Shown here: positions 1-64,000 of the stretch, piece after piece
How the letters are laid out: the number at the start of each line of letters is the position of its first letter
Position numbering within the stretch: position 1 is the stretch's first letter
Assembly: GCA_017510445.1 (NCBI GenBank)
Contig: JAFWNF010000005.1
Coordinates: 62,001 to 126,000 of the forward strand
Direction: 5' to 3'
Length of the DNA: 64,000 nt
Source: Candidatus Saccharimonadota bacterium
GTDB taxonomy: Bacteria; Patescibacteriota; Saccharimonadia; Saccharimonadales; Saccharimonadaceae
Program-made: the position numbers and the translations under genes
The notes under the pieces: generated by a model
The model's database searches: none
The model's input: the letters and a program-made list of their open reading frames with translations, nothing else
Told to the model about the DNA's origin: nothing

Positions 1-698
1 TAGCTTTTGAATTGACTTCTGAGGTGACGCTTTAAATCTTTTGAGAAATAGGCGCCAGGTGAATAGCGGATAGGCTCGTCAAGGGTGACGACCTGCGCTT
101 CCTGCGTAACGGTACCATTTTCGGGAGTAACGCTTACCAGGACGTAGCCCGGAAGACCGAAGTCGCGGGCTTTACGGAACTTAAAATATCCGCCGTAATC
201 AATAACCGACAGGCGGTACTGTTTCCCCTGGAATATGACGAGATTATACTCATCGTCAACGTCGTACCAGGAAGCGTTCTTTAAGCCAGCAACCTTTTTG
301 TCGCCAAGGATTTTTGCCGTGTCTAAATCGACGAGTGGCAGATTCTGGCGATTCTTTGCCTCGGTCAAATCAGGGAATGCTTCGCTGATTCCTTCTTCAC
401 TGACCGTAACGTCTGCTACTGCCCTCGCCTTCTCGTAGTGGAAGGCGTGCCCCGAAACAATGCCACAGATGGCAAAAATCAAGGCGAAACCTACCACGCA
501 TAACCACGGAATGAAGATTTTGTCTTCATAGTCCGCGGCAAAGAGGAAAAGCGATACTGCGCCTGCGATACATACCGCTACGAGCAGTAAATAGCACCAC
601 AGGCCAGCGCTTGCCAATGTGAGAGCGGGGAGGGTTACATAGCCCACAAGAATGCAGAAAATTGCTAAGATAACAGAAACGACCGTACTGAAGATCAC
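1..698 (-). CDS. membrane protein of unknown function (3' end cut by window edge)
   Basis: Open from a GTG at 698 down to base 1 without a stop (about 232 codons visible). The GTG is chosen because an AAGGAG lies 8 nt upstream; the ATG at 700 runs straight into TGA. The N-terminal half holds about four hydrophobic helices, followed by a soluble, mixed-charge domain with many aromatic residues. I do not recognise a family. It stands alone behind a consensus promoter (780-808) and an ~80-nt leader that contains a TGTAG/CTACA hairpin. It looks more GC-rich than the core genes and belongs to the set of orphan genes with this promoter type. Confidence 0.75.
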   Translation of the reverse strand, partial: MIFSTVVSVILAIFCILVGYVTLPALTLASAGLWCYLLLVAVCIAGAVSLFLFAADYEDKIFIPWLCVVGFALIFAICGIVSGHAFHYEKARAVADVTVSEEGISEAFPDLTEAKNRQNLPLVDLDTAKILGDKKVAGLKNASWYDVDDEYNLVIFQGKQYRLSVIDYGGYFKFRKARDFGLPGYVLVSVTPENGTVTQEAQVVTLDEPIRYSPGAYFSKDLKRHLRSQFKS

Positions 699-779
699 AT
701 AAATCACTCCTTATTAATTTTAAAAGTACGATGTTTTTACATTTCTCCTCTGTAGCCAGGAATTGACTACATTCTTGTA

Positions 780-808
780 ATTATAGCACAAGTGCTTTAA
801 AAAGTCAA
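780..808 (-). promoter_or_regulatory. consensus promoter of the 698 gene
   Basis: Minus strand TTGACT, 17-bp spacer, TATAAT, with TGC directly before the -10. It lies ~80 nt upstream of the GTG at 698. Confidence 0.75.
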
Positions 809-931
809 TGGTTTTCACCTATTTTTCGCATTCTTTCAAGTTTTTATGCTTTTTCTTAAAATTTCGGTATTTTTAGGGCAAAGTGGCAGATTTTGCCTAA
901 AATGCCTATTTTTGGTGTTTTTTATCAGATG

Positions 932-940
932 TGGTATAAT
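932..940 (+). promoter_or_regulatory. extended -10 promoter of tRNA-Lys
   Basis: TGG-TATAAT, 24 bp before the tRNA 5' end; no clear -35 element. Confidence 0.65.
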
Positions 941-964
941 ATCTTAGCAACAGATGCCCTGTTC

Positions 965-1041
965 GGTCCGGTAGCTCAGTTGGTTAGAGCACGAGCCTCT
1001 TAAGCTTGGTGTCGTGGGTTCGAGCCCCACCCGGATCACCA
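965..1041 (+). tRNA. tRNA-Lys (anticodon CTT)
   Basis: Full cloverleaf: acceptor GGTCCGG/CCGGATC with one G-T wobble, D stem GCTC/GAGC, anticodon stem CGAGC/GCTTG around a loop with CTT at positions 34-36, T stem GTGGG/CCCAC with TTCGAGC loop. The discriminator A and the CCA end are encoded. Confidence 0.95.
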
Positions 1042-1052
1042 CGAATAATAAC

Positions 1053-1073
1053 CCGCCAGAAGGCGGTGTTTTT
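1053..1073 (+). terminator. intrinsic terminator of tRNA-Lys
   Basis: CCGCC/GGCGG hairpin with a 4-nt loop, followed by TGTTTTTG. Confidence 0.7.
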
Positions 1074-1102
1074 GTTCTAATTATGAGACACCAAAATCTC
1101 GG

Positions 1103-3283
1103 TTATTCCTTATCTTTCGGGAGATACATGTTTGGATTAAGTTGATTAGCTTTTAGATATTTAATAAATATTTCTTTAGGTAATATACCGATGCGATCGA
1201 GATATTTTCCCTCTCTGACACGTAGGCCATCAAACATCCATTTTGGCATAAAGCTGAAGTCTGAATAATCATACAAGTTGTTTTCGTCTTTGATGATTTC
1301 GGCGCGAGCGCTAGGCCACTTCACATTTTCATCAAAACCATAGAAATTAGAAAGAATTACTTCATCATCTGTTGTCAGTAAATTATTAGCGAAAATGTTA
1401 TAAAAATCCGTGGAGACTACGTGGTAATATTTTGTTTTTTCTTTGACGGTTGAGATTTTAGTCACTTCGATTGGCACAAGTTTTTGATTTTCGTCGAGTT
1501 TATAGATATGCATACCGACATAAAATTCTTCTTCGTTATCGACTGAAACAAACTGATTGAGCTCGATACTAAAGACGCCATGGCCAGCGAAAGTTTTCAG
1601 GGTTGTTCCGTCGTCGAACTCAATTAGCTGGTAAGTTGTTGTTCTTTGTTCTTTTTCAATCCATACTGGCTTTCTAGAAACGGTTTTGCCCTCTTCATAA
1701 CTCCAGACAAGAAGAGAGTCGTCATAACCAACTTTTTCAATTGGTTTTTCCGTTCCATCTGCCATTTTTATCATCGTCCCCTCAATTAAGCACCCGCCAG
1801 TAGCTGAGGCTGTTATAGTTATATCGCCAGAAACATTCGGTATGCTGACAGCCCCGCTGTTGCTGTTATAGCTATAGTCAGTACCAGACGACAGTGTGGC
1901 TCCCCCCATTGTTACGGTAATTGAATTCGGCAAATCTCTACCAAATCCTGAAGCGCTAAGCGTAGCAGTATAAGTAGTGCCGATTAGTGCAGTTGATGCG
2001 CCGTTTGACGACATATTTGTTAAATTGTTCGTTACGCTAAAGCGCCATTTCATTGCTACACTACTTGAGCGCGAACAATGCCCAGCAGAAGTTGAACAGT
2101 TGGCAATTTCGCTTGCCGTGGCCGTATTTCCTGCTGCGTCCACGCCATAAACTTTGGCATAGTACGTTCCTGCGTTAAGCCCAGTAATTGTCATATTTTT
2201 CTCATCACTAACCGTATTGTATGTTCCAATAAGCGTATTACTATTGTTGTATAGTTCTACTGTATATCCAGTTGGCGCCACATCGTCGGTACCGTCCCAC
2301 GTCACAATCGCTTGGCCCTCCGTGTTAGACATAGTCAAAACGACATTAGAAATTGTTGGTGCTGTAACGTCTTGATATGAGGTTTCATCAACAAGCAAAG
2401 TCACTGTTCCAACGTTTGCGCGCTCATTGTTTGTGGACCACAGTGAAATCGTTGTACTTTCTGAAGATGAAGTAAATACAGCACTGCTCAACCTTTCGAC
2501 ATAAAAAGTGTAGGTATTAGTTGTCTCCGCACCAATCGTAAATGAGTTAAGCGTATTTCCAGATGAATCCGTCAGTTTGTAGTGAGCGGTATTTGCAATG
2601 TATAAGTTGAAAGTTTGCGTTGTATCATGGGTATTAATGACGCTCATCGTGAAAGGAGTCCGAACGTTAGACCCCGTTAAATCGCCTGTCGTCGTACCAG
2701 TTAAAGTAGCATAAAGACTTCCAGTGGGTTGCTCGGCCTCGGTCTCAACGGTTGCTTCGCCATCAACGCTATAATCACCATTCGATACATTCAATGTCAT
2801 AGTTACTGTAAAAGTGAGTGATGAACCAGGCGCGACCGTGTCTCCCGCGGAAAGCCCATTCAAAGTGAAAGAAAAGTTTGAAGGGTCAACCTGCACGCCA
2901 TCAGAATCAGTAATTGTTGGGCTAAAGTCTACACCTTGAAACGTTTGGTTATGGAATGTGTCATTTTGGACCGTGATTCGATATGTTGCGGTATATGGCT
3001 GGCTAGTATCATTTTCTGAAAAATGTAAATTAAAATCTAGCGTATCATCCGTATGGCTTGGCTGATAACTCGTGTCAACGTTTGAAGAGCTAACTAAAGT
3101 TAATTCCGTAAAATGAACTTTACCGGGAGCCGTAACGGTCGTCACACCTTGTGTTTGTAAGAGTACGGAGTAATGTGCGAAGCCCCATGTCATGCCGAGC
3201 AAGACAAGGGCCAAGCAAGAAAAAAGCACGATGTCGCCTTTCGCAAAAAGGAATTTCTTTTTCGTGCTTTGTTTTAAAACCAT
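1103..3283 (-). CDS. surface protein with fibronectin-like and C-terminal Hint (intein/hedgehog-type) domain
   Basis: 726 aa. One membrane helix near residues 17-38, then several Ser/Thr/Asn-rich beta domains, and a fibronectin III-like module at about 308-398 (TAPTISNV..., VTWDGTDD, AGTYYAKVYGVD). At residue 498 a Hint domain begins: GG-C498-LIEGTMI, a block-B-like TFAGH568GVFS, and the closing VVSTDFYNIFANNLL, which resembles the usual YNFFANGIL block. About 80 residues follow. No C-terminal HN-Cys/Ser/Thr splice junction is seen, so it resembles cleavage-type Hint domains rather than a splicing intein. Last gene of the TasA/SipW/DUF5305 operon; its ATG overlaps the upstream stop (TAATG). 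The Hint call rests on motif recognition; function is inferred. Confidence 0.85.
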   Translation of the reverse strand: MVLKQSTKKKFLFAKGDIVLFSCLALVLLGMTWGFAHYSVLLQTQGVTTVTAPGKVHFTELTLVSSSNVDTSYQPSHTDDTLDFNLHFSENDTSQPYTATYRITVQNDTFHNQTFQGVDFSPTITDSDGVQVDPSNFSFTLNGLSAGDTVAPGSSLTFTVTMTLNVSNGDYSVDGEATVETEAEQPTGSLYATLTGTTTGDLTGSNVRTPFTMSVINTHDTTQTFNLYIANTAHYKLTDSSGNTLNSFTIGAETTNTYTFYVERLSSAVFTSSSESTTISLWSTNNERANVGTVTLLVDETSYQDVTAPTISNVVLTMSNTEGQAIVTWDGTDDVAPTGYTVELYNNSNTLIGTYNTVSDEKNMTITGLNAGTYYAKVYGVDAAGNTATASEIANCSTSAGHCSRSSSVAMKWRFSVTNNLTNMSSNGASTALIGTTYTATLSASGFGRDLPNSITVTMGGATLSSGTDYSYNSNSGAVSIPNVSGDITITASATGGCLIEGTMIKMADGTEKPIEKVGYDDSLLVWSYEEGKTVSRKPVWIEKEQRTTTYQLIEFDDGTTLKTFAGHGVFSIELNQFVSVDNEEEFYVGMHIYKLDENQKLVPIEVTKISTVKEKTKYYHVVSTDFYNIFANNLLTTDDEVILSNFYGFDENVKWPSARAEIIKDENNLYDYSDFSFMPKWMFDGLRVREGKYLDRIGILPKEIFIKYLKANQLNPNMYLPKDKE

Positions 3284-4341
3284 TATGATCCTAGATTTCG
3301 TTTCTTTAAGTGATAAATCCAGACAATCCCATCATTCGTAATGAAAAATGTGCTTTCGGTGCCAGCTTTATTTTGATAGAAATTAATTGGCATTCTGATT
3401 TCATTATAAGCGTCCAAAAGCTCTTCGAAGGTCTTCACCTCGAATTTTTGGAATTTTGCAAGGCTTGGCATATTGTCTATATTCGTAATAATACTATCGT
3501 TTGTTGATAGAATTTTGTCGAGAGCCGAGATATATTGGTGATGTTTAATAAATTCTTTTCGTTTGAGAATAACTTTAACCATGAGAACAATGGATAAAAT
3601 TATAAGTAGGAAGCCGACGACTCGGACGATAGTATAAACTGGGCTTAAATCTTCTTGAGCCTTTTTGAACTCTTTTGCCTGATTTCCGGTCTCTACATCG
3701 ACGCTTGCTTCTACAGCTTTTTCCAATAGCGGTAAGCTAATACTTGATTTCGACTCGAATTCAAGTGGATTATCGAAATTATTTGAATAAATAGAATTAT
3801 CAACAACTAAAGCTATTTGAATTGTGCCATCCGAAGCGATTGGATATTGCGCACGAAAACTTTCGAGAACTGAATTGTAATATGGGTAATCAATTGAGAC
3901 TGTGGTATCAAACCCAACTGAATCAACATCGTCAAAGTCAAGGACGACTGGATCGGTCAGTTGATAATCTTTAGACCAATATGTTCCCGTTTCGCCAATT
4001 TTATCAGTTTTATCCGCGCTAATTGTTGCCTTTAAATAATAAGAAAGTTTCGCGTCAGCTACGTCTGTGAAATTTTCTAAGTATTTAAAATCAATGTCAA
4101 TGTGATCAATTAGACTTGTGATGTAGGTTTTCCCTGCTTCAAGAAACGGCTCTTCAAAGAAATCATTTTCCTTTAGGAAAACTCGATAATTAACCGAATT
4201 ATCTCCGGTTGAATTAAAAACGATTTCTCTGCTCGTTTTTTGAAAACTAATTAAAACAACAGACACACCAAATACGAAAAGTGAGCCAATCAAGAATAAT
4301 TTCATGATGTTTTTCTTTGGCTGTTCAATTTGATTTTTCAT
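3283..4341 (-). CDS. DUF5305-family membrane protein
   Basis: 352 aa. N-terminal helix (about 13-33), an extracytoplasmic beta-rich domain (YRVFLKENDFFEEP, GKTYITSLIDHIDIDF), a second helix (about 236-258) and a cytoplasmic C-terminal part ending in FEELLDAYNEIRMPINFY and ITNDGIVWIYHL. This two-helix layout and these motifs fit DUF5305, a family that in Firmicutes and archaea sits beside SipW-type signal peptidases and secreted fibre-like proteins. The role is unknown; the position between signal peptidase and Hint protein suggests help in export or assembly. The start directly follows the upstream stop (TAAATG). Confidence 0.8.
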   Translation of the reverse strand: MKNQIEQPKKNIMKLFLIGSLFVFGVSVVLISFQKTSREIVFNSTGDNSVNYRVFLKENDFFEEPFLEAGKTYITSLIDHIDIDFKYLENFTDVADAKLSYYLKATISADKTDKIGETGTYWSKDYQLTDPVVLDFDDVDSVGFDTTVSIDYPYYNSVLESFRAQYPIASDGTIQIALVVDNSIYSNNFDNPLEFESKSSISLPLLEKAVEASVDVETGNQAKEFKKAQEDLSPVYTIVRVVGFLLIILSIVLMVKVILKRKEFIKHHQYISALDKILSTNDSIITNIDNMPSLAKFQKFEVKTFEELLDAYNEIRMPINFYQNKAGTESTFFITNDGIVWIYHLKKRNLGS

Positions 4342-5493
4342 TTAGAGATTTCCTATTTTTTCATTAAACCATACTGTTGGTATGCCAATATATTTAACTA
4401 CATATGAAACTTTTCCGAGTACTAAATCTTCCATAATTGCATAGTTATCTTCAGTATTGTTCGCGTCTCCCTTAGTATAATATAATTTTTTCTTGTCGCT
4501 TTCTTCAATTTTGACAATTCGGTGGGTAATTATGTTCCCGCCCATTGAATATGCCATTACATCGCCAACCTTTAATTCGCTTTCTTTATCATAAATTATT
4601 GCATCGCCACGATCAAATGCCGGAGACATCGAACCGCTCGCAATAGCAATCATCTTATAGCGTAAGATCCCAGAAATTAACACAACTAATGTCAGTAAAA
4701 ATACTACTGCAGGGACAGTAACGATTGAAATGTTCCTTCTTCTTATGCTTTTTGCTTTATCAATCTCGCCACCATGCTTCACGACTTCTTTTGGCAAGTT
4801 TTTGCGCGCCAATCTGTAAATTAGGTAGGGTACAAGTACCCACATCACTGAATACAGATATTGGCTAAATGCTGGCGCAATTGGCAAAATATATAAATAG
4901 AGATTCTTAGCGAATCTATAAACAAATGTTGGAGCCATTCCTGCACGCTTCATGAGAAAAGTCGAGAGCATTCCCTCTGCAACTGTTGGCATGATAATAG
5001 TCGACGTAACAATAAATGCAGTTTCGATAGAATTGATTTCAGTGGTTCCAATTTCGGCAAAAATTGCAATCGCCGCCAAAGTAATCGTGACGAGTACAAG
5101 CATAAGCTTGCTTTCGTAAGCGCTACCGACGATTATTCTTCGCAAAAATTCTTGAGCTACAATTAACGCCACAATTGGCAAGAACTTGTTCAAAAACACT
5201 TCGATAGATAAAGGTACGAATGTTCGAGTGAATCCAATTACTAACCCGAGCGTAAACCCTAAAATGAGCACGGCCACTAAAACGGCTACGACAGATTTCA
5301 GTGCAATTTTAGCGTTGGCATGATTAGTTTTTTGCGGTTTCAAAGCGATATTTGCAATCACTGCAAAAAGCACCACTAATCCAATTTGTAGTATGGTTTT
5401 TAATGTGCTTGATATTGGTGTGAAGAGGATGACTATTGCTAAAACTAGCAACGCTACGCTAATAATGACAATAGATTTCTCATTCCTCTTCAC
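4342..5493 (-). CDS. signal peptidase I, SipW/ER type, with long multi-helix N-terminus
   Basis: 383 aa, GTG start with AGGA 5 nt upstream. The catalytic part is C-terminal: SGS288MSP with the Ser nucleophile, and ITH324RIV, where His replaces the Lys of Gram-positive/E. coli-type enzymes, as in SipW and ER signal peptidases; the GDANNTED box completes the fold. The first ~270 residues carry about seven helices, much longer than SipW of Bacillus (about 190 aa) but like the long Firmicute forms. Expected to cleave the signal peptide of the TasA-like protein encoded 20 bp upstream. Same operon as the DUF5305 and Hint proteins. Confidence 0.88.
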   Translation of the reverse strand: MKRNEKSIVIISVALLVLAIVILFTPISSTLKTILQIGLVVLFAVIANIALKPQKTNHANAKIALKSVVAVLVAVLILGFTLGLVIGFTRTFVPLSIEVFLNKFLPIVALIVAQEFLRRIIVGSAYESKLMLVLVTITLAAIAIFAEIGTTEINSIETAFIVTSTIIMPTVAEGMLSTFLMKRAGMAPTFVYRFAKNLYLYILPIAPAFSQYLYSVMWVLVPYLIYRLARKNLPKEVVKHGGEIDKAKSIRRRNISIVTVPAVVFLLTLVVLISGILRYKMIAIASGSMSPAFDRGDAIIYDKESELKVGDVMAYSMGGNIITHRIVKIEESDKKKLYYTKGDANNTEDNYAIMEDLVLGKVSYVVKYIGIPTVWFNEKIGNL

Positions 5494-5513
5494 ATTCTTC
5501 CTATTTATTTAAC

Positions 5514-6218
5514 CTACGATTGGTTATAAGTTGCAGCATCAACGTAGTCGAATGACGCATTAAGTGTTAAGGTTACGTCAGACGAAGGTAATTCAGCGGC
5601 AGCGGCGCGTTTGTATTCAACTGTAACTTCTACATTCTTGTGCGCACCGGCATCAAGTGGGATTGGCGTCGTTAGAGCCGTCGTCCCAGTATAGGTCGTT
5701 GTGTCATATTTTACTTTATAATCTAAGTAATTCGCGTAGGTTGTGATATCCGACATTGTGATTGTTGTCAAAAGAGCATCAATAGTACCACCGTTAACTG
5801 CATCAACGTTAAATACGCATTTATCCCCAGGTTCTCCAAGTGTTATATCGAACGTAATCACGGTACCACTAGTCCTTGTAATTGTACATGAACCAGCAGT
5901 GCTAGTGATATCGGTCGTCTTTGTCAAAAGACCTGTTGTTTCTCCACTTTCACCGGCCCAGTGAATGTCCCATTTGGAAGCTTTAACTGTCGCGTTATTT
6001 GCACCTTGACCATCAGAACCGCCACCAATATAAAGCGTTGTTGCATAGGCAGCAAAACCAATGCTCATAAACACTACTGAGGCGACCAATGCGATAACGG
6101 CAAAGCTCTGAGAGCTGCGCTTTTTGGCAGTCTTATTTGTGCCACCTCGAATCGAACTGGCAGTTTTAGGTCTGGCCGTTTTTGCGGTTCGGGTTGATGT
6201 TTTCTTCTTTATTGCCAT
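5514..6218 (-). CDS. TasA/camelysin-like, SipW-dependent secreted protein
   Basis: 234 aa. A basic Lys/Arg/Thr-rich N-terminus of ~36 residues, a hydrophobic segment (about 38-57, ending SIGFAAYATTLY), then a ~175-residue Thr-rich beta domain (SKWDIHWAG, FNVDAVNGGTIDALLTTI, VEVTVEYKRA, NASFDYVDA). The short signal anchor followed by a beta sandwich, encoded next to a SipW-type peptidase, is the hallmark of the TasA/CalY family of fibre-forming or matrix proteins. SD AAGGA 9 nt before the ATG. The two Cys (SCTI, KCVF) could form a disulfide. Fibre formation is inferred, not visible. Confidence 0.75.
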   Translation of the reverse strand: MAIKKKTSTRTAKTARPKTASSIRGGTNKTAKKRSSQSFAVIALVASVVFMSIGFAAYATTLYIGGGSDGQGANNATVKASKWDIHWAGESGETTGLLTKTTDITSTAGSCTITRTSGTVITFDITLGEPGDKCVFNVDAVNGGTIDALLTTITMSDITTYANYLDYKVKYDTTTYTGTTALTTPIPLDAGAHKNVEVTVEYKRAAAAELPSSDVTLTLNASFDYVDAATYNQS

Positions 6219-6256
6219 AGAAAAATTCCTTTTTATTTTAATTATGTTTAGTCAAT

Positions 6257-6284
6257 ATATTACACAAAAAAATTTTTTTGTCAA
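6257..6284 (-). promoter_or_regulatory. promoter of the TasA/SipW operon
   Basis: Minus strand TTGACA, 16-bp A/T-rich spacer, TAATAT, ~40 bp upstream of the ATG at 6218. Weaker -10 than the other -35/-10 promoters here. Confidence 0.55.
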
Positions 6285-6352
6285 CGGTTATGTTTATTTT
6301 TGCTAAGCTTTTATGCCAGATTCAATATCTAAGTTTTCTGACCATATCGCAT

Positions 6353-6946
6353 CTAAAGGGATTTTAGCCATTCCGATATTTCGTTTTCGGATGCGGATGC
6401 ACTAAAACGGCGACCATCAAGAACGTTAAGACCATAGCCCTTCAGAGTATTTAAGCTCTCTTCGATCCCGCTCGACCCAGAAGTGCAAAAAGCGACAACT
6501 TCTTTTCCATTTAGAGCATCAGTTTCGATGAAAGTATTAATGATTTTTGGGACTGTTCCCCACCAAATTGGGTAGCCCAGATAAATTTTCTCGTAGGCGG
6601 AGAGGTCGATTTCGGTTTCGATTTCTGGACGCGCTTCGGGATCGTTTTGCTCGAGATTCGCACGCGAATCACTAATCGTCCAGTCTAAATCTTCTTCGGA
6701 ATAGGGATTTTTTGCTCTAATTTCAAAAATGTCAGAATTCGTTTTGTTTTTTATGACTTCTGCAACTTTTTTAGTGTTGTTGGTTTGTGAAAAATAAACT
6801 ACGGCTGATTTTTCCATGGTTTCTCCTTTATTATTTAAATTTGGGTTGCTTGTTTCCGGTTTTGTATTTAGCATGATTGTTGTCACTAGAACAGAAACTA
6901 TGATTGTGATGAAAATCGGAATTGAGACTGCTAGTTTTTTACCCAT
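6353..6946 (-). CDS. flavodoxin, possibly membrane-anchored form
   Basis: Flavodoxin fold with the FMN phosphate loop SQTNNTKKVAE, the GYPIWWGT segment and CTSGSSG. From the ATG at 6946 (directly after the upstream stop, AGAGG nearby) the 197-aa protein has an N-terminal helix and a linker. A second ATG at 6817 has a much better SD (AAAGGAG, 5 nt) and would give a plain 154-aa flavodoxin. Either the true start is 6817 or both forms are made. Likely a low-potential electron carrier or quinone reductase; the zinc-ribbon gene is directly upstream. Confidence 0.85.
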   Translation of the reverse strand: MGKKLAVSIPIFITIIVSVLVTTIMLNTKPETSNPNLNNKGETMEKSAVVYFSQTNNTKKVAEVIKNKTNSDIFEIRAKNPYSEEDLDWTISDSRANLEQNDPEARPEIETEIDLSAYEKIYLGYPIWWGTVPKIINTFIETDALNGKEVVAFCTSGSSGIEESLNTLKGYGLNVLDGRRFSASASENEISEWLKSL

Positions 6947-7207
6947 TTAGGCCTCTTTCTTCCAGCGCTTTAATCTAGGGAAGACTTTCGAACAATATTC
7001 ACGCATTTCTTCGTTTGTCATACCGGCCTGCTCACCAAATTGCGAACATTTTTCAATATATTCTTCCATTGAACATTTATCGAGAAATTCGCCGTCTTTA
7101 TAACACCATTTGCAATAATCTTCGTTCACGCTACCATCTTTTTCAGTAGCGTATAAGTCGGGTGATGTGAGTGGCATTGCACAACTTTGACAAATTTTTT
7201 GTTCCAT
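6947..7207 (-). CDS. zinc-ribbon protein (zf-ribbon_2 type)
   Basis: 86 aa. Conserved pattern CQSCAMPL near the start, then DYCKWCYKDGEF and a following helix (SMEEYIEKCSQFG), as in the small 'putative zinc ribbon' family PF12674. The four Cys (C-x2-C and C-x2-C) should bind one zinc. Function unknown in the family. It ends one base before the flavodoxin start, so the two are co-transcribed. Confidence 0.85.
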   Translation of the reverse strand: MEQKICQSCAMPLTSPDLYATEKDGSVNEDYCKWCYKDGEFLDKCSMEEYIEKCSQFGEQAGMTNEEMREYCSKVFPRLKRWKKEA

Positions 7208-7268
7208 TTTTGCTCCTTTTCTACTTCTATTATAACAAGTTCAAAGCTCTTTGTTTTGAATAATCTTG

Positions 7269-7277
7269 TGCTATAAT
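7269..7277 (+). promoter_or_regulatory. extended -10 promoter of glmS
   Basis: TGC-TATAAT, 24 bp before the ATG at 7302, followed by an AAGGAGG site: a leadered gene. Confidence 0.7.
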
Positions 7278-7301
7278 TGGTGGACAACTAAAGGAGGTAT
7301 T

Positions 7302-9128
7302 ATGTGTGGAATTGTAGGATATGTCGGTAATAAAAAAGCACAAAGCTTTTTGATTTCTGGTCTAAAAAGACTAGAATACCGCGGATATGATTCAGCTGGA
7401 ATTGTCACTCTTGACGAAAATGGAAAAAGCACGTTACTTCGTGCAAAAGGAAAAATCGCAAATTTAGAAGAAAAACTTGCGAAAAATGCAAAAACGGACA
7501 AAATTGGTATCGGCCATACACGATGGGCTACTCACGGTGAACCAAGCGAAAAAAATGCCCATCCGCATCAAGCTGGCGATATTTATCTAGTTCATAATGG
7601 CATTATTGAAAACTATAAAGAACTCAAAGAATCTTTAAAGGAACATAAATTTAAATCCGAAACGGATACTGAAGTTCTCGCGGCCTTAATTAATTCGTTT
7701 TATAAAGATGGAAAATATCCTTTAGCGAACGCCGTCGTCCAGGCTTTGAAGCTCGTTCAAGGAACTTATGGAATTGCAGTTGTGTCTCGCAAAAATCCAG
7801 ATGAAATTGTGGTAGCAAGAAGCGGTTCCCCGCTTGTTGTTGGTGTTGGCCATGACGAAACTTTGATTGCATCTGATGCTTCTGCACTTGTTGGTCACAC
7901 AAAACGTGCAATTTATTTAAACGATGGCGAAGTTGCGCTTGTCACTAAAAATAGTATCGAGATTCGTACGCTAAATTCTGAACCAGTTTCGGCAAAAGTT
8001 GAAGAAATCGAAACAAATCTCGCTTCGATTCAAAAAGGTGGATATGAGCATTTTCTTCTCAAGGAGATCATGGAGCAACCAAAGTCGCTTGCGGAAACTT
8101 TACGCGGACGAATTAATCCAAAAAATAATACCGTGCATCTTGGTGGCCCTGGTTTTTCTGAAGCAGAACTTCGAAAAATCAAACATCTTGTAATTGTTGG
8201 TTGTGGAACGGCTTATCATGCAGGTTTGCTCGCGGGATATTATATTGAACAATTCACACCAGAAATTACTGTTGAAACTGTAATTGCAAGTGAATACCGT
8301 TATCGCTCGGCTTATATTCCAAAAGATTCTGTGGCACTAATCGTTTCGCAATCTGGCGAAACAGCAGACACACTGGCTTGTCTTCGCGAGATTAAAAAAC
8401 AAGGAATTAAAACAATCGGTATTGTAAATGCGATTGGTTCGACTATCGCACGTGAAGTCGACGGTGGAACTTATGTCCATGTTGGCCCGGAAATTTCTGT
8501 GGCTTCGACTAAAGCCTTTACGTCACAAGCTATTGCTATGACTATGTTTGGCTTAACGATTGCACAAGCTAAAGGTGTAAAGCCTGGGCTTTTGAAACCT
8601 TATGTTGAAGAAATTGCAAAACTGCCAAAAGAAGTCGAAAAAGTTTTAAGTTCGACAACCGAGCAAATCAAGAAGATTGCGAAAAAATATGCGAAATATG
8701 AGCACGCGATTTATCTTGGACGTGATACCGCATATCCAACTTCAATGGAAGGCGCCTTGAAATTAAAAGAAATTTCTTATATCGACGCGAATGCATATGC
8801 ATTTGGCGAGCTAAAGCACGGTCCTTTGGCGTTAGTCGATGATCGATTCTTTGAAGTAGCATTTTTGCCAAAAGGTGCTTTGTTCGACAAAGCGATTTCT
8901 AATGTCCAAGAAGTGTTGGCGCGTGGTGGTCATGTGATTGTCGTGACTAACGAAAAGAAATTTGATATGCCCGTAGAAAATGTTGTAAAAATTACAACAT
9001 CTGTTGAACTCTTTGCGCCAATTCTAATGAATTTGGTCTCTCAACTTTTCGCATATTATATGACAACCGCAAGAGGGCTGAATGTAGACCAGCCTCGCAA
9101 CCTCGCAAAATCTGTTACGGTGGAATAG
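7302..9128 (+). CDS. glmS: glutamine-fructose-6-phosphate aminotransferase (isomerizing)
   Basis: 608 aa. Makes glucosamine-6-phosphate from fructose-6-phosphate and glutamine, the first step towards UDP-GlcNAc and peptidoglycan. The start is the ATG at 7302, because Cys2 (CGIVGYVG) must become the N-terminal nucleophile and AAGGAGG lies just upstream; the in-frame ATG at 7266 would bury it. The N-terminal glutaminase domain has RGYDSAG, HTRWATHG and HNGIIEN; two SIS domains follow with SQSGETADT near 349-357 and STKAFTSQ. The C-terminus LAKSVTVE is canonical. The palindrome at 8980-9000 lies near the 3' end. Confidence 0.98.
   Translation: MCGIVGYVGNKKAQSFLISGLKRLEYRGYDSAGIVTLDENGKSTLLRAKGKIANLEEKLAKNAKTDKIGIGHTRWATHGEPSEKNAHPHQAGDIYLVHNGIIENYKELKESLKEHKFKSETDTEVLAALINSFYKDGKYPLANAVVQALKLVQGTYGIAVVSRKNPDEIVVARSGSPLVVGVGHDETLIASDASALVGHTKRAIYLNDGEVALVTKNSIEIRTLNSEPVSAKVEEIETNLASIQKGGYEHFLLKEIMEQPKSLAETLRGRINPKNNTVHLGGPGFSEAELRKIKHLVIVGCGTAYHAGLLAGYYIEQFTPEITVETVIASEYRYRSAYIPKDSVALIVSQSGETADTLACLREIKKQGIKTIGIVNAIGSTIAREVDGGTYVHVGPEISVASTKAFTSQAIAMTMFGLTIAQAKGVKPGLLKPYVEEIAKLPKEVEKVLSSTTEQIKKIAKKYAKYEHAIYLGRDTAYPTSMEGALKLKEISYIDANAYAFGELKHGPLALVDDRFFEVAFLPKGALFDKAISNVQEVLARGGHVIVVTNEKKFDMPVENVVKITTSVELFAPILMNLVSQLFAYYMTTARGLNVDQPRNLAKSVTVE
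8980..9000. repeat. palindrome TGTTGTAA-N3-TTACAACA inside glmS
   Basis: Inverted repeat with 9-bp arms including flanking A/T, read as N-V-V-K-I-T-T. The same palindrome occurs at 20698-20716 and 40754-40778. Confidence 0.8.
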
Positions 9129-9129
9129 T

Positions 9130-9822
9130 CTATTTTCTGAGAGTTTTTAAATAATCTTTGACTTCTTTTTCGACACGGAATGAGTCGCAGATTTTTGAGA
9201 TAGCTTTGTTAAAAGTCCATTTTGGTAATTCTGTTGTTTTTAGAAAGCCAAAAGTTTCGTCAGGAAACTTGATAAAACATTCAGCAACGAGCCAAGCAAC
9301 CGCCATTTTTATATAATATTCATCACGATTTTTAAGCGATTCTATACGATCAAAGATTAAAAATATGTAGTCGGGTTTTATATAAAAATCTAAAAGTGAA
9401 ACTAGGCCGACGCGAACGGCAAACTCGTTTTTTGATTCTAAAAGCTTTTCAACTTTCCGATCGAGAAAGTCGGCTTCATGGTTTTTTATGGTTTTCTTAA
9501 GGCTAGCACAAAAAGTATCAACTGTGCACCAATTATCGAGAAGTTTAATATGGGAGTCAAAAAATTTTAGCATCTCGTCATAAGGAAGGCGAGAAATCAA
9601 AAAGCCGCGCGCGAGAACTTCCTCAATTGCAATTGGCTCATGTTTTATGAAGTCTGCGATTTTTTCTTTTGGGATTTTTTGAATGAGTCGTTTTATTTCT
9701 GGAATGCGCACACCAAGAAAGGGCCGGTCACAAGGAACTCCTCGCATCGTAAATTCGCGATATTCGTCATCAGAAAGAGAAGCTAGGGCCGTCTGAAAAT
9801 CCTCGTAATTATCGATTTTCAT
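9130..9822 (-). CDS. DNA alkylation repair protein (AlkD-like HEAT-repeat glycosylase family)
   Basis: 230 aa, all-helical. Conserved family segments include FLGVRIPEIKRL, DNWCTVDTFC near the middle and YYIKMAVAWLVAECFIKFP towards the C-terminus, typical of PF08713. Family members remove or recognise alkylated bases in DNA without base flipping; smaller-clade members are uncharacterised. Its ATG overlaps the stop of the NERD gene (ATGA), so the two are translationally coupled. It converges on glmS with a 1-bp gap and no terminator between. Confidence 0.88.
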   Translation of the reverse strand: MKIDNYEDFQTALASLSDDEYREFTMRGVPCDRPFLGVRIPEIKRLIQKIPKEKIADFIKHEPIAIEEVLARGFLISRLPYDEMLKFFDSHIKLLDNWCTVDTFCASLKKTIKNHEADFLDRKVEKLLESKNEFAVRVGLVSLLDFYIKPDYIFLIFDRIESLKNRDEYYIKMAVAWLVAECFIKFPDETFGFLKTTELPKWTFNKAISKICDSFRVEKEVKDYLKTLRK

Positions 9823-10496
9823 TTTCTACTTTTTACCGCATCAATGTGCGCTTTTCTTATTTCATCACTAGGACGGGATAACGGCGAAAGCGACTCAAGT
9901 ATTTTTTTGTAATTCTTTATTGCTAATTCTGATTTTGGTGTATTTCTAAAAATATCTCTCAAATGGCAATTTATGCCCAAAATATGGTCGTTATTGTCTA
10001 GGTTTTTAATCTTCCACTTCCCGCGTGATGTTGTAGTTATTAGCGGAATAATTGGTGCTTTTATTCCATTCTTTTCTAAAAACCCTCGTAAATTTTGCTC
10101 GTGATTTTTGTTTTGAAAAATAGGATTGTAAAAATAACACTTTTTATTGCCTATATATTGAACCCACTTTTGTCTTTTTGCGTCACCATATATATTCCCA
10201 CCATAATTTTTACATTCAAAAATAAAAATTCCTTTAGTTGATATGACTATCAAATCTATTTCTGATGTCCTACCTGCAACAGGAATATATACATTCCGTA
10301 AAATCTGTTTTTCTGGAATTTTGAACTTTTCAACAAGTGTTTTGTAGACAATTCTCTCGCCCGAACTGCCAGCATCTTTCCACTCTTCACGGTTTTTAAT
10401 CTTATCAATGCCATGATCAAAAAATAACCAGACTACGAGAATCAAAATAAAGATTATGACTATTATTGCCAAAAAAATGAATATCCATTGACTCAT
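9819..10496 (-). CDS. NERD-domain (nuclease-related) membrane protein
   Basis: 225 aa. One N-terminal helix (about 4-27), then a NERD domain: GSSGERIVYKTL, RTSEIDLIVISTKGIFIFECKN (E-x-D...E-x-K nuclease-like signature) and GGNIYGD. The C-terminal ~70 residues are not recognised. NERD proteins resemble restriction-type endonuclease cores; activity is rarely shown. The pairing with an AlkD-like protein suggests a DNA-damage or foreign-DNA role (inference). An extended -10 (TGA-TATAAT, 10517-10525) and an AAAGGA site precede it: a leadered mRNA. Confidence 0.85.
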   Translation of the reverse strand: MSQWIFIFLAIIVIIFILILVVWLFFDHGIDKIKNREEWKDAGSSGERIVYKTLVEKFKIPEKQILRNVYIPVAGRTSEIDLIVISTKGIFIFECKNYGGNIYGDAKRQKWVQYIGNKKCYFYNPIFQNKNHEQNLRGFLEKNGIKAPIIPLITTTSRGKWKIKNLDNNDHILGINCHLRDIFRNTPKSELAIKNYKKILESLSPLSRPSDEIRKAHIDAVKSRK

Positions 10497-10533
10497 AAAA
10501 ATTATTTCCTTTTTTTATTATATCACTAGAGAA

Positions 10534-11196
10534 TTAGTCGTCGGCGTCGATGTGGCGGGGAGTAAAGCCGGCAGAAAGATAAAAATCTCGAGAATATGGA
10601 AGGTTTGAACGTCTGAGGATATAGTTTGTCGCTTCGTCTACCATAATCAATGAAAACAGAATTACTGAAACGATGAGAAATTTTCGTTTATCAACGCGTC
10701 TAGCGACAAATAGAGCGAACGGGAACATGAGGTAGACAAAGAACATTGAGCCGATGCCAAAAATCAAGGCTGATACTGGGCAAACAAACCCGTTAATATG
10801 GCCCCAACCCCACCATTCGTCACCGTAGTACCAATACCGAGTACCATCCTCAACGACAAAAACCAGCCAACCTGCAATAAGTTCTAAAATTCCAGTCGAA
10901 ACAGCCGTAATAATAAAAGTTAGAAGCGGATTCTTTCGAGTTTTTCTGGAAATTATTCCAACTAGAATTGCGCCGAGAGCATAGATGTTTATCCACGGCA
11001 GAAAATTTCCACCAGTAATATAAGCTGTTTTAAATCCACTTTTTAGAACTTCGAGAGAGAATTCCCAGACAAATCCAAGAAAACCGGCAAGAACAACGGA
11101 AAAAAGAAAAATTGCAACCATTTCGGATTTTTTGAATTTCAAATTACCGTTGAGATAGTCTTTAAAGGTTTTCTTAAAAGTTACCTTTTTTACCAT
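10534..11196 (-). CDS. putative ABC-transporter type IV permease (CmpB-like membrane protein)
   Basis: 220 aa with about six helices. The segment WWGWGHINGFVCPVSALIFG matches the (N)INGxxCxxxSLxFG signature of PF06541. Substrate and partner ATPase are unknown. The start is set to the ATG at 11196 because TGC-TATAAT ends 6 nt upstream, giving a leaderless mRNA; upstream in-frame starts would lie in the promoter. Confidence 0.75.
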   Translation of the reverse strand: MVKKVTFKKTFKDYLNGNLKFKKSEMVAIFLFSVVLAGFLGFVWEFSLEVLKSGFKTAYITGGNFLPWINIYALGAILVGIISRKTRKNPLLTFIITAVSTGILELIAGWLVFVVEDGTRYWYYGDEWWGWGHINGFVCPVSALIFGIGSMFFVYLMFPFALFVARRVDKRKFLIVSVILFSLIMVDEATNYILRRSNLPYSRDFYLSAGFTPRHIDADD

Positions 11197-11202
11197 AAGC
11201 AT

Positions 11203-11211
11203 ATTATAGCA
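11203..11211 (-). promoter_or_regulatory. leaderless extended -10 box
   Basis: TGC-TATAAT, 6 nt before the ATG at 11196. Confidence 0.7.
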
Positions 11212-11227
11212 TAAATAAACCCTGGGT

Positions 11228-11599
11228 TTAACCAGGGTAGTCGGCGGCATCGAGAAGCTCTTGCCATAGTTTTTTATTGTAACTTGGTTGACTTCCGTCT
11301 GAAAATGGAACGAAAGAAAAACTTGCTTTTTTGAAACCTTCTTTATCTCGCAGAAAAGCAATTCGGTCTTCAGTCGCAGGGATAACGAAAAGAATTTCGT
11401 TCACAATAAAAGCAAGAATTTTGCCTTCGACGCAATAGACTTTCTGACCTTCGTATTCCTCTATAAGGTCGTTTACACCAGTAATTTCCGCTTCTGTGTC
11501 TGTCTGGGGAAAATAGACTGTTGTCTTTTCTTTGACCGATACAGCATACTGAGTGATGTCAACCATCGTCGCAATGGGTATTTTGTGAAAGTACATCAT
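11228..11599 (-). CDS. hypothetical protein, 123 aa
   Basis: No family recognised. A compact, mostly beta-like soluble protein with two hydrophobic strands around KILAFIVNEILFVIPA and no membrane helix. Two adjacent ATGs (11599 and 11596) are possible. A -35/-10 promoter at 11673-11701 would give a ~70-nt leader containing a CCACG/CGTGG hairpin; TGG-TATAAA directly before the ATGs could also drive a leaderless form. No clear SD. It belongs to the orphan genes with the -35/N17/-10 promoter class. Confidence 0.6.
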   Translation of the reverse strand: MMYFHKIPIATMVDITQYAVSVKEKTTVYFPQTDTEAEITGVNDLIEEYEGQKVYCVEGKILAFIVNEILFVIPATEDRIAFLRDKEGFKKASFSFVPFSDGSQPSYNKKLWQELLDAADYPG

Positions 11600-11672
11600 A
11601 TTTTTTATACCACGTTTTTAGCCCGCGTGGCTATGAAATGGTCGAGAAACAAAGTCTTCGACTCGTGCTTTT

Positions 11673-11701
11673 ACTATATCACGAATTTTCAAAAAAGTCA
11701 A
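11673..11701 (-). promoter_or_regulatory. consensus promoter, minus strand
   Basis: TTGACT, 17-bp spacer, TATAGT (with TGA before it), ~75 bp upstream of the 11599 gene. Confidence 0.65.
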
Positions 11702-11732
11702 GGTTACTTTTTTCTGGAACGAAACTGAAAAA

Positions 11733-11741
11733 TGCTATAAT
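11733..11741 (+). promoter_or_regulatory. extended -10 promoter of the 11765 gene
   Basis: TGC-TATAAT, 23 bp before the ATG at 11765. Confidence 0.6.
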
Positions 11742-11764
11742 GAAATTGGATATTAACTTAATGG

Positions 11765-13081
11765 ATGTTGAGTATGGTAGATACTAAAAAATCAACGGCG
11801 AAGTCAAAGGCTGACGCCAAAAAAGCACCAAAAACAACCAAAAAAGTTGAGGCGAAAAAGCCAGCAGATAAACCAGCTGTCAAAGCCGAAACGAAAAAAG
11901 CAGAAAAACCAGAAGTAAAAGCTGAGGCAAAAAAACCTGAAGAAAAAACAAAGAAAAAATCAAATAAAGTTTTCTTTATCGTTCTAGCAGTGGTTCTTGG
12001 ACTAGTCATTATTGGAGTGGTTGTCGCAGTATGTTTGAATAGTCTCGGTAATATTGGAAATCTTTTTGGAATGAAAAAAGATGAAATTATAATCGAAAAT
12101 AACGGCAAAAAAGAGACCTTGAAGATTGTCGAGAGCGAAACGAAGAAGCTCGAGTTTGACAAATATGATAACGGGCTAGTTTCGTTCGAATATCCAAAAG
12201 GATGGACGGTTGATGTAGCCCCTGCGGACTATATTCACTATAATTTCAAGGTTTATAACCCAGAAGATCCTGATTATATGTTCTTCTTTGGGCTGAAATT
12301 TGAAGGTTATATGAAGTCTGATGCGGCACGTAACTGGCAAAAGAAAAACTACCCGAGCACAATGTTTGCGAAATTGCCAGCAATCGACCCACAAACGACC
12401 GAAAGATTCTACAAGGTTTGGAATGAAGCTGTAGATTATTCCAACAAGGAAGAGATGGGCGGACGTAAGTATTTCAACCACATCAATAATTTCAAAGTGA
12501 TTGAAAAACTTGGAAATGATATGGTTGGTGGCGACATTCTTCGCGCAACTTATACAAATGACGACGGCGAACTCAACCAAGGTCTCTTTACTGCGGCGGT
12601 AAAATCAGCTGGTTCATATTATGTTTCTGAAAATATTTGGAATCTCTCTAGCAGGCAAATTGATGTCTGGCCACTAATGATTTATAACATCATGTTCATG
12701 AGTGCGCCTGACGATGATTTTGTGAACTGGCAATCAGCACTTGATAAATGCCTCGGTTCAATCGAATTTAGCGATACATTCGTCAATGCCTTTAACAGAG
12801 AAGAATCTTCAATTTTGACAACTATCCAAGCGAACCAAAAGGTCTATGACCAAATCTCTGATATGATTATGGATTCTTGGGAAAAGCGAAGCAATTCCTA
12901 TGATATCATCAGCCAAAAACGCAGTGATGCAACGCTTGGATATGAACGTGTTTATGATACCGAAACTGGTGACATCTACAAAGCCTACAACGGCTTCACC
13001 GATGATTACACTGGCGACAGGTACCAGCCAATTTCAGACAATCAATATACCGAAGCAATTTCAGGATATATTGAAAAATAA
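11765..13081 (+). CDS. membrane-anchored extracytoplasmic protein of unknown function
   Basis: 438 aa. A Lys/Ala/Pro-rich cytoplasmic tail of ~68 residues built from KAExKK-like repeats, one helix (about 69-92, VFFIVLAVVLGLVIIGVVVA), then a ~340-residue outside domain with many aromatics (WTVDVAPADYIHYNF, YYVSENIWNLSS). No family recognised. The ATG at 11774 is an alternative start; neither has a strong SD. The Lys-rich tail could bind nucleic acid or acidic phospholipids (speculative). Ends at a strong terminator. Confidence 0.8.
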   Translation: MLSMVDTKKSTAKSKADAKKAPKTTKKVEAKKPADKPAVKAETKKAEKPEVKAEAKKPEEKTKKKSNKVFFIVLAVVLGLVIIGVVVAVCLNSLGNIGNLFGMKKDEIIIENNGKKETLKIVESETKKLEFDKYDNGLVSFEYPKGWTVDVAPADYIHYNFKVYNPEDPDYMFFFGLKFEGYMKSDAARNWQKKNYPSTMFAKLPAIDPQTTERFYKVWNEAVDYSNKEEMGGRKYFNHINNFKVIEKLGNDMVGGDILRATYTNDDGELNQGLFTAAVKSAGSYYVSENIWNLSSRQIDVWPLMIYNIMFMSAPDDDFVNWQSALDKCLGSIEFSDTFVNAFNREESSILTTIQANQKVYDQISDMIMDSWEKRSNSYDIISQKRSDATLGYERVYDTETGDIYKAYNGFTDDYTGDRYQPISDNQYTEAISGYIEK

Positions 13082-13095
13082 AGTCTAGAACGAAT

Positions 13096-13120
13096 ATCTC
13101 CCCGAAAGGGGAGATTTTTT
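13096..13120 (+). terminator. terminator of the 11765 gene
   Basis: ATCTCCCC-GAAA-GGGGAGAT followed by six T. Confidence 0.9.
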
Positions 13121-13125
13121 GAATA

Positions 13126-13156
13126 GAAAAATCCCCCTAGCCGAGACTAGGGGGAT
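13126..13156 (-). terminator. terminator of the 13169-13933 gene
   Basis: Minus strand ATCCCCCTAG/CTAGGGGGAT hairpin followed by TTTTC. Confidence 0.8.
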
Positions 13157-13168
13157 GCGTTGAGTTAG

Positions 13169-13933
13169 TTATACGCCGTAATCGCGAGCCGTTTTCTTTC
13201 CATAATAGGACGTGGTCGGACGGTTTTTGTCGGCTTTGCTACCGGCACGCACCCAGGCAATTTTCGCTGAAGCGTCGCCGTCGCGATAGGTGGCGTCGCG
13301 CGGAAGGGCATAAACCCATTTTGAGTCGTCATTGCGGGCGTTGTTGAGCGCCCAGATGGCCCAATATGAATTTGGCGCAAACTTGAAATCCTCACTAGAG
13401 AATTCGTAGATTTCTTTTCCATCTTCTGCATGACTGGGGGATTTAGCGTCTGTTATAAGTTTTGCGGTTGCGATAAGAGTTGCTTTTTCGTCTTCTTCAA
13501 GACGGACATACGGTTCCCTCATCTCTTCGACGGAAGCAGTCACAATCTGCGACCATTCAAGACCGTCTCGCTCAAAAAGCGATACAATGGCTGACTTGAT
13601 TTCGTCAACCGAAGCTTCAATTTTTGACTCAGATCTCTGTATTTTCATTTCCGCAGGTTTAGCCGATGGGAAATTTTTGCCCATTCTACGCAAATGAACA
13701 GCCGTCGCTGCAAGCACTGCATAAGCTCCTTTAGTTGGGAGCTTGGAATTCACCAAGCTCTCGTCTGTCGTATCGAAGATGAAATTCCCTGTTTCATCAA
13801 GCACGATGCGCGCCGAAACGACTACATTTTGGAGATTTTTCTCCGGATGGTTTTCCCGGTTGGGGTTCTCCAAAAAACATGGAATTTTTACCCAGAATTT
13901 TCTGAATTTTTCGATTTTTCTGATTTCCTTCAT
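13169..13933 (-). CDS. hypothetical protein, 254 aa
   Basis: No family recognised. Soluble, rich in charged residues, with a possible N-terminal basic helix and a C-terminal Gly/Tyr/Arg-rich tail (DATYRDGDASAKIAWVRAG). AAAGGAG 6 nt before the ATG. It lies behind a textbook promoter (14123-14151) and a ~180-nt structured leader, and has its own terminator, so it is a monocistronic orphan. Base use appears more GC-rich than the flanking core genes. Confidence 0.7.
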   Translation of the reverse strand: MKEIRKIEKFRKFWVKIPCFLENPNRENHPEKNLQNVVVSARIVLDETGNFIFDTTDESLVNSKLPTKGAYAVLAATAVHLRRMGKNFPSAKPAEMKIQRSESKIEASVDEIKSAIVSLFERDGLEWSQIVTASVEEMREPYVRLEEDEKATLIATAKLITDAKSPSHAEDGKEIYEFSSEDFKFAPNSYWAIWALNNARNDDSKWVYALPRDATYRDGDASAKIAWVRAGSKADKNRPTTSYYGKKTARDYGV

Positions 13934-14116
13934 TTTACGCTCCTTTTTCCCGCGCTTCTTTTCTTAGGTGGCGGACACCTTTTTATGATCGCGGAAAAGA
14001 TTTCCACGATTCACTTTGGCCGTTTTTTGCGGACAAGGTGAATCGCAGAAATCAGGAGGGCAACAGAGAGCTTCCGATTTTACTAACTCAAAAAGTACGG
14101 GGACTATACACCCCAT
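13934..14116 (-). promoter_or_regulatory. long structured 5' leader of the 13933 gene
   Basis: About 180 nt between promoter and ATG. Possible hairpins: GGGG/CCCC near the 5' end, a GATTCAC/GTGAATC stem in the middle, GGTG-TCCG-CCACC before the SD. Fits no riboswitch class I know. Confidence 0.45.
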
Positions 14117-14122
14117 AATTGC

Positions 14123-14151
14123 ATTATAGCACAGATGTCCCAATCTGTCAA
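14123..14151 (-). promoter_or_regulatory. consensus promoter of the 13933 gene
   Basis: TTGACA, 17-bp spacer, TGC-TATAAT on the minus strand. Confidence 0.8.
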
Positions 14152-14166
14152 GGGGTGAGACCAGAG

Positions 14167-14611
14167 AAAAAGTTTGCCCCAGTGAAATCACTGGGGCGGT
14201 GCGAGGGAAAGAGGTCACGCAAAAATGACTATGAAGAAGTCGTTGCGGTCACTTAGAGAAGTCTCCCAGGTTGGAAAGCGCCGTGCTCTATTTTTAGCGA
14301 GTGATTATAATTGTATAGAGACTTTGTGGATATCAGCAAAGAATAAGTCGCGCTTTTGGAGAATTATTATGAAAGGAAGGTCTCGTAAAAAGCATTAGAC
14401 ACTTGTGGCTCTTGTTGATGCAAGTTTGAGGAGGTCGGATTGCATGTCCGATTTTACAAACAGAGACACGACGCTTCCCGCCGAGGGAGGACTATATAAA
14501 CAGCGAAGCTAAGAATCTGGAAACTATGGCGGCAAAACCCTTTCCAGCGAAAATTTTAGCTATCGCTTGCTTATCAACTTTTCCCGTTAAGGTGCTTAGA
14601 TTTCTCTAGGT
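14167..14611 (-). ncRNA. candidate structured non-coding RNA, ~445 nt
   Basis: A minus-strand promoter (14618-14646) and an intrinsic terminator (GCCCCAGTG/CACTGGGGC hairpin at 14176-14197, then AAACTTTTT) bracket a stretch with no credible long ORF on this strand. Local stems are visible, e.g. TCGGA/TCCGA near 14435-14450 and CTTA/TAAG near 14575-14590. The size would fit RNase P RNA or tmRNA, but I find neither the RNase P GAGGAAAGTCC motif nor a tRNA-like CCA end, so the identity is open. Confidence 0.45.
14225..14398 (+). CDS. possible small basic protein, 57 aa
   Basis: Open frame ATG ACT ATG AAG AAG to TAG, with AGAGG ~10 nt upstream. The product is very basic (ends KGRSRKKH) with no known family. 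No plus-strand promoter is seen, and it lies antisense to the candidate RNA, so it may be chance. Confidence 0.25.
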   Translation: MTMKKSLRSLREVSQVGKRRALFLASDYNCIETLWISAKNKSRFWRIIMKGRSRKKH

Positions 14612-14617
14612 TTTTCA

Positions 14618-14646
14618 ATCATACCATCTTAGTTATTAAAAATCAA
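14618..14646 (-). promoter_or_regulatory. promoter of the candidate ncRNA
   Basis: Minus strand TTGATT, 17-bp spacer, TGG-TATGAT. Confidence 0.6.
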
Positions 14647-14656
14647 TGGTTTTTTA

Positions 14657-14665
14657 TGATAAAAT
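14657..14665 (+). promoter_or_regulatory. extended -10 promoter of the DUF362 gene
   Basis: TGA-TAAAAT, 17 bp before the ATG at 14683, with AAAGGA between. Confidence 0.6.
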
Positions 14666-14682
14666 AATCTTAAAGGATTATT

Positions 14683-15564
14683 ATGACAAAAGTATTTTAT
14701 TCAAAAGAAATAACACCAGAAAAATTAATCGAGGTCTATGAAAAACTTGGCGTAAAACTCGAAGGAAAGGTCGGAATCAAGGTTTCGACTGGAGAAGATG
14801 GTGCAAAAGGCTATCTAAAAGCCGATTTGATTGCACCGTTTGTTAAAAAGCTCAACGGGACAATTATTGAGTGCAACACGGCTTATCCCGGAAAGAGAAA
14901 CAATGAAAAAGACCACCTAGAAGTTGCTAAAAAACACGGTTTTACAAGTTTTGCGGACGTGGATATTATGGATGCTAAAGGCGAGTTTAAGATCCCCGTA
15001 AAACATGGAAAACATCTGAAATTTGACCTTGTTGGCGAGAATTTTAAGAATTATGATGCGATTGTTAACCTTGCACATGGTAAGGGCCATATGATGGGTG
15101 GATTTGGTGCGAATCTAAAAAATCAATCAATCGGAATTGCATCGAGAAACGGAAAAGCCTACATTCATTCCTGCGGAAAAACAAAAAGTCCAAAGCTTTG
15201 TTGGGTTTTAAAAAACGAGCAAATTGACTTTATTGAGTCGATGGCGGAAGCGGCGACAGCGGTGGCAGATTATCTCAAAGAAAATAACAAACCTATCGTT
15301 TATATTACTGTGATGAATGCACTCTCAACATCATGCGACTGCGATGAAAACCAAGATGACCCAGTGATGGAAGATCTTGGAATCGTGGCAAGTCTCGATC
15401 CAGTCGCAAACGACCAGGCGTTTATTGATTTGATTTGGGCATCAAAAGACTCTGGAGCTAAAAAGCTTAAAGAAAGAATCGACTCGAGACTCGGACGAGA
15501 AATCCTCCCATACGCAGAATCACTTGGGCTCGGTAGTCGAGAATATGATCTGGTTGAGATTTAA
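14683..15564 (+). CDS. DUF362 domain protein
   Basis: 293 aa. Matches the DUF362 family: KVGIKVSTGEDG near the start, NGTIIECNTAYPGKR, YDAIVNLAHGKGHMMGGFGANLKN and IVASLDPVANDQAFIDLI. Many homologues carry a ferredoxin module and are annotated as iron-sulfur proteins; here that part is missing, but a CDCDENQDDP cluster (about 225) and an SCGKTKS segment could bind metal. Function unknown. It converges on the trx operon with only 10 bp between, and the neighbourhood suggests a redox role (inference). Confidence 0.85.
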   Translation: MTKVFYSKEITPEKLIEVYEKLGVKLEGKVGIKVSTGEDGAKGYLKADLIAPFVKKLNGTIIECNTAYPGKRNNEKDHLEVAKKHGFTSFADVDIMDAKGEFKIPVKHGKHLKFDLVGENFKNYDAIVNLAHGKGHMMGGFGANLKNQSIGIASRNGKAYIHSCGKTKSPKLCWVLKNEQIDFIESMAEAATAVADYLKENNKPIVYITVMNALSTSCDCDENQDDPVMEDLGIVASLDPVANDQAFIDLIWASKDSGAKKLKERIDSRLGREILPYAESLGLGSREYDLVEI

Positions 15565-15574
15565 AAAAGTATCG

Positions 15575-16504
15575 TTATTTATTCAAATAACTAATGGCGG
15601 AGATGGCAGAAATGGCGCCGTCGGATGTTGCGGTGACGAGTTGGCGAACGGATTTTTCACGACAATCACCCGCAACAAAAATTCCTGGAACGTTCGTCAA
15701 ACAATCTTCTTTTGAATCAAAGTAGCCAAATTTGTTGGTTTTAATAAGCTCGGAGAAAGCTTCTGTTTCGGGAATTTGGCCAATAGCAACGAAAAGTCCG
15801 GAAACTTCTAGTTCCCTTTCCTCATCTGACTCTTTGGCTTTGATTTTGACTTTTGAAAGCTTCTTTGTTTCGTCAATTTCAAGTTCAGAAACGCTAAAAC
15901 CTAAGATAATTTCAACGTTTTTTAACGATTTTAAACGAGAAACATTTTTTTCATCAGCTTGGAATTCGTCAAGCCAGTGGACCAAATAAACTTTTTCGCA
16001 AAGATCGGAAAGATAAATCGCATCCTCGACGGCGACGTTTCCTCCGCCTTGAACGGCAACTGTTTTTCCTTTGTAAAAAGCTCCGTCGCAAGTTGCGCAG
16101 TAAGAAATTCCGCGACCAGTTAAACGTTCTTCGTTTTTTAGACCAAGCTGGCGGTTTTTTGCACCAGTCGCAATAATCACAGCTTTGGCAAAATAAACAT
16201 CGTCTTCGGTTTCAACTTTCTTTTCGCCACTTTCTAAATTAGAAATTTTTGTGACTTTTTCGAATTCAAATTTCGCACCGAGTTTAACGGCTTGGTCGTA
16301 CATTTCTTTGGCTAGTTCGAAACCAGAAACGCCCATTTTTCCTGGATAGTTTTCAATATCTTTCGTGCTAACGATTTGGCCGCCAAAGGCGTTCTTCTCA
16401 AGGACGAGAGTTTTTTTCTCAGCTCGGCATGCGTAAATTGCGGACGTGAGCCCAGCTGGACCAGCACCAACAATAATTACGTCATAATGATTTTCGTCGC
16501 TCAT
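15575..16504 (-). CDS. trxB: thioredoxin reductase
   Basis: 309 aa, standard length. FAD-binding GAGPAGLTSAIYACRAE at the N-terminus, NADPH-binding GGGNVAVEDA, the redox-active CATC at about 137-140 and the FAD-contacting GIFVAGDCREK. Reduces thioredoxin with NADPH. Last gene of the gpx-trxA-trxB operon; ATGA overlap with trxA. Confidence 0.96.
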   Translation of the reverse strand: MSDENHYDVIIVGAGPAGLTSAIYACRAEKKTLVLEKNAFGGQIVSTKDIENYPGKMGVSGFELAKEMYDQAVKLGAKFEFEKVTKISNLESGEKKVETEDDVYFAKAVIIATGAKNRQLGLKNEERLTGRGISYCATCDGAFYKGKTVAVQGGGNVAVEDAIYLSDLCEKVYLVHWLDEFQADEKNVSRLKSLKNVEIILGFSVSELEIDETKKLSKVKIKAKESDEERELEVSGLFVAIGQIPETEAFSELIKTNKFGYFDSKEDCLTNVPGIFVAGDCREKSVRQLVTATSDGAISAISAISYLNK

Positions 16505-16809
16505 TTTAGACCCATCATTTTCAAAATACGTTTTTCGCTAATCATGCCAGCATCGCGATTGACTTCTTTGCCGTCTTTGAAAACAACTAGACAAGGAATT
16601 GTCATCACGTCATATTTTTCTGCAAGTTCGTCTTCTTCGTCAATGTCGACAGAAACGATTTTAAAATCTTTGTGTGCTTCGGCGAGTGGTTCCAGAATAG
16701 CGGCGGTTGCTTGGCACGGACCACACCATGAAGCGTTAAAATCAACTAGGACTGGTATATCTGATTTTAAAACTTCTTTTTCAAAATTTTCTGAGTTTCC
16801 TTCAATCAT
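16501..16809 (-). CDS. trxA: thioredoxin
   Basis: 102 aa thioredoxin fold with the active site WCGPC at 28-32 and the cis-proline loop MTIPCLVVF. An extra Cys sits beside the cis-Pro. Overlaps gpx and trxB by ATGA, so the three are made together and should form one electron chain NADPH-TrxB-TrxA-peroxidase. Confidence 0.95.
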   Translation of the reverse strand: MIEGNSENFEKEVLKSDIPVLVDFNASWCGPCQATAAILEPLAEAHKDFKIVSVDIDEEDELAEKYDVMTIPCLVVFKDGKEVNRDAGMISEKRILKMMGLK

Positions 16810-17348
16810 AAAAGCTCCTTAATTTCTTTTTCAAATTCTAGCGGATTTGTTGTTGGTGAAAAACGTCCGACGACGTTCCCTTCTTTATCGATTAAGAATT
16901 TTGTGAAATTCCATTTTATAAAACCTTTTTCGCCAGTTTTTTTAGCGAGCTTTTCAATGGCCTTCATGGCCATTTTGTTTTTTAAGCCGTGGACTTCTTC
17001 GTCTTCAATCGCGTTTTTCAGAAATTTAAAAAATGGTTCGGCTTTATCGCCATTCACTTCGATTTTTTTCAGCTGGTCGAATTTTGTTTTATATTTTGCA
17101 GTACAAAATTCATGGATTTCATTATCTTCCCCTGGGGCTTGGTGACCAAATTGATTACAAGGAAAGTCAAGAATCTCAAATCCTTTTTTATGGTATTTTT
17201 CATAGAGGGTTTCGAGGCCTTCGTATTGGGGAGTAAATCCACAACCTGTGGCGGTGTTGACAACGAGGACGACTTTGCCTTTGAGATCTTTCAAGTCTAA
17301 TTCGCTACCGTCACGTTTTTTTACTTTGTAATCATAGAATGTTTTCAT
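16806..17348 (-). CDS. glutathione peroxidase family thiol peroxidase
   Basis: 180 aa. Peroxidatic Cys36 in NTATGCGFTPQY, then the LDFPCNQFGHQAPG signature (Gln) and KWNFTKFLIDKEG (Trp-Asn of the catalytic tetrad). Bacterial Cys-type members normally use thioredoxin, which is encoded next to it. FCTAKY holds the likely resolving Cys. Leadered start: TGC-TATAAT at 17366-17374, AAAGGAG 5 nt before the ATG. This promoter is back to back with that of tRNA-Arg, only 7 bp apart. Confidence 0.94.
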   Translation of the reverse strand: MKTFYDYKVKKRDGSELDLKDLKGKVVLVVNTATGCGFTPQYEGLETLYEKYHKKGFEILDFPCNQFGHQAPGEDNEIHEFCTAKYKTKFDQLKKIEVNGDKAEPFFKFLKNAIEDEEVHGLKNKMAMKAIEKLAKKTGEKGFIKWNFTKFLIDKEGNVVGRFSPTTNPLEFEKEIKELL

Positions 17349-17365
17349 AGTGCTCCTTTACCCCT

Positions 17366-17374
17366 ATTATAGCA
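17366..17374 (-). promoter_or_regulatory. extended -10 promoter of gpx-trxA-trxB
   Basis: TGC-TATAAT on the minus strand. Confidence 0.65.
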
Positions 17375-17381
17375 TTTTCTG

Positions 17382-17390
17382 TGGTATAAT
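17382..17390 (+). promoter_or_regulatory. extended -10 promoter of tRNA-Arg
   Basis: TGG-TATAAT. The ~45-nt pre-tRNA leader holds a CGTAGTA/TACTACG hairpin. Confidence 0.65.
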
Positions 17391-17440
17391 ATAGGTGTCA
17401 CGCCGTAGTATCATATTTCTTACTACGATGTATTTTAGTC

Positions 17441-17517
17441 GCACCCGTAGCTCAGTGGATTAGAGCATCTGTCTTCGGAACAGAGGGTCGTGGGTTCGAG
17501 TCCCTCCGGGTGTACCA
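17441..17517 (+). tRNA. tRNA-Arg (anticodon TCG)
   Basis: Cloverleaf with acceptor GCACCCG/CGGGTGT, D stem GCTC/GAGC, anticodon stem TCTGT/ACAGA around CTTCGGA (TCG at 34-36), TTCGAGT loop and encoded CCA. The T stem GTGGG/CCCTC has a T-T mismatch at its second pair. Confidence 0.95.
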
Positions 17518-17534
17518 AAGTAGCATGAAAAAAG

Positions 17535-17559
17535 TGTTGTAGTTTTTACAACATTTTTT
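17535..17559 (+). terminator. terminator after tRNA-Arg (probably bidirectional)
   Basis: TGTTGTA-GTTTT-TACAACA then TTTTTTG; on the minus strand the same hairpin is followed by CTTTTTT, so it can also end clpC transcription. Confidence 0.85.
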
Positions 17560-17576
17560 GTTATCCTAAGTCTTTT

Positions 17577-19973
17577 TTATTCTAGTTCCGATTCGACATA
17601 TTCGCGAGTTATGACAAGATTGGCGCCAGCTGAAGCTTGGCCGTTTAAGACGGCTTTGGCGACAATGTTTTCGATGGTTTTTTGGACAATGCGGCGCATT
17701 GGACGGGCGCCCATGGTTGGATCGTAACCACGCTCGATAAGGAGCGCCTTCGCTTCTTCGTCGAGAGAGACTTGGATTTTTTGAGTATCGAGAGTTTTGT
17801 TAACGGATTTTACAATCAGATCGAGAATCTGGCTGAGGTCATCTTTTGAAAGTGGCTTAAAGAGACAAATTTCGTCAAAACGGTTTAGAAATTCTGGACG
17901 GAATTCGCCAGAAGCAATAAGTGCGTTGGTAATTTCCTCTTTTGCTTCTGAAATTGAAACGCCAGAGTTAATCATGTCACGAATTTTATCGGCGCCAGCA
18001 TTGCTGGTCGCGATGATAATCGTGTCACGAAAACTGATTTCGCGGTTTTTAATATCGCGGAGAATGCCTTCGTCGAGAACTTGGAGCAGTGTCGTTAGGA
18101 CTTTTGGATGAGCCTTTTCAATTTCGTCGAGAAGAACAACGGAAAATGGATGTTTGGAAACTTGAGCGGTTAAACTTTCGGCGTTGTCAGAAGCATCAGC
18201 AATCATGCGATTGATGTCGAGCGCGCTAGCAAACTCGTTTAAATCAAGACGAACAATGTCGCTTTCGCCGTTAAAATAAACTTCACTGAGTGCTTTCGCT
18301 AACTCGGTTTTACCTACACCGGTTGGACCAATAAAGAGGAAAGTGCCGATTGGGCGATTTTCGTTACGAACACCAGCGGCGGAACGGCGCAGAGCGTCAC
18401 TCACGGCGCGAACCGCTTCTTCTTGATCAATCATGCGTTTATGAATCTCGCCTTCAAGATCAAGTAATTTTTTCTTTTCGTCTTCTGTTTTTTCGGTTTG
18501 AATTTTTACGCCTTGAGTCTTTTCGATTGCTTCTTGGACGGACTTCGCTGTGACAAGTTTACCTTCAGCAAAGTTAGCGGACGACTGAAGAAGGAGCTTG
18601 GCCTTCCCTGGCATTTCAACATCTTTTATGTAGCGATCGCTAAGCCGGTATGCTTCGACTAATGAATAGTAAGTGAAGATAACGCCGAGATTGTATTCCA
18701 TACTAGGGGTGAGGTCCTGAAGAATTTTTAGAGTTTCTTCACGATTTGTGCCGGTGACCATAACTTTATTGAAAGCGTTAGCGAGAGCAGAATTTCTGGT
18801 CGAAAGCTCGAGGAATTTTTGTTCATCCATTTCGAAAATCATGCGGACTGCGCCTTGAGTAATAATCGGAAGAAGGATATTCGAAATATCAACGGCGCCG
18901 TTACCGTTTTCAAAGAAAAGATGAGCATCATCAAAACAAAGAATGGCGTTTTTGGCTTTATAGGCTTCGTTGATGATTCTAGGGACAAGCTGTTCGAGGC
19001 TACCTGGTTCGTTGGCGGCGCTAATAAGCGCGGAGGCATCAACGACATAGATTTGGCTGAATTTTAAGTTCGAAGGGATTTTACTATTTGCGTCGAGAAG
19101 AGTTTCGGCAAAAGCTTCGACAATGGTAGTGCGACCGCTACCGTAGGGGCCGATAAGTGCCACGTTTCGGTTACCGTTTTTTGAAAGGAGAGAAACCATT
19201 TTTTCGAGAATTTCAACGCGGTCACCTTGGTGAATTTGAGTGCGAGAAGCGTGTTCACGCTGAGCTGAAACGTTGACGGAAAAACGAGAAAGAAGCGGAG
19301 TGTAGCCGAAAGCGAGATCACGACCAATTCCGCCCGTGTGACGTGGTTTTTCGGCGTCTTTGACCATACCGTTGAGGTAGTTAAACCAAATGGTTCCCTG
19401 ACGTAAGTCTTCAACGGTCATTTTAAATTCGCGAAGGATGTCTTCGTGATTTGGGTGTGCTTCGATAACGGCGATAATAAGAATGGCGCCAGTAATCTGT
19501 TCGGAATTTGTTTCGTTGCGGATTTTCATGGCTGATTCGAAAATTGAGTTCGTGCCAGCTGGGAGATCTTTAGCGATCATTGTTAGAATGTTAGAGCCAA
19601 GCAGGAAACGATTTGAGACAAAAATGCCACTGCGAGTTTTTAGAGCGATGTTGACAATATCGATTGGCGTCGGGTCTTTCGGCATCAGAGCCAAACAATC
19701 GCGAGACATGACATTCATGAAGTTTTCTGGAGAGTCGTTCGGCAGAGGCTCGAGATTGTGTTTGTTCCAGAAAGTCAGCATAAAAAACGGCGCAACGGGA
19801 GCGAAGCAAAGCCAACCAGCTGGGTTTCTCATAAACATGATGATGGCTAAACCAGACACGATCAGAACTAGAGACAAAACAAGAAACAGAAAGCGAATAA
19901 TAGTCGGTTTCAAAATTCGGCTGAAACGAGCTTTTTTAGCACGAGTGGAACGATAATTAAACTGCTCGTTCAT
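17577..19973 (-). CDS. membrane-anchored ClpC/ClpB-like AAA+ unfoldase
   Basis: 798 aa. Basic N-terminus, two helices (about 25-70), a degenerate Clp-N-like region, then two AAA+ modules. Module 1: Walker A GPYGSGRTT at about 276, Walker B AILCFDDAH with Asp in place of the catalytic Glu, and no clear arginine-finger ERRF, so it is probably not hydrolytic. Module 2 is complete: GPTGVGKTE at about 549, VVLLDEIEKAHP, FRPEFLNRFDE, GARPMRR. No clpP is in the window. The start overlaps the upstream small membrane gene (ATGA). Possible role in membrane protein quality control (inference). Confidence 0.9.
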   Translation of the reverse strand: MNEQFNYRSTRAKKARFSRILKPTIIRFLFLVLSLVLIVSGLAIIMFMRNPAGWLCFAPVAPFFMLTFWNKHNLEPLPNDSPENFMNVMSRDCLALMPKDPTPIDIVNIALKTRSGIFVSNRFLLGSNILTMIAKDLPAGTNSIFESAMKIRNETNSEQITGAILIIAVIEAHPNHEDILREFKMTVEDLRQGTIWFNYLNGMVKDAEKPRHTGGIGRDLAFGYTPLLSRFSVNVSAQREHASRTQIHQGDRVEILEKMVSLLSKNGNRNVALIGPYGSGRTTIVEAFAETLLDANSKIPSNLKFSQIYVVDASALISAANEPGSLEQLVPRIINEAYKAKNAILCFDDAHLFFENGNGAVDISNILLPIITQGAVRMIFEMDEQKFLELSTRNSALANAFNKVMVTGTNREETLKILQDLTPSMEYNLGVIFTYYSLVEAYRLSDRYIKDVEMPGKAKLLLQSSANFAEGKLVTAKSVQEAIEKTQGVKIQTEKTEDEKKKLLDLEGEIHKRMIDQEEAVRAVSDALRRSAAGVRNENRPIGTFLFIGPTGVGKTELAKALSEVYFNGESDIVRLDLNEFASALDINRMIADASDNAESLTAQVSKHPFSVVLLDEIEKAHPKVLTTLLQVLDEGILRDIKNREISFRDTIIIATSNAGADKIRDMINSGVSISEAKEEITNALIASGEFRPEFLNRFDEICLFKPLSKDDLSQILDLIVKSVNKTLDTQKIQVSLDEEAKALLIERGYDPTMGARPMRRIVQKTIENIVAKAVLNGQASAGANLVITREYVESELE

Positions 19974-20359
19974 AGATTAACTCCAAAAGTTAAACCTGAG
20001 CAAGCGAGAACGATAAAAGCAACTGGGAAGAATGGAATAAGTGGCCAAATAATGCCGATTAAGAGCCCAAAAATTAGTTCAACTAGGATAATTATGACGC
20101 CAGCGAGGGCAATAAAGAAGCGAACAATAGCGCCAATAAAACGAGAGATTAAACGGCCGAGCCAAGCAGAAAGTCGACCACTAAGCCCTGGGGTAGTCGC
20201 TTCGCCAGTATCAATTTGACGGAAAGGCGAGAAAAAAGTACGAAAAATCGTGCCGAATGAGAAATAATCAGCGCGGTCGGAGATTTTTTGCATTAAGAGA
20301 CGGAAAAATGTTTTCCAGCCTTCAAAATACCACCATTTTATCAGGCTAAGCGCTAGCAT
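19970..20359 (-). CDS. small membrane protein upstream of clpC
   Basis: 129 aa. Amphipathic N-terminal half with WWYFEGWK and FFSPFRQ, then two or three C-terminal helices. No family recognised. The start is set to the ATG at 20359, since TATAAT (20366-20371) ends 6 nt upstream; a GTG at 20374 would lie within the promoter. Translationally coupled to clpC, so likely a partner of the membrane AAA+ protein. Confidence 0.75.
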   Translation of the reverse strand: MLALSLIKWWYFEGWKTFFRLLMQKISDRADYFSFGTIFRTFFSPFRQIDTGEATTPGLSGRLSAWLGRLISRFIGAIVRFFIALAGVIIILVELIFGLLIGIIWPLIPFFPVAFIVLACSGLTFGVNL

Positions 20360-20365
20360 AACCAT

Positions 20366-20371
20366 ATTATA
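20366..20371 (-). promoter_or_regulatory. leaderless -10 box of the clpC operon
   Basis: TATAAT 6 nt before the ATG at 20359; not TGn-extended. Divergent from the murB box 27 bp away. Confidence 0.6.
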
Positions 20372-20398
20372 CACGGCAAAGAGATTTTTTTCTAGTTA

Positions 20399-20407
20399 TG
20401 ATATAAT
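20399..20407 (+). promoter_or_regulatory. leaderless extended -10 box of murB
   Basis: TGA-TATAAT 6 nt before the ATG at 20414. Confidence 0.7.
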
Positions 20408-20413
20408 TAGGAA

Positions 20414-21427
20414 ATGAAAATTCAAGAAAATGTGCCGATTTCTGAAATAACGACCATGAGAATTGGTGGAAATGCTAGATATTTGATTGATGTTTTTGCT
20501 AAAGACGAAATTATTGATGCTTTTAAGTTCATAGATGAAAATAAGCTAAAATTCTTTTTTTTGGGCGAGGGGGCAAATTCGATTGGTAAAGATGAGGGAT
20601 TTTCAGGAGTGATTTTAAGAAATAGGCTTCAGGGGGTCGAGACTTTAGATGAAAAAGAACGTATAATTAGAGGTTTTGGAGGGGAAATCTGGGATAATGT
20701 TGTAAAATTTACAACAGATTTAGGCTGGTCTGGGATTGAGGCGATGAGCGCTATCCCTGGAACTCTAGGGGCAGCGCCAGTACAAAATATTGGGGCTTAC
20801 GGGCAAGATATTTCTCAAGTAATTGTTGAGGTTGAAGCTTTTGATACAAAAACTCGTGAGTTTGTGACAATTCCGAAAAAAAAGATGGAAATGGGATACC
20901 GTAAGACGCTTTTTAATTTCGGGGAAGATGCGGGTAGATATTTTATTATTTCCGTAACTCTAAAACTAAAAAACGGGCATTTAAATCCACCATTTTATAC
21001 TTCCCTGCAGAGATTTGTGGAGGAACACGAAATCTCTGACTTTTCGCCAGCAAATATCCGCGAGATGGTAATGAAAATTCGAGAAAGCAAATTGCCTAAT
21101 CCGAAAACAACTGCAAGCGCAGGAAGTTTCTTTAAAAATATTTATCTTTCCAACTCGGAAGCTGACGAGGCGGAAGCGCGAGGGATTCAAGTTTTTCGCT
21201 CGAACGGTGAAAACACGATAAATACTGGCTGGCTGATTGAACAAGCAGGGTTAAAAGGTAAGGAGTTTTTTGGATTTCGAGTTTCTGATAAAGCATCTTT
21301 AATTCTGATCAATGAGAGCGCAAGAAGTTTTTCCGATCTTTTGAAAGCTGAGACGGAAATTTCAAGAATTGTGAAAGAGAAGTTCGGGTTCGAACTCGAG
21401 ATGGAACCAGTGAAGATAGAGGCTTAA
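20414..21427 (+). CDS. murB: UDP-N-acetylenolpyruvoylglucosamine reductase
   Basis: 337 aa, the long type I length. Reduces UDP-GlcNAc-enolpyruvate to UDP-MurNAc. FAD-binding motifs MRIGGNARYL and GEGANSI, then SAIPGTLGAAPVQNIGAYGQD, GYRKTLF with the active-site Tyr-Arg, and the proton-donor segment ASAGSFFKN. Leaderless start. folD follows without a gap (TAAATG). Holds one copy of the recurrent palindrome at 20698-20716. Confidence 0.96.
   Translation: MKIQENVPISEITTMRIGGNARYLIDVFAKDEIIDAFKFIDENKLKFFFLGEGANSIGKDEGFSGVILRNRLQGVETLDEKERIIRGFGGEIWDNVVKFTTDLGWSGIEAMSAIPGTLGAAPVQNIGAYGQDISQVIVEVEAFDTKTREFVTIPKKKMEMGYRKTLFNFGEDAGRYFIISVTLKLKNGHLNPPFYTSLQRFVEEHEISDFSPANIREMVMKIRESKLPNPKTTASAGSFFKNIYLSNSEADEAEARGIQVFRSNGENTINTGWLIEQAGLKGKEFFGFRVSDKASLILINESARSFSDLLKAETEISRIVKEKFGFELEMEPVKIEA
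20698..20716. repeat. palindrome TGTTGTAA-N3-TTACAACA inside murB
   Basis: 19-bp inverted repeat read as N-V-V-K-F-T-T, in the same codon phase as the copies in glmS and the phosphoketolase. Confidence 0.8.
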
Positions 21428-22219
21428 ATGAAGATATTAGACGGAAGAGAACTTGCGGGGTTTGTTAAAGAGCGACAAAGACAAGTAGTCTTGAGTCTTA
21501 AATCCGAAAAAAAGACGCCAAAACTTGTAATCATTCGTAATTCCGACAATCCAGTGATTATGAAATATGTCGGACTAAAAAAACAATACGGTGAAGATAT
21601 TGGTGTCGAAGTTTCTGACGTTTTTGCAGGAAGTTTAGAAGAATTAAAAACATCTGTCGAGAGCGCCAATAAAGACACGAGTGTTTCGGGAATAATTGTA
21701 CAACTACCACTTTCTAATGCCGAATGGACAGACGAAGTTGTCTCTTTAATTGCGCCAGAGAAAGATGTTGATGGGCTTTCGGGCAAAGGAAAATTTGATT
21801 CGGCAACCGCGACAGCAATAAACTGGCTTCTTTCTGGACACAATATCGAGCTTTCCGGCAAAAAAATTGCGATTGTCGGGCATGGGAGACTAGTTGGCAA
21901 ACCACTTGAAAAAATGTGGTCGGATTCTGGGCTGAGTGTCACAGTTTTTCACCGCGGAAGCGATTTTTCTCAGCTCAAAGATTTTGACGTTGTCGTTACG
22001 GCGACCGGAAATCCACATTTAATCACTTCTGAGATGATTGCCTCGGGTACAGTGGTTGTTGATGCGGGAACGGCAAGCGAGGGCGGAGTAATTGTGGGGG
22101 ATATAAACGAAGAAATCCGTGGGAGAAACGATCTCTTAGCACTAACGCCGAAAATCGGCGGAGTTGGACCTTTGACGGTAACAGTGCTGTTTGAAAACGT
22201 GGTTCAAGCAACAAAATAA
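21428..22219 (+). CDS. folD: bifunctional methylenetetrahydrofolate dehydrogenase / methenyl-THF cyclohydrolase
   Basis: 263 aa, slightly short for FolD. Conserved GIIVQLPLSNAEW, EKDVDGLSGKGKF, the NADP-binding GHGRLVGKPLEKMW and the C-terminal KIGGVGPLTVTVLFENV (usually PGGVGPMT). The helix with the catalytic Lys is present as KYVGLKKQYG. Co-transcribed with murB from its leaderless promoter. Confidence 0.94.
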   Translation: MKILDGRELAGFVKERQRQVVLSLKSEKKTPKLVIIRNSDNPVIMKYVGLKKQYGEDIGVEVSDVFAGSLEELKTSVESANKDTSVSGIIVQLPLSNAEWTDEVVSLIAPEKDVDGLSGKGKFDSATATAINWLLSGHNIELSGKKIAIVGHGRLVGKPLEKMWSDSGLSVTVFHRGSDFSQLKDFDVVVTATGNPHLITSEMIASGTVVVDAGTASEGGVIVGDINEEIRGRNDLLALTPKIGGVGPLTVTVLFENVVQATK

Positions 22220-22239
22220 CTCCCGAGGGAGTTATTTTT
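22215..22239. terminator. bidirectional terminator between folD and the VirB6-like gene
   Basis: AAATAACTCC/GGAGTTATTT hairpin with T-runs on both strands. Confidence 0.85.
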
Positions 22240-22248
22240 GTATCCATT

Positions 22249-25200
22249 TTACATGCCCATATCTGAAGTATATGTGTCGTCTTTGCTATGATCAATTTCT
22301 GTAGCGTCTGTAATTGGAGATGGGGTAGAGGACGGCATTGATTTATGAATAAATTCTTTTACTTCACTTGGCATAAAGCGGCTTAGCCTGCTGTCGTTGT
22401 ATATCTTTTCGAATTTTTCTAAATCTGCGCCCTTACTAGCAAAATCGCTTATCTTCATCTTTGTAATATCGCCACCAAATACTGCATTCCAGTCGGTCAG
22501 CGTCATAGTGGCAATCTCGTTGTCGGATAAAGTTTGCATCGCCTTGATTCGTCTCTCGTCTCCCCATCCTGAAATAACCGTTCTGAGCTCCGCCTGCGCT
22601 TCGTTGTCCCTGTTGTGAACCATTCCATAAAGTATAGATCTATCAGAATATTTTCCACTAATTTCTTCGTTCTGAGACATAACTTTAATGTAGCCTCTAC
22701 TAGCATTCTGGAGAGCCTCGTTGCCAAGATTATCCACATATCCCTGAAGATCGGTGAACTTCGTGCCATCGTAGGTAGCTGATGTTCCATCACGCTTCTT
22801 TAAGTCATAAGAACCACTTCCCTCACACCATTGTTTAAAGGTTGGAATAGACAATAGGTCAACATCCGCAACATTATTCTTCACGTCAGAAACAAATTTC
22901 CCGTAGGCTTTTAAGGTTGGTTCGGTGCTTGCCGCATAAAATTCGTCATAGACTCTCTCGATCTCTTCGTCGTCTGTCCTTGTTCTATTTAACGCATAAG
23001 TTTGAATATCATCATCTCCGCCCTTTTGCATAATACCCTTTAGCAAAGACCTAATATAGTTTGTATCTGACTTTTTGTCAGCTGGAAGATCACCCAATAT
23101 AGAAAGCATTTCGCCTTTAGGTTTAAGCTTGAGCTCTTCGTCATACATTTTCTCCTGAGAAATATCAAAGCGTTGCTTTTCAAGGGTTTGGGCATAGCCA
23201 AGCGAGATGTTTGGAGTAATATTGATATCGTTTTTCGCAGTTTTGAGATTATATTCGTTCTGAGCTTGCTGTCTTGCAACTTCATAATCAACTGCTGCTT
23301 CACCAACATCGTTCTTGGCAGATTTGACGTTGTATTCGTTCTGAGCTTGCCGTTCAGCAACATCACGATTAATTTTAACTTCGCCGACTTTTTCACCTGC
23401 AATTTGAGTTTCAAATTGGTTGGCTAATTTAGTTGAGCCAGCAGAAACAGCGTTCGTAACTTGTCCGACAGTTCTACCGATTGAGAGAACATTGTCGGCT
23501 TCTGGTCGAACCATTTCTTGTTTGAGCTCAGTCGTATCGTCAGCACTCATAACCGCGCCAATTGACGCGATACCACCCATATTGTTGCTGATTGATTCCA
23601 GAGTCGAGTCGATATTTTGTTTGATAAATTGAGAGCCGTGGCCTGCTTCGCCAATCCTACTACTATTATCAAGAATTCTTTGAGCGGCGTATTTCTCAAG
23701 GACGCTGGCATTTGGATTGTTGATGAAATCGGCTTCGAGCGAGCCATTCTTCGCAGAAACAGTGAGCCTTTCCTTCTGAGCAGTATCAAGTGAAGCGCCC
23801 CCAGAAAGCGCAACTTGCTCAAGCGCGTCGATCTCTGATTTAATGGCTTTAGAACCTTCTGCCGATGAGCCAAATGATGAATAATCTTTACCACTACTTA
23901 ACATTTGTTTTGCTAGAGCTATTTGTCCTGCACTAGCGAGAGTAGAGGTAGCAATGCTGGAAAGAGTGCCGTTTTTGGCAGCGGCGACAAGCTGTTCTTT
24001 TTCTGAAGTTGTGACAATGCCAGTTTCTTTTCGTAATGAAGCTTCCGCATTATCTATAAACTTTGATATGTTGGCAGAAGTCTCTGTGCCGGCGCCAAAC
24101 GATGTGAAATCTTGACCACTAGCTTTCATCTCTCGAGCGATTTGTTTCATTTTTTCTGACGATTCGGCGGAGCGAATAATGTTATCGAGATTACCAGCCT
24201 TTGCTGCATTAACAAGTTTGGCTTTTTCTTTAAGGTTCAAAGGAACTTCTACGGTTGATTCTACCATGGCCGAAGTCAGAGGTTTAACACCGGCGGTTCT
24301 TTCAATCTCCATGGCGCCGACATTGCCCTTCATGGTTTCAGTTAGCTTTGTTCCGGCAGCCTGCGATGCAGAAATTCTTGAAGTTGCAGTGTTATAACCA
24401 AGTCCTTGAAGATCCCTAAGAGCATCGGCTTGACCAAGAGTGGCATTTGTACGCGACATTCCTTCATTTTCTGCGCTAAGTTGAGCAGCGCCAGCAAGTG
24501 CTGTAGAGCTTTGGCCAGCATAACCACCAATAACGCTTCCTCTTCCTTGGGCACGAGCTTCGGCGGCTTTGGTGCGTTGGAGTTCTCCCCAAGATTGAGC
24601 AAAACCAGCTGAAGTAAGCTTATCGCCGCCTTCGAGAACCCTGCCATGAGAATCGACAAAGTCGCCTCGACCGTTTCTTCTGGTGTAATTTTGGAGCATT
24701 TGTCCTTTGGCGAGATTATCGTTAATTTCTATCATTTCCTCTTTAGTTGCCTCAACGCCGTCGTGCTCGTATTTACCGGTATTTTTGTTGAGAGTGAATT
24801 CTTTTTCCCCATTTTCCCCGATTCTAACTTTATCTGGATTGCTGCCAAATTGAGCCTTCTTAATATCCTCAAGTTGTTTTTTGTTTACATTTTTATAAAT
24901 AGCGTTGCCATTTGCGTCTTTTTTCCCGGTATCTACTTTCCAAGAATTCGATTTTTTATCATAGAAGGCTTTTTGTTTTTTTTGTTTGCCGTCTTCGCCG
25001 ATAATAGCTTTGCCTTCTTCGTCATAAGCGTCGACGTCCATGGCAGAAATGGTATCGTTATTCCATTCTTGCGTATCGTCCAGCTTATTATCGCTGGAAG
25101 TGTCTTGCTCTTTCATTGCTCCAGTAATATAGTCTTTGTTCGCGTTTCGCTTATTTTCGTTCAGAAGGGCGTTCGCCGACTCGGCACGTTTACCTGCTGC

Positions 25201-26307
25201 GGCAAGATTTGCTGCGGCGATCTGTGAACGCATCCCTAATTTCTGTTTTTCTTTATCGGTCAGGTCATCGAAATTCTTTCCGAACTTTTTCTGAGCAGCT
25301 TCATTAAGGTTTTTTCGGCGTCTTTCGTTTAGTTTCCCATTTTCGAATCTACTCTTCATTGCTTGAGCATTTCTTTGTTTCGCAAAGTTGGAATTCTGGA
25401 AACCTCTTTGAGCGGAATTGATGCCTTTATTTCCCATTGCTTTAAGTTTTTCAAAACCACCAGCAACGGCACCTAGGGCTTTTTTAAGAATTGAAGGAAC
25501 AAGGAAAAACGGAACGAAAGGAAGAGCGGCGCCAATCATAAGCATAAGAAAACTGGTTATTGCGCTCCCGGTGTAGCTTCCAGCGTTACCAATAATAATA
25601 ACGCGAACTATTTTTGCACCACCGTATAATGCGGCAATAATAGGATAGATCATCAATAAACTTTTCATCATATTCATCCATTTGTTGAACAGTTTTTGAG
25701 TGTTCGGAAGAATTAAGCAGAAAAACGCGAGAGGCGAAATCGCGACTAAAATCATACACATGATTTCTCGAGCACCAAGAAGAAGGAAGACAAATGCCAG
25801 AGCGAGAACCGCGGCGAGAAGTGCTATTAAAATACCTATTAAAATGACCGGACCGCCTAAAGTCGTAATGGCGGTACCCAGGGACGAAATAAGGGCTATT
25901 GCGCCGGCACCAACACCAAAAACGACATCAAGAATAGAAGCGAAAACCGCTCCTGGCGTCATTCCTGTTTGACCAATTTGACCTTGGATATCATTTAGCC
26001 ATCCTAAAATGCCGTAGCCTAAAAGATTAGATACATCAACAGCGAGTGCACAGATAACGAAGGAAATGTTAATTAGAAAAATCGAAACGATAAATTTCGG
26101 GAGCATTTTTTTAATGCCGTAATTATCGATAAACATCCCCGTGAGCTGAGAGAAAATAATGATAAGCAGAACGATAATCAAAAGGACATTGGCGGCATTT
26201 CTGATATAACCCCAAAGTAGGTAGGCGGAGTTCTGGTCGCTCATCTCGAACCACGAATGATCGAGGGCGAAAAGGTTTGCTGAAAACTGGCTAAGTAGAT
26301 CGGCCAT
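22249..26307 (-). CDS. VirB6/TrbL-like polytopic membrane protein with long repetitive cytoplasmic or surface tail
   Basis: 1352 aa. The first ~290 residues carry six to eight helices in the style of VirB6 (RNAANVLLIIVLLIIIFSQL, LLLGAREIMCMILVAISPLAF, ending in a KKALGAVAGG amphipathic segment). The remaining ~1050 residues are hydrophilic: a charged region, an Ala-rich coiled part, about three diverged ~65-residue repeats with SGxDxSSFG cores (about 700-890), and a QAQNEYN-K-AKND unit present twice (near 980-1015). Last gene of a three-gene operon. Saccharibacteria are known to carry T4SS-like gene sets; no VirB4 or VirD4 lies here, so secretion is inferred. Confidence 0.75.
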   Translation of the reverse strand: MADLLSQFSANLFALDHSWFEMSDQNSAYLLWGYIRNAANVLLIIVLLIIIFSQLTGMFIDNYGIKKMLPKFIVSIFLINISFVICALAVDVSNLLGYGILGWLNDIQGQIGQTGMTPGAVFASILDVVFGVGAGAIALISSLGTAITTLGGPVILIGILIALLAAVLALAFVFLLLGAREIMCMILVAISPLAFFCLILPNTQKLFNKWMNMMKSLLMIYPIIAALYGGAKIVRVIIIGNAGSYTGSAITSFLMLMIGAALPFVPFFLVPSILKKALGAVAGGFEKLKAMGNKGINSAQRGFQNSNFAKQRNAQAMKSRFENGKLNERRRKNLNEAAQKKFGKNFDDLTDKEKQKLGMRSQIAAANLAAAGKRAESANALLNENKRNANKDYITGAMKEQDTSSDNKLDDTQEWNNDTISAMDVDAYDEEGKAIIGEDGKQKKQKAFYDKKSNSWKVDTGKKDANGNAIYKNVNKKQLEDIKKAQFGSNPDKVRIGENGEKEFTLNKNTGKYEHDGVEATKEEMIEINDNLAKGQMLQNYTRRNGRGDFVDSHGRVLEGGDKLTSAGFAQSWGELQRTKAAEARAQGRGSVIGGYAGQSSTALAGAAQLSAENEGMSRTNATLGQADALRDLQGLGYNTATSRISASQAAGTKLTETMKGNVGAMEIERTAGVKPLTSAMVESTVEVPLNLKEKAKLVNAAKAGNLDNIIRSAESSEKMKQIAREMKASGQDFTSFGAGTETSANISKFIDNAEASLRKETGIVTTSEKEQLVAAAKNGTLSSIATSTLASAGQIALAKQMLSSGKDYSSFGSSAEGSKAIKSEIDALEQVALSGGASLDTAQKERLTVSAKNGSLEADFINNPNASVLEKYAAQRILDNSSRIGEAGHGSQFIKQNIDSTLESISNNMGGIASIGAVMSADDTTELKQEMVRPEADNVLSIGRTVGQVTNAVSAGSTKLANQFETQIAGEKVGEVKINRDVAERQAQNEYNVKSAKNDVGEAAVDYEVARQQAQNEYNLKTAKNDINITPNISLGYAQTLEKQRFDISQEKMYDEELKLKPKGEMLSILGDLPADKKSDTNYIRSLLKGIMQKGGDDDIQTYALNRTRTDDEEIERVYDEFYAASTEPTLKAYGKFVSDVKNNVADVDLLSIPTFKQWCEGSGSYDLKKRDGTSATYDGTKFTDLQGYVDNLGNEALQNASRGYIKVMSQNEEISGKYSDRSILYGMVHNRDNEAQAELRTVISGWGDERRIKAMQTLSDNEIATMTLTDWNAVFGGDITKMKISDFASKGADLEKFEKIYNDSRLSRFMPSEVKEFIHKSMPSSTPSPITDATEIDHSKDDTYTSDMGM

Positions 26308-27497
26308 TAATCATCCTTTCCATATTTTATGCACGTCGTTCCGCCAAGAAGATTATCTACGGCACACTCAAGTTTGTCGGCGCCCCTGCTCATTGCGTTT
26401 AGAATTGGACAGATTAACCAGCCGAGACTGTATTTCTTCTTGCATGCTCTAATAAATGCATTTTCGTTGTCAATATGGTCTATCCCTTCTATATCAGTTT
26501 GCCCACCTTCTGTAATGACTTCCTCGTTATCCTTTTGGATATCTTCCCTAGCAGCCAGAGCGTTAATGTCGTTTGCTAGCTCTTTACAGGTCATATTATG
26601 AAGACTACCTCCATCCGTATAAGGCGAGAATTTGTCACTTGCACTTGCAGTTTCGGATTCTAGATAATAATAGTCGCGCCACTTTCCTTGAGATTCATCA
26701 TACATTTTAACTGTATACACAGCTGAAGAAGCATCTGTTTCGGATTGACTAGCGCAGGCTGAAGTAAATAGTTTACTTTCCAAATAATACTTTTCCAAAT
26801 CCGTGTAAGTACTTAATGCGCCGCCTGGTATTTTGTCTTCACCACCAAAAACCTTATTAACGATAACTTTACGGAAATAATCTGCAGCGTCGGACACATA
26901 GGAAAAATGTCCTTTAAAATCCACAATACCGTCTACTTTGCCATTATCAAACTGCTTCGCACAGTCATGGTAGGGGTCTATAGTCATGGCCAAATCTATC
27001 GCACTCGGACCCATGATGCCGTCACCTTGCCTGCTACCATCATAACTACACACGATATCCTTCATCGTCAGAGACTGGCCATTCTTTTGAGCAAGATTAT
27101 TAAAGACTTTCACGCCAGATGTAGCCAGTTTACTGTTGTCATCCTCGCATACCATCGCTCCATTAATCCAGTCATTATATTTATCTGTGGTTCCCTTTTT
27201 AGCATCTGTAACATGATGCTCAACTAGACTTCCAACTTTTTTAGATTCGCCAATGCCGTTGAAAATGTCACCTTTTTTTACGTCATCTGTATCGATCGTC
27301 TGTCCATTGAGAAGTTTTTCACCCTCCTTAATACATTGGTGCATCGCATTATAGTAAAGTTTAGCCAGCGCCGTATCTGCATCACCCTTGCCGTCATCCC
27401 TAGTAGCAAATGCATTTTTTTGTGTCTGAGAAACTCCAACTAGTAAAAACACACTGGCTAAAACTATTGATACTAATACGAGTACTTTATTTTTCAT
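26307..27497 (-). CDS. secreted Cys-rich protein of the VirB6 operon
   Basis: 396 aa. Signal peptide (about 4-25, ending SQTQKNAFA), then a mature domain with about ten Cys, many of them spaced in C-terminal pairs (CKKKYSLGWLICPIL, KLECAVDNLLGGTTC). The hydrophobic SLGWLICPILNAMS may be a membrane-active segment. No family recognised. Its stop overlaps the VirB6-like start (TAATG), so it is likely an outer partner of that channel (inference). Confidence 0.75.
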   Translation of the reverse strand: MKNKVLVLVSIVLASVFLLVGVSQTQKNAFATRDDGKGDADTALAKLYYNAMHQCIKEGEKLLNGQTIDTDDVKKGDIFNGIGESKKVGSLVEHHVTDAKKGTTDKYNDWINGAMVCEDDNSKLATSGVKVFNNLAQKNGQSLTMKDIVCSYDGSRQGDGIMGPSAIDLAMTIDPYHDCAKQFDNGKVDGIVDFKGHFSYVSDAADYFRKVIVNKVFGGEDKIPGGALSTYTDLEKYYLESKLFTSACASQSETDASSAVYTVKMYDESQGKWRDYYYLESETASASDKFSPYTDGGSLHNMTCKELANDINALAAREDIQKDNEEVITEGGQTDIEGIDHIDNENAFIRACKKKYSLGWLICPILNAMSRGADKLECAVDNLLGGTTCIKYGKDD

Positions 27498-28344
27498 TTT
27501 TCTCTTCTTCCTTTATCTTAGTAAAGATTTCGTTGATGTTCACGTCTTCTTCATTGATAGTATCTAGATAACTATTTAAGTCATTGACTGCTTTTTCAAG
27601 AAAAGCATTCTTTTTGTTTAAAAACGCATTGTACTCTTCTTCGCTAAAAAAATTCTCAGGTTTAAAGTCTGTAATCCTAACACAGTATGCATCAAATATG
27701 TTTTGCGCTGCGCTAGATATTTCTTCTGGTTCTCCTTCTATCAAATCATTAATTTGTGTAGTTTTTTTACACGAACCAGAATCTTCTCCTATGAGGGGTT
27801 CATATGAGGTGTAAATACGTTCCATCGTATTAACGTTCTTTTCAAACATCGGAATGGCTTTATTAATTTTCTCCTTTAAACTCGAGATATTCTCAATCTG
27901 CGCCGGTGATAGTTTTAGTTTTTCTAACGAGGATTTTTGGATTTTGTCGTTAGCCTCATTAAGCGCGCGATATTCTTCTTTTAGGTTTGCAAAGTTGCCT
28001 TTTGGAAAGGTCGCATCTTCGTCATAAGTCACTTTTGGGACTAAGCCAATCTTTCGTTTATACTCGTCGATAAAAATATTCCACTCGTTTTTTAGTTCGT
28101 TTATATCTGCATATAGTTGTTCTTCCGAAGTAATAACAAGTTCAGTTGGATTTTGTCTTGTCCTTCCGCCAATAAGAGCGAAGATGATGATTAAAACCAC
28201 TGCGGAAACAATGACGATAATAAGAAGTTTGGTTTTTGATTTTGGTTCGGTCGTAGGAACGGTAGGATAATTGTTTGCAACATAATAGTTGTTGTTACTC
28301 GATTTCGAGCGAAACCTATTCAAACCACTAAAATTTGGACCCAT
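27487..28344 (-). CDS. single-helix membrane protein with helical outer domain
   Basis: 285 aa. Short Asn/Ser-rich cytoplasmic N-terminus, one helix (about 42-62, LLIIVIVSAVVLIIIFALI), then a ~215-residue mostly helical, Glu/Lys/Asn-rich domain with one Cys pair (SCKKT, AYCVRI). No family recognised. It overlaps the next gene by 11 bp. First gene of the VirB6-like operon; a weak TGT-TAAACT box lies 8 nt before the ATG, and a stronger promoter at 28466-28494 is separated from it by a terminator-like hairpin. Confidence 0.75.
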   Translation of the reverse strand: MGPNFSGLNRFRSKSSNNNYYVANNYPTVPTTEPKSKTKLLIIVIVSAVVLIIIFALIGGRTRQNPTELVITSEEQLYADINELKNEWNIFIDEYKRKIGLVPKVTYDEDATFPKGNFANLKEEYRALNEANDKIQKSSLEKLKLSPAQIENISSLKEKINKAIPMFEKNVNTMERIYTSYEPLIGEDSGSCKKTTQINDLIEGEPEEISSAAQNIFDAYCVRITDFKPENFFSEEEYNAFLNKKNAFLEKAVNDLNSYLDTINEEDVNINEIFTKIKEEEKNEK

Positions 28345-28381
28345 ATGAATTTAGTTTAACATAAGAATTTTCGAAAAACAA

Positions 28382-28459
28382 TAAAAAACGCCGTTTTTAG
28401 GCGGTTTTTCGTCAATCAATAGTAGAGTAAAAATTTTTTGAGTATAATTCCCCCCATTT
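28382..28459 (-). ncRNA. candidate small RNA or attenuator leader
   Basis: From the promoter at 28466-28494 the transcript would run ~75 nt to a CGCC/GGCG hairpin flanked by A5 and T6 (28383-28408), which looks like an intrinsic terminator. It sits 38 nt before the start of the VirB6-operon leader gene. Either an independent small RNA or a conditional terminator. Confidence 0.4.
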
Positions 28460-28465
28460 TACTAC

Positions 28466-28494
28466 ATTATACCAAATTATAAGCATTTTGTCAA
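28466..28494 (-). promoter_or_regulatory. consensus promoter upstream of the VirB6-like operon
   Basis: TTGACA, 17-bp spacer, TGG-TATAAT on the minus strand. Confidence 0.75.
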
Positions 28495-28503
28495 GAGGAC
28501 AAC

Positions 28504-28530
28504 AAAAAACCACCCCGAGGGGTGATTTTT
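28504..28530 (-). terminator. terminator of the LPSTG surface protein gene
   Basis: CACCCC-TCG-GGGTG hairpin followed by GTTTTTTG on the minus strand. Confidence 0.85.
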
Positions 28531-28578
28531 TGCGACTTAGTCTCCTTCGTTGACTAAGCTGTGAAGCAGTCAACAAAT

Positions 28579-29877
28579 TTAGCGATTAAGTTTTCTTCGG
28601 CTAGAAATATAGTAACCAGCGACAGTAGTTAAAGCGCCAGCGCCAAGAGCGGAACCGATGAATTCAGCACCAGTAGATGGAAGAACTTCTGGATCAGGTT
28701 GTTTACAACCTTCCATTTCTGGGTTGGTTTCACAAGTTTTTGGTTCATCTTTTGGTTCTTCTTTACAGACTTTGTTAGTATTAACGATAGCGTTGTCTTG
28801 GAGAACTTTTGTACCGTTGATAGAAACTTGAGCCCAGTTGTTTAATTCGTTGTCGCCACAGTAAAGGTCATTATCGACAACTTTGGCAATATAACGAATA
28901 ACAGCAACGGAATCTTTTTCATAAGAACCGATTTGAAGACCGTCAGTGGTTAAGGTATCTTCGGCGGTGAGACCGTTGATTTGACCGTTGTAAAGTTTGG
29001 TTGTACCTTTTTGGTATTCAAGGTTAGTTGGCATAACATCTTTAACAGTAACACCTTTTTGGACACCATCAGAAGTGTTTTCGTAGGTGATTTGGAATTC
29101 AACGAGATCACCAACTTTAGCGTCGACAGATTCGCCGAATTTGTCTTTGGTACCAGCCATACGCACTTCTTTGTTTACGGTGAAATTAGTATCGTAAACG
29201 GCTTTAACTTTGATGCTAACGTAGCTAGCATATTGATAACAGCCTGGGATACGACCATCAAGAGCGTCATAACCGATTTTTACACCTTCGGTAACAATTT
29301 TGTCATCGAGTCTAACGCCACCATTTTTACCGATACCGTTGTTCTCAAGGAGACCGGAATCTTTATAGAAATCTAGGTGGAAGTTTGAGCCATCTTTACT
29401 CTTAAAGATAACACCGTCCCAGTAACTTTTTGGAGAAGCGTTATCAGTGTCAATTTGGCCTTGAATTTTTAATTCGCTTGCAGAACTTTGGTCAATTGCA
29501 AAAGTTGTGGTAACACCAGTTGCAACAGCTTTTGTTCCGTTTGGGTTATTGTTGTGGACGTACATGCTAACAATGTAGTCTTTACCGTCCTCAACAGTAA
29601 TTTCGTTGGCGCTCCAAACGGCTTCTGTGTCTTTTGTTTTGCCGTCTAATTCACGAGCAGAAACGAAGTTTTTCTCATCACCAGCAACGCTGTTTGAGAT
29701 GGAGTTCAAGACGATATTGTCGCCAAGAACACCGCTATCGATTTCTTCGATGGTATAGCTTTTACGGCTGTTGCCATCAGAGTCGCCCCAAGCCATAACG
29801 GCAACTGGGGAGAAGGTTGCGCTAGAAACCGCTAAAACAGCAGAAGCATAAAGCGCAGTTTTTAAAGCTTTTTTCAT
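28579..29877 (-). CDS. LPXTG-type surface protein with DUF11-like domain
   Basis: 432 aa. Signal peptide (about 1-29, ending VAVMAWG), an N-terminal beta domain, a DUF11-like repeat at about 235-370 (FQITYENTSDGVQKGVTVKDVMP), a Cys/Pro/Glu spacer, then a full sorting signal: LPSTG at 399-403, a ~20-residue helix and the RRKLNR tail. Expected to be linked to the wall by a class of sortase not in this window. Leadered start with AAAGGAG 5 nt upstream and a TATAAT box ~19 nt before that site. Own terminator. Confidence 0.88.
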   Translation of the reverse strand: MKKALKTALYASAVLAVSSATFSPVAVMAWGDSDGNSRKSYTIEEIDSGVLGDNIVLNSISNSVAGDEKNFVSARELDGKTKDTEAVWSANEITVEDGKDYIVSMYVHNNNPNGTKAVATGVTTTFAIDQSSASELKIQGQIDTDNASPKSYWDGVIFKSKDGSNFHLDFYKDSGLLENNGIGKNGGVRLDDKIVTEGVKIGYDALDGRIPGCYQYASYVSIKVKAVYDTNFTVNKEVRMAGTKDKFGESVDAKVGDLVEFQITYENTSDGVQKGVTVKDVMPTNLEYQKGTTKLYNGQINGLTAEDTLTTDGLQIGSYEKDSVAVIRYIAKVVDNDLYCGDNELNNWAQVSINGTKVLQDNAIVNTNKVCKEEPKDEPKTCETNPEMEGCKQPDPEVLPSTGAEFIGSALGAGALTTVAGYYISSRRKLNR

Positions 29878-30018
29878 AATAACTCCTTTAGTTAAAATTA
29901 TAGTTTATAGAAAAATTTTCTGATTAAAATTAATATTATTTAATTTTGCTAGCCGAATTTTTAATTTTCGTCTGGATCAGAAAACCGAATCATCTCAGAA
30001 ACAAATCATGGGGGTGTT

Positions 30019-30042
30019 CCCCAGCGGTTTTACCCGCTGGGG
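30019..30042 (-). terminator. strong hairpin after the Thr/Pro-rich protein gene
   Basis: CCCCAGCGG/CCGCTGGGG, 9 bp, loop of 6, without a T-run on either side. It shares its CCCCAG/CTGGGG arms with the hairpins at 14176 and 32515. Probable RNA 3' end or processing site. Confidence 0.45.
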
Positions 30043-30068
30043 AGAAAGATGCGAAGTGTATGTATGTG

Positions 30069-31388
30069 TTAGTCCGGAAGAACGGGCCTTCCGGAGAATG
30101 TGTTGTCCGGCGTGATAACGGTTGTCGTCCCAGTGTCGTCTTTATAGTAAGACGAGGGTCTCTGGGTCGGCTTTGCCGTCGGTGCCGTGGTGGTCGGGTT
30201 GGTAGTGGCCGGTTTCTTGGTGGTTGCCGGCTTTGTTGTTGTCGGCTTGGTGGTAGACGGTACCGTAGTTGACTCAGCCGTTCTCGCCGAAGTGAGAACG
30301 GTCATCCTGGCCTCAGTAGTTCCTGGACCAGGGTCGTCCTTTGTCTTGACTTTGCCACTATCAACTTTGCCTTCCTCCTTGTTCGCAGGATCCGACGCCG
30401 GAGTCTTCGGTGGCGTCGTCTGCTGACGAGTCGTCTGTTGTTTGGTGGTTGTCTCTTTGGTGGTCGGAACCGTTATCGTGATATCCGGGAAGGTTATCGT
30501 GATATTCGGCTTCGTCGTAGACTTGGTCGTCTTCGGGGGGTTAGTGGTTTTGGGCGGGTTGGTCGTCTTCGGGGGGTTGGTGGTTTTGGGCGGGTTGGTC
30601 GTCTTCGGAGGAGTCGGCTTTTTCGGCGTCTTATCAACTGTGTTGCCACAGCGACAGAGCTGAATGACTTGTTTAGTCTCAGCCTTTTTCGCCTCGGTCG
30701 TACCTTCCTTGTTATTACTCTTTTCACTGTTTTTATCATTTTTCATGATATCAGCGAACTGAGCATCGACGTCGCCTTTCAGCGATATGACCCAACAGGC
30801 CTTATTACCTGTGACGCCAACTTTCTGAGCATATACAATGCCGTCGTCGTTAGATGGAACGGAGTTGTAATATTTCCCAGCATCTTTACCGAGGTCGGTC
30901 GTGTAGACCATTGTTTCTTCAGAAAAGATGACCTTTTTGACCGCGTTTAAGGTTTCTTCGCCCGTTTTGTTCAATTTTCCGTCTTCGCTATAAAGCTCAG
31001 AAGGACGAACATCAGGGGTGTTGAACCCGAGGTCGTGGAGATAGGAGCTCGTGGCGGCAAGTAATAACGGGTTAACCGTTTTGCCATCCTGAACGCCTTT
31101 CCAGTAGGCCTCTTTCGAAGCGGTTGAGGATGTAGGATAGGAGTCCGCCGAATAATTTTCAAAATTATCGGTGAAACGTTCTTCTTTTAACATCCTCTGG
31201 ATATACTCCAGGTCGACGTTATAAGGCGTCGCTCCTGTCGTTGTTTCGGTTGTAGTGGTTTCGTCTTCTTTGACAGGTTTGTTGTGCAACTTTACAGCCA
31301 CACAGGTGCCAACAATTAATATAGCGGCCAGCACTATTGAAACAATAACGACCGCAGTGGGTTTTTTGCCAAGTTCATTTTGTGCCAT
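30069..31388 (-). CDS. membrane-anchored Thr/Pro-repeat protein
   Basis: 439 aa from the ATG at 31388, which has AAAGGAG 7 nt upstream; the in-frame ATG at 31415 has none. One helix (about 10-32), a Thr-rich stretch, a ~150-residue folded domain (ACWVISLKGDVDAQFADIM), then a low-complexity half with tandem PPKTTN units and many TTK/TTT runs, like mucin-type stalks. No family recognised. It follows the 32187 gene by 13 bp, in the same transcript. The visible base use is clearly more GC-rich than the core genes. Confidence 0.75.
   Translation of the reverse strand: MAQNELGKKPTAVVIVSIVLAAILIVGTCVAVKLHNKPVKEDETTTTETTTGATPYNVDLEYIQRMLKEERFTDNFENYSADSYPTSSTASKEAYWKGVQDGKTVNPLLLAATSSYLHDLGFNTPDVRPSELYSEDGKLNKTGEETLNAVKKVIFSEETMVYTTDLGKDAGKYYNSVPSNDDGIVYAQKVGVTGNKACWVISLKGDVDAQFADIMKNDKNSEKSNNKEGTTEAKKAETKQVIQLCRCGNTVDKTPKKPTPPKTTNPPKTTNPPKTTNPPKTTNPPKTTKSTTKPNITITFPDITITVPTTKETTTKQQTTRQQTTPPKTPASDPANKEEGKVDSGKVKTKDDPGPGTTEARMTVLTSARTAESTTVPSTTKPTTTKPATTKKPATTNPTTTAPTAKPTQRPSSYYKDDTGTTTVITPDNTFSGRPVLPD
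30530..30612 (-). repeat. tandem 18-bp repeats coding for PPKTTN
   Basis: About four units of Pro-Pro-Lys-Thr-Thr-Asn, arranged as a 36-bp higher-order repeat of two alternating codon versions. Confidence 0.8.
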
Positions 31389-31401
31389 AGCAATTCTCCT
31401 T

Positions 31402-32187
31402 TCAGACAAATTCATTTAAAAGAATGATGCCACAAACGACGATGACGGCAATAACAAAGACCGCGCATCCGACATATACCCAATTGACCTGCTGATACCA
31501 GCGAGGTGAATTTGAGTAGATGTCTTCGTATTCATCGTTTGCGGTTCGAGCGGACGGAGTTTCGCGAGCGGGGGACTCTTCTTCGGTTTCATCTTCGTCA
31601 TCGTCGCCACTGAGCCAGTCGGCGAATCTCAGGACAACGCCAGAAATTCTCAAGAAATGGACAACGGCGATGATGGCAACCACGATAAGTGGCAGGATGA
31701 ATGCCCAGAGAAAACCTTTGAGGGTTTTCAGAGGGTTTAAGAAGTTTGCTCCCGCGAGAGAGGCCTTCGCATAGACCACGCAAACCGCCATCGGTACCGA
31801 AAGGCACCAGATAGTGAAAAGCGTTTTTACGCTTCGGCCTTTGTCTTTGACGGCTTCTTTCTGTTCGTAGCCGTAGTCGTCAAAGACTTTTCTCCCCTTA
31901 TCGTCGTATACTTGGACGTATTCAGTCCAGATCTTGACGTTGACCGTCAAGAAAACGATAAAGGCGAAGTAGATAACGGCGATAACGAGCGTGACGATGG
32001 GTACCGGTTTCGCAACCAGTATCGCGACGAAGTTGGCCAAAAAGAGGCCAACTGCCATCTCGACGAAGCCCTTTCGCGCGTTATCACGGCGTTTCTTTGG
32101 AAGCGTCTTGTAGACATCAGAGTTCAAAACGCTATAGTATCTTGCAAGGAAAATGATGCTAACTAGGGAAACGATTAATGTTGACAT
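31402..32187 (-). CDS. polytopic membrane protein of unknown function
   Basis: 261 aa from the ATG at 32187 (GGAG 10 nt upstream); a GTG nine bases earlier is an alternative. About five helices: two N-terminal, two central, one C-terminal, with a cytoplasmic or outer Asp/Glu-rich linker (SGDDDEDETEEES). No family recognised. First gene of a two-gene unit with the Thr/Pro-repeat protein, behind a promoter and a ~185-nt leader with three hairpins. Confidence 0.75.
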   Translation of the reverse strand: MSTLIVSLVSIIFLARYYSVLNSDVYKTLPKKRRDNARKGFVEMAVGLFLANFVAILVAKPVPIVTLVIAVIYFAFIVFLTVNVKIWTEYVQVYDDKGRKVFDDYGYEQKEAVKDKGRSVKTLFTIWCLSVPMAVCVVYAKASLAGANFLNPLKTLKGFLWAFILPLIVVAIIAVVHFLRISGVVLRFADWLSGDDDEDETEEESPARETPSARTANDEYEDIYSNSPRWYQQVNWVYVGCAVFVIAVIVVCGIILLNEFV

Positions 32188-32372
32188 TAATTTCACACTC
32201 CTTTCAAAAGTATCTATATGTCAACGTTTTTAGGCGGAATTATATATGAACGAGGCAAGCCTCGATTAACAAGGGAACACACATACACTTATTCCAGATA
32301 CTAGGTTTGTATCTGGGATGATTCGATTTTAATGACCTTTTACGTTGGTTTCTCACCTCCCAACGTAGACTG
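32188..32372 (-). promoter_or_regulatory. structured 5' leader with three hairpins
   Basis: In transcript order: ACGTTGG/CCAACGT with GAGGTGAGAAA in its loop (an SD-like loop), CCAGATAC/GTATCTGG, and CGAGGC-TT-GCCTCG, then AAAGGAG before the ATG. Fits no riboswitch class I recognise. Confidence 0.5.
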
Positions 32373-32377
32373 TTTCC

Positions 32378-32406
32378 ATTATATCACACATCGCTAAAAA
32401 AGTCAA
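32378..32406 (-). promoter_or_regulatory. consensus promoter of the 32187 gene
   Basis: TTGACT, 17-bp spacer, TGA-TATAAT on the minus strand. The remaining ~100 bp up to 32510 are AT-rich and show nothing else. Confidence 0.8.
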
Positions 32407-32508
32407 GGGTTTTATGGTTATTTTACACCCCTGTTTTATCTCTATTTTGGTTATGGTTATCTGTTAAAAATGTTTGAAATTTTTAGATTTTATTGTGAAA
32501 TTTGCATG

Positions 32509-32542
32509 AAAAAGCCCCAGCTGGCTGCTGGGGACTTTTTGT
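32509..32542. terminator. terminator of the 33373 gene, likely bidirectional
   Basis: CCCCAGC/GCTGGGG stem with T-runs on both sides (CTTTTTC on minus, ACTTTTT on plus). Confidence 0.8.
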
Positions 32543-32554
32543 GTTGCAAGAGGT

Positions 32555-33373
32555 TTAGGAATTGTTGATTGCGTCGAAGATAGCTTTACGGCCTTCTTTT
32601 GAGGCCAGAAGTTTTTTGACGAATTTATTCAGTGTCTCAGGATCTGAGATAATTTCGTCCGAAAGCTCTTTGAAACAAGCCTCTTCAGCCTGGATACGGC
32701 GTTTAGTGTCTGCGTTTACCGCATCGACGACATAACCGTTCCAGTCGTCGTTTGCAACGATTCTGTCGAGCATTTTGGCTCTTAAATCGTCGCAGTCGAA
32801 TGCCGTTTTCAGGAGATCGCCTCCCCATTTGTCCAACAGGGCATCAGGGGTTTTTTCGACAACATTCTGAACTATTTTCAGAATGATATCCATAGCCGAA
32901 GGATCATTGCGGATAAGCCGAAACTTTTCGCTTAGAGACAATCGGGCGAAGAGCTGTGAAAGCGGGACATTAACGCTCAGTTTGGCATCGACTTCCTCTG
33001 TTTTTCTGACAGCCTCTTTGAGGTCGGCCATCGAGGGGCCGTCGTTGGCTGTCGTGTAGGTGGCTTTTCTCCTAGTCGTAGCTGATTCAGAATTTGCCGG
33101 TTCAGACTTTTTCTCTGCTGTAGATGTGGACTCGGACTTCGCCGGTTCAGACTTTTTCTCTGCTGTAGATGTGGACTCGGATTTTGCCGGTTCAGACTTT
33201 TTCTCTGCTGTAGATGTGGACTCGGATTTTGCCGGTTCAGCCGGTTTCTTTTCTGCTGACGCGGGGGGCGTCGATTTTTTAGAGACCGGGATGTCGGGCT
33301 TCTTTGCTGCGGTTTTTGCGGGCTCTTCCTCAGGCGGATTGCCGAGGATGTCATTCAGATTAAAAAATGACAT
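32555..33373 (-). CDS. hypothetical protein with 15-residue Lys/Ser/Glu repeats
   Basis: 272 aa. The N-terminal ~110 residues are disordered and hold three near-identical 15-aa units (AKSESTSTAEKKSEP). The C-terminal ~150 residues look helical and soluble (LSEKFRLIRNDPSAMDIILKI, LASKEGRKAIFDAI). No signal peptide, no family recognised. AAAGGAG lies 9 nt before the ATG used; an out-of-frame ATG lies between. Monocistronic, with a consensus promoter, a ~75-nt leader with a GCGAGTG/CACTTGC hairpin, and its own terminator. Confidence 0.75.
   Translation of the reverse strand: MSFFNLNDILGNPPEEEPAKTAAKKPDIPVSKKSTPPASAEKKPAEPAKSESTSTAEKKSEPAKSESTSTAEKKSEPAKSESTSTAEKKSEPANSESATTRRKATYTTANDGPSMADLKEAVRKTEEVDAKLSVNVPLSQLFARLSLSEKFRLIRNDPSAMDIILKIVQNVVEKTPDALLDKWGGDLLKTAFDCDDLRAKMLDRIVANDDWNGYVVDAVNADTKRRIQAEEACFKELSDEIISDPETLNKFVKKLLASKEGRKAIFDAINNS
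33101..33242 (-). repeat. three tandem 45-bp coding repeats
   Basis: Period 45 bp (33101, 33146, 33191, partial 33236) with one or two base changes. Likely prone to copy-number change. Confidence 0.9.
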
Positions 33374-33455
33374 TTGCCATCGCTCCTTTCAAAAAATTTT
33401 AATGTGCAAGTGCAGGGCACTCGCAAAAAATATGTGTTTCTTGCAACACCCTTTC

Positions 33456-33484
33456 ATTATATCACAGATTATTAAAAATGTCAA
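33456..33484 (-). promoter_or_regulatory. consensus promoter of the 33373 gene
   Basis: TTGACA, 17-bp spacer, TGA-TATAAT on the minus strand. Confidence 0.8.
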
Positions 33485-33519
33485 TGGTTAGAAAATCTTT
33501 TTCCTTTTTTCGGAGTTTG

Positions 33520-33528
33520 TGGTATAAT
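33520..33528 (+). promoter_or_regulatory. extended -10 promoter of tRNA-His
   Basis: TGG-TATAAT, 11 bp before the tRNA. Confidence 0.65.
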
Positions 33529-33538
33529 CTTTCTATCT

Positions 33539-33616
33539 GGTGGGATTAGCTCAGATGGTTAGAGCGTCTGATTGTGGTCCAGAAGGTCGTCGGTTCGATC
33601 CCGATATCCCACCCCA
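33539..33616 (+). tRNA. tRNA-His (anticodon GTG)
   Basis: Encoded G-1 opposite C73, acceptor GTGGGAT/ATCCCAC, anticodon stem TCTGA/CCAGA-type pairing around TTGTGGT (GTG at 34-36), TTCGATC T loop, CCA encoded. Confidence 0.95.
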
Positions 33617-33618
33617 GA

Positions 33619-33653
33619 GAAAGCCCCCTTTTGCGGGGGCTTTCTTGGTTTTT
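33619..33653 (+). terminator. terminator of tRNA-His
   Basis: GAAAGCCCCC/GGGGGCTTTC, 10 bp, followed by TTGGTTTTT. Its tail leads directly into the next promoter. Confidence 0.85.
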
Positions 33654-33654
33654 A

Positions 33655-33663
33655 TGATATACT
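33655..33663 (+). promoter_or_regulatory. leaderless extended -10 box of the HAD gene
   Basis: TGA-TATACT 6 nt before the ATG at 33670. Confidence 0.65.
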
Positions 33664-33669
33664 AAAGCT

Positions 33670-34434
33670 ATGAAAAAAGTACTCTCATTTGATATAGATC
33701 AAACTTTAAATGTGGCGAAAACGCCAATTCCAGATGAAATCGCTGAGCTTCTGACAAAATGTCTCGACCACTTCGAGATTTGCCCGATTTCGGGGCAAAA
33801 ATTTGACCAATTTCTTATTCAAATCGTCGATAGAATGAAAGACGCGACCCCTGAGCAATTAACTCACCTTCATCTGTTTGTCGCACAAGGAACTCAATAT
33901 TATCGCTATAATCTTGAGAAAAAGGATTGGGAAATGATTTATAACTATCCTTTGACAGAAGAACAAGTTAAAAAAATCACTGAAACTATTGAAAAATCTG
34001 CCAGAGAGCTCGGATATTGGGAAGAGGACAAGCTTCAGCCCGGCGACGAAATTATTGAAAATCGCCTCTCTCAAGTGACTTTTTCGGCTCTCGGTCAAAA
34101 AGCTGGAACAGAGGAAAAATACGCTTGGGACCCTGACCATAAAAAACGCGAAAAAATCGTCAAAAGATGTAAAGAACTCGCACCTGAATTTGATTACGAA
34201 ATCGGCGGAACGACCTCTATAAATGCTGTTACTCCTGGAATGAATAAGGTATTTGGAATGACCCATCTTCTCGAGGAGCTAAACGTCAAAAAAGAAGATA
34301 TTCTTTATTTTGGCGATATGACTCAACCTGGAGGGAACGATTATCCTGTGGTCCAGATGGGAATCGATACGATTACCGTCAGGAGCCATGAAGACACTGC
34401 GTTTGCCTTGCGTGGCATCCTTGGCGTGTTATAA
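33670..34434 (+). CDS. HAD-IIB phosphatase/mutase, eukaryotic-phosphomannomutase-like
   Basis: 254 aa. HAD motif I FDIDQTL at 7-13, motif II region ISGQKFDQF, cap segment ENRLSQVTFSALGQKA, and motif IV GDMTQPGGNDYPV, which matches the GDKTxxGGNDxEI of eukaryotic-type phosphomannomutases. DxDxT has Gln at the fourth place (D-I-D-Q-T). Probable sugar-phosphate mutase or phosphatase; which cannot be told from sequence. Leaderless start. Its stop codon lies inside the -10 box of tpiA. Confidence 0.82.
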   Translation: MKKVLSFDIDQTLNVAKTPIPDEIAELLTKCLDHFEICPISGQKFDQFLIQIVDRMKDATPEQLTHLHLFVAQGTQYYRYNLEKKDWEMIYNYPLTEEQVKKITETIEKSARELGYWEEDKLQPGDEIIENRLSQVTFSALGQKAGTEEKYAWDPDHKKREKIVKRCKELAPEFDYEIGGTTSINAVTPGMNKVFGMTHLLEELNVKKEDILYFGDMTQPGGNDYPVVQMGIDTITVRSHEDTAFALRGILGVL

Positions 34435-34435
34435 T
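34427..34435 (+). promoter_or_regulatory. leaderless extended -10 box of tpiA, overlapping a stop codon
   Basis: TGT-TATAAT; the TAA at 34432-34434 inside it ends the HAD gene. The tpiA ATG follows 6 nt later. Confidence 0.7.
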
Positions 34436-34441
34436 TTACTT

Positions 34442-35221
34442 ATGGTAAAAACGTATATTATTGGCAACTGGAAAATGAATTTCACCGTCGGTGAATCTTC
34501 CCTTTTCCTTCATAAACTTCAAACAAAAATTCATCCTTCTCGCGACATTCAGGTCGTTGTCGCGCCCTCGCTCATGGCTTTGCAACCTCTTTCGCTTCAA
34601 ATAGACCGACGAAAACTAAAACTTTCCGCCCAAAACTTCTATCATCAGGATTTTGGCGCTTTTACAGGGGAAGTTTCCGTCTCGCAACTCCGCAATCTCG
34701 TTGACTATGCGATTGTCGGCCATTCTGAACGTCGTCATATTCTCGGAGAAGACGAGAAAGATATTCGTTTGAAAGTTGCAGCGGGTCTTCGAAATGGGAT
34801 CAAGCCAATTCTTTGTATTGGGGAAACTGCCGAGGAGCGAAAGAACGGCGAAACGGCCGATGTAATTCGCGACCAGCTTCTCTCTGGACTGAGAGAGGTT
34901 TCTAGAGAGGAGATTAAAGACGTTATTATTGCTTATGAACCAGTTTGGGCAATTTCCACGACTAAAAATGCTTCACAGGCTACCCCTGATAAAATACAAG
35001 AGGTAATCGACCTGATTAGAAAGACCTTAAAATCAACTTTTGGCAAGGAAAATGCTGAGGAAGTTGCAATTCTCTACGGTGGGAGTGTAAAACCTACCAA
35101 TGCTGCCGCATATCTAGAAATTGAAGGCGTAAACGGCCTACTTATTGGGGGAGCTAGCTTGATTGCCCCTGAGTTTCTTGATATAATAGAAACAGCTAAG
35201 AGAATTAGGAATGAGAGATAA
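34442..35221 (+). CDS. tpiA: triosephosphate isomerase
   Basis: 259 aa from the ATG at 34442 (MVKTYIIGNWKMNF); an in-frame ATG at 34388 lies within the HAD gene and is not used given the promoter. NWKMN substrate loop, VGHSERR with catalytic His, YEPVWAI with catalytic Glu, loop 7 GGSVKP and GGASL phosphate loop. Interconverts glyceraldehyde-3-phosphate and dihydroxyacetone phosphate; in this window it would take up triose phosphate from the phosphoketolase. Overlaps the next gene by 11 bp. Confidence 0.97.
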   Translation: MVKTYIIGNWKMNFTVGESSLFLHKLQTKIHPSRDIQVVVAPSLMALQPLSLQIDRRKLKLSAQNFYHQDFGAFTGEVSVSQLRNLVDYAIVGHSERRHILGEDEKDIRLKVAAGLRNGIKPILCIGETAEERKNGETADVIRDQLLSGLREVSREEIKDVIIAYEPVWAISTTKNASQATPDKIQEVIDLIRKTLKSTFGKENAEEVAILYGGSVKPTNAAAYLEIEGVNGLLIGGASLIAPEFLDIIETAKRIRNER

Positions 35222-35951
35222 CCGAAAGACAATGGATTTTTTCCGCCCAGTGAGGTCGACTGACCCTCTGGTAAGTCGTCCGGTGCCAAAACCTGGGCCG
35301 ACCGTTATTCCAGCGGAAAAAGTTACCAGTCTTCCGCCCGCGCTCAAAGAATCACCAAATGCCGAGAAAGAGCGCGACGTTTATAACCTCTCAAAACCGC
35401 CAGTCTATTCTTCTTCTGTAATTGTTGAGAAAACTGTTATTTCTAGAAAACCAGTTAAAAAACCTGAGAGGGTTTCTTCGTTTGAACCAGACTATGAATC
35501 GCCTTTTGAGAGAGAACTCGAGGAGTCCTTTGATGACGACGATTGGTTTGACTCTTTGAAAAAAGAGGGATTTTTCTCCGATTCTAGATCTGAACCGGAA
35601 GAAGAAGTAAAAAACGAGCCAGTAAAGCTCGACCGAGAGACGAAGGGGAGATCGCTTTATTCTTTTACAGGAGAGTCGCCGTTTCTAAAATCAGTTCAGG
35701 TAGAAAAACGACCACTCTCTCGCTCCGTACCGATGAATAAAAAAGCTCCGGTTTTTGATGCGCCTGTTTCTTCGCAAAGCAAAAGGGAGACGAAGAAATC
35801 AGCTTTCAAAGCTCCTACTGTTAAACCGAGAAAAGAAAAGGCTGAAAAACGCCCAGTGGAACATAAAGGTGTGCCATTTTGGGTGACGATTCTTTTGACG
35901 ATTATTCTCGGGATTGCGGCGGGGATTGCTGTGTTTGTTTTAATTGCTTAG
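35211..35951 (+). CDS. tail-anchored protein of unknown function
   Basis: 246 aa. Disordered, Pro/Lys/Glu/Ser-rich over ~215 residues with an acidic centre (ELEESFDDDDWFDSL), ending in one C-terminal helix (FWVTILLTIILGIAAGIAVFVLIA), so most of it should lie in the cytoplasm. The ATG at 35211 overlaps tpiA; the ATG at 35232 (MDFFRPVR) is an equally good start. No family recognised. Downstream of tpiA with a strong terminator. Confidence 0.75.
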   Translation: MRDNRKTMDFFRPVRSTDPLVSRPVPKPGPTVIPAEKVTSLPPALKESPNAEKERDVYNLSKPPVYSSSVIVEKTVISRKPVKKPERVSSFEPDYESPFERELEESFDDDDWFDSLKKEGFFSDSRSEPEEEVKNEPVKLDRETKGRSLYSFTGESPFLKSVQVEKRPLSRSVPMNKKAPVFDAPVSSQSKRETKKSAFKAPTVKPRKEKAEKRPVEHKGVPFWVTILLTIILGIAAGIAVFVLIA

Positions 35952-35966
35952 TTTTTAGATATTAGA

Positions 35967-35997
35967 AGACCCCGAAGGATTTCGGGGTCTTTTTTTG
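35967..35997 (+). terminator. terminator of the tpiA unit
   Basis: AGACCCCGAA/TTCGGGGTCT followed by seven T. Confidence 0.92.
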
Positions 35998-36012
35998 AGG
36001 CGGGACGGCGCC

Positions 36013-36570
36013 TCAGGATAGAAGGACTGTTTCGATAATGTCTTCCGCTACTTCGCGGAAATTGGGGTCTTTGGTGTTCGGAATTTGCTGGCGGATGAAA
36101 CTATAAAGTACATCGTCAGGGATACTCTTCACGGCTTCTCTATGCCAAAGTTCGACAAATTCGTCTCTGGCAAATTCCTTTGCTCCAGTAGTGTTATTGG
36201 CATTTACGTCAATTCGAAGCCTTCTTAAGAGCTTCTCTGTGTCGATGTTCTTATACTCGGTCGTAATTGACGTCAGGTCGTCGCTATTGAGGTAAAGAAC
36301 GACATTCTCAGAAAGCCTTCTCTGGAGTTCGATAAACTTCTCTCTGCCGTTAGGCATGGGAGGAAGGAGCGCGTAGAGAATGTCATGAAGAATGTCGTCA
36401 GAAATGAGACACCCTTCATCACGGTTGAAATAAATTTCATCGAGGAGCTTGCATTTCTCGACATCGGTGAGAACAACGACGTTATCAATTCTTCTGTGGT
36501 TGCGGATAAGCTCAATAATATCGTCAGTGGACCAGGCTTCGCATATTTCTTTTAACTTTTCTTCAGTCAT
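36013..36570 (-). CDS. hypothetical protein, 185 aa
   Basis: No family recognised. Soluble, acidic and mostly helical (MTEEKLKEICEAWSTDDIIELI, FREVAEDIIETVLLS), with two Cys, no signal or helix of membrane type. GGAG 6 nt before the ATG. Monocistronic, behind the promoter at 36684-36712 and a ~110-nt leader. Same architecture as the other orphan genes with -35/N17/-10 promoters. Confidence 0.75.
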   Translation of the reverse strand: MTEEKLKEICEAWSTDDIIELIRNHRRIDNVVVLTDVEKCKLLDEIYFNRDEGCLISDDILHDILYALLPPMPNGREKFIELQRRLSENVVLYLNSDDLTSITTEYKNIDTEKLLRRLRIDVNANNTTGAKEFARDEFVELWHREAVKSIPDDVLYSFIRQQIPNTKDPNFREVAEDIIETVLLS

Positions 36571-36680
36571 ATATCTCCAAAATCAACGTACAAATGTTCG
36601 GTTCCGTCCAACCTTAGCGGGTTCCCGCACGTCGATTTTTTTGGCAATGTGCAACAATCCCCCACTTTTCAGGGATTGTT
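36571..36680 (-). promoter_or_regulatory. 5' leader with terminal hairpin
   Basis: The transcript would start with GCAACAATCCC paired to GGGGATTGTTGC, a ~11-bp hairpin at the very 5' end, which usually stabilises mRNA (inference). Confidence 0.5.
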
Positions 36681-36683
36681 GCT

Positions 36684-36712
36684 ATTCTATCACACTTTTG
36701 CTTTTTTGTCAA
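36684..36712 (-). promoter_or_regulatory. consensus promoter of the 36570 gene
   Basis: TTGACA, 17-bp spacer, TGA-TAGAAT on the minus strand. Confidence 0.75.
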
Positions 36713-36734
36713 TATCTAGGAGTTTTCTTCGAGG

Positions 36735-37964
36735 TTATTTTACGATAGCGAGGCGGTTTTTGCCTTTTTTCAAGATGCCGGCAGCAAAAACACTGGTTTC
36801 GGTGAGTTTTTCGCCGTTTAAGGTGATTGCACCTTGATTCAAGAATTCACGAGCTTTTTTCTTTGACTCGGCAAAACCAAGTTCAATCAAAGCGTCGATT
36901 AGAGGACGCTCCTTTGAAATTGTCGGTAAAATGGTCGAAAAATTAGCCAAATCTTCGCTAGACACGGTTTTTAGGCCGTCTTTTGCGAAAAGCTTCTCGG
37001 ATAGGCTTATAACCGCGTTTGTTTTTTCGGGGCCGTGGACGACTTCTGTGGCGCCTTTAGCAAGGGCTTTTTGGGCAATTCTCTGCTCTTTATTTTCAGA
37101 ATGGCGGGCGAGAAGTTCGTCAATTTCCTCTTTTTCGAGAGTGGTGTAGATTTTTAGGAGATATTCGACTGAATCGTCAGGTTGGTTAATCCAGAACTGA
37201 TAGAAATCGAAAACTGGGGTGAAATTGCCCGAGCCAGTATCTTCAGAAGCAAGCCAAACGGCGTTCCCTTCAGATTTACCGAATTTTTTACCAGAAACTG
37301 GGTCAATAACCAGAGGAGTAGACCAGACATCTGCGGTCGCGTTTTCAAGGCGTTTTATCATGTGAATACCAGAGGTACAGTTGCCGTATTGGTCAGCACC
37401 ACAGAGCTGAAGATCGATACCGTATTCTCGGTAGAGATGGAGAAAATCGTAGCCCTGAATCAAGGTATAGGAAAATTCGGCATAAGAGATACCGGAGCCA
37501 CCTTCGCCGATACGATTTTGGACGAATTGGCGGTCGAGAAGCTGGGTCATTGAGAAGGTCTTCCCAACTTCACGGAGAAATTTCAGGTAGTTTATGTCTT
37601 TAAACCAGTCAAAATTATCGACCATTCTGATTTCTTCGGATTTGATGATCGATTCTATCTGTTTTTTCAGGCAGACTTTGTTGTGGTCAACTTCCTCGAG
37701 AGATTTTAATTCCCTTTCACTATTTTCTTTTGGGTCGCCAATTTGGCCTGTGGCGCCACCAACGAGAAGAGTTGGTTTGTAGCCGTGACGGACGAAACAA
37801 GCACACATCATCAGCGCGGCGAGGTTGCCGATTGTCAACGAGTCGGCGGAAGGATCTGCGCCCCAATAAAACTGCTTATTTTCGCGAGTATCAAGTTCTT
37901 CAGGGTTTTTAATGGTGGTTTCGGCGGAGAATCCGCGCCAAATTAGTTCTTCAGATAGTTTCAT
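36735..37964 (-). CDS. tyrS: tyrosyl-tRNA synthetase
   Basis: 409 aa. Class I core: YWGADPSADSLTIGNLAAL carries the HIGH-like site, the VGGATGQIGDPK region, the tyrosine/anticodon side CGADQYGN, and KFGKSEGNAVW as the KMSKS loop. The C-terminus is an S4 RNA-binding domain (AREFLNQGAITLNGEKL). Leaderless start: TGT-TATAAT ends 6 nt before the ATG. Confidence 0.97.
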   Translation of the reverse strand: MKLSEELIWRGFSAETTIKNPEELDTRENKQFYWGADPSADSLTIGNLAALMMCACFVRHGYKPTLLVGGATGQIGDPKENSERELKSLEEVDHNKVCLKKQIESIIKSEEIRMVDNFDWFKDINYLKFLREVGKTFSMTQLLDRQFVQNRIGEGGSGISYAEFSYTLIQGYDFLHLYREYGIDLQLCGADQYGNCTSGIHMIKRLENATADVWSTPLVIDPVSGKKFGKSEGNAVWLASEDTGSGNFTPVFDFYQFWINQPDDSVEYLLKIYTTLEKEEIDELLARHSENKEQRIAQKALAKGATEVVHGPEKTNAVISLSEKLFAKDGLKTVSSEDLANFSTILPTISKERPLIDALIELGFAESKKKAREFLNQGAITLNGEKLTETSVFAAGILKKGKNRLAIVK

Positions 37965-37970
37965 AAGGCT

Positions 37971-37979
37971 ATTATAACA
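37971..37979 (-). promoter_or_regulatory. leaderless extended -10 box of tyrS
   Basis: TGT-TATAAT 6 nt before the ATG at 37964. Confidence 0.7.
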
Positions 37980-37993
37980 GATTTTTGGGCAAC

Positions 37994-38020
37994 AAAAAAT
38001 CCCCGGCGAAGCGGGGATTT
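37994..38020 (-). terminator. terminator of the VPETG surface protein gene
   Basis: AAATCCCCG/CGGGGATTT followed by TTTTTTG on the minus strand. Confidence 0.88.
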
Positions 38021-38023
38021 TAT

Positions 38024-39043
38024 TTAGAGTTCGTAGTCTAGTTTTTTATGGGATTTTTTGATTTTGAGAATTACGATGATGGAGATGACTAGAGCCTCAA
38101 TACCGGCGAAGATGATTGTCGCGACAACTGAATCATTCTCTTTTTTTAGGGCTCCCGTTTCTGGAACGTCGGCAGTTTTGTCTTTGGTTTCCTTTTTATA
38201 CTGATTTTCTGGTTTTAAGTCTTTATTTTCCTCTGGAGTAGGCTTTGGGGCTGGATTAGATTCTGGCGTAGGGGTTGGTGTAAGTTCTGGGTCGGGCTCC
38301 GGTTCCGGTTCAGGAGTAGGCGTTGGTTCTGGACCAGGCTCCGGTTCCGGTTCTGGTTCAGGAGTAGGATCTGGAACGATAGCTTCACAAGTAAACTGAG
38401 CTTTATAGGTCGCATCGCCAGTAACTTCAACAACCGTCGGAGACCAGCCGCTAAAAGAATAGTTGCATTCTTGGTCAGACGCTTTAACTGGGGTGTCGCC
38501 GTCATAGGTCGGAAGATCTCCATAACCAACTTGTTCATCGACCTCTAGCGTGGAATCATTATCTCCTAGCCAGGTTACCTCGTAGGCTTTGCGATTTAGG
38601 TGAGCAGTGAACGTGTCGTTGCATATGTTGTCGCTGTTTTTAATAGTTTGAATTTCGTTAATTTGATCGGACCTAAGGGGAGATCCAGCTTCGATGTTTT
38701 TTTCGCCAACTACGACGTCTCTGTTTATACTCCAATATTCAATTTCGTATTCATCTGTGAAGTCCGTTTTAATATAGGGGAAATATTCATATTCATAATA
38801 TGCCCCTACAATATATTGGTATGCTTCGTCTGGGATCTCTAGTGAATGCGTCAAGTTTTCCCCGCTAAAATCTGCTTCGTATTCCGGTCCCGGATCACAT
38901 AGCGTGATGCCTCTAGTTGCGCCGTCAGCATAGGTATTGTTTAGGGCAGAAAGGCTTTGGTTAACTAAAATACCGAAAACGCTACAGAATAGAAAAATAA
39001 AGACGATAAAAATTGATTTTTTCCTTAAAAAATTTTTTAACAT
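38024..39043 (-). CDS. sortase-type surface protein with InlB B-repeat and Pro/Glu stalk
   Basis: 339 aa from the ATG at 39043, where the signal peptide ([20 protein letters not shown]) begins properly; the in-frame ATG at 39124 would add 27 basic residues and lies in the promoter. After an N-terminal domain comes a Listeria-Bacteroides (InlB B) repeat ([36 protein letters not shown]), a PEPxP stalk of ~60 residues, and a sorting signal VPETG at 293-297 with helix and KIKKSHKK tail. VPxTG is a variant of LPxTG. Two tandem -35/-10 promoters. Confidence 0.87.
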
Positions 39044-39077
39044 TTTTGACCTTTTTGTTTTGACCTTGTGTGATTTA

Positions 39078-39106
39078 AGTATAAGCTTTATTTTTCGTTT
39101 TGTCAA
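39078..39106 (-). promoter_or_regulatory. proximal promoter of the VPETG gene
   Basis: TTGACA, 17-bp spacer, TATACT. Confidence 0.75.
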
Positions 39107-39185
39107 TAATGTTTTTAAAAACAAAAAATTCCCACTGGGGAGATGGGTATTCCAAAATAATCAGCCACTTTTCAGGCTTAACTCC

Positions 39186-39214
39186 ATTTTAACATAAACG
39201 GTTTGATTTGTCAA
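39186..39214 (-). promoter_or_regulatory. distal promoter of the VPETG gene
   Basis: TTGACA, 17-bp spacer, TGT-TAAAAT, 108 bp above the proximal one. Confidence 0.65.
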
Positions 39215-39237
39215 GACTTTAGGGGTTTTTTGTTTTG

Positions 39238-39246
39238 TGATAGAAT
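39238..39246 (+). promoter_or_regulatory. leaderless extended -10 box of the phosphoketolase genes
   Basis: TGA-TAGAAT 6 nt before the ATG at 39253. Confidence 0.65.
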
Positions 39247-39252
39247 ATGGTT

Positions 39253-40182
39253 ATGATCAAAAGTGTGGGCGAACTTGAAAAAATTTCTAGGAGAATCCGA
39301 GCGACGGATTATCTAGTTGTCGCGCAACTTTTTTTGCAAGATAATTTCCTACTCGAGAGAAAACTGGAATTTTCTGATATTAAACCGAGACTTCTAGGAC
39401 ACTGGGGGAGTTGTCATGGGATTAATGTCGCGCTTTCGAATCTACTGAGCTTTTTTAAGGGTGATGACAATTTTTCTTTCATTCTCGGACCTGGACACGG
39501 TTTTCCGGCGCTGAACGCTAATTTGTTTATTGATGGAAAACTCGATGAAAAGAACCTTGCAGATTTTTGTCGTAAATTTTCGTGGCCCGGAGGTTTTCCA
39601 TCACATTCAAGTCCGATGACGCCTGGGGTAGTAACAGAGGGCGGAGAACTCGGATACGCACTGGGAACCGCCTATGGGCAAGTACTCGGACACCCAGAGA
39701 AGACGGTTGCAGTACTTCTAGGAGATGGCGAGATGGAGACAGCGACAGCACTGGCATCGATGAATCTGAATAAACTGATTTCGGGAAAATCGAACGGGAA
39801 GGTTTTACCGATTTTACATCTAAACGGCTATAAAATCTCTGGGCCAACGATTTTAGGGCGAAAAAGTGAACGGGAAATACATGAACTAATTCGAGGATTT
39901 GGGTATGAGCCGATTGAGGCGAAAGGCGACGAGCCTGGGGAGTTGATGTTTGCGCTCGAAAAAGCGGATTTCGTTTTTCATCCATTTATAATCATGCGCA
40001 CAGAAAAAGGGGCTGGTGGACCAGATTATTTGGACGGGAAGAAAGTGGCTGGGAATTTCCTTGCGCATCAAATCCCGTTACCTCTGGCAAAAACTGACGA
40101 AAAACAGCTTCAGATTCTTGAGGATTGGCTTTCTTCCTATAATTTTTCGGAACTTTATGACGGAAAGGAGTTTCTTTTATGA
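39253..40182 (+). CDS. phosphoketolase, N-terminal (thiamine-PP) subunit
   Basis: 309 aa from the ATG at 39253 (leaderless spacing; an ATG at 39247 is also in frame). Matches the N-terminal domain of xylulose-5-phosphate/fructose-6-phosphate phosphoketolase: KPRLLGHWGSCHG, LGPGHGFPA, FSWPGGFPSHSSPMTPGV, EGGELGYALGTAYGQ, thiamine-PP motif GDGEMETA...LHLNGYKISGPT, and AHQIPLPLA near the end. It stops (TGA) at the linker that joins this domain to the pyrimidine-binding domain in normal ~800-aa enzymes. The stop overlaps the next start by ATGA, so the second half is translated as a separate chain. Confidence 0.9.
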   Translation: MIKSVGELEKISRRIRATDYLVVAQLFLQDNFLLERKLEFSDIKPRLLGHWGSCHGINVALSNLLSFFKGDDNFSFILGPGHGFPALNANLFIDGKLDEKNLADFCRKFSWPGGFPSHSSPMTPGVVTEGGELGYALGTAYGQVLGHPEKTVAVLLGDGEMETATALASMNLNKLISGKSNGKVLPILHLNGYKISGPTILGRKSEREIHELIRGFGYEPIEAKGDEPGELMFALEKADFVFHPFIIMRTEKGAGGPDYLDGKKVAGNFLAHQIPLPLAKTDEKQLQILEDWLSSYNFSELYDGKEFLL

Positions 40183-41345
40183 TTGAAAAAGTAGAAAATC
40201 CTGGTTCAGAAAAGTTTTCACCAGCGAGAAAATTCGGACACCTTCTTCGCGAAAGAATCGAGAAAGATCCAAGGTTTTATCTGTTTTCGCCAGATGAAAC
40301 GACAAGTAATCGACTTGATGAAGTGTTTGAGGTTGCGACGAGAGCTTGGGCGACGAAAAAAGAGGGTTTTGATTTACCAGAGAGCGAAAGCGGACGGGTT
40401 ATTGAACTACTTTCCGAAAACACGCTGTTTGCGGTGATGATTGGGCATATTATGAACGGCGAGCAGGCGATGATGACGAGCTACGAGGCGTTTTTCTCTG
40501 TTATTTTGTCACAAATCGTGCAACAGATTAAGTTCTTTAAACAGAGTGATAATGTGCCTTCGAGGCCAAAATATCCAGCGGTGAACCTACTCTCAACGAG
40601 CACCTGTTTTAGACAAGATCACAACGGGTTTTCGCATCAATCACCGGTAATGATTTCGGCACTTCTCTCTATTCCGAGCAATAAAGTGAATTGTCTTTTC
40701 CCTGTTGATGATGTTTCGGTAGAAAAAACCTTTGATTTTATGTTGAAATCTGAAAATGTTGTAAATTTTACAACATTTGATAAAAACGATAACCCAAGGT
40801 GGATTGATTCGTATCATGCACAATTTTTGTTTGATAACGGGGGCGCGAGCGTTTATCGCTTTGCATCTGATAATGACCCAGATGTGGTTTTGACGGCGAT
40901 AGGGGATATTGTGACAAGAGAAACGCTTTTTGCGCGAGATATTCTCAAAAAAGATATGCCGGAGCTAAAAATTCGCTTCGTAGGGATAAATGCGCTTTCT
41001 TATAACGCAATCGGAACTACCGACAATAAACTTAATAAAAACGTGTTTGATGAATACTTTACAAAAGATAAGTTAATTGTCGCGAATTTTCATGGTTATC
41101 CAGAGACTTTGAAACATATTTTAGGGCAATATACTAATGAGGCGAGAATTTCGGTACACGGATTTTCGGAAGAAGGCTCAACGACAACGCCGTTTGAAAT
41201 GCTAGCGCTCAACCATGTTTCGAGATTTGATATCGCGATGGACGTGGCGGAAAAGTTCGGCAGGTTTGATTTGAAAGAAAAATATCTAGCGGAAATCTCA
41301 AAAAACCACGAAAATGCTCTGAAAACAGGTTTGGATTTGTTTTAA
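40179..41345 (+). CDS. phosphoketolase, C-terminal (pyrimidine-binding) subunit
   Basis: 388 aa. Begins where the middle domain starts: FYLFSPDETTSNRLDEVFE, GRVIELLSENT, YEAFFSVILSQIVQQIKF, RQDHNGFSHQSPV, and a C-terminal XFP_C part (KLIVANFHGYPETLKHIL, HGFSEEGSTTTPF). With the 39253 product it adds up to ~697 aa, ~100 less than fused enzymes; the loss falls mainly at the linker. Together they should split xylulose-5-P or fructose-6-P with phosphate into acetyl-phosphate and an aldose phosphate. Contains the palindrome at 40754-40778. Confidence 0.9.
   Translation: MIEKVENPGSEKFSPARKFGHLLRERIEKDPRFYLFSPDETTSNRLDEVFEVATRAWATKKEGFDLPESESGRVIELLSENTLFAVMIGHIMNGEQAMMTSYEAFFSVILSQIVQQIKFFKQSDNVPSRPKYPAVNLLSTSTCFRQDHNGFSHQSPVMISALLSIPSNKVNCLFPVDDVSVEKTFDFMLKSENVVNFTTFDKNDNPRWIDSYHAQFLFDNGGASVYRFASDNDPDVVLTAIGDIVTRETLFARDILKKDMPELKIRFVGINALSYNAIGTTDNKLNKNVFDEYFTKDKLIVANFHGYPETLKHILGQYTNEARISVHGFSEEGSTTTPFEMLALNHVSRFDIAMDVAEKFGRFDLKEKYLAEISKNHENALKTGLDLF
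40754..40778. repeat. perfect 25-bp palindrome inside the phosphoketolase gene
   Basis: 12-bp arms AAATGTTGTAAA / TTTACAACATTT around one T. Read as N-V-V-N-F-T-T, same phase as the copies in glmS and murB. Confidence 0.9.
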
Positions 41346-41355
41346 ATAGAAAATA

Positions 41356-41364
41356 TGTTATAGT
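41356..41364 (+). promoter_or_regulatory. leaderless extended -10 box of the PIN gene
   Basis: TGT-TATAGT 6 nt before the ATG at 41371. Confidence 0.65.
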
Positions 41365-41370
41365 TTTTGT

Positions 41371-42129
41371 ATGGAATTTTTGATTATTTTAGCATTATTG
41401 ATTTTTTTAGAAACAACAACGCTTCTATTTTTGAGACTAAAAAAGCCGGTTTTGAACTCTAGGGCGCGACGAAAAATCTATGTTGACACTTCGGCACTAA
41501 TGGACGGAAGAATTCTAGCGGTAGCAAAAACTGGATTTATAGGTGACGATTTGATAATTCCTCGTTCGGTAATCCGCGAAATGCAAACACTAGCGGACGG
41601 AAAAGATACAGAAAAAAGGATGCGAGCGAGAGCTGGAATGGATGTCGTGAATGAGCTAGAGAGAATTGTGTTTTTTAACACTGAGATTTTGCAGGACGAA
41701 CTCGACCATACGCCAGTTGATGAACGGCTTTTGGCTTTGGCTAAGGAAAATCACGGGCTGATTCTTACGAATGATTTTAATCTTGGAAAAGTGGCTAAAA
41801 CGGAGAAAATTGAAGTTTTGAATATCAACGATCTAGCTTTGACGCTTCGAAGTAATTTTTTGCCTGGTGACAAAATGAAAATCAAAATAATCGGTGCAGG
41901 AAGTAATCCAAAGCAAGGCGTTGGTTATCTACCTGATGGAACAATGGCGGTTGTTGATAACGCGTCAAAAATGGTTGGAAAAGAAGTCGAAATTGGACTC
42001 GTTAGATATTTACAAACATCTGCAGGGAGAATGATGTTTGGGAAACTTATTCCTTCTTCTCGTCAGATTTCTGGTCGGGCTGTGAAGCGGACTGGTTCGA
42101 AGAGGAACTCCCTGAGAGCGAAAGCGTAG
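41371..42129 (+). CDS. PIN/TRAM-domain RNase (YacL-like)
   Basis: 252 aa. N-terminal helix, then a PIN domain (IYVDTSALMDGRI with catalytic Asp, IPRSVIREMQ, LLALAKENHGLILTNDFNL) and a TRAM domain (LPGDKMKIKIIGAGSNPKQGVGYLPDGTMAVV). YacL proteins have four N-terminal helices; here only one is left. Probable endoribonuclease. Its last 83 bp overlap tail to tail with the PBP gene on the other strand. Confidence 0.88.
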   Translation: MEFLIILALLIFLETTTLLFLRLKKPVLNSRARRKIYVDTSALMDGRILAVAKTGFIGDDLIIPRSVIREMQTLADGKDTEKRMRARAGMDVVNELERIVFFNTEILQDELDHTPVDERLLALAKENHGLILTNDFNLGKVAKTEKIEVLNINDLALTLRSNFLPGDKMKIKIIGAGSNPKQGVGYLPDGTMAVVDNASKMVGKEVEIGLVRYLQTSAGRMMFGKLIPSSRQISGRAVKRTGSKRNSLRAKA

Positions 42130-44821
42130 CAGAAGCTTCGCTTCCAACGGTATCAGTAACAACAACAATAATGGTCTTTTCTGTGCCCTTCAAATCGAAG
42201 ACGAACGGATTCGTAGTTAGTTCTCCACTCAAGGCTTGAACACCATCGATCAAGATTGTGAAGGTTTTTAGTGGGTAAGTGCCTTTGGTGGCTGAAACAG
42301 TTGCGGTCTTTTTATCAGTACTGGCGGTAATCGTTACAGCTGGTTTTGTGTATTTACAGTCGTCAGAGTTATCTTTGTCGTATCCTTCTGGTACGGTGTA
42401 GCTCTCTTTCTTTGTCATCGGATCTATAATTTTCGTGACTTCAATTGAGATTTTATCTGACTCAGCAGTACATTTTGATGCAAGTTTTTTAGTGTACTTG
42501 TTGAATTCTAACTTTTCCTTGGAAACACCAGAAGTTTTTGAGTTGTACCAACTTGGCCAAATATCTGTGGTGCCGTTAACGCTCAAAGTTTGAATTCCTG
42601 CAGGACGTGCTGGCTGATCGCCACTCTTCCATTTTCCTTGAAGAGCATAAGGGTTACTTGAACTCGGTGTATTTGCGTAAACCTCTTTGTGGACGCGCTC
42701 CATATAATTCGCAATCATACGTCGAACAATGTTGTTTGTGTTATTTCTAACGCCAGAGCCATCATGGTTTCCATTCCAAACGACTGTTGCAACTGCGGTA
42801 GAATAGCTGACCATCAGTGAGTCCTTCGCGACGCTATCGTCTGCTGTTGTGGTAGTACCAGTTTTTGATGCAGTCCAAACACCGGGGACAACAAACCCAT
42901 AGCCGGTGGCTTGCGATCCGAACAGCGTCCTTGCGCTAGCGTCACTCAAAATATTGGACACCATGTAGGCTACTTGTTCGTCAACCACTCTTTCGCCCTT
43001 TGTATCACCCCAAGATTCGATAACGTTTCCGTTATGATCTTTTACTTCTAGAACATAGACTATATCTTTAAAGGATCCTCCGCGCGCAAGGGATGCATAA
43101 GCGTTTGCATGCTCCACTAGTCGAACATTACAGCCAGACCCAATTGCAATTGAAAGACCAGCACTAGTATCTTTACAATACGATACGTCACCAAGCTTAT
43201 GGGCAACATCAAGGCTATTTTCAATACCATTAATATAAAGGGCTTTGACGGCTGGAATATTTAGTGAGTTGGCAAGAGCTCTACGAATTGGGATGTTCCC
43301 ATAAAAACTTCTAGATGCGTTGCGTAGACGACAAGGTCCACCAGTGTAACCGTTACAATAAATACTATCGATGTTTTCATCTTTTAGAATTGAGCCTGGA
43401 CCAAAGTTTTGGCCAGGTCTTTGTTGAAATAGTGGTGCATAGTCGAGAATTGGTTTGATCGAGGAACCTGGTTCAATTAAAGAAGTTGTGACATTGACTT
43501 CCCCATATCCTTCTTGGAAGAAGTCATAAGAACCAACCATAGCAACTACTTGAGAAGTTTCCACATCAAGAGAAACTAGGGCTGCATTATCGCTTCCGTT
43601 GTTCGCTTCCCAGGTATTGCTCATTGATATGCCCGTAGCTACAGCTTCCTCGGCAATTTTTTGAGCATCAAGGTCAATTGTAGTTTTAATATGAAGGCCG
43701 CCTTGGTTCATAAGCTCCGGGTATTTTGCTTCGAGTTGTTTTTTCACTTCAAGGACAAAATGAGGCGCAAGAATATTTGAATACTGTGTTGATTCTGGTT
43801 GAATGGTTGCAAGAATATCAATATTTTTTGCCTCATCAGCTTGCTCCTGAGAAATATAGCCTTGACCAACCATGTCATCGAGAACTTTATGTTGGCGCTC
43901 AATTAAACCATCGTGGCCATATTCATTGTATGGGTTATAAATTGCAGGATTATTAGGAATAGCAGCGAGTAATGCTGATTCAGCAAGCGTCAAATCCTTT
44001 GCGGATTTTCTAAAATAGGTTTGCGCTGCAGATTCAACGCCATTACGACGTCCACCATAAGGAGATTCATTAAGATACATAGTGATGATATCGTCTTTTT
44101 CATACATTTTCTCAAGCTCTAGAGCAAGAATTAGCTCTTTAATCTTTCGGATTAAGCCACCGCGGTTTGCGCTAGCTGCTTCATCTGCAAAATAAATTTG
44201 TTTAATCAGCTGTTGGGTAAGCGTTGATCCGCCTTGAACTTGTTTTCCGGAAAGAGTCATCATCGTCGCGCGAATAAGTGCTATTGGGTCAACTCCTTTA
44301 TGGTTATAGAAGTTTTTATCCTCAATAGCAACTGTTGCTTGGCGCATATAAGTCGAGATTTCGTCGCCTCTAACTACCAAACGATAATCTTCGTCACCAA
44401 TATCTTGCCAGAGGATGTTACCATTACGGTCATAATATGTATTCACCGTTTCCGAAATACGAATATCGTTGAGCTGGATGTCCTCAAGGCTTTGTTTATA
44501 AATAACAAAAAGGCCGCCAAGACCAATTATACCTAAAAGAAAACAGGCAAAAACAATCTTCAAGAATTGGTGTGCACCGTATAGCGAAAACCAATAATGA
44601 AAGATTCTTTTAGGATGGAAATGTGCAAAAAAACGCTCAGGATATTTTTTTGGTAGCGTTGCACGCATTTGCGCATGCTGACGGGCGCGTTTTTCGGCGC
44701 GAAGACGACTTTTGTATTTTAATTTTCCGAAAGTGCTAAGATTGCGATATCTTTCGGGGTTAATAGTTTTTCGATGATTTGAAGATTTAATTTGTCTAGA
44801 TCTTTTTTTAGCTTTTGCCAT
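42047..44821 (-). CDS. class A penicillin-binding protein (transglycosylase/transpeptidase)
   Basis: 924 aa. Very basic cytoplasmic tail of ~85 residues, one helix (about 88-110), GT51 glycosyltransferase (VAIEDKNFYNHKGVDP, GGSTLTQQLIKQ, ESPYGG), then a transpeptidase with S-x-x-K in PGSSIKP (about 450), the SLN motif, and ASKTGTT (about 650). A C-terminal ~150-residue beta region and a Ser/Gln-rich tail follow. Polymerises and cross-links peptidoglycan. Leaderless start (TGC-TATAAT, 6 nt). Confidence 0.96.
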   Translation of the reverse strand: MAKAKKRSRQIKSSNHRKTINPERYRNLSTFGKLKYKSRLRAEKRARQHAQMRATLPKKYPERFFAHFHPKRIFHYWFSLYGAHQFLKIVFACFLLGIIGLGGLFVIYKQSLEDIQLNDIRISETVNTYYDRNGNILWQDIGDEDYRLVVRGDEISTYMRQATVAIEDKNFYNHKGVDPIALIRATMMTLSGKQVQGGSTLTQQLIKQIYFADEAASANRGGLIRKIKELILALELEKMYEKDDIITMYLNESPYGGRRNGVESAAQTYFRKSAKDLTLAESALLAAIPNNPAIYNPYNEYGHDGLIERQHKVLDDMVGQGYISQEQADEAKNIDILATIQPESTQYSNILAPHFVLEVKKQLEAKYPELMNQGGLHIKTTIDLDAQKIAEEAVATGISMSNTWEANNGSDNAALVSLDVETSQVVAMVGSYDFFQEGYGEVNVTTSLIEPGSSIKPILDYAPLFQQRPGQNFGPGSILKDENIDSIYCNGYTGGPCRLRNASRSFYGNIPIRRALANSLNIPAVKALYINGIENSLDVAHKLGDVSYCKDTSAGLSIAIGSGCNVRLVEHANAYASLARGGSFKDIVYVLEVKDHNGNVIESWGDTKGERVVDEQVAYMVSNILSDASARTLFGSQATGYGFVVPGVWTASKTGTTTTADDSVAKDSLMVSYSTAVATVVWNGNHDGSGVRNNTNNIVRRMIANYMERVHKEVYANTPSSSNPYALQGKWKSGDQPARPAGIQTLSVNGTTDIWPSWYNSKTSGVSKEKLEFNKYTKKLASKCTAESDKISIEVTKIIDPMTKKESYTVPEGYDKDNSDDCKYTKPAVTITASTDKKTATVSATKGTYPLKTFTILIDGVQALSGELTTNPFVFDLKGTEKTIIVVVTDTVGSEASATLSLSGSSSSNQSASQPDQKSDEKKE

Positions 44822-44827
44822 GAGAAT

Positions 44828-44836
44828 ATTATAGCA
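44828..44836 (-). promoter_or_regulatory. leaderless extended -10 box of the PBP gene
   Basis: TGC-TATAAT 6 nt before the ATG at 44821. Confidence 0.7.
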
Positions 44837-44933
44837 TAAATAGCATATTTCGGGGTTTTGGAATGGCTGTTTTTTATATTTAGTAGATTTGTAAAAGCTA
44901 ACGCCTTCGTAAAATCTACAAGATTTTTATTTT

Positions 44934-45575
44934 TTACACGTTTTCATTTTCTGAGTGGCCCAAAGCGTAGTTATAAATCTTATCAACGGCTTCTTGAAAA
45001 ACGGATTCTCTATTCTGGTCGGCATTAATTTCAATCAGCAAACCAAGTTTTCTATAGTGACTGATAACTGGAAGTGTTTTTTCTCGAAATTCATTACATC
45101 GCTTTTCAAAAATCGCTTTTTCTCGATCGTCATCCCTGTCTCCTCTGTCTCCAAGTATGTTAGCGGCTTCCCAGCGTTCTAAAACATCGTTTTCTGAAAT
45201 TTGGAGAAGTATTACTGCTTTCGTCTTATGACCTGAACTTTCCGTCGCTGATAAAATTTGGTCTTCTTCTCCACTCCAGCGCCCCACAGAAGATAATATT
45301 AAAGGAAATAGTTTTAAATCTTCGCGATTGAAATAAGGTAAAACCAGATTATAAAAAATATCAGTGGGCGCAAGTTCGCCTTTTCCCGTATAATTTTTGC
45401 CTGTTTCTTTTTCGTTCGCTCGGATAATCAGTCCAGAAGAAAGAAATCGTCCACCGATAAGTTCGGCTAGACGAACGCCTACGGTGTCTTTACCGCTCAT
45501 TGGTAGACCAAAAATATTTATTGAACCAGTACCAAGCCAGTTTTTTATGTATGTTATTTTTTCGTTTAATTCCAT
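44934..45575 (-). CDS. adenylate-kinase-like nucleoside monophosphate kinase
   Basis: 213 aa. P-loop GLPMSGKDTVG at about 23-33, an NMP-binding-like part (FLSSGLIIRAN, LAPTDIFYNLVLPYF) and a LID-like region with Arg-rich GDRGDRDDDREKAIFEKR. Sequence is diverged from Adk and the substrate cannot be told. Leaderless start: TGA-TATATT 6 nt before the ATG, and that box follows directly on the terminator of the upstream gene. A GTAGATTT/AAATCTAC hairpin (44883-44919) lies just behind the stop. Confidence 0.78.
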   Translation of the reverse strand: MELNEKITYIKNWLGTGSINIFGLPMSGKDTVGVRLAELIGGRFLSSGLIIRANEKETGKNYTGKGELAPTDIFYNLVLPYFNREDLKLFPLILSSVGRWSGEEDQILSATESSGHKTKAVILLQISENDVLERWEAANILGDRGDRDDDREKAIFEKRCNEFREKTLPVISHYRKLGLLIEINADQNRESVFQEAVDKIYNYALGHSENENV

Positions 45576-45581
45576 ATTAAC

Positions 45582-45590
45582 AATATATCA
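45582..45590 (-). promoter_or_regulatory. leaderless extended -10 box of the NMP kinase gene
   Basis: TGA-TATATT 6 nt before the ATG at 45575. Confidence 0.6.
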
Positions 45591-45591
45591 T

Positions 45592-45616
45592 AAAAAATCC
45601 CCCTTACTGGGGGATT
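45592..45616 (-). terminator. terminator of the 48382 surface gene
   Basis: AATCCCCC/GGGGGATT followed by TTTTTT on the minus strand. Confidence 0.9.
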
Positions 45617-45619
45617 GTT

Positions 45620-48382
45620 TTAAAATCTAGCTGGTTTTTTCTTTTTTTGGTTTTTTGATAAAAGAGGAAACAAGATTATGGCTGCGATCCCAATTCCGCT
45701 AACAACCAATACAATTACGCAAATAGTTGTAACGATACTATCTGGAGATTCTTCGGTTAATTTTTCTTCAGTAACACCAAGTGGTTTAGTAAAGTATGTA
45801 GTTGCATTGTCGTCGTCTTCGTAAAACATAATCGTCGGTTCTTCCTCTTCGTCTGTTTTTCCTTCGTCTTTTGGAGTCTCAGTAGTTGTTTGGGCTGTTG
45901 GAGCAGGAGCAACAACGACTCTTCTTTCAACAACCTTAACTTCTTTTTCTTCATCATCATCTTTTTCTGTCTTTTCTTTGTTTTCGTCTTCATTTTCGTC
46001 TTCGTCAGTATTATAGTAGTCGTTTAAGACAGCAGTGATATCTTCGACCCTTATACCAGATTTTGGAGAAACACTGTTGAGTGAATTCGTGTTTAAGGTA
46101 TTAGAGGAATTTGTTGAAGAAGAGTTTTTTGGAGAAGAGCTTGTTGTGGAAGAACTGCTGTTTGATGAATTGGAAGCGTTGGTGGTAGAAGGAGTCGTAG
46201 TGCTAGACTGGCTGGAAGAATAAGTTTCGAAAGGATCAGTCGGAGTACATGGTTTTTCTTCGTCATATGGTTTTAATCTTTCTATAGCTACCGTTTCATT
46301 TTTTTCATTTACAATTCCCATGTCTTCCCAGCCGACAGAAGCTTTTTCCCCACTCTCATATATCGAGCAGTCATTGATACTTTGCCATGATTCTGCTGCT
46401 GTATTATCTAGTTCAATTTCGGCAACTCTACCGCTTGCCGATTTTGTGTAGTTATCTGTTTGTGATTTTTGATACTCTCCATCAGCATTATAATATTCTA
46501 CTTTATAATTAATTTCATTTAATTTATATACCGCATAAAGTTCAAGTGTTCGGTTGTCTGGAGTAAGCGTAATTATTGCTTCTTCTTCGTCTTCGCTATC
46601 TTGGTCTGGCTCTGCAGTTCCCAGTTTCCTAACTACGAATTTTGTCCTATTTGCATCATACTTATAAAATACTCCGCCATTTTCATTATTGCTTAAACAG
46701 GCAATTGTGTTTTCAAGTTCCGTATCATTGCCTTCGCCAGAACCATCATGTGACTCAATCATAGAAATATGGCAGCTTGGTTCTGGATCAAAATCCGTCC
46801 ATCCTAGGAATGAATAGCCTTTAAGTTTCGGGACATAGTTTGCATTTGCAGTCCCATTTTCGTTGTTTAAGTTAACCTTTGAAAGATTGTTAACATCTGC
46901 GACTATAAATTCAAAGTGTCTTTTCTTTGTTTTTTCAGGATTAGGGTCATCGTCTGTCGTCTGATACTTTTTTTCTCCTGCGCGTTTTTTCGCATTCGTA
47001 TCGTCGGGCTCTTCTTCTCTACATTTATGGTCTGACATGTCACAAGGCTCTTCTACAGTTTCGGTCACAAACATCTCCTGGAAATAATAACCATGATGAA
47101 ACACGATTCCATATTGAGTGTCCCAAATTGCATAAAGATTTGTTTCGGTGGATTTTGGCGTTAAATGAGAATCTGGCTGGAAAAGAGCCGTGTCGTCTAC
47201 TGGCGTTTTTTCTAATGACCATCCTTTGAATGGATTCACGCCATCTTTAGGCGCTTTAACAACAAAATAACCTGGTTCCTTTTTATAGAATGTCTTACTC
47301 TCTGAGATATTTAAATCAGAATAATTAATAGTATACTTCGCAAACTCGTCATCGATTGTATTCGTCAAAGCCACAACGTTCTGCGGGATGGTATACACCC
47401 CATCTGGAGTTTCGTCTGATGTTTTGATGGCGTAGTAGATTGTATCTCCGCCTGAAAGGACTATAGTTTCGTTTGCTGGTGTGAAATTTTCCCCGTCAAC
47501 CGACCATCCCCATCCGGCTGATGACTGAGCTTTCATTTCCTTAATGGTCATTTCTTTTTTTATAGATGGTATTTTGTTTTTTTCACTAACAAGATTTGTT
47601 CCGGTTTCCTCACATTTCGATTTTTCGCCAACAATCTTATCGATTACTACGCAGTCTGGGTCAAGAATTACCTTGTAGCCAGTAGGATTATAAGTTTCTG
47701 CTTCAATTTTAACTTCTATAAGTGAAATGTTTTGTCCGTTCTTTGCATTAAATGTTGGCTCTTTTAGTTTGATTTGGAATGGGTTAATCCCATTTTCAAT
47801 ATCTGCATCAAAATCGTGTTCTCTATAGTTAATTTTTTCGACGCCATCTGTTGCTATCGACGTTATTGAATTCAGAATAAAGAGAGGTGTAGAAACGCTA
47901 ATACCAAAACAAATAGCAAGGAGTAATGCTGGGTTTTTAATCTTATGAAAAATTCTTGGAGTATTTAAACCAAAGTGGTTAGAGGCCTTCGTAAAACCAA
48001 TATTTTTTCTTTGAATGGTTTTAATTTTGGAGAGAATGATTAGGGCGATTATTGTAGAAATAATAAAAGTAATAATTGGCGAAATAAATGATTTTTGTTC
48101 TGTTTTATCACTACCATTCAATTCGGCGGTCATAAAGCCGTGGTCTCCGGTATCTGGCACCGATCCCGTATTTTTTACTTCAACACGAATAGTGTAAGGT
48201 TTCTCAGGTATTGAGTAGTTTGCCGGGAACAACTCTTTATTTCCATTTTCGTTGACAGCGGATGCGGAACCAGAAATGGCCCCGATCATAACGACAGATA
48301 TTAAAAGATATAGTATTATTTTTATTTTTCGAAAATTCCCAATTTGAGAAATATTCTCGAAAAGCCTGCGATGCTTTTTCAT
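45620..48382 (-). CDS. large surface protein with internal sortase-like signal and InlB-type repeats
   Basis: 920 aa in two parts. Part 1 (1-126) alone looks like a complete mini sortase substrate: signal peptide 20-42, short linker, VPDTG at 75-79, helix about 99-119, basic KIKTIQRK. Part 2 starts with a second helix (about 150-172) and continues outside with InlB B-like repeats (FKGWSLEKTPVDD, YSFLGWTDFDPEP, ITLTPDNRTLELYAVYK), a Ser/Thr/Asn-rich stretch, an acidic segment and a final C-terminal helix with KKKKPARF. Function unknown; adhesion or cell-contact role is inferred. Leadered, with TGC-TATAAT (48427-48435) and GGAG near the ATG. Confidence 0.8.
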   Translation of the reverse strand: MKKHRRLFENISQIGNFRKIKIILYLLISVVMIGAISGSASAVNENGNKELFPANYSIPEKPYTIRVEVKNTGSVPDTGDHGFMTAELNGSDKTEQKSFISPIITFIISTIIALIILSKIKTIQRKNIGFTKASNHFGLNTPRIFHKIKNPALLLAICFGISVSTPLFILNSITSIATDGVEKINYREHDFDADIENGINPFQIKLKEPTFNAKNGQNISLIEVKIEAETYNPTGYKVILDPDCVVIDKIVGEKSKCEETGTNLVSEKNKIPSIKKEMTIKEMKAQSSAGWGWSVDGENFTPANETIVLSGGDTIYYAIKTSDETPDGVYTIPQNVVALTNTIDDEFAKYTINYSDLNISESKTFYKKEPGYFVVKAPKDGVNPFKGWSLEKTPVDDTALFQPDSHLTPKSTETNLYAIWDTQYGIVFHHGYYFQEMFVTETVEEPCDMSDHKCREEEPDDTNAKKRAGEKKYQTTDDDPNPEKTKKRHFEFIVADVNNLSKVNLNNENGTANANYVPKLKGYSFLGWTDFDPEPSCHISMIESHDGSGEGNDTELENTIACLSNNENGGVFYKYDANRTKFVVRKLGTAEPDQDSEDEEEAIITLTPDNRTLELYAVYKLNEINYKVEYYNADGEYQKSQTDNYTKSASGRVAEIELDNTAAESWQSINDCSIYESGEKASVGWEDMGIVNEKNETVAIERLKPYDEEKPCTPTDPFETYSSSQSSTTTPSTTNASNSSNSSSSTTSSSPKNSSSTNSSNTLNTNSLNSVSPKSGIRVEDITAVLNDYYNTDEDENEDENKEKTEKDDDEEKEVKVVERRVVVAPAPTAQTTTETPKDEGKTDEEEEPTIMFYEDDDNATTYFTKPLGVTEEKLTEESPDSIVTTICVIVLVVSGIGIAAIILFPLLSKNQKKKKPARF

Positions 48383-48454
48383 TTTTTCTCCAAAAAAATT
48401 TTAATTTATGACCTTTTCTCATCTGATTATAGCATAATCATTTTTAAATGCAAC

Positions 48455-48483
48455 AAAAAATACGCCAAAAAGGCGTATTTTTT
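48455..48483 (-). terminator. terminator of ftsH
   Basis: AAAAAATACGCC/GGCGTATTTTTT, T-rich on both strands, directly behind the ftsH stop. Confidence 0.9.
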
Positions 48484-48484
48484 C

Positions 48485-50398
48485 TTAGTGTAATTTTGCG
48501 GAAGGTGGAAGGGTCGTTCCTTTTAGCAAATCAACGAGTTCCTTTTCTTCAAGTGTCTCGTGTTCAAGAAGCGCTTTAGCAAGTTTCTCTAGAGCGGTTT
48601 TGTTCGCCTTAAGAACAAGCTCAGCACGGTTTGAAGCCTCCTCTGTGAGTTTCTTAACTTCCTCGTCAATTAGCTCTGCAGTTTTTTCAGAGTAAGGCTT
48701 TCCGGTGGTAATTGTATAATAACCGGTATCTTCGGATGGGAAAACAAGGTTTCGAAGCTTTGAGCCCATTCCCTCCTCTACAACCATTTCTTTGGAGAGC
48801 TCGGCGACATGCTTTAAATCGGAAGAAGCGCCAGTCGTAATATCGTCTACTCCAAAAACAAGTTTTTCAGCAATGCGTCCACCCATCGCACGAGCAAGAA
48901 TGTCTTTTAACTCAAAAATGTTTTTATAAGAGCGATCTTCTTCTGGCAAAAACCAAGTGACGCCACCAGTGCGACCACGAGGGATAATTGTCACTTTATG
49001 AACTGGGTCGGAATCTGGGAGAACATGGCCGACAATGGCGTGGCCAGCTTCGTGGAAGGCAGTTATTTCACGCTCATGATCGTTCATAACTTTAGATTTT
49101 CTTTCTGGGCCAATTGCAACACGTTCAAATGCTTCGGTGACATCATCGTTAGTGATTTCTTTATGGCCTTCGCGAGCAGCGGTAATCGCGGCTTCGTTGG
49201 CAATATTAGCGAGATCAGCACCAGAACTACCTGCGGTTTTAGCGGCGAGAGCATCGAGATTGACGGATTTATCAACTGGTTTGTTTTTAAAGTGAACGTT
49301 CAAAATTTCGAGACGGTCTTTTCTTTCTGGAAGGGTAACATTTACGTGACGATCAAAACGGCCTGGGCGAAGAAGAGCTTTGTCGAGCATATCGACGCGG
49401 TTTGTCGCTGCGATAACGATTACGCCAGAATCGTTGTCAAAACCATCCATCTCAACGAGAATTTGGTTTAGAGTCTGTTCATCTTCACGACCAGCGCCAC
49501 CGCGAGCGTCGCGTTTGTGAGCAACGGCGTCAATTTCATCGATAAAAATGATTGATGGTGCATTCTTTTTGGCTTTAGAAAACAAATCGCGCACACGTGA
49601 AGCGCCAACGCCAACAAACATTTCGGCAAATTCAGAGCCAGAAATGCTGAAGAATGGCACGTTGGCCTCGCCAGCAACAGCGCGAGCCATCAAAGTTTTT
49701 CCTGTTCCTGGATCGCCAGCGAGAAGAACGCCGCGAGGAATTTTTGCACCGAGAGTTTCATATTTTTTCGGATGTTTCAGAAAATCAACAATTTCAGCTA
49801 AATCTTGTTTAGCTGACTCGTTACCTGCGACATCACTAAAGAGAACGCGTTTTTTATCTGGGCCGTAAAGACGAGCTTTAGCTTTACCAAAACCGATGTT
49901 TTGGTTGTTGATGTTTTGTGCTTGATTCATCATACGACGGATGAAATACACTACAATAATAATCGGAATACCAATTAGAAGTACATCTAGAACAATCCCG
50001 AGTACATCAATATCGTCAACGTATTCGATTGACGGATATTTTTCTTGACATTTAGTTAATAAATCACCAGTGTAGTCAGAACACTTGTTAATTAATCCTT
50101 GTTCAAAAAGAGTTCCGGAACCATCTTTTCTCGAGGTTTGGGTTGGATAATCTTTGTCGCGCAAAGTGATTTCGAGATTATTCCCTTTGACAACGATTTT
50201 TTTGATGTTTCCATTTTCGTCGTTTGCGCGAGCAATCACGTCAGAGAGTGGAACTTCTTCGAGTTTGCCGTTGCCACTAATAAACGAAGAAAGCAGAGCG
50301 GAACAGAGCAAAAATAGTAGAAAGAAGAATACAAAACTACGAACAGTGTTAGATTTAGATTTTTTATTATTAGGGTTTTTTACAGATTGTTGTGCCAT
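48485..50398 (-). CDS. ftsH: ATP-dependent zinc metalloprotease FtsH
   Basis: 637 aa. Two N-terminal helices with a ~100-residue periplasmic-type domain between, AAA+ module with Walker A GDPGTGKT (about 227), Walker [11 protein letters not shown], the pore motif [10 protein letters not shown] arginines ([10 protein letters not shown]), and the M41 zinc site HEAGH (about 448). Degrades membrane and regulatory proteins. Leaderless start: TGC-TATAAT 7 nt before the ATG. Confidence 0.98.
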
Positions 50399-50405
50399 AA
50401 GTTTA

Positions 50406-50414
50406 ATTATAGCA
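50406..50414 (-). promoter_or_regulatory. leaderless extended -10 box of ftsH
   Basis: TGC-TATAAT 7 nt before the ATG at 50398. Confidence 0.7.
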
Positions 50415-50444
50415 CATCGAATTTAGCGGGAGAGGAGTTTCTTT

Positions 50445-50870
50445 CTAGAAAATATATGTTAATAGAAGCATGACATACCCGAATATGAGGGAAAACAAAT
50501 TGAGGAGGAAGGAAAGGAGGAATGGATTCAAAAACTTATAATCTTTAAGAAACGCTTTGTATATAAATGCTTCAGCTAGGAAAGCAAACAGTTCCATAAC
50601 GATCATCGCATGAGGAAAATTGTTGTAATACGGAACAGCAAGGGTATAAAGATTTGTTGAAAGCGCGACAATCGGATTAGTAATAACCTGCGCAAGAATC
50701 ACTATAAGGAGGTTCTTACCTTTAACTCTAAATACAAGGGCGAACAAAGTCTCAATGATAATTGTCGGAATTAGACATGATAAAAGCAGAATCACTACTT
50801 GGACAGCATCTGGCAAATTGCCACTCATATCCGCGAAAGAATTGTGTATTGAAGCGAAAGAACTAAGCAT
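50445..50870 (-). CDS. small polytopic membrane protein
   Basis: 141 aa with four helices and hardly any soluble part. No family recognised; the layout recalls small ECF-type or exporter subunits, but no motif supports this. It overlaps the SH3-like protein gene by 8 bp and is the last gene of the MFS-48aa-SH3 operon. Confidence 0.75.
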   Translation of the reverse strand: MLSSFASIHNSFADMSGNLPDAVQVVILLLSCLIPTIIIETLFALVFRVKGKNLLIVILAQVITNPIVALSTNLYTLAVPYYNNFPHAMIVMELFAFLAEAFIYKAFLKDYKFLNPFLLSFLLNLFSLIFGYVMLLLTYIF

Positions 50871-52719
50871 CTTTTTCTCCTTTCTCTTTATCTTCTAATT
50901 TGGCTTTTTTGGACTTTGGTTTTGTTTCTTCTGGTTCTTTTTCAGAATCTGGTTCAAAACCATCGCCCTTTTCTTCGGATTTTGGTGAATTTTCATCAAG
51001 GAATTCATCGAAGTTTTCCTCAATCTCATCATCAGTTTTTTCGGACTTTAGATCTTCTTTTTTCTCCTTTTCTTCCCTGTTTTCAGAATTTTCTCCAGCT
51101 TCTTCTTCAGGCTCTTCTTTAGTTTCGTCATCCGATTTTTCGGATTTTGGTTCATTTTCTTCAGATTTTTCATCAGTTTTTGGTTCAGAATCGTCAGTCT
51201 CTTTCGATTTTTTAATATGTTTTGCAATCGCTAAAGCAACAATTATGGAAATAGACACAACAATTGAGCCGACCAAAAACCATATTATTGTTGGGATCAT
51301 TGTTGCTTTCGGATCTATCTCGTCAGGTATTTTATAAAGCACCAGGTCGTCAGGATCCTCATTCTCCATTTGTTTTTCGAGCTCTTCTCGTTTGGCTTTT
51401 TCAAGCTCCTTGATTTCGTCATTACTAAGGTCTTTTATCCAGCCAACAATTTCGTGGTCGTAAGAATTCTTTTTTTGTTTTCCGAGATAATACCAAGTCT
51501 CGGTGTTAGTATTCTCTTGATCTCCACTTGCCTTTGTGTAGTAGTAGAGTATCTCATAGGCCCCAGCTTTAGCATATTCTCCTGTTTCTTTTCCATCAAC
51601 ACTATCAAAAATAGGTTGATCATAGTTAAGAACTTTCTCGGTATATTTGCCATCTTTATATGTTCCGGTCGCATATCCCTTTCCGTCTATCCAGCCCTCA
51701 GAAAATTGATTGTTATTAGATTTTGTTCTAATGTAGGCTTTTGTACCATCTTGGCCATACCATCCTTTGCTTGCGGTGTATAAGACATTGAATTCTGTAT
51801 TGGCTGGAATTGTCGATGAATCCGATTCGGAATCGACCACGCTCGTTATTTTTGTTTCTTTGATTGTAACGCCTTCGCTTGCATTTTCAGTTTGGAACGC
51901 AACATCATAGGTTGTCGAATCTTTATGATACCAGCCGGAATATTGCCCATAGGAGACGTAGACGTATGTTGAGAATTTACCAGATGGAATATAATACAGG
52001 ACTGGGATCTCGGTCAGAGGTTTTACGTCCAGCGTGGCGATTGTTTTACCGTCTTCGTTTGGCGCGTCTTTAAGATCAATTTTGTCTCGTGTAGTGACGA
52101 ACGTTCTATTCCACTTATCCGTTGCGATACTCGCAGTATTCCTATCGCCTACCCATGCATGCATATGCTTGATCCAGCCAGAATGGCCTTCATATTCAAC
52201 ATACATCCAAAGCCCATCATAATAATCGGCTGAAACAATAATACCGGCAGGAAGATGGTATTCACCATCCACTTTCCCAAACCTTTCGTTTGGGCCTTTA
52301 TAAAGATATGATTCGTCATTGACTGTGTACACGGAAAGGGGGGAAGATGCTTTCGAGATAGTAGACAGGTCAAAAGTATCATCAGCATATCCAACATCGG
52401 AAGCCCTTATAAGATAGTTTCGTCCTTCATACTCTACACTCATCATCTTTTCACCATCTGCTGAGGAGAAATCATAGACAACTGTCAATCTTGTTTTTTC
52501 TGGAACTGTAATCACTTCGTCATAAACGATCTTGTTTTTTTCTTGATCATATCTACTCTCCAATAATTGGGCACCGCCTTGTTTTGTTACAATAACATCA
52601 TATTCGTACACATATGGAGCGCTGATGTCAGCATAAGTAGAGACTGAGAAGAAGGGGGTTAGTGAGAAGGCGAAGAATAACGCCGTTAGTATTAGGGTTA
52701 GTTTATTTCTTTTTTTCAT
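50863..52719 (-). CDS. secreted SH3b-repeat protein with C-terminal helix and acidic tail
   Basis: 618 aa. Signal peptide (about 8-30), then ~430 residues of repeated SH3b-like units, e.g. YLYKGPNERFGKVDG with WMYVEYEGHSGWIKHM, and DAPNEDGKTIATL with YVSYGQYSGWYH. One helix (about 475-498) is followed by ~120 cytoplasmic residues made almost only of Glu, Asp, Ser and Lys in SEKSDDE-type repeats. Outer SH3b units usually bind peptidoglycan or peptides. The acidic tail could contact partner proteins. Co-transcribed with a transporter and two small membrane proteins, so it may sense or hold wall at the transporter (inference). Confidence 0.8.
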   Translation of the reverse strand: MKKRNKLTLILTALFFAFSLTPFFSVSTYADISAPYVYEYDVIVTKQGGAQLLESRYDQEKNKIVYDEVITVPEKTRLTVVYDFSSADGEKMMSVEYEGRNYLIRASDVGYADDTFDLSTISKASSPLSVYTVNDESYLYKGPNERFGKVDGEYHLPAGIIVSADYYDGLWMYVEYEGHSGWIKHMHAWVGDRNTASIATDKWNRTFVTTRDKIDLKDAPNEDGKTIATLDVKPLTEIPVLYYIPSGKFSTYVYVSYGQYSGWYHKDSTTYDVAFQTENASEGVTIKETKITSVVDSESDSSTIPANTEFNVLYTASKGWYGQDGTKAYIRTKSNNNQFSEGWIDGKGYATGTYKDGKYTEKVLNYDQPIFDSVDGKETGEYAKAGAYEILYYYTKASGDQENTNTETWYYLGKQKKNSYDHEIVGWIKDLSNDEIKELEKAKREELEKQMENEDPDDLVLYKIPDEIDPKATMIPTIIWFLVGSIVVSISIIVALAIAKHIKKSKETDDSEPKTDEKSEENEPKSEKSDDETKEEPEEEAGENSENREEKEKKEDLKSEKTDDEIEENFDEFLDENSPKSEEKGDGFEPDSEKEPEETKPKSKKAKLEDKEKGEKDA

Positions 52720-52849
52720 TTTTTAATTCCTTTCTAACTAAGATGATTGTGATTAAGATTATTACGATAACAATTGTTGAGGTGATAATGAGCGGGAGCG
52801 GATCAGTTTGCCATGCGGGCGGAACTCCCGAGATCTGAAAATCAGGCAT
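52703..52849 (-). CDS. 48-aa single-helix membrane protein
   Basis: ATG at 52849 with GGAG 7 nt upstream. The product starts MPDFQISGVPPAWQ, has one helix (about 20-38, LIITSTIVIVIILITIILV) and a basic tail. It overlaps the MFS stop by 8 bp (ATGCCTGA) and the next start by 17 bp, so it sits snugly in the operon. The good SD and chained overlaps make it a real gene. Confidence 0.75.
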   Translation of the reverse strand: MPDFQISGVPPAWQTDPLPLIITSTIVIVIILITIILVRKELKNEKKK

Positions 52850-53894
52850 GTTTTTTCTCCTTCTTTGTTATTTTCATGAGGACGAAATGACAAATCAGGG
52901 TTGCGACAGAAATGACAATGCAACTTGTGAAAAAGTTACCTAGTTTGAAAAAGAAAATCGGAACCGTGCCGAGGAAGAGGCCGATGGTTGTCAGGCCGAA
53001 TGCGAGACCTGGAGTTTTCTTTAGAACCGAAACAAGAAGTGCGAGAGTGATTGCCATAGTCATTGAAAAGAACATCACGCCAATAAGTGAAACAACCATA
53101 ATGTTGTCGCCAAAAAGAAGAAACGGTAGTGCACCGAGCACACTAATCATTGCAGTTTTTCTGGCGCCGATTTTGTCACAAAGAATCCCGCCGAGAGCTT
53201 TTCCAAAGCCCATCGAAACATAAAGCAGAATGGTCTGGAAAGTTGTTTTGTTCCAGGAAGTCGGAATGCCATAACCCATATAGCCTCGAACGATGACGAC
53301 GAAAACTGCAAGAAAAATCAGAAGTCCGACTGGGAAAGATTTATTCGCAAAGTCGAAATTTTTGCAAGGATTTTTGTCTTTTTCGGTACGCTTGCGAAAA
53401 ATCTCCGCTAAGAAAACTGGCGGTAAAGCAGACAAAGCAAGCAAAATAATGAACCAGAATGGCGCAACATCTGCTAGAAGTTTTCCTGTAATTACACCAA
53501 AGGAACCGCCAGCAACAAAAATTGCTGCGGGAGTAATTTTCCCGTTTGAAGCGCGAAGCGTAACTTCGGCGCCTGCAACATGCGCAAAGGCGTTGCCGAG
53601 ACAAAGAATCAAGACTGAAATAAAAATTGGAAATGTTGGGAGAAGTGAAAATAGAGCCAAGGCGACCGACATGAAAACTAAGCCAAGTGCGCCAAACGGA
53701 ATCTTGGGAAATTTGTCACTAATTCTACCGACGAGAGATTGAGGAACGAACGCAAGTGCATCATAGAAAAACGGCACAGACCAAAGTAGAGCATTATCGC
53801 CGATGACCTTAGAAAGAAAATAAAAACATATTACTTCGGTCGCAAAATGAATGTAGAAGTAAAGCGGTCCGGTAATATTAACTTTTCTGCCCAT
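52842..53894 (-). CDS. major facilitator superfamily transporter
   Basis: 350 aa, about eleven helices, shorter than the usual 400. MFS loop 2-3 motif in VGRISDKFPKIPFGALGL and its repeat in GFGKALGGILCDKIGARKTAM. Substrate unknown. Leaderless start: TGC-TAAAAT 7 nt before the ATG. First gene of the operon with the 48-aa, SH3b and 141-aa proteins. Confidence 0.85.
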   Translation of the reverse strand: MGRKVNITGPLYFYIHFATEVICFYFLSKVIGDNALLWSVPFFYDALAFVPQSLVGRISDKFPKIPFGALGLVFMSVALALFSLLPTFPIFISVLILCLGNAFAHVAGAEVTLRASNGKITPAAIFVAGGSFGVITGKLLADVAPFWFIILLALSALPPVFLAEIFRKRTEKDKNPCKNFDFANKSFPVGLLIFLAVFVVIVRGYMGYGIPTSWNKTTFQTILLYVSMGFGKALGGILCDKIGARKTAMISVLGALPFLLFGDNIMVVSLIGVMFFSMTMAITLALLVSVLKKTPGLAFGLTTIGLFLGTVPIFFFKLGNFFTSCIVISVATLICHFVLMKITKKEKKHA

Positions 53895-53901
53895 CTTTTT
53901 T

Positions 53902-53910
53902 ATTTTAGCA
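53902..53910 (-). promoter_or_regulatory. leaderless extended -10 box of the MFS operon
   Basis: TGC-TAAAAT 7 nt before the ATG at 53894. Confidence 0.62.
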
Positions 53911-53916
53911 TAAATT

Positions 53917-56790
53917 TTATCGTTTTATAACGTTGACCGTGATGAGGGCAGTTTCTTTGTCAGTCTGAATTAAAGCGTAAATTTTGCCAGTTTGTTGAGC
54001 GAGGTTGTAACCAGCTAAAATAGCCGTACGCCCATCATAATTTTTATTATCAAGAATGCTTAATCCGCCAGTTAATGTTCCGAGAAGCGCATTTTTTGCC
54101 CTATTAAAATCAGTGTTGCCCTTCAGTTTGTTGCCACAGACATCAATTTTGTAGGCGGAAAGATTGGTTTGGGTTTTTCGAATTTCTGCTTGGATGTTAG
54201 CTGAGTTTCTATCAATTCTTTCAAGTTCCTCTGCGTGATCTTGTTCAGAAAGTTCAGCAGCGACGTGAGCGATGTCAGCGCCAGCTTCAAAGAACATGAT
54301 TGGGATTTCTAGAAGGGTGTCAGTATCGAGTTCAAAACAGCCATCAGCAAAAATGTCGCCAAGGATTTCGCTTTCTTCATTTTTTTCTTTTTTGGAGTTA
54401 TCTTCATCGGGTTCTTCTTCGTCTTCTTCGGACTCGCCCTTTTCTTTTTCATCTTCTTCGTCTTCTTCCTCCTCATCAAATAGGTCTTCGATTTCTTTTT
54501 TTGCAACTTTAATGGTATAGCTATCTCCATCGTCTTTTTCGACAATTGAATAATTAATAATGGCCAATGCGTAATCGCTATATTCTGGACTATCTGATAT
54601 TTCTAGTTTTAATTTTTCTTTCCCAGACTCAATAACTACCCATTTTCCGTCACGGAGCCCAAGAAGACTGACAATTACGCCATCGTCAGAGGAAAAACTG
54701 ATGGCTGTATTTTCGAATTGACTGGCCGAAAGATAATAATAATTTATCTGTGAATAACCGATCGAATTGTTTTTCGTACAGAAATCATCGCAAGAAAGCG
54801 TAGTCCCATGTGGGCGGGAGTGATCAATCGCTTGAAGATAAACTGCGGGATCATAGTCATTAGTCAAATTTCGCTCCGCAAGCCTTATTAAAGTACTTTT
54901 CATCGTATCAACTCCAAATATGTTTTGGGCCGTCTGAAGTTCTTCATTAGAGAGAAGCATTTTTAAAATTCCGTTAATATCGCCGGTTTGTTCATAGAGA
55001 TTTTGAAACCAAGCAACTGACGGATAGCCTAAAAAATCTGGGCATATTTTATCTAAACTAGTGTCTTCAGAGCATTTCTCTAGATAGCCCTTGTAGTGGT
55101 CTGCGTTAATAAGACTATTTTCTGGTTGGTGTTGCATCACGTTGATAGACATCATATTCGCCGTACCTTCAACGGTAAAGTTAGTAGCACGATAGATGTC
55201 TCCTATTGCGGAATATGAGTAATTAGTTTGGTAGTGGTGGCCTAGTTCGTGAGCGATAACGGCCGGGGTCGAAACCGCAGATTCTCCAGCAAGTTTGTCT
55301 GGATAAATTGTGATTAGCGGATACGACAGAACGTGGGAAGAATAATCTTTTTCTTCATATGTTAGAGAGCCTAATTCAGTCCTTATTCTATGCCCAAGGT
55401 CCACATTAAGGCGATTCGCATAGAAAGCTACTGTTTTATTGCCACTTGTTTCGTTATATGGATTTACTATGTAGACTGGCATTGCCGTTTCGAGAACATC
55501 AAGGATGTCTTTATTAATACCACTATTGCGCAAAACTTCGTTTTGAGCGTTTTTTATCATGTTAGATGCATAAAGATTAGGGTTTTTTGTCATTAGGTCT
55601 GAAAAATCAATTGGATTAATTTCAAATTTTTCATATTCATAGTCCAGCCCAAGATTAGATTTATATTTTTTTACGGACTCATCAAGAAAATTACAAGCTT
55701 TCTCTGCTTCAGCATCTGAAATTTTGTCACGACCAGTATCGGTATAAAAAACAACAAATTTGCCAGAATTAGAAAGTTTTGCTTTGTTTAATGTCGTAAC
55801 GCGGTGTTCAGATTTCTTCGCATAGGCGTTCTGAGAAAAGAGTGACGGGAAATAGGAAGTTTCTTCGTTGCCACTAGCATCGAGACCAAATTCGACATTT
55901 TGAAATGAAAAAATGTCATAGAAAAGTTGCTTCGTTTCGATGCTAAGCTCATCATAATTGTCTTCTATTAATCTAGCAAAATCTGGGGCCATCGCTTCGG
56001 ATTCGCCCTTGAATTTTTCTGGAAGTGAACCAGAATCAAAATAAGAAAGCAAGGCATTATTCACGTATTCGTCAGTCGAGATTTCGCCATTTTGGTAAGC
56101 GATTTCAATTTTCGCGGAAGAAGTTAGCTTTACTTCCCTTTCAGCAAAAACATTTTGTTTGATTGAATCTCTCGCAATGTTGGCGAAAATGAAAAAAGAA
56201 AGGAAAATGATTGGCGCGAAAACTAATGTACGCCAAATCCCACCGCCAATAAGTTTGCCAATAATTCGGCCAGCAGAACATTTTTCGCGTTTTATGCGCA
56301 AAATCCAACGAATCAATCCCCAAAGGAGGTTCAATCCGCCAACGATAAGTGCGACAAGAACTAGAGTATCCCCCCACCAGCTTTCGACTTTGTCGGTACC
56401 ATCGGCCAAAGCCTGTGAAAGTTCGGAGCTTTCTTTCAGAGAGATGCCAATTGGAAGTGTCACAGCGACGCCAAGCCAAATTAAAACACGCAAAAATTTA
56501 ATCCAGCCATTTTCTTTTTTCGGTGTCTGAGCAGACTCGGCACTTGGAGATTCCTCGGCCAAAAACGGTTTTGGCTGTTTAGTAAACGAATTTTCTGATG
56601 GTGTTGGTTGTTCGGTTGGAGTCTCGTTTGGAACTTCTTCGGGCGCGGACGCTTCTAGCTCGATGTTTTGAGCTGGTTGGTTTTCTGATTGGGGAGAGAT
56701 GTCTTCTTGATTTTGAGTTTGTCCTGGTTGAGGTGTGGGCTGATTTTCGGAATTTTCTAAAGAATTGTTTTCTTTTAGATTATTATCCAT
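53917..56790 (-). CDS. giant membrane zinc metalloprotease (HExxH)
   Basis: 957 aa. Disordered Pro/Gln/Glu/Asn-rich cytoplasmic start of ~95 residues, three helices (about 98-118, 145-168, 183-205), then a ~750-residue outer part. This holds the zinc site AHELGHHYQ at about 517, followed ~24 residues later by FTVEGTANMM, which supplies a likely third ligand Glu (gluzincin-like). A C-terminal region has an acidic run (DEEEEDEEDEKEKGE) and a helical end. No exact family recognised. Expected to cut proteins at the cell surface, for example of a host or of its own envelope (inference). SD AAGGA before the ATG. Confidence 0.8.
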   Translation of the reverse strand: MDNNLKENNSLENSENQPTPQPGQTQNQEDISPQSENQPAQNIELEASAPEEVPNETPTEQPTPSENSFTKQPKPFLAEESPSAESAQTPKKENGWIKFLRVLIWLGVAVTLPIGISLKESSELSQALADGTDKVESWWGDTLVLVALIVGGLNLLWGLIRWILRIKREKCSAGRIIGKLIGGGIWRTLVFAPIIFLSFFIFANIARDSIKQNVFAEREVKLTSSAKIEIAYQNGEISTDEYVNNALLSYFDSGSLPEKFKGESEAMAPDFARLIEDNYDELSIETKQLFYDIFSFQNVEFGLDASGNEETSYFPSLFSQNAYAKKSEHRVTTLNKAKLSNSGKFVVFYTDTGRDKISDAEAEKACNFLDESVKKYKSNLGLDYEYEKFEINPIDFSDLMTKNPNLYASNMIKNAQNEVLRNSGINKDILDVLETAMPVYIVNPYNETSGNKTVAFYANRLNVDLGHRIRTELGSLTYEEKDYSSHVLSYPLITIYPDKLAGESAVSTPAVIAHELGHHYQTNYSYSAIGDIYRATNFTVEGTANMMSINVMQHQPENSLINADHYKGYLEKCSEDTSLDKICPDFLGYPSVAWFQNLYEQTGDINGILKMLLSNEELQTAQNIFGVDTMKSTLIRLAERNLTNDYDPAVYLQAIDHSRPHGTTLSCDDFCTKNNSIGYSQINYYYLSASQFENTAISFSSDDGVIVSLLGLRDGKWVVIESGKEKLKLEISDSPEYSDYALAIINYSIVEKDDGDSYTIKVAKKEIEDLFDEEEEDEEDEKEKGESEEDEEEPDEDNSKKEKNEESEILGDIFADGCFELDTDTLLEIPIMFFEAGADIAHVAAELSEQDHAEELERIDRNSANIQAEIRKTQTNLSAYKIDVCGNKLKGNTDFNRAKNALLGTLTGGLSILDNKNYDGRTAILAGYNLAQQTGKIYALIQTDKETALITVNVIKR

Positions 56791-56901
56791 ATTTTTTCCT
56801 TTTTAAACCTTTTATGGTTATAATTATAACCTTTTTAGGAATTTAAAGGAAGTTTGGCACCAGCAAGAAATGGTCTCGGCGGTTCGAGGCCTTATCTTTC
56901 C

Positions 56902-56930
56902 ATTATAGCACAGCATAAGCATTTTGTCAA
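56902..56930 (-). promoter_or_regulatory. consensus promoter of the metalloprotease gene
   Basis: TTGACA, 17-bp spacer, TGC-TATAAT on the minus strand, ~110 nt above the ATG. A second TATAAT inside an inverted repeat lies at about 56815-56835. Confidence 0.75.
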
Positions 56931-56968
56931 GTTTTTCCTGTTTTCCTTAGAGTCCACAATTCTTTTTC

Positions 56969-57168
56969 TTTCAAAACTCTCTTTCTCTCTCACATGGACA
57001 AATTCTCGCGGTCTATATTTTTTACAACATAGTTCACGACTTTGAAAAATTCTTTAGTCGTTTCACTTCGGGAATTTTTCAAAGTCGGAAATGTTAGTGA
57101 AAAATCCGGAGAATTACTCACAAAACTTCGTTTTGTTCGCCGAGCTCGAGAAAAGGAGAGTTTTGAGA
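56969..57168 (+). ncRNA. candidate 6S-like structured RNA
   Basis: About 200 bp of intergenic sequence fold on paper into one long rod. Closing stem 56969-56981/57156-57168 (13 bp), TTTCTC/GAGAAA, then an open bubble whose 3' side carries a 7-bp hairpin (57120-57136). Next AATTCTC/GAGAATT, CGG/CCG, a 9-bp stem (57017-57025/57097-57105), AACAT/ATGTT and a 16-bp stem 57037-57052/57072-57087. Closing stem, bubble with a 3' hairpin and a long apical arm are the plan of 6S RNA. The strand is a guess from the hairpin side; promoter and terminator are not clear. Confidence 0.45.
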
Positions 57169-57204
57169 TAATCGAAAATAGGTTAGGGACGGCTTACAAA
57201 ACAA

Positions 57205-57213
57205 TGTTATAAT
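57205..57213 (+). promoter_or_regulatory. leaderless extended -10 box of comEC
   Basis: TGT-TATAAT 7 nt before the ATG at 57221. Confidence 0.7.
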
Positions 57214-57220
57214 TAACCAT

Positions 57221-58666
57221 ATGTGGAAAAGGTTGTGGAAAACTTTGCACCAATCGTGGTTACTTGTTGCCCTATGTCTCGGTATTGTCTCTGGTACGGT
57301 GCTGGCTCTCATCGTTCGTTCGACCTTTTTCGTTTCGCCATATTGGCTGATTTTTGTGGCGGTTCTTTTTTTGTTTGCGTTTTTTAAACCTAATTATTTG
57401 ACTGTTATAATCATCTTCCTTTCTGGGATTATTTTGTCATTTTTTCGAGCAAGCGCAGATATTTCTGGTGCAGATTATCTTTCGCAATTTGTGAACGAAA
57501 CGGTGACGATCTCAGGAACGATTTCGGAAGATCCTGATTTTGACGAAGATAAAACAAAATTGAAACTAAACGATTTGGTTTTAAACGATACTAGCGCTAA
57601 AGGAACGCTTTATGTGCAGATTTCGGAAACGGAAATGGATATTCAGCGTTCAGATAAAATCACGCTCACAGGAAAAATGAGTGACGGTTTTGGGAGTTTT
57701 TCGGGTTCTATGTATCGCCCAAAAATTGTTTCAGTGGCTCGGCCAGAGCCTGGCGATTTGTTTCTGAGGCTTCGGAACTTGTTTGCAGAAAAAATTAAGC
57801 AGTTTGTACCAGAAAAGGAGAGCTCTCTTTCCCTTGCATATCTGCTCGGTATGAAAAATGGCCTGCCTGATGATGTGCTGGAAATGCTCCGGATTATTGG
57901 CTTGACACATATCGTTGTGGCGAGTGGAACGCATCTTGGAATTATCGTTTCGGTGGTTAGAAAAATTTTTGGGAAACTTTCGAGGTTTTCCGGGCTTCTA
58001 TTTTCGATTCTTTTTATTTTAGTGTTTGGTGGGATTATCGGTTGGACAGCATCAATTGTGCGTGCGACGATTGTGACAGTCTTATCGCTTCTGATGTGGT
58101 ATGTCGGAAGAAAATTTGAGGGGTGGCGAATTATTTTGATTGCGATGGCGGTGACGCTCATAATTAATCCGATGTTTATCACGAACCTCGGCTGGCTTTT
58201 ATCTTTCGCATCGTTTTCGGGAATTTTGATTTTAGAGCCGAAACTTAAAGAGTTTTTCTTTGGCGAAAAGAAAATTAATAAACTACTCGAGATTTTGCTC
58301 GTCACGGTGTCGGCACAACTGGCGTGTATTCCAATTTTGATTTATTATTTCGGTTCAATATCTTTAATTTCGGTGGTGGCGAACGTGTTGATTCTGCCAA
58401 CGATGCCGGTGGTGATGGGTCTAACTTTTCTCACTGGCGTTTTTGGTGGGATTGAATTCCTTGGTATGATACTCGGAAAAATCGTCACATTTTTAATCGA
58501 TTACCACTTACTTGTTATGAACTTCTTTGCGGAACAAAAAATGTTTATCGTCAGTTTTGGAGAGAAAAATCCGCTGATCTTTCTGATTTATGTGCCAATT
58601 GTTTCGATGCTTCTAGTTCTTTGGGCAAAAAAATTGCGCCAGAAGAAACTTCTGACGCAACTTTAG
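57221..58666 (+). CDS. comEC: ComEC/Rec2 DNA-uptake channel
   Basis: 481 aa. Three N-terminal helices, an OB-fold-like part (VTISGTISEDPDFDEDKTKLKL), then the competence domain with LAYLLGMKNGLPDD, GLTHIVVASGTHLGIIV, VRATIVTVLSLLMWYVGRK and the C-terminal helices. The metallo-beta-lactamase domain that follows in ComEC of Bacillus is missing, so strand degradation must be done by another protein or not at all. It should pass single-stranded DNA through the membrane. Leaderless start. Converges on rimK with a hairpin (GCGCCAGAAG...) inside its last codons. Confidence 0.92.
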   Translation: MWKRLWKTLHQSWLLVALCLGIVSGTVLALIVRSTFFVSPYWLIFVAVLFLFAFFKPNYLTVIIIFLSGIILSFFRASADISGADYLSQFVNETVTISGTISEDPDFDEDKTKLKLNDLVLNDTSAKGTLYVQISETEMDIQRSDKITLTGKMSDGFGSFSGSMYRPKIVSVARPEPGDLFLRLRNLFAEKIKQFVPEKESSLSLAYLLGMKNGLPDDVLEMLRIIGLTHIVVASGTHLGIIVSVVRKIFGKLSRFSGLLFSILFILVFGGIIGWTASIVRATIVTVLSLLMWYVGRKFEGWRIILIAMAVTLIINPMFITNLGWLLSFASFSGILILEPKLKEFFFGEKKINKLLEILLVTVSAQLACIPILIYYFGSISLISVVANVLILPTMPVVMGLTFLTGVFGGIEFLGMILGKIVTFLIDYHLLVMNFFAEQKMFIVSFGEKNPLIFLIYVPIVSMLLVLWAKKLRQKKLLTQL

Positions 58667-58673
58667 TCCTAGT

Positions 58674-59582
58674 CTAGGCGCCAACGCGATCTTTGGAATT
58701 TCTGCGGGTAGCGTTGTGTTCGACATATTCAATAATTTTCGAAGCAACATCGCGACCAGTGACACGTTCAATGCCAAATCCTGGCGAAGCATTAACTTCG
58801 AGAACGACTGGGCCTTTATCGGAGCGCATCAAATCAACGCCGGCGATGTGAAGACCCATAGCTTTGGCGGCGCGAAGAGCAAGTTTTTTCTCTTCATCGG
58901 TGAGTTTGATAGAAGTGCCAAGTCCGCCTTTATGGAGATTGGAACGGAAATCATCATCGAGAGATTGACGTTGCATCGAAGCGACCACGCGAGATCCAAC
59001 CACGAAAGCACGGATATCAGTGCCAGCGGATTCTTTGACATACTCCTGAAGAAGAATGTTGGTGCCATCTTCGTTATAGAGATAGAAAGCCTGGAGAGCG
59101 GATTTTGCGGCTTTTTTAGTGTCAGCGAGAACGACGCCGTTGCCATGAGTACCGGTCGCAAGCTTAATAATCACAGGGAGGCCGATTTGCTCGAGAAGAT
59201 CGTCGATGTCAGCAGTATTACGAGAAACGAGGGTTTTTGGCGTATCAACACCAGCTTTGGTAAGGATTTGCTGAGAACGTAGTTTATCGCGAGCACGAGT
59301 GATAGCGATTGAGCTAGATGCGGTCCAGATGCCTTGCATTTCAAATTGGCGAACAATTGCACAACCATATTTGGTCATGCTGTTAGAAATACGAGGGATA
59401 ATAGCATCAAAACCTGAGAGTTTGTCACCTTTGTAATAAATGTTCGGGTGTTTTTCATCAAGAGAAATATAGCAGTTTTTATACTTTATTACGGTGACTT
59501 TGTGACCACGTTTTTCGGCCTCTTCAACGAGGCGTTTGGTGGAATAATTGGCGTTGCCATTGGAGAGGATTGCGATTTTCAT
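58674..59582 (-). CDS. rimK: RimK-family ATP-grasp amino-acid ligase
   Basis: 302 aa, RimK length. ATP-grasp signs: ARDKLRSQQILTKAGVDTPKT, PVIIKLATGTHGNGV, ILLQEYVKESAGTDIRAFVV, AGVDLMRSDKGPVVLEVNASPGFG (Mg-binding). RimK of E. coli adds glutamates to the C-terminus of ribosomal protein S6; related enzymes make other peptide tails. Directly after the retropepsin-like gene (TAA-A-ATG) with GGAG as SD, so both are made together. Two DUF1704 peptidases lie just beyond. Confidence 0.92.
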   Translation of the reverse strand: MKIAILSNGNANYSTKRLVEEAEKRGHKVTVIKYKNCYISLDEKHPNIYYKGDKLSGFDAIIPRISNSMTKYGCAIVRQFEMQGIWTASSSIAITRARDKLRSQQILTKAGVDTPKTLVSRNTADIDDLLEQIGLPVIIKLATGTHGNGVVLADTKKAAKSALQAFYLYNEDGTNILLQEYVKESAGTDIRAFVVGSRVVASMQRQSLDDDFRSNLHKGGLGTSIKLTDEEKKLALRAAKAMGLHIAGVDLMRSDKGPVVLEVNASPGFGIERVTGRDVASKIIEYVEHNATRRNSKDRVGA

Positions 59583-59583
59583 T

Positions 59584-60081
59584 TTATTTCTCCTTCTCGT
59601 TTAATTTTATATACTTCTCGTGAAATTTAAAGGGATTTTTTTGGAGTTCGCGGTTCAGTTTTTTTGAACGGAGACGCGCTTTGGGTTCTATTTCTCTTTC
59701 CGAAACATCAACAATGAATTTATTTTTGATGGTTTTTCGGCCAATGAGGACTGGGAAATTGTTTTTTTCGCGATTTGAAAGAGTAAAGAAGGCTTTAATG
59801 CGTTTTGAACCGATAACAATCGAGAGTGGAGCGCGATAACGAATTTCTTCTTCACCATTACTACTACGAACAACAACGGCTTTAAACTCTTTTCGCTCTA
59901 TTTTTTTGCCAAAGAGCTCAAAAGAGAGAACTCCGTCTTCTGACACAGAAATATTATCGACGTGGACTGAAGAAGAATCGGCACCAGTGTCGATTTTGGC
60001 GGGAATGCCTTTGATTCCTTCAATGGAAACAAAGGTATTAGCACCAATAATTTCTAGGTTTTTACGTTTAATATTTAACAT
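59584..60081 (-). CDS. RimB-type retropepsin-like protease (ATP-dependent zinc protease family)
   Basis: 165 aa. Single aspartic-protease-like half: IPAKIDTGADSSSVHV with Asp31 in D-T-G-A, then the flap-like core and FPVLIGRKTI. This matches PF05618, whose members are regularly encoded next to rimK and trim or process RimK products. The start is the ATG at 60081, ~35 nt after the promoter at 60119-60147. Basic C-terminal tail. Confidence 0.88.
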   Translation of the reverse strand: MLNIKRKNLEIIGANTFVSIEGIKGIPAKIDTGADSSSVHVDNISVSEDGVLSFELFGKKIERKEFKAVVVRSSNGEEEIRYRAPLSIVIGSKRIKAFFTLSNREKNNFPVLIGRKTIKNKFIVDVSEREIEPKARLRSKKLNRELQKNPFKFHEKYIKLNEKEK

Positions 60082-60118
60082 TTCAAAATAATCCCAAATT
60101 CTTTCAGTTGGTGCTTCT

Positions 60119-60147
60119 ATTCTAGCACAAAATGCTTATTTAGTCAA
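60119..60147 (-). promoter_or_regulatory. consensus promoter of the rimK operon
   Basis: TTGACT, 17-bp spacer, TGC-TAGAAT on the minus strand. Confidence 0.75.
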
Positions 60148-60157
60148 GATGTTATGC

Positions 60158-60186
60158 TTGACTTTACTGTCATTTTATGATAGAAT
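60158..60186 (+). promoter_or_regulatory. consensus promoter of the first DUF1704 gene
   Basis: TTGACT, 17-bp spacer, TGA-TAGAAT on the plus strand, back to back with the rimK promoter (10 bp between the -35 boxes). Confidence 0.75.
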
Positions 60187-60239
60187 TAAGGAAGCAGGGT
60201 GGCGTTATTTAAAATATTTATGGAAAGAGGTGATTTTGA

Positions 60240-61517
60240 TTGTTGGAGGAAAAATCCACCATTCAAAACCTTTTAGACGCAACAAAAGCGGGAGACAGAA
60301 AAATTTCGGCACGACCGAATTATATCCCCCCGAAATATTTAGCTTTTCTAAAATCCGAAATCGGCGCCGTAAATCGCGAGGTCAATGTCGTTGAAATGGT
60401 AGAGACGCTTAATCCGGAAACGACAAAGCAAAAATGGATTGACCATGCAATGCATGGGCGATTCGAGAACCCGATATTCGACTATGATACCGAAAAGATA
60501 CTAAAGATAGCAAGCAAAGAGGCAAAAGTACTTGAGCTTTTTGACCTCGTTTACGACTATTCTCCAAATGATTTGCGAGAACAGTTCGAAATCGAGATGA
60601 TGCTCTACGTCTTACAAAATTTACTCTTGACCGTAGAGATTGCGAAAAGCATGCTTCTTCGCGATGACAAGGCAACAGCGAAGCTTGTTCGCAAAAAGTT
60701 CGGCTCGATGCCAGATTTTGTAAAAAATCTCTGTTTTGAAAAACAGCCGGAAGGTGCTGATTTACAAAACAAGAAATTCGATGCCGAAGGCATCGCAGAT
60801 GCGTTTTACCTCGCGCAAGATTACTATGGTTTCAACTGGCCGATTGTGATTAGCGACAATGCGGTGGCAATTGATGTGCGCGACAAGTCTGAAGATGGCA
60901 AACAAATTGTCATCCCGAGAAGCCGAGTTGTCGATTCGAGCCAGTTGCTCCGACTAATCGGACATGAAATCGAATCGCACATGCGTGGCTCTATGAACGG
61001 ATTAGTATTGTTCGGATTTGGCGGTCTAAACATGAAAACCGATAATGAGGAGCTATACGAAGGGCTTGCAATGCTTTCGGATAGAGACTTTGATCTCTGG
61101 AAAAAAGGCCGTTATCAGAATGAACCTGCAAGCTATTATGTGCAGGCTATGAAAATGGCTCTTGATGGTTCGTGTTTTGCAGAAGTTGCAAAGTCGCTCT
61201 GGCAACAGCGAAGGCATGAACCTAGATCTCTAGAGAAAGCCTACAATATTGCGAGGCGAGTTTTCAGAGGCGTAGCTGATACTAATAACCCTGCCGGCTA
61301 TGCGTTTACAAAAGATCTCGCGTATTATAACGGATTGAATCAGGCGATAGAGCTCGAAGCTAATGGATATGGTTGGCTTTTAGAACTTGGCTCGTTTGAT
61401 CTAAACCAACTGATTATAATCGCCAGGCACTTTCGTTTATCACCCCAGATGATTCCCTACAAAAGAATCGACCTCAAAACTGATGAGAGATTTTTGAGCG
61501 ATTTGGGGCTCATCTAA
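60240..61517 (+). CDS. DUF1704 (MATCAP / QEGLA-motif) metallopeptidase, copy 1
   Basis: 425 aa. TTG start with AGAGGTG upstream. Zinc motif H242-E243-IES-H247 (HExxxH) in LIGHEIESHMRG, then LYEGLAML at about 272-279, the family's QEGLA-type motif. This is the signature of PF08014; human MATCAP of the same family removes tyrosine from tubulin tails, while bacterial members are annotated only as 'flavohemoglobin expression-modulating QEGLA motif proteins'. Divergent from rimK with touching promoters; convergent with a paralogue. Confidence 0.88.
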   Translation: MLEEKSTIQNLLDATKAGDRKISARPNYIPPKYLAFLKSEIGAVNREVNVVEMVETLNPETTKQKWIDHAMHGRFENPIFDYDTEKILKIASKEAKVLELFDLVYDYSPNDLREQFEIEMMLYVLQNLLLTVEIAKSMLLRDDKATAKLVRKKFGSMPDFVKNLCFEKQPEGADLQNKKFDAEGIADAFYLAQDYYGFNWPIVISDNAVAIDVRDKSEDGKQIVIPRSRVVDSSQLLRLIGHEIESHMRGSMNGLVLFGFGGLNMKTDNEELYEGLAMLSDRDFDLWKKGRYQNEPASYYVQAMKMALDGSCFAEVAKSLWQQRRHEPRSLEKAYNIARRVFRGVADTNNPAGYAFTKDLAYYNGLNQAIELEANGYGWLLELGSFDLNQLIIIARHFRLSPQMIPYKRIDLKTDERFLSDLGLI

Positions 61518-61522
61518 ACGCG

Positions 61523-61554
61523 CCGCTCGAGGAAACTCGGGCGGTTATTTTTTT
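61523..61554 (+). terminator. terminator between the two DUF1704 genes
   Basis: CCGCTCGAG-GAAA-CTCGGGCGG with one T-G pair, then TTATTTTTTT. It reaches into the last codons of the minus-strand gene. Confidence 0.82.
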
Positions 61555-62921
61555 GTGCTAATTAAAAACAAAGCATCTTTGCAAGATTTGATGCTGGTGT
61601 GATCATATTTGCCGAGCATGGCGAGGCGAAAAGCGTCATCAGCGTGATTAAGGTTTTTGGAGAAATATTTGATGTTGGCGATGAGGCCTTCGTAGTAGAT
61701 TTTTAGTTTCAAAAATGCACAACCTTTCGTCGTCCAGTCGGTGCCGCGAAAGGCATTTTCGACATGACGATAAGCTTCGTTCAGGGCATAGTCGAGAAGC
61801 TCGGGAGTAATTTTTCCATCTTTCGATTTTTCGATAGCAAGAAGGGGGGCGATGATGTTTAGAACTTCCATCGCATTTCGCTTTTTGCCGTCGGCCCCAA
61901 GAGCCAAACCGGCAGTAAGATAACGATAAATAATGCGTTGATAGGATTTGTTATCGAAAGATTCGTCAACCGAACATTCGCAAAGAGTTGCTAAGCCTTC
62001 TTCGGCGCGAAGATAATCTGCCGTGCCGTATTCGAGGAGTGGACCACCGTTTTGCCGACCGTAAATAGCCCGGGCAGTATGGACGCCGATTTCGTGAACG
62101 GCGAGACGACGGAGCTCTTTACCAGTTCGAGAAAGATCTTTTGGGAGTTTAAGTGTATGGTCGATGACGGAATCAGTTACAACACTAACTTTATCAGAGA
62201 TAGTAACGTGCCAATCAAACCCTAAATCAGACATGATTTTTTGGAATATTTCCCTAGCTTCCTCAGCGTTATAGATATGTTCGTCATCTTTTATGCGAAA
62301 AAAGATCGTGGGGTAGTTCTTTAGAAGAAGTGCATGGATTTTTTCAAAAACTGCGAGAGGCTCTTCGTTTCTAAATCTCGCGGGGTAAAGCCTAAATGGC
62401 ATAGATTTTAGAAGAAAAGTTTTATATTTTTTTGCCAGTTCATCTTTTGGTTCGAATTTTTCGAGATGATATTTTTTTGAAGTGATAATGCCATTAAAAA
62501 GCCTCTGGTTTATATGCCCATAGAGTTGAGAATTCAAACGGTTAAATTGAGCTTTTTTGGCGGGGGTTGGATGGACTTGGATGGCGTGGGCAGTTTCGAT
62601 GAGTTTAATGCGAAGAAGATTCTCTTGGTTCTTTTTTCGAAAAAGTTTCCGCTCTTCGGAGTCGAAAGTTTTTTGTTTCATCAAAAGTTCAATTTCGGTG
62701 TTTGAAGCGAGAATACGTTCTTTGGTCTTTTTTAGCCGATCGATTCCCTTATTTTTTCCTTTGTTTAAATCAAAATCGTCGAGAGGAAGATTCAGACTGG
62801 GGTTTTTGGTGGCTTTTTTCAAAAACTTTTGTTTGAAATGAGTACGGTTTTTTGAAGAGGCATTAAAAAACGACACTTCGGAAATTGTCGGATTAACGCG
62901 TTTTTCTTCTTTGCCCACCAT
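61545..62921 (-). CDS. DUF1704 (MATCAP / QEGLA-motif) metallopeptidase, copy 2
   Basis: 458 aa. Zinc motif H276-E277-IGV-H281 in AVHEIGVHTARAI, then GTADYLRAEEGLATLCE with the EGLA motif. A basic N-terminus of ~110 residues (KFLKKATKNPSLNLPLDDFD and coiled helix) precedes the catalytic part. Clearly a paralogue of the 60240 gene but strongly diverged, so the two may have different substrates. Leaderless start: TGT-TAATAT 7 nt before the ATG. Confidence 0.88.
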   Translation of the reverse strand: MVGKEEKRVNPTISEVSFFNASSKNRTHFKQKFLKKATKNPSLNLPLDDFDLNKGKNKGIDRLKKTKERILASNTEIELLMKQKTFDSEERKLFRKKNQENLLRIKLIETAHAIQVHPTPAKKAQFNRLNSQLYGHINQRLFNGIITSKKYHLEKFEPKDELAKKYKTFLLKSMPFRLYPARFRNEEPLAVFEKIHALLLKNYPTIFFRIKDDEHIYNAEEAREIFQKIMSDLGFDWHVTISDKVSVVTDSVIDHTLKLPKDLSRTGKELRRLAVHEIGVHTARAIYGRQNGGPLLEYGTADYLRAEEGLATLCECSVDESFDNKSYQRIIYRYLTAGLALGADGKKRNAMEVLNIIAPLLAIEKSKDGKITPELLDYALNEAYRHVENAFRGTDWTTKGCAFLKLKIYYEGLIANIKYFSKNLNHADDAFRLAMLGKYDHTSIKSCKDALFLISTKK

Positions 62922-62928
62922 ATATATT

Positions 62929-62937
62929 ATATTAACA
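62929..62937 (-). promoter_or_regulatory. leaderless -10 box of DUF1704 copy 2
   Basis: TGT-TAATAT 7 nt before the ATG at 62921. Confidence 0.55.
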
Positions 62938-63010
62938 CAAGAATAGCATTTTATTTATGGTTGATTTATTTTTCACGATGAGCTAAAATCGGAAAAATTT
63001 AAGGAGGTTT

Positions 63011-63241
63011 ATGGGTGTTTTGGAGGATATGTTAGTGCGCAACGGATTGATTTTAAGACAACCTGACGGCACAACATCTTATATTGAGGGGAGCATTTTA
63101 AGTAATTCCCTAGTTGTCCGCAACTCTCACGGTCTCGTCACACATCGAATCGAAAAATCAGCTAACGGTGCGGATATTATTGTTCGGAACTGCTCGACGG
63201 GATGCGTCGAAACCAGAATTTCGGGAGCAAATTTATTTTAA
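63011..63241 (+). CDS. hypothetical small protein, 76 aa
   Basis: AAGGAGG 3-4 nt before the ATG, a strong site. The product is soluble with short beta-like strands in repeating pattern (LVVRNSHG, DIIVRNCSTG) and two Cys. No family recognised. A weak -10 (TAAAAT near 62986) lies upstream. Converges with the J-protein gene, one base between the stops. Confidence 0.7.
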   Translation: MGVLEDMLVRNGLILRQPDGTTSYIEGSILSNSLVVRNSHGLVTHRIEKSANGADIIVRNCSTGCVETRISGANLF

Positions 63242-63242
63242 T

Positions 63243-64000
63243 TTAGCCCCAAAATGGCATTTTTCTGCCTTTGGTGCCACGGAACTCTTCAAGGAGTTCT
63301 TTTTGTTTTCTGGAAAGATTCTTTGGCGTCTCGACGATGATGTTGACGATGTGGGGGCCACGATCACCGTCGGCGCGCATGATTAGACCATGGCCGGAGA
63401 GACGAAAAGGTGTGCCAGATTGAGTGCCGGCGGGAACTCTCATGCGGACTTTGCCGTCAACGGTTTCAACATCTACTTCACAACCAAGAGCGGCATCAAC
63501 CATAGAAATGGTTTGTTCGGATAGGATGATATTCCCTTCACGAGTGAGGTGTTTGTGAGGCTTAACGTGAACGCGAACATAAAGATCGCCTCTTTCCCCG
63601 CCCTTTTCGGGAGCGTCGCCACCTTTGCCGGCAAGACGGATTGCCATGCCATCATCGATTCCAGCAGGGATTTTAACCTTCAGATTTTTGCCGTTTTTAT
63701 CTTCAATCGTAACGGTCGTGCCAAAAACAGCTTCTTTAAATTCGATTGTGACACGCGCTTCGACGTCGGCACCACGACGCGGGCGACGACTTCTTGAACC
63801 GAAGCCAAAAAGATCACTAAAAATGTCGGCAAAGCCCCCCGCGCCACCAAAGTCGAAATTGAAAGACCCGCCGTTGAAATTAAAGTTTCCGCCCTGGAAC
63901 GGGTTGCCGGATGGTCCCGCATTTCCACCAACACCAGCGTGGCCAAATTGGTCATAGCGTTTGCGTTTTTCTTTATCGGAGAGCACTTCGTGAGCCTCGG
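63243..64000 (-). CDS. DnaJ-type co-chaperone without zinc finger (5' end cut by window edge)
   Basis: Open to the right edge, 252 codons visible. End of the J domain (EVLSDKEKRKRYDQFGH), Gly/Phe/Asn-rich linker, then the two C-terminal beta domains (VEARVTIEFKEAVFGTTVTIE, LRVHVKPHKHLTREG-type) and dimer end. The four CxxCxGxG repeats of DnaJ are absent between GADVEARV and KIPAG, so it is a class II (CbpA-like) J-protein. It stimulates DnaK and holds unfolded clients. DnaK and GrpE may lie beyond the edge. Confidence 0.9.
   Translation of the reverse strand, partial: EAHEVLSDKEKRKRYDQFGHAGVGGNAGPSGNPFQGGNFNFNGGSFNFDFGGAGGFADIFSDLFGFGSRSRRPRRGADVEARVTIEFKEAVFGTTVTIEDKNGKNLKVKIPAGIDDGMAIRLAGKGGDAPEKGGERGDLYVRVHVKPHKHLTREGNIILSEQTISMVDAALGCEVDVETVDGKVRMRVPAGTQSGTPFRLSGHGLIMRADGDRGPHIVNIIVETPKNLSRKQKELLEEFRGTKGRKMPFWG

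Follow-up and report, generated by a model that had tools for sequence, protein, structure and literature searches.

The microbe from which the window (the whole 64,000-nucleotide stretch of Candidatus Saccharimonadota DNA that was analyzed) originated very probably has a phosphoketolase made of two subunits, most likely arranged as alpha2beta2, which would give its genus the means to obtain acetyl phosphate from pentose phosphate. The genes and their conservation were observed directly, and from these we infer the assembly, stoichiometry and activity of the enzyme.

Gene pair, domains and active site

The features of the gene pair in the window are as follows.

39253..40182, forward strand: phosphoketolase N chain (thiamine-pyrophosphate domain, XFP_N), 309 aa, complete ORF
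40179..41345, forward strand: phosphoketolase C chain (pyrimidine domain XFP and XFP_C), 388 aa, complete ORF
40179..40182, forward strand: ATGA stop/start overlap of gene 1 and gene 2, four bases shared
40164..40170, forward strand: Shine-Dalgarno-like motif AAAGGAG for gene 2, within the 3' end of gene 1
39394..39411, forward strand: LLGHWG motif of chain 1 with His50 (= B. longum/breve His64); invariant alignment columns, residues from PMC10547157
40611..40637, forward strand: RQDHNGFSH motif of chain 2 with Gln146, His148, Asn149 and His153 (= Gln546, His548, Asn549 and His553); invariant alignment columns, residues from PMC10547157

The sequence-only reading had proposed two genes of 309 and 388 aa with an ATGA overlap, and this was borne out by the two complete ORFs. 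Its coordinates were also right, except for the start at 39238, where there is an upstream in-frame stop codon and no start; an alternative ATG of gene 1 is located at 39247 and gives a chain of 311 aa. The source genome is 858 kb in size and 98% complete, and contains a single phosphoketolase. Upstream of this gene pair, on the opposite strand (38024-39124, -), there is a gene for a predicted secreted protein with a Pro/Glu-rich tract, whose C-terminus has VPETG and a membrane anchor of the sortase type.

Phosphoketolase (Xfp/Xpk, EC 4.1.2.9/4.1.2.22) is typically one polypeptide of ~790-830 aa, although this is not strictly defining, and the window enzyme departs from it with its 309 + 388 aa. 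Chain 1 was assigned to Pfam XFP_N (E 5.1e-88) and chain 2 to XFP (E 2.4e-47) and XFP_C (E 1.8e-45); the three domains are in order, all above the Pfam cut-offs, and distributed over both chains. The break therefore lies between the thiamine-PP and pyrimidine domains, where it had been placed by the sequence-only reading. The same six NCBIfam phosphoketolase models were matched by both chains in consecutive parts (e.g. 6-336 and 396-742 of 788), and either chain alone was below the whole-protein cut-offs of these models (best 302 and 307 bits vs 777-1518). The chains do not belong to the transketolase family, as the phosphoketolase models scored far higher and Transket_pyr obtained 22 bits against a cut-off of 27.

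The active-site model of the Bifidobacterium enzyme comprises 13 residues, namely His64, His97, His142, Gly155, His320, Gln321, Ser440, Glu479, Tyr501, Gln546, His548, Asn549 and His553 (PMC10547157). When these were mapped from the B. longum/breve enzyme, all 13 were invariant across 18-19 aligned split species, six of them on chain 1 and seven on chain 2, in agreement with the earlier claim that the recognizable motifs were intact on both sides of the break. AF2 models were made of each window chain singly (pLDDT 88.5 for chain 1 and 91.1 for chain 2). In Foldseek, phosphoketolases ranked best for both models (TMq 0.86-0.90 for chain 1 and 0.88-0.93 for chain 2) and transketolases second.

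Comparison with known enzymes and the shortened linker

To our knowledge, all phosphoketolases with solved structures are one-chain enzymes. They include a Saccharibacteria phosphoketolase of 799 aa (PDB 9cd3/9cd4, cryo-EM, released 2025), which belongs to the same lineage as the window enzyme and was the best match of both chains in sequence and fold (9cd3; Foldseek identity 48% and 38%). However, 9cd3 is one chain with the full linker, while the two chains in the window amount to 697 aa, ~102 residues fewer. Counted from the alignments of the chains to 9cd3, the missing residues comprise ~30 at the junction, ~11 at the N-terminus, ~32 in chain 1 loops, ~13 in chain 2 and ~16 at the C-terminus. 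The spacing from HQxP to PDET was 71-87 aa in the splits (76 here), compared to 107-115 in canonical fused enzymes, and the comparison across relatives showed that the canonical linker segment is absent in all splits. The loss of linker residues noticed in the sequence-only reading is thus real, but its size is ~30-40 residues and not ~100, the rest being spread over both chains. A side observation concerns chain A of 9cd3, which has PSSASP where other phosphoketolases, including the splits, have His142 (PSH); either a mutant or a genuine difference could explain this.

The cut is shared with the transketolase of C. hydrogenoformans, in which the PP domain is on chain 1, the Pyr and C domains are on chain 2 and the linker is missing (PMC7661550). 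The single chains of that enzyme were inactive, and the mixed chains were active and formed alpha2beta2 (PMC7661550). It is nevertheless a transketolase, to which chain 1 of the window phosphoketolase showed a weak match (E 1e-10). The two-subunit sulfofructose transketolase of Faecalicatena and Clostridium, anaerobic gut bacteria, is a further split member of the superfamily, with a reaction and family different from those of the window enzyme (PMC11659671). Split transketolases were thus already known, and the split phosphoketolase is another case of a two-gene enzyme. The pair in the window does not represent a new family; it is a two-chain variant of phosphoketolase that is undescribed in the open-access PMC literature, where our search found no paper on a split or two-subunit phosphoketolase.

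SeXPK of Synechococcus (PDB 8io8; PMC10365998) has the same family and active site as the window enzyme. Its ATP-sensing residues W703, H706, Y710, R711, H719 and R721 (PMC10365998) align to E309, K312, G316, Q317, S325 and H327 of chain 2. With these residues replaced, ATP control as in SeXPK would not be expected in the window enzyme.

Distribution and evolution of the split form

A search for the split in other Saccharibacteria, as the sequence-only reading had suggested, found it in ~60 species that were assembled separately. By frame length, a split-sized XFP_N frame (304-408 aa) was present in 61/62 same-genus species with a match, a count made by hand from two search lists, and the exception (G283) had an XFP_N frame of 725 aa. 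Elsewhere in the family, splits occurred in seven species of genus g32, two of g149 and one each of g42 and g176. In the genus and its sister genera, the ORFs of 61 distinct split loci were read directly; the sources of the split sequences include metagenome-assembled genomes, and the named relatives that carry the split are Candidatus Saccharibacteria from the rumen, from the gut of goat, sheep and water buffalo, from horse faeces and others. Because nearly every same-genus species with the gene and several sister genera have it, the split is an inherited trait and real, and not a sequencing error. Outside these genera, the gene was fused, both within the order and in the remainder of the phylum (381 genomes sampled), with frames mostly of 760-985 aa. 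Genus g38 contains phosphoketolase-like ORFs (L079 of G204, and G257:C3:33423-34571; 837 and 743 aa) that are very divergent and were matched only weakly by the XFP models.

In a tree of 143 rows, 55 splits were located inside one clade of 58 rows (SH-aLRT 100), together with three fused rows. The AU test rejected a clade of all splits, with or without the fused locus L063 (p 1e-5 and 5e-11), and at least three changes of the split/fused state are therefore required. This test ruled out that the split arose once and did not change later. The three fused rows (L063, L076 and L080) are natural in-frame joins of both chains. L063, which belongs to the exceptional species G283, looks like a later re-fusion, because it is deep among the splits and a hairpin-forming stretch joins its frames. 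This stretch, near 5374-5393, is a G+C-rich imperfect palindrome that replaces the junction and links the two halves in frame (hairpin of -47.6 kcal/mol, z -4.1); a search for the insert in viral contigs found none. L076 and L080 (genus g42) are fused and are also devoid of the canonical linker segment; they could likewise have been re-fused, or the surrounding splits could have arisen independently. The comparison with split transketolases made by the sequence-only reading thus holds for the architecture, that is, the cut between PP and Pyr + C and the loss of the linker (PMC7661550), with the amendment that the split clade also contains fused copies. As these copies show, function does not depend on the split. 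PIN/TRAM and PBP1, which lie downstream, are for the most part conserved within the genus, which indicates that the phosphoketolase locus is vertically inherited.

Metabolic setting

Acetate kinase was found in 24/24 same-genus genomes searched and transketolase in 0/24 of them. In contrast, transketolase was present in 16/16 genomes of other families of the order and acetate kinase in 1/16; the latter genome (G051) is also the one with a phosphoketolase among the 16, a fused form that adjoins the acetate kinase gene. In the source genome, the RpiB and Rpe genes adjoin each other, and no match was found for 6-phosphogluconate dehydrogenase or PfkA-type phosphofructokinase. With acetate kinase, RpiB and Rpe present and transketolase absent, phosphoketolase would appear, as inferred from gene content, to be the route by which glyceraldehyde-3-phosphate and acetyl phosphate are obtained from pentose phosphate. 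In the soil Saccharibacterium T. rhizospherense, the phosphoketolase gene adjoins acetate kinase and has been proposed to function in the formation of acetate and ATP (PMC6031116).

Some further observations were made on these genes. The 858-kb source genome has two different acetate kinase genes (C9:135783-136928 and C5:61780-62901). In other families of the order, transketolase itself is split into ~285-300 + ~325 aa (L215:2182-4054, with Pfam domains checked on this locus, L216:1999-3969, L217:1966-3790, L218, L219, L220, L221 and L228), mostly within a cluster of GAPDH - (rpiB) - rpe - TK-N - TK-C - aldolase. The counterpart cluster of the source genome (L225:1517-4600, on C6) consists of GAPDH - rpiB - rpe - PfkB-type kinase and is devoid of transketolase genes.

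Alternative explanations

The two frames would be joined by a change of one base at the overlap, and the window comes from an assembly of 19 contigs; it could thus be argued that the pair arose from an error in sequencing or assembly, or is a normal one-chain phosphoketolase gene that recently became a frameshift pseudogene. The probability of this is practically negligible. The same split recurs throughout the species described above, all splits are devoid of the canonical linker residues, and the junction is conserved: a 4-base ATGA-type overlap (-4) was present in 39/61 distinct split loci (-23 to +37 nt in the others), and an SD-like motif lay just upstream of the second start, inside gene 1, in 56/61. 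Moreover, dN/dS of the closest pairs was 0.006-0.056 for both chains, far below 1, and both chains are under strong purifying selection. Sequencing error and pseudogene formation were ruled out by this recurrence, the junction, the SD-like motif and the low dN/dS, and the view that the split is stable rather than a frameshift was upheld. A different picture was found in Shewanella marina, whose phosphoketolase (L160:3784-6212) is interrupted by a stop followed by 223 nt before the next start; this is what a real break or error looks like, unlike the conserved Saccharibacteria split.

Programmed -1 ribosomal frameshifting at the overlap, yielding one joined protein or both forms, is very improbable. 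Where the overlap is ATGA, the second frame is indeed -1 to the first, and the SD-like element is just upstream. However, there is no conserved slippery heptamer at the junctions, and the relative frame is inconstant over the range of offsets (-4 and -7 vs -17 and -20 nt), so that no single shift would work. A stop within 7-60 nt of the gene 1 end usually closes the second frame, and in at least nine species it is one codon before the start of this frame. These variable junctions and second-frame stops ruled out programmed frameshifting as a general mechanism; with the SD-like motif, the nearby stops fit reinitiation and speak against a frameshift product. A somewhat less remote, yet still improbable, alternative is that the chains assemble but have gained transketolase-like C2 transfer as transketolase was lost, and no longer act mainly as a phosphoketolase. 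The genus is without transketolase while the source genome keeps Rpe and RpiB, and the absence of the linker in a split transketolase has been proposed to give space to bulkier substrates (PMC7661550). Against this, all active-site residues of phosphoketolase were kept, and acetate kinase, which consumes acetyl phosphate, was in every genome of the genus searched.

Proposed function and implications

For the two-subunit phosphoketolase that we favour, chain 1 would supply the PP domain that binds the diphosphate and Mg, and chain 2 the Pyr domain with the catalytic Glu, plus the C domain. Chain 2 would be translated by reinitiation at the ATGA overlap, aided by the SD-like site inside gene 1, and this may couple the levels of both chains. 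Their assembly, most likely as alpha2beta2, would then place ThDP between the PP and Pyr domains as in the one-chain enzymes. The predicted activity is cleavage of pentose phosphate, provided by RpiB and Rpe, into acetyl phosphate and glyceraldehyde-3-phosphate, after which acetate kinase would make ATP from the acetyl phosphate. A wider scenario, which we regard as rather unlikely, is that the two-subunit phosphoketolase replaced a lost transketolase (itself split in relatives) throughout the genus as the sole connection of pentose phosphates with triose phosphates, perhaps with a transketolase-like side activity, and was repeatedly split or re-joined.

That a two-chain version without the canonical linker exists in nature suggests that this segment can be dispensed with, and such a version provides an easy test of PP and Pyr domain assembly. 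The split form would escape family models that apply whole-protein cut-offs, and the route to acetyl phosphate in these bacteria with reduced genomes is therefore easily mis-annotated or called missing. The genus combines a split phosphoketolase and acetate kinase with no transketolase, and its sister families show the reverse, which makes the central carbon route of the genus testable.
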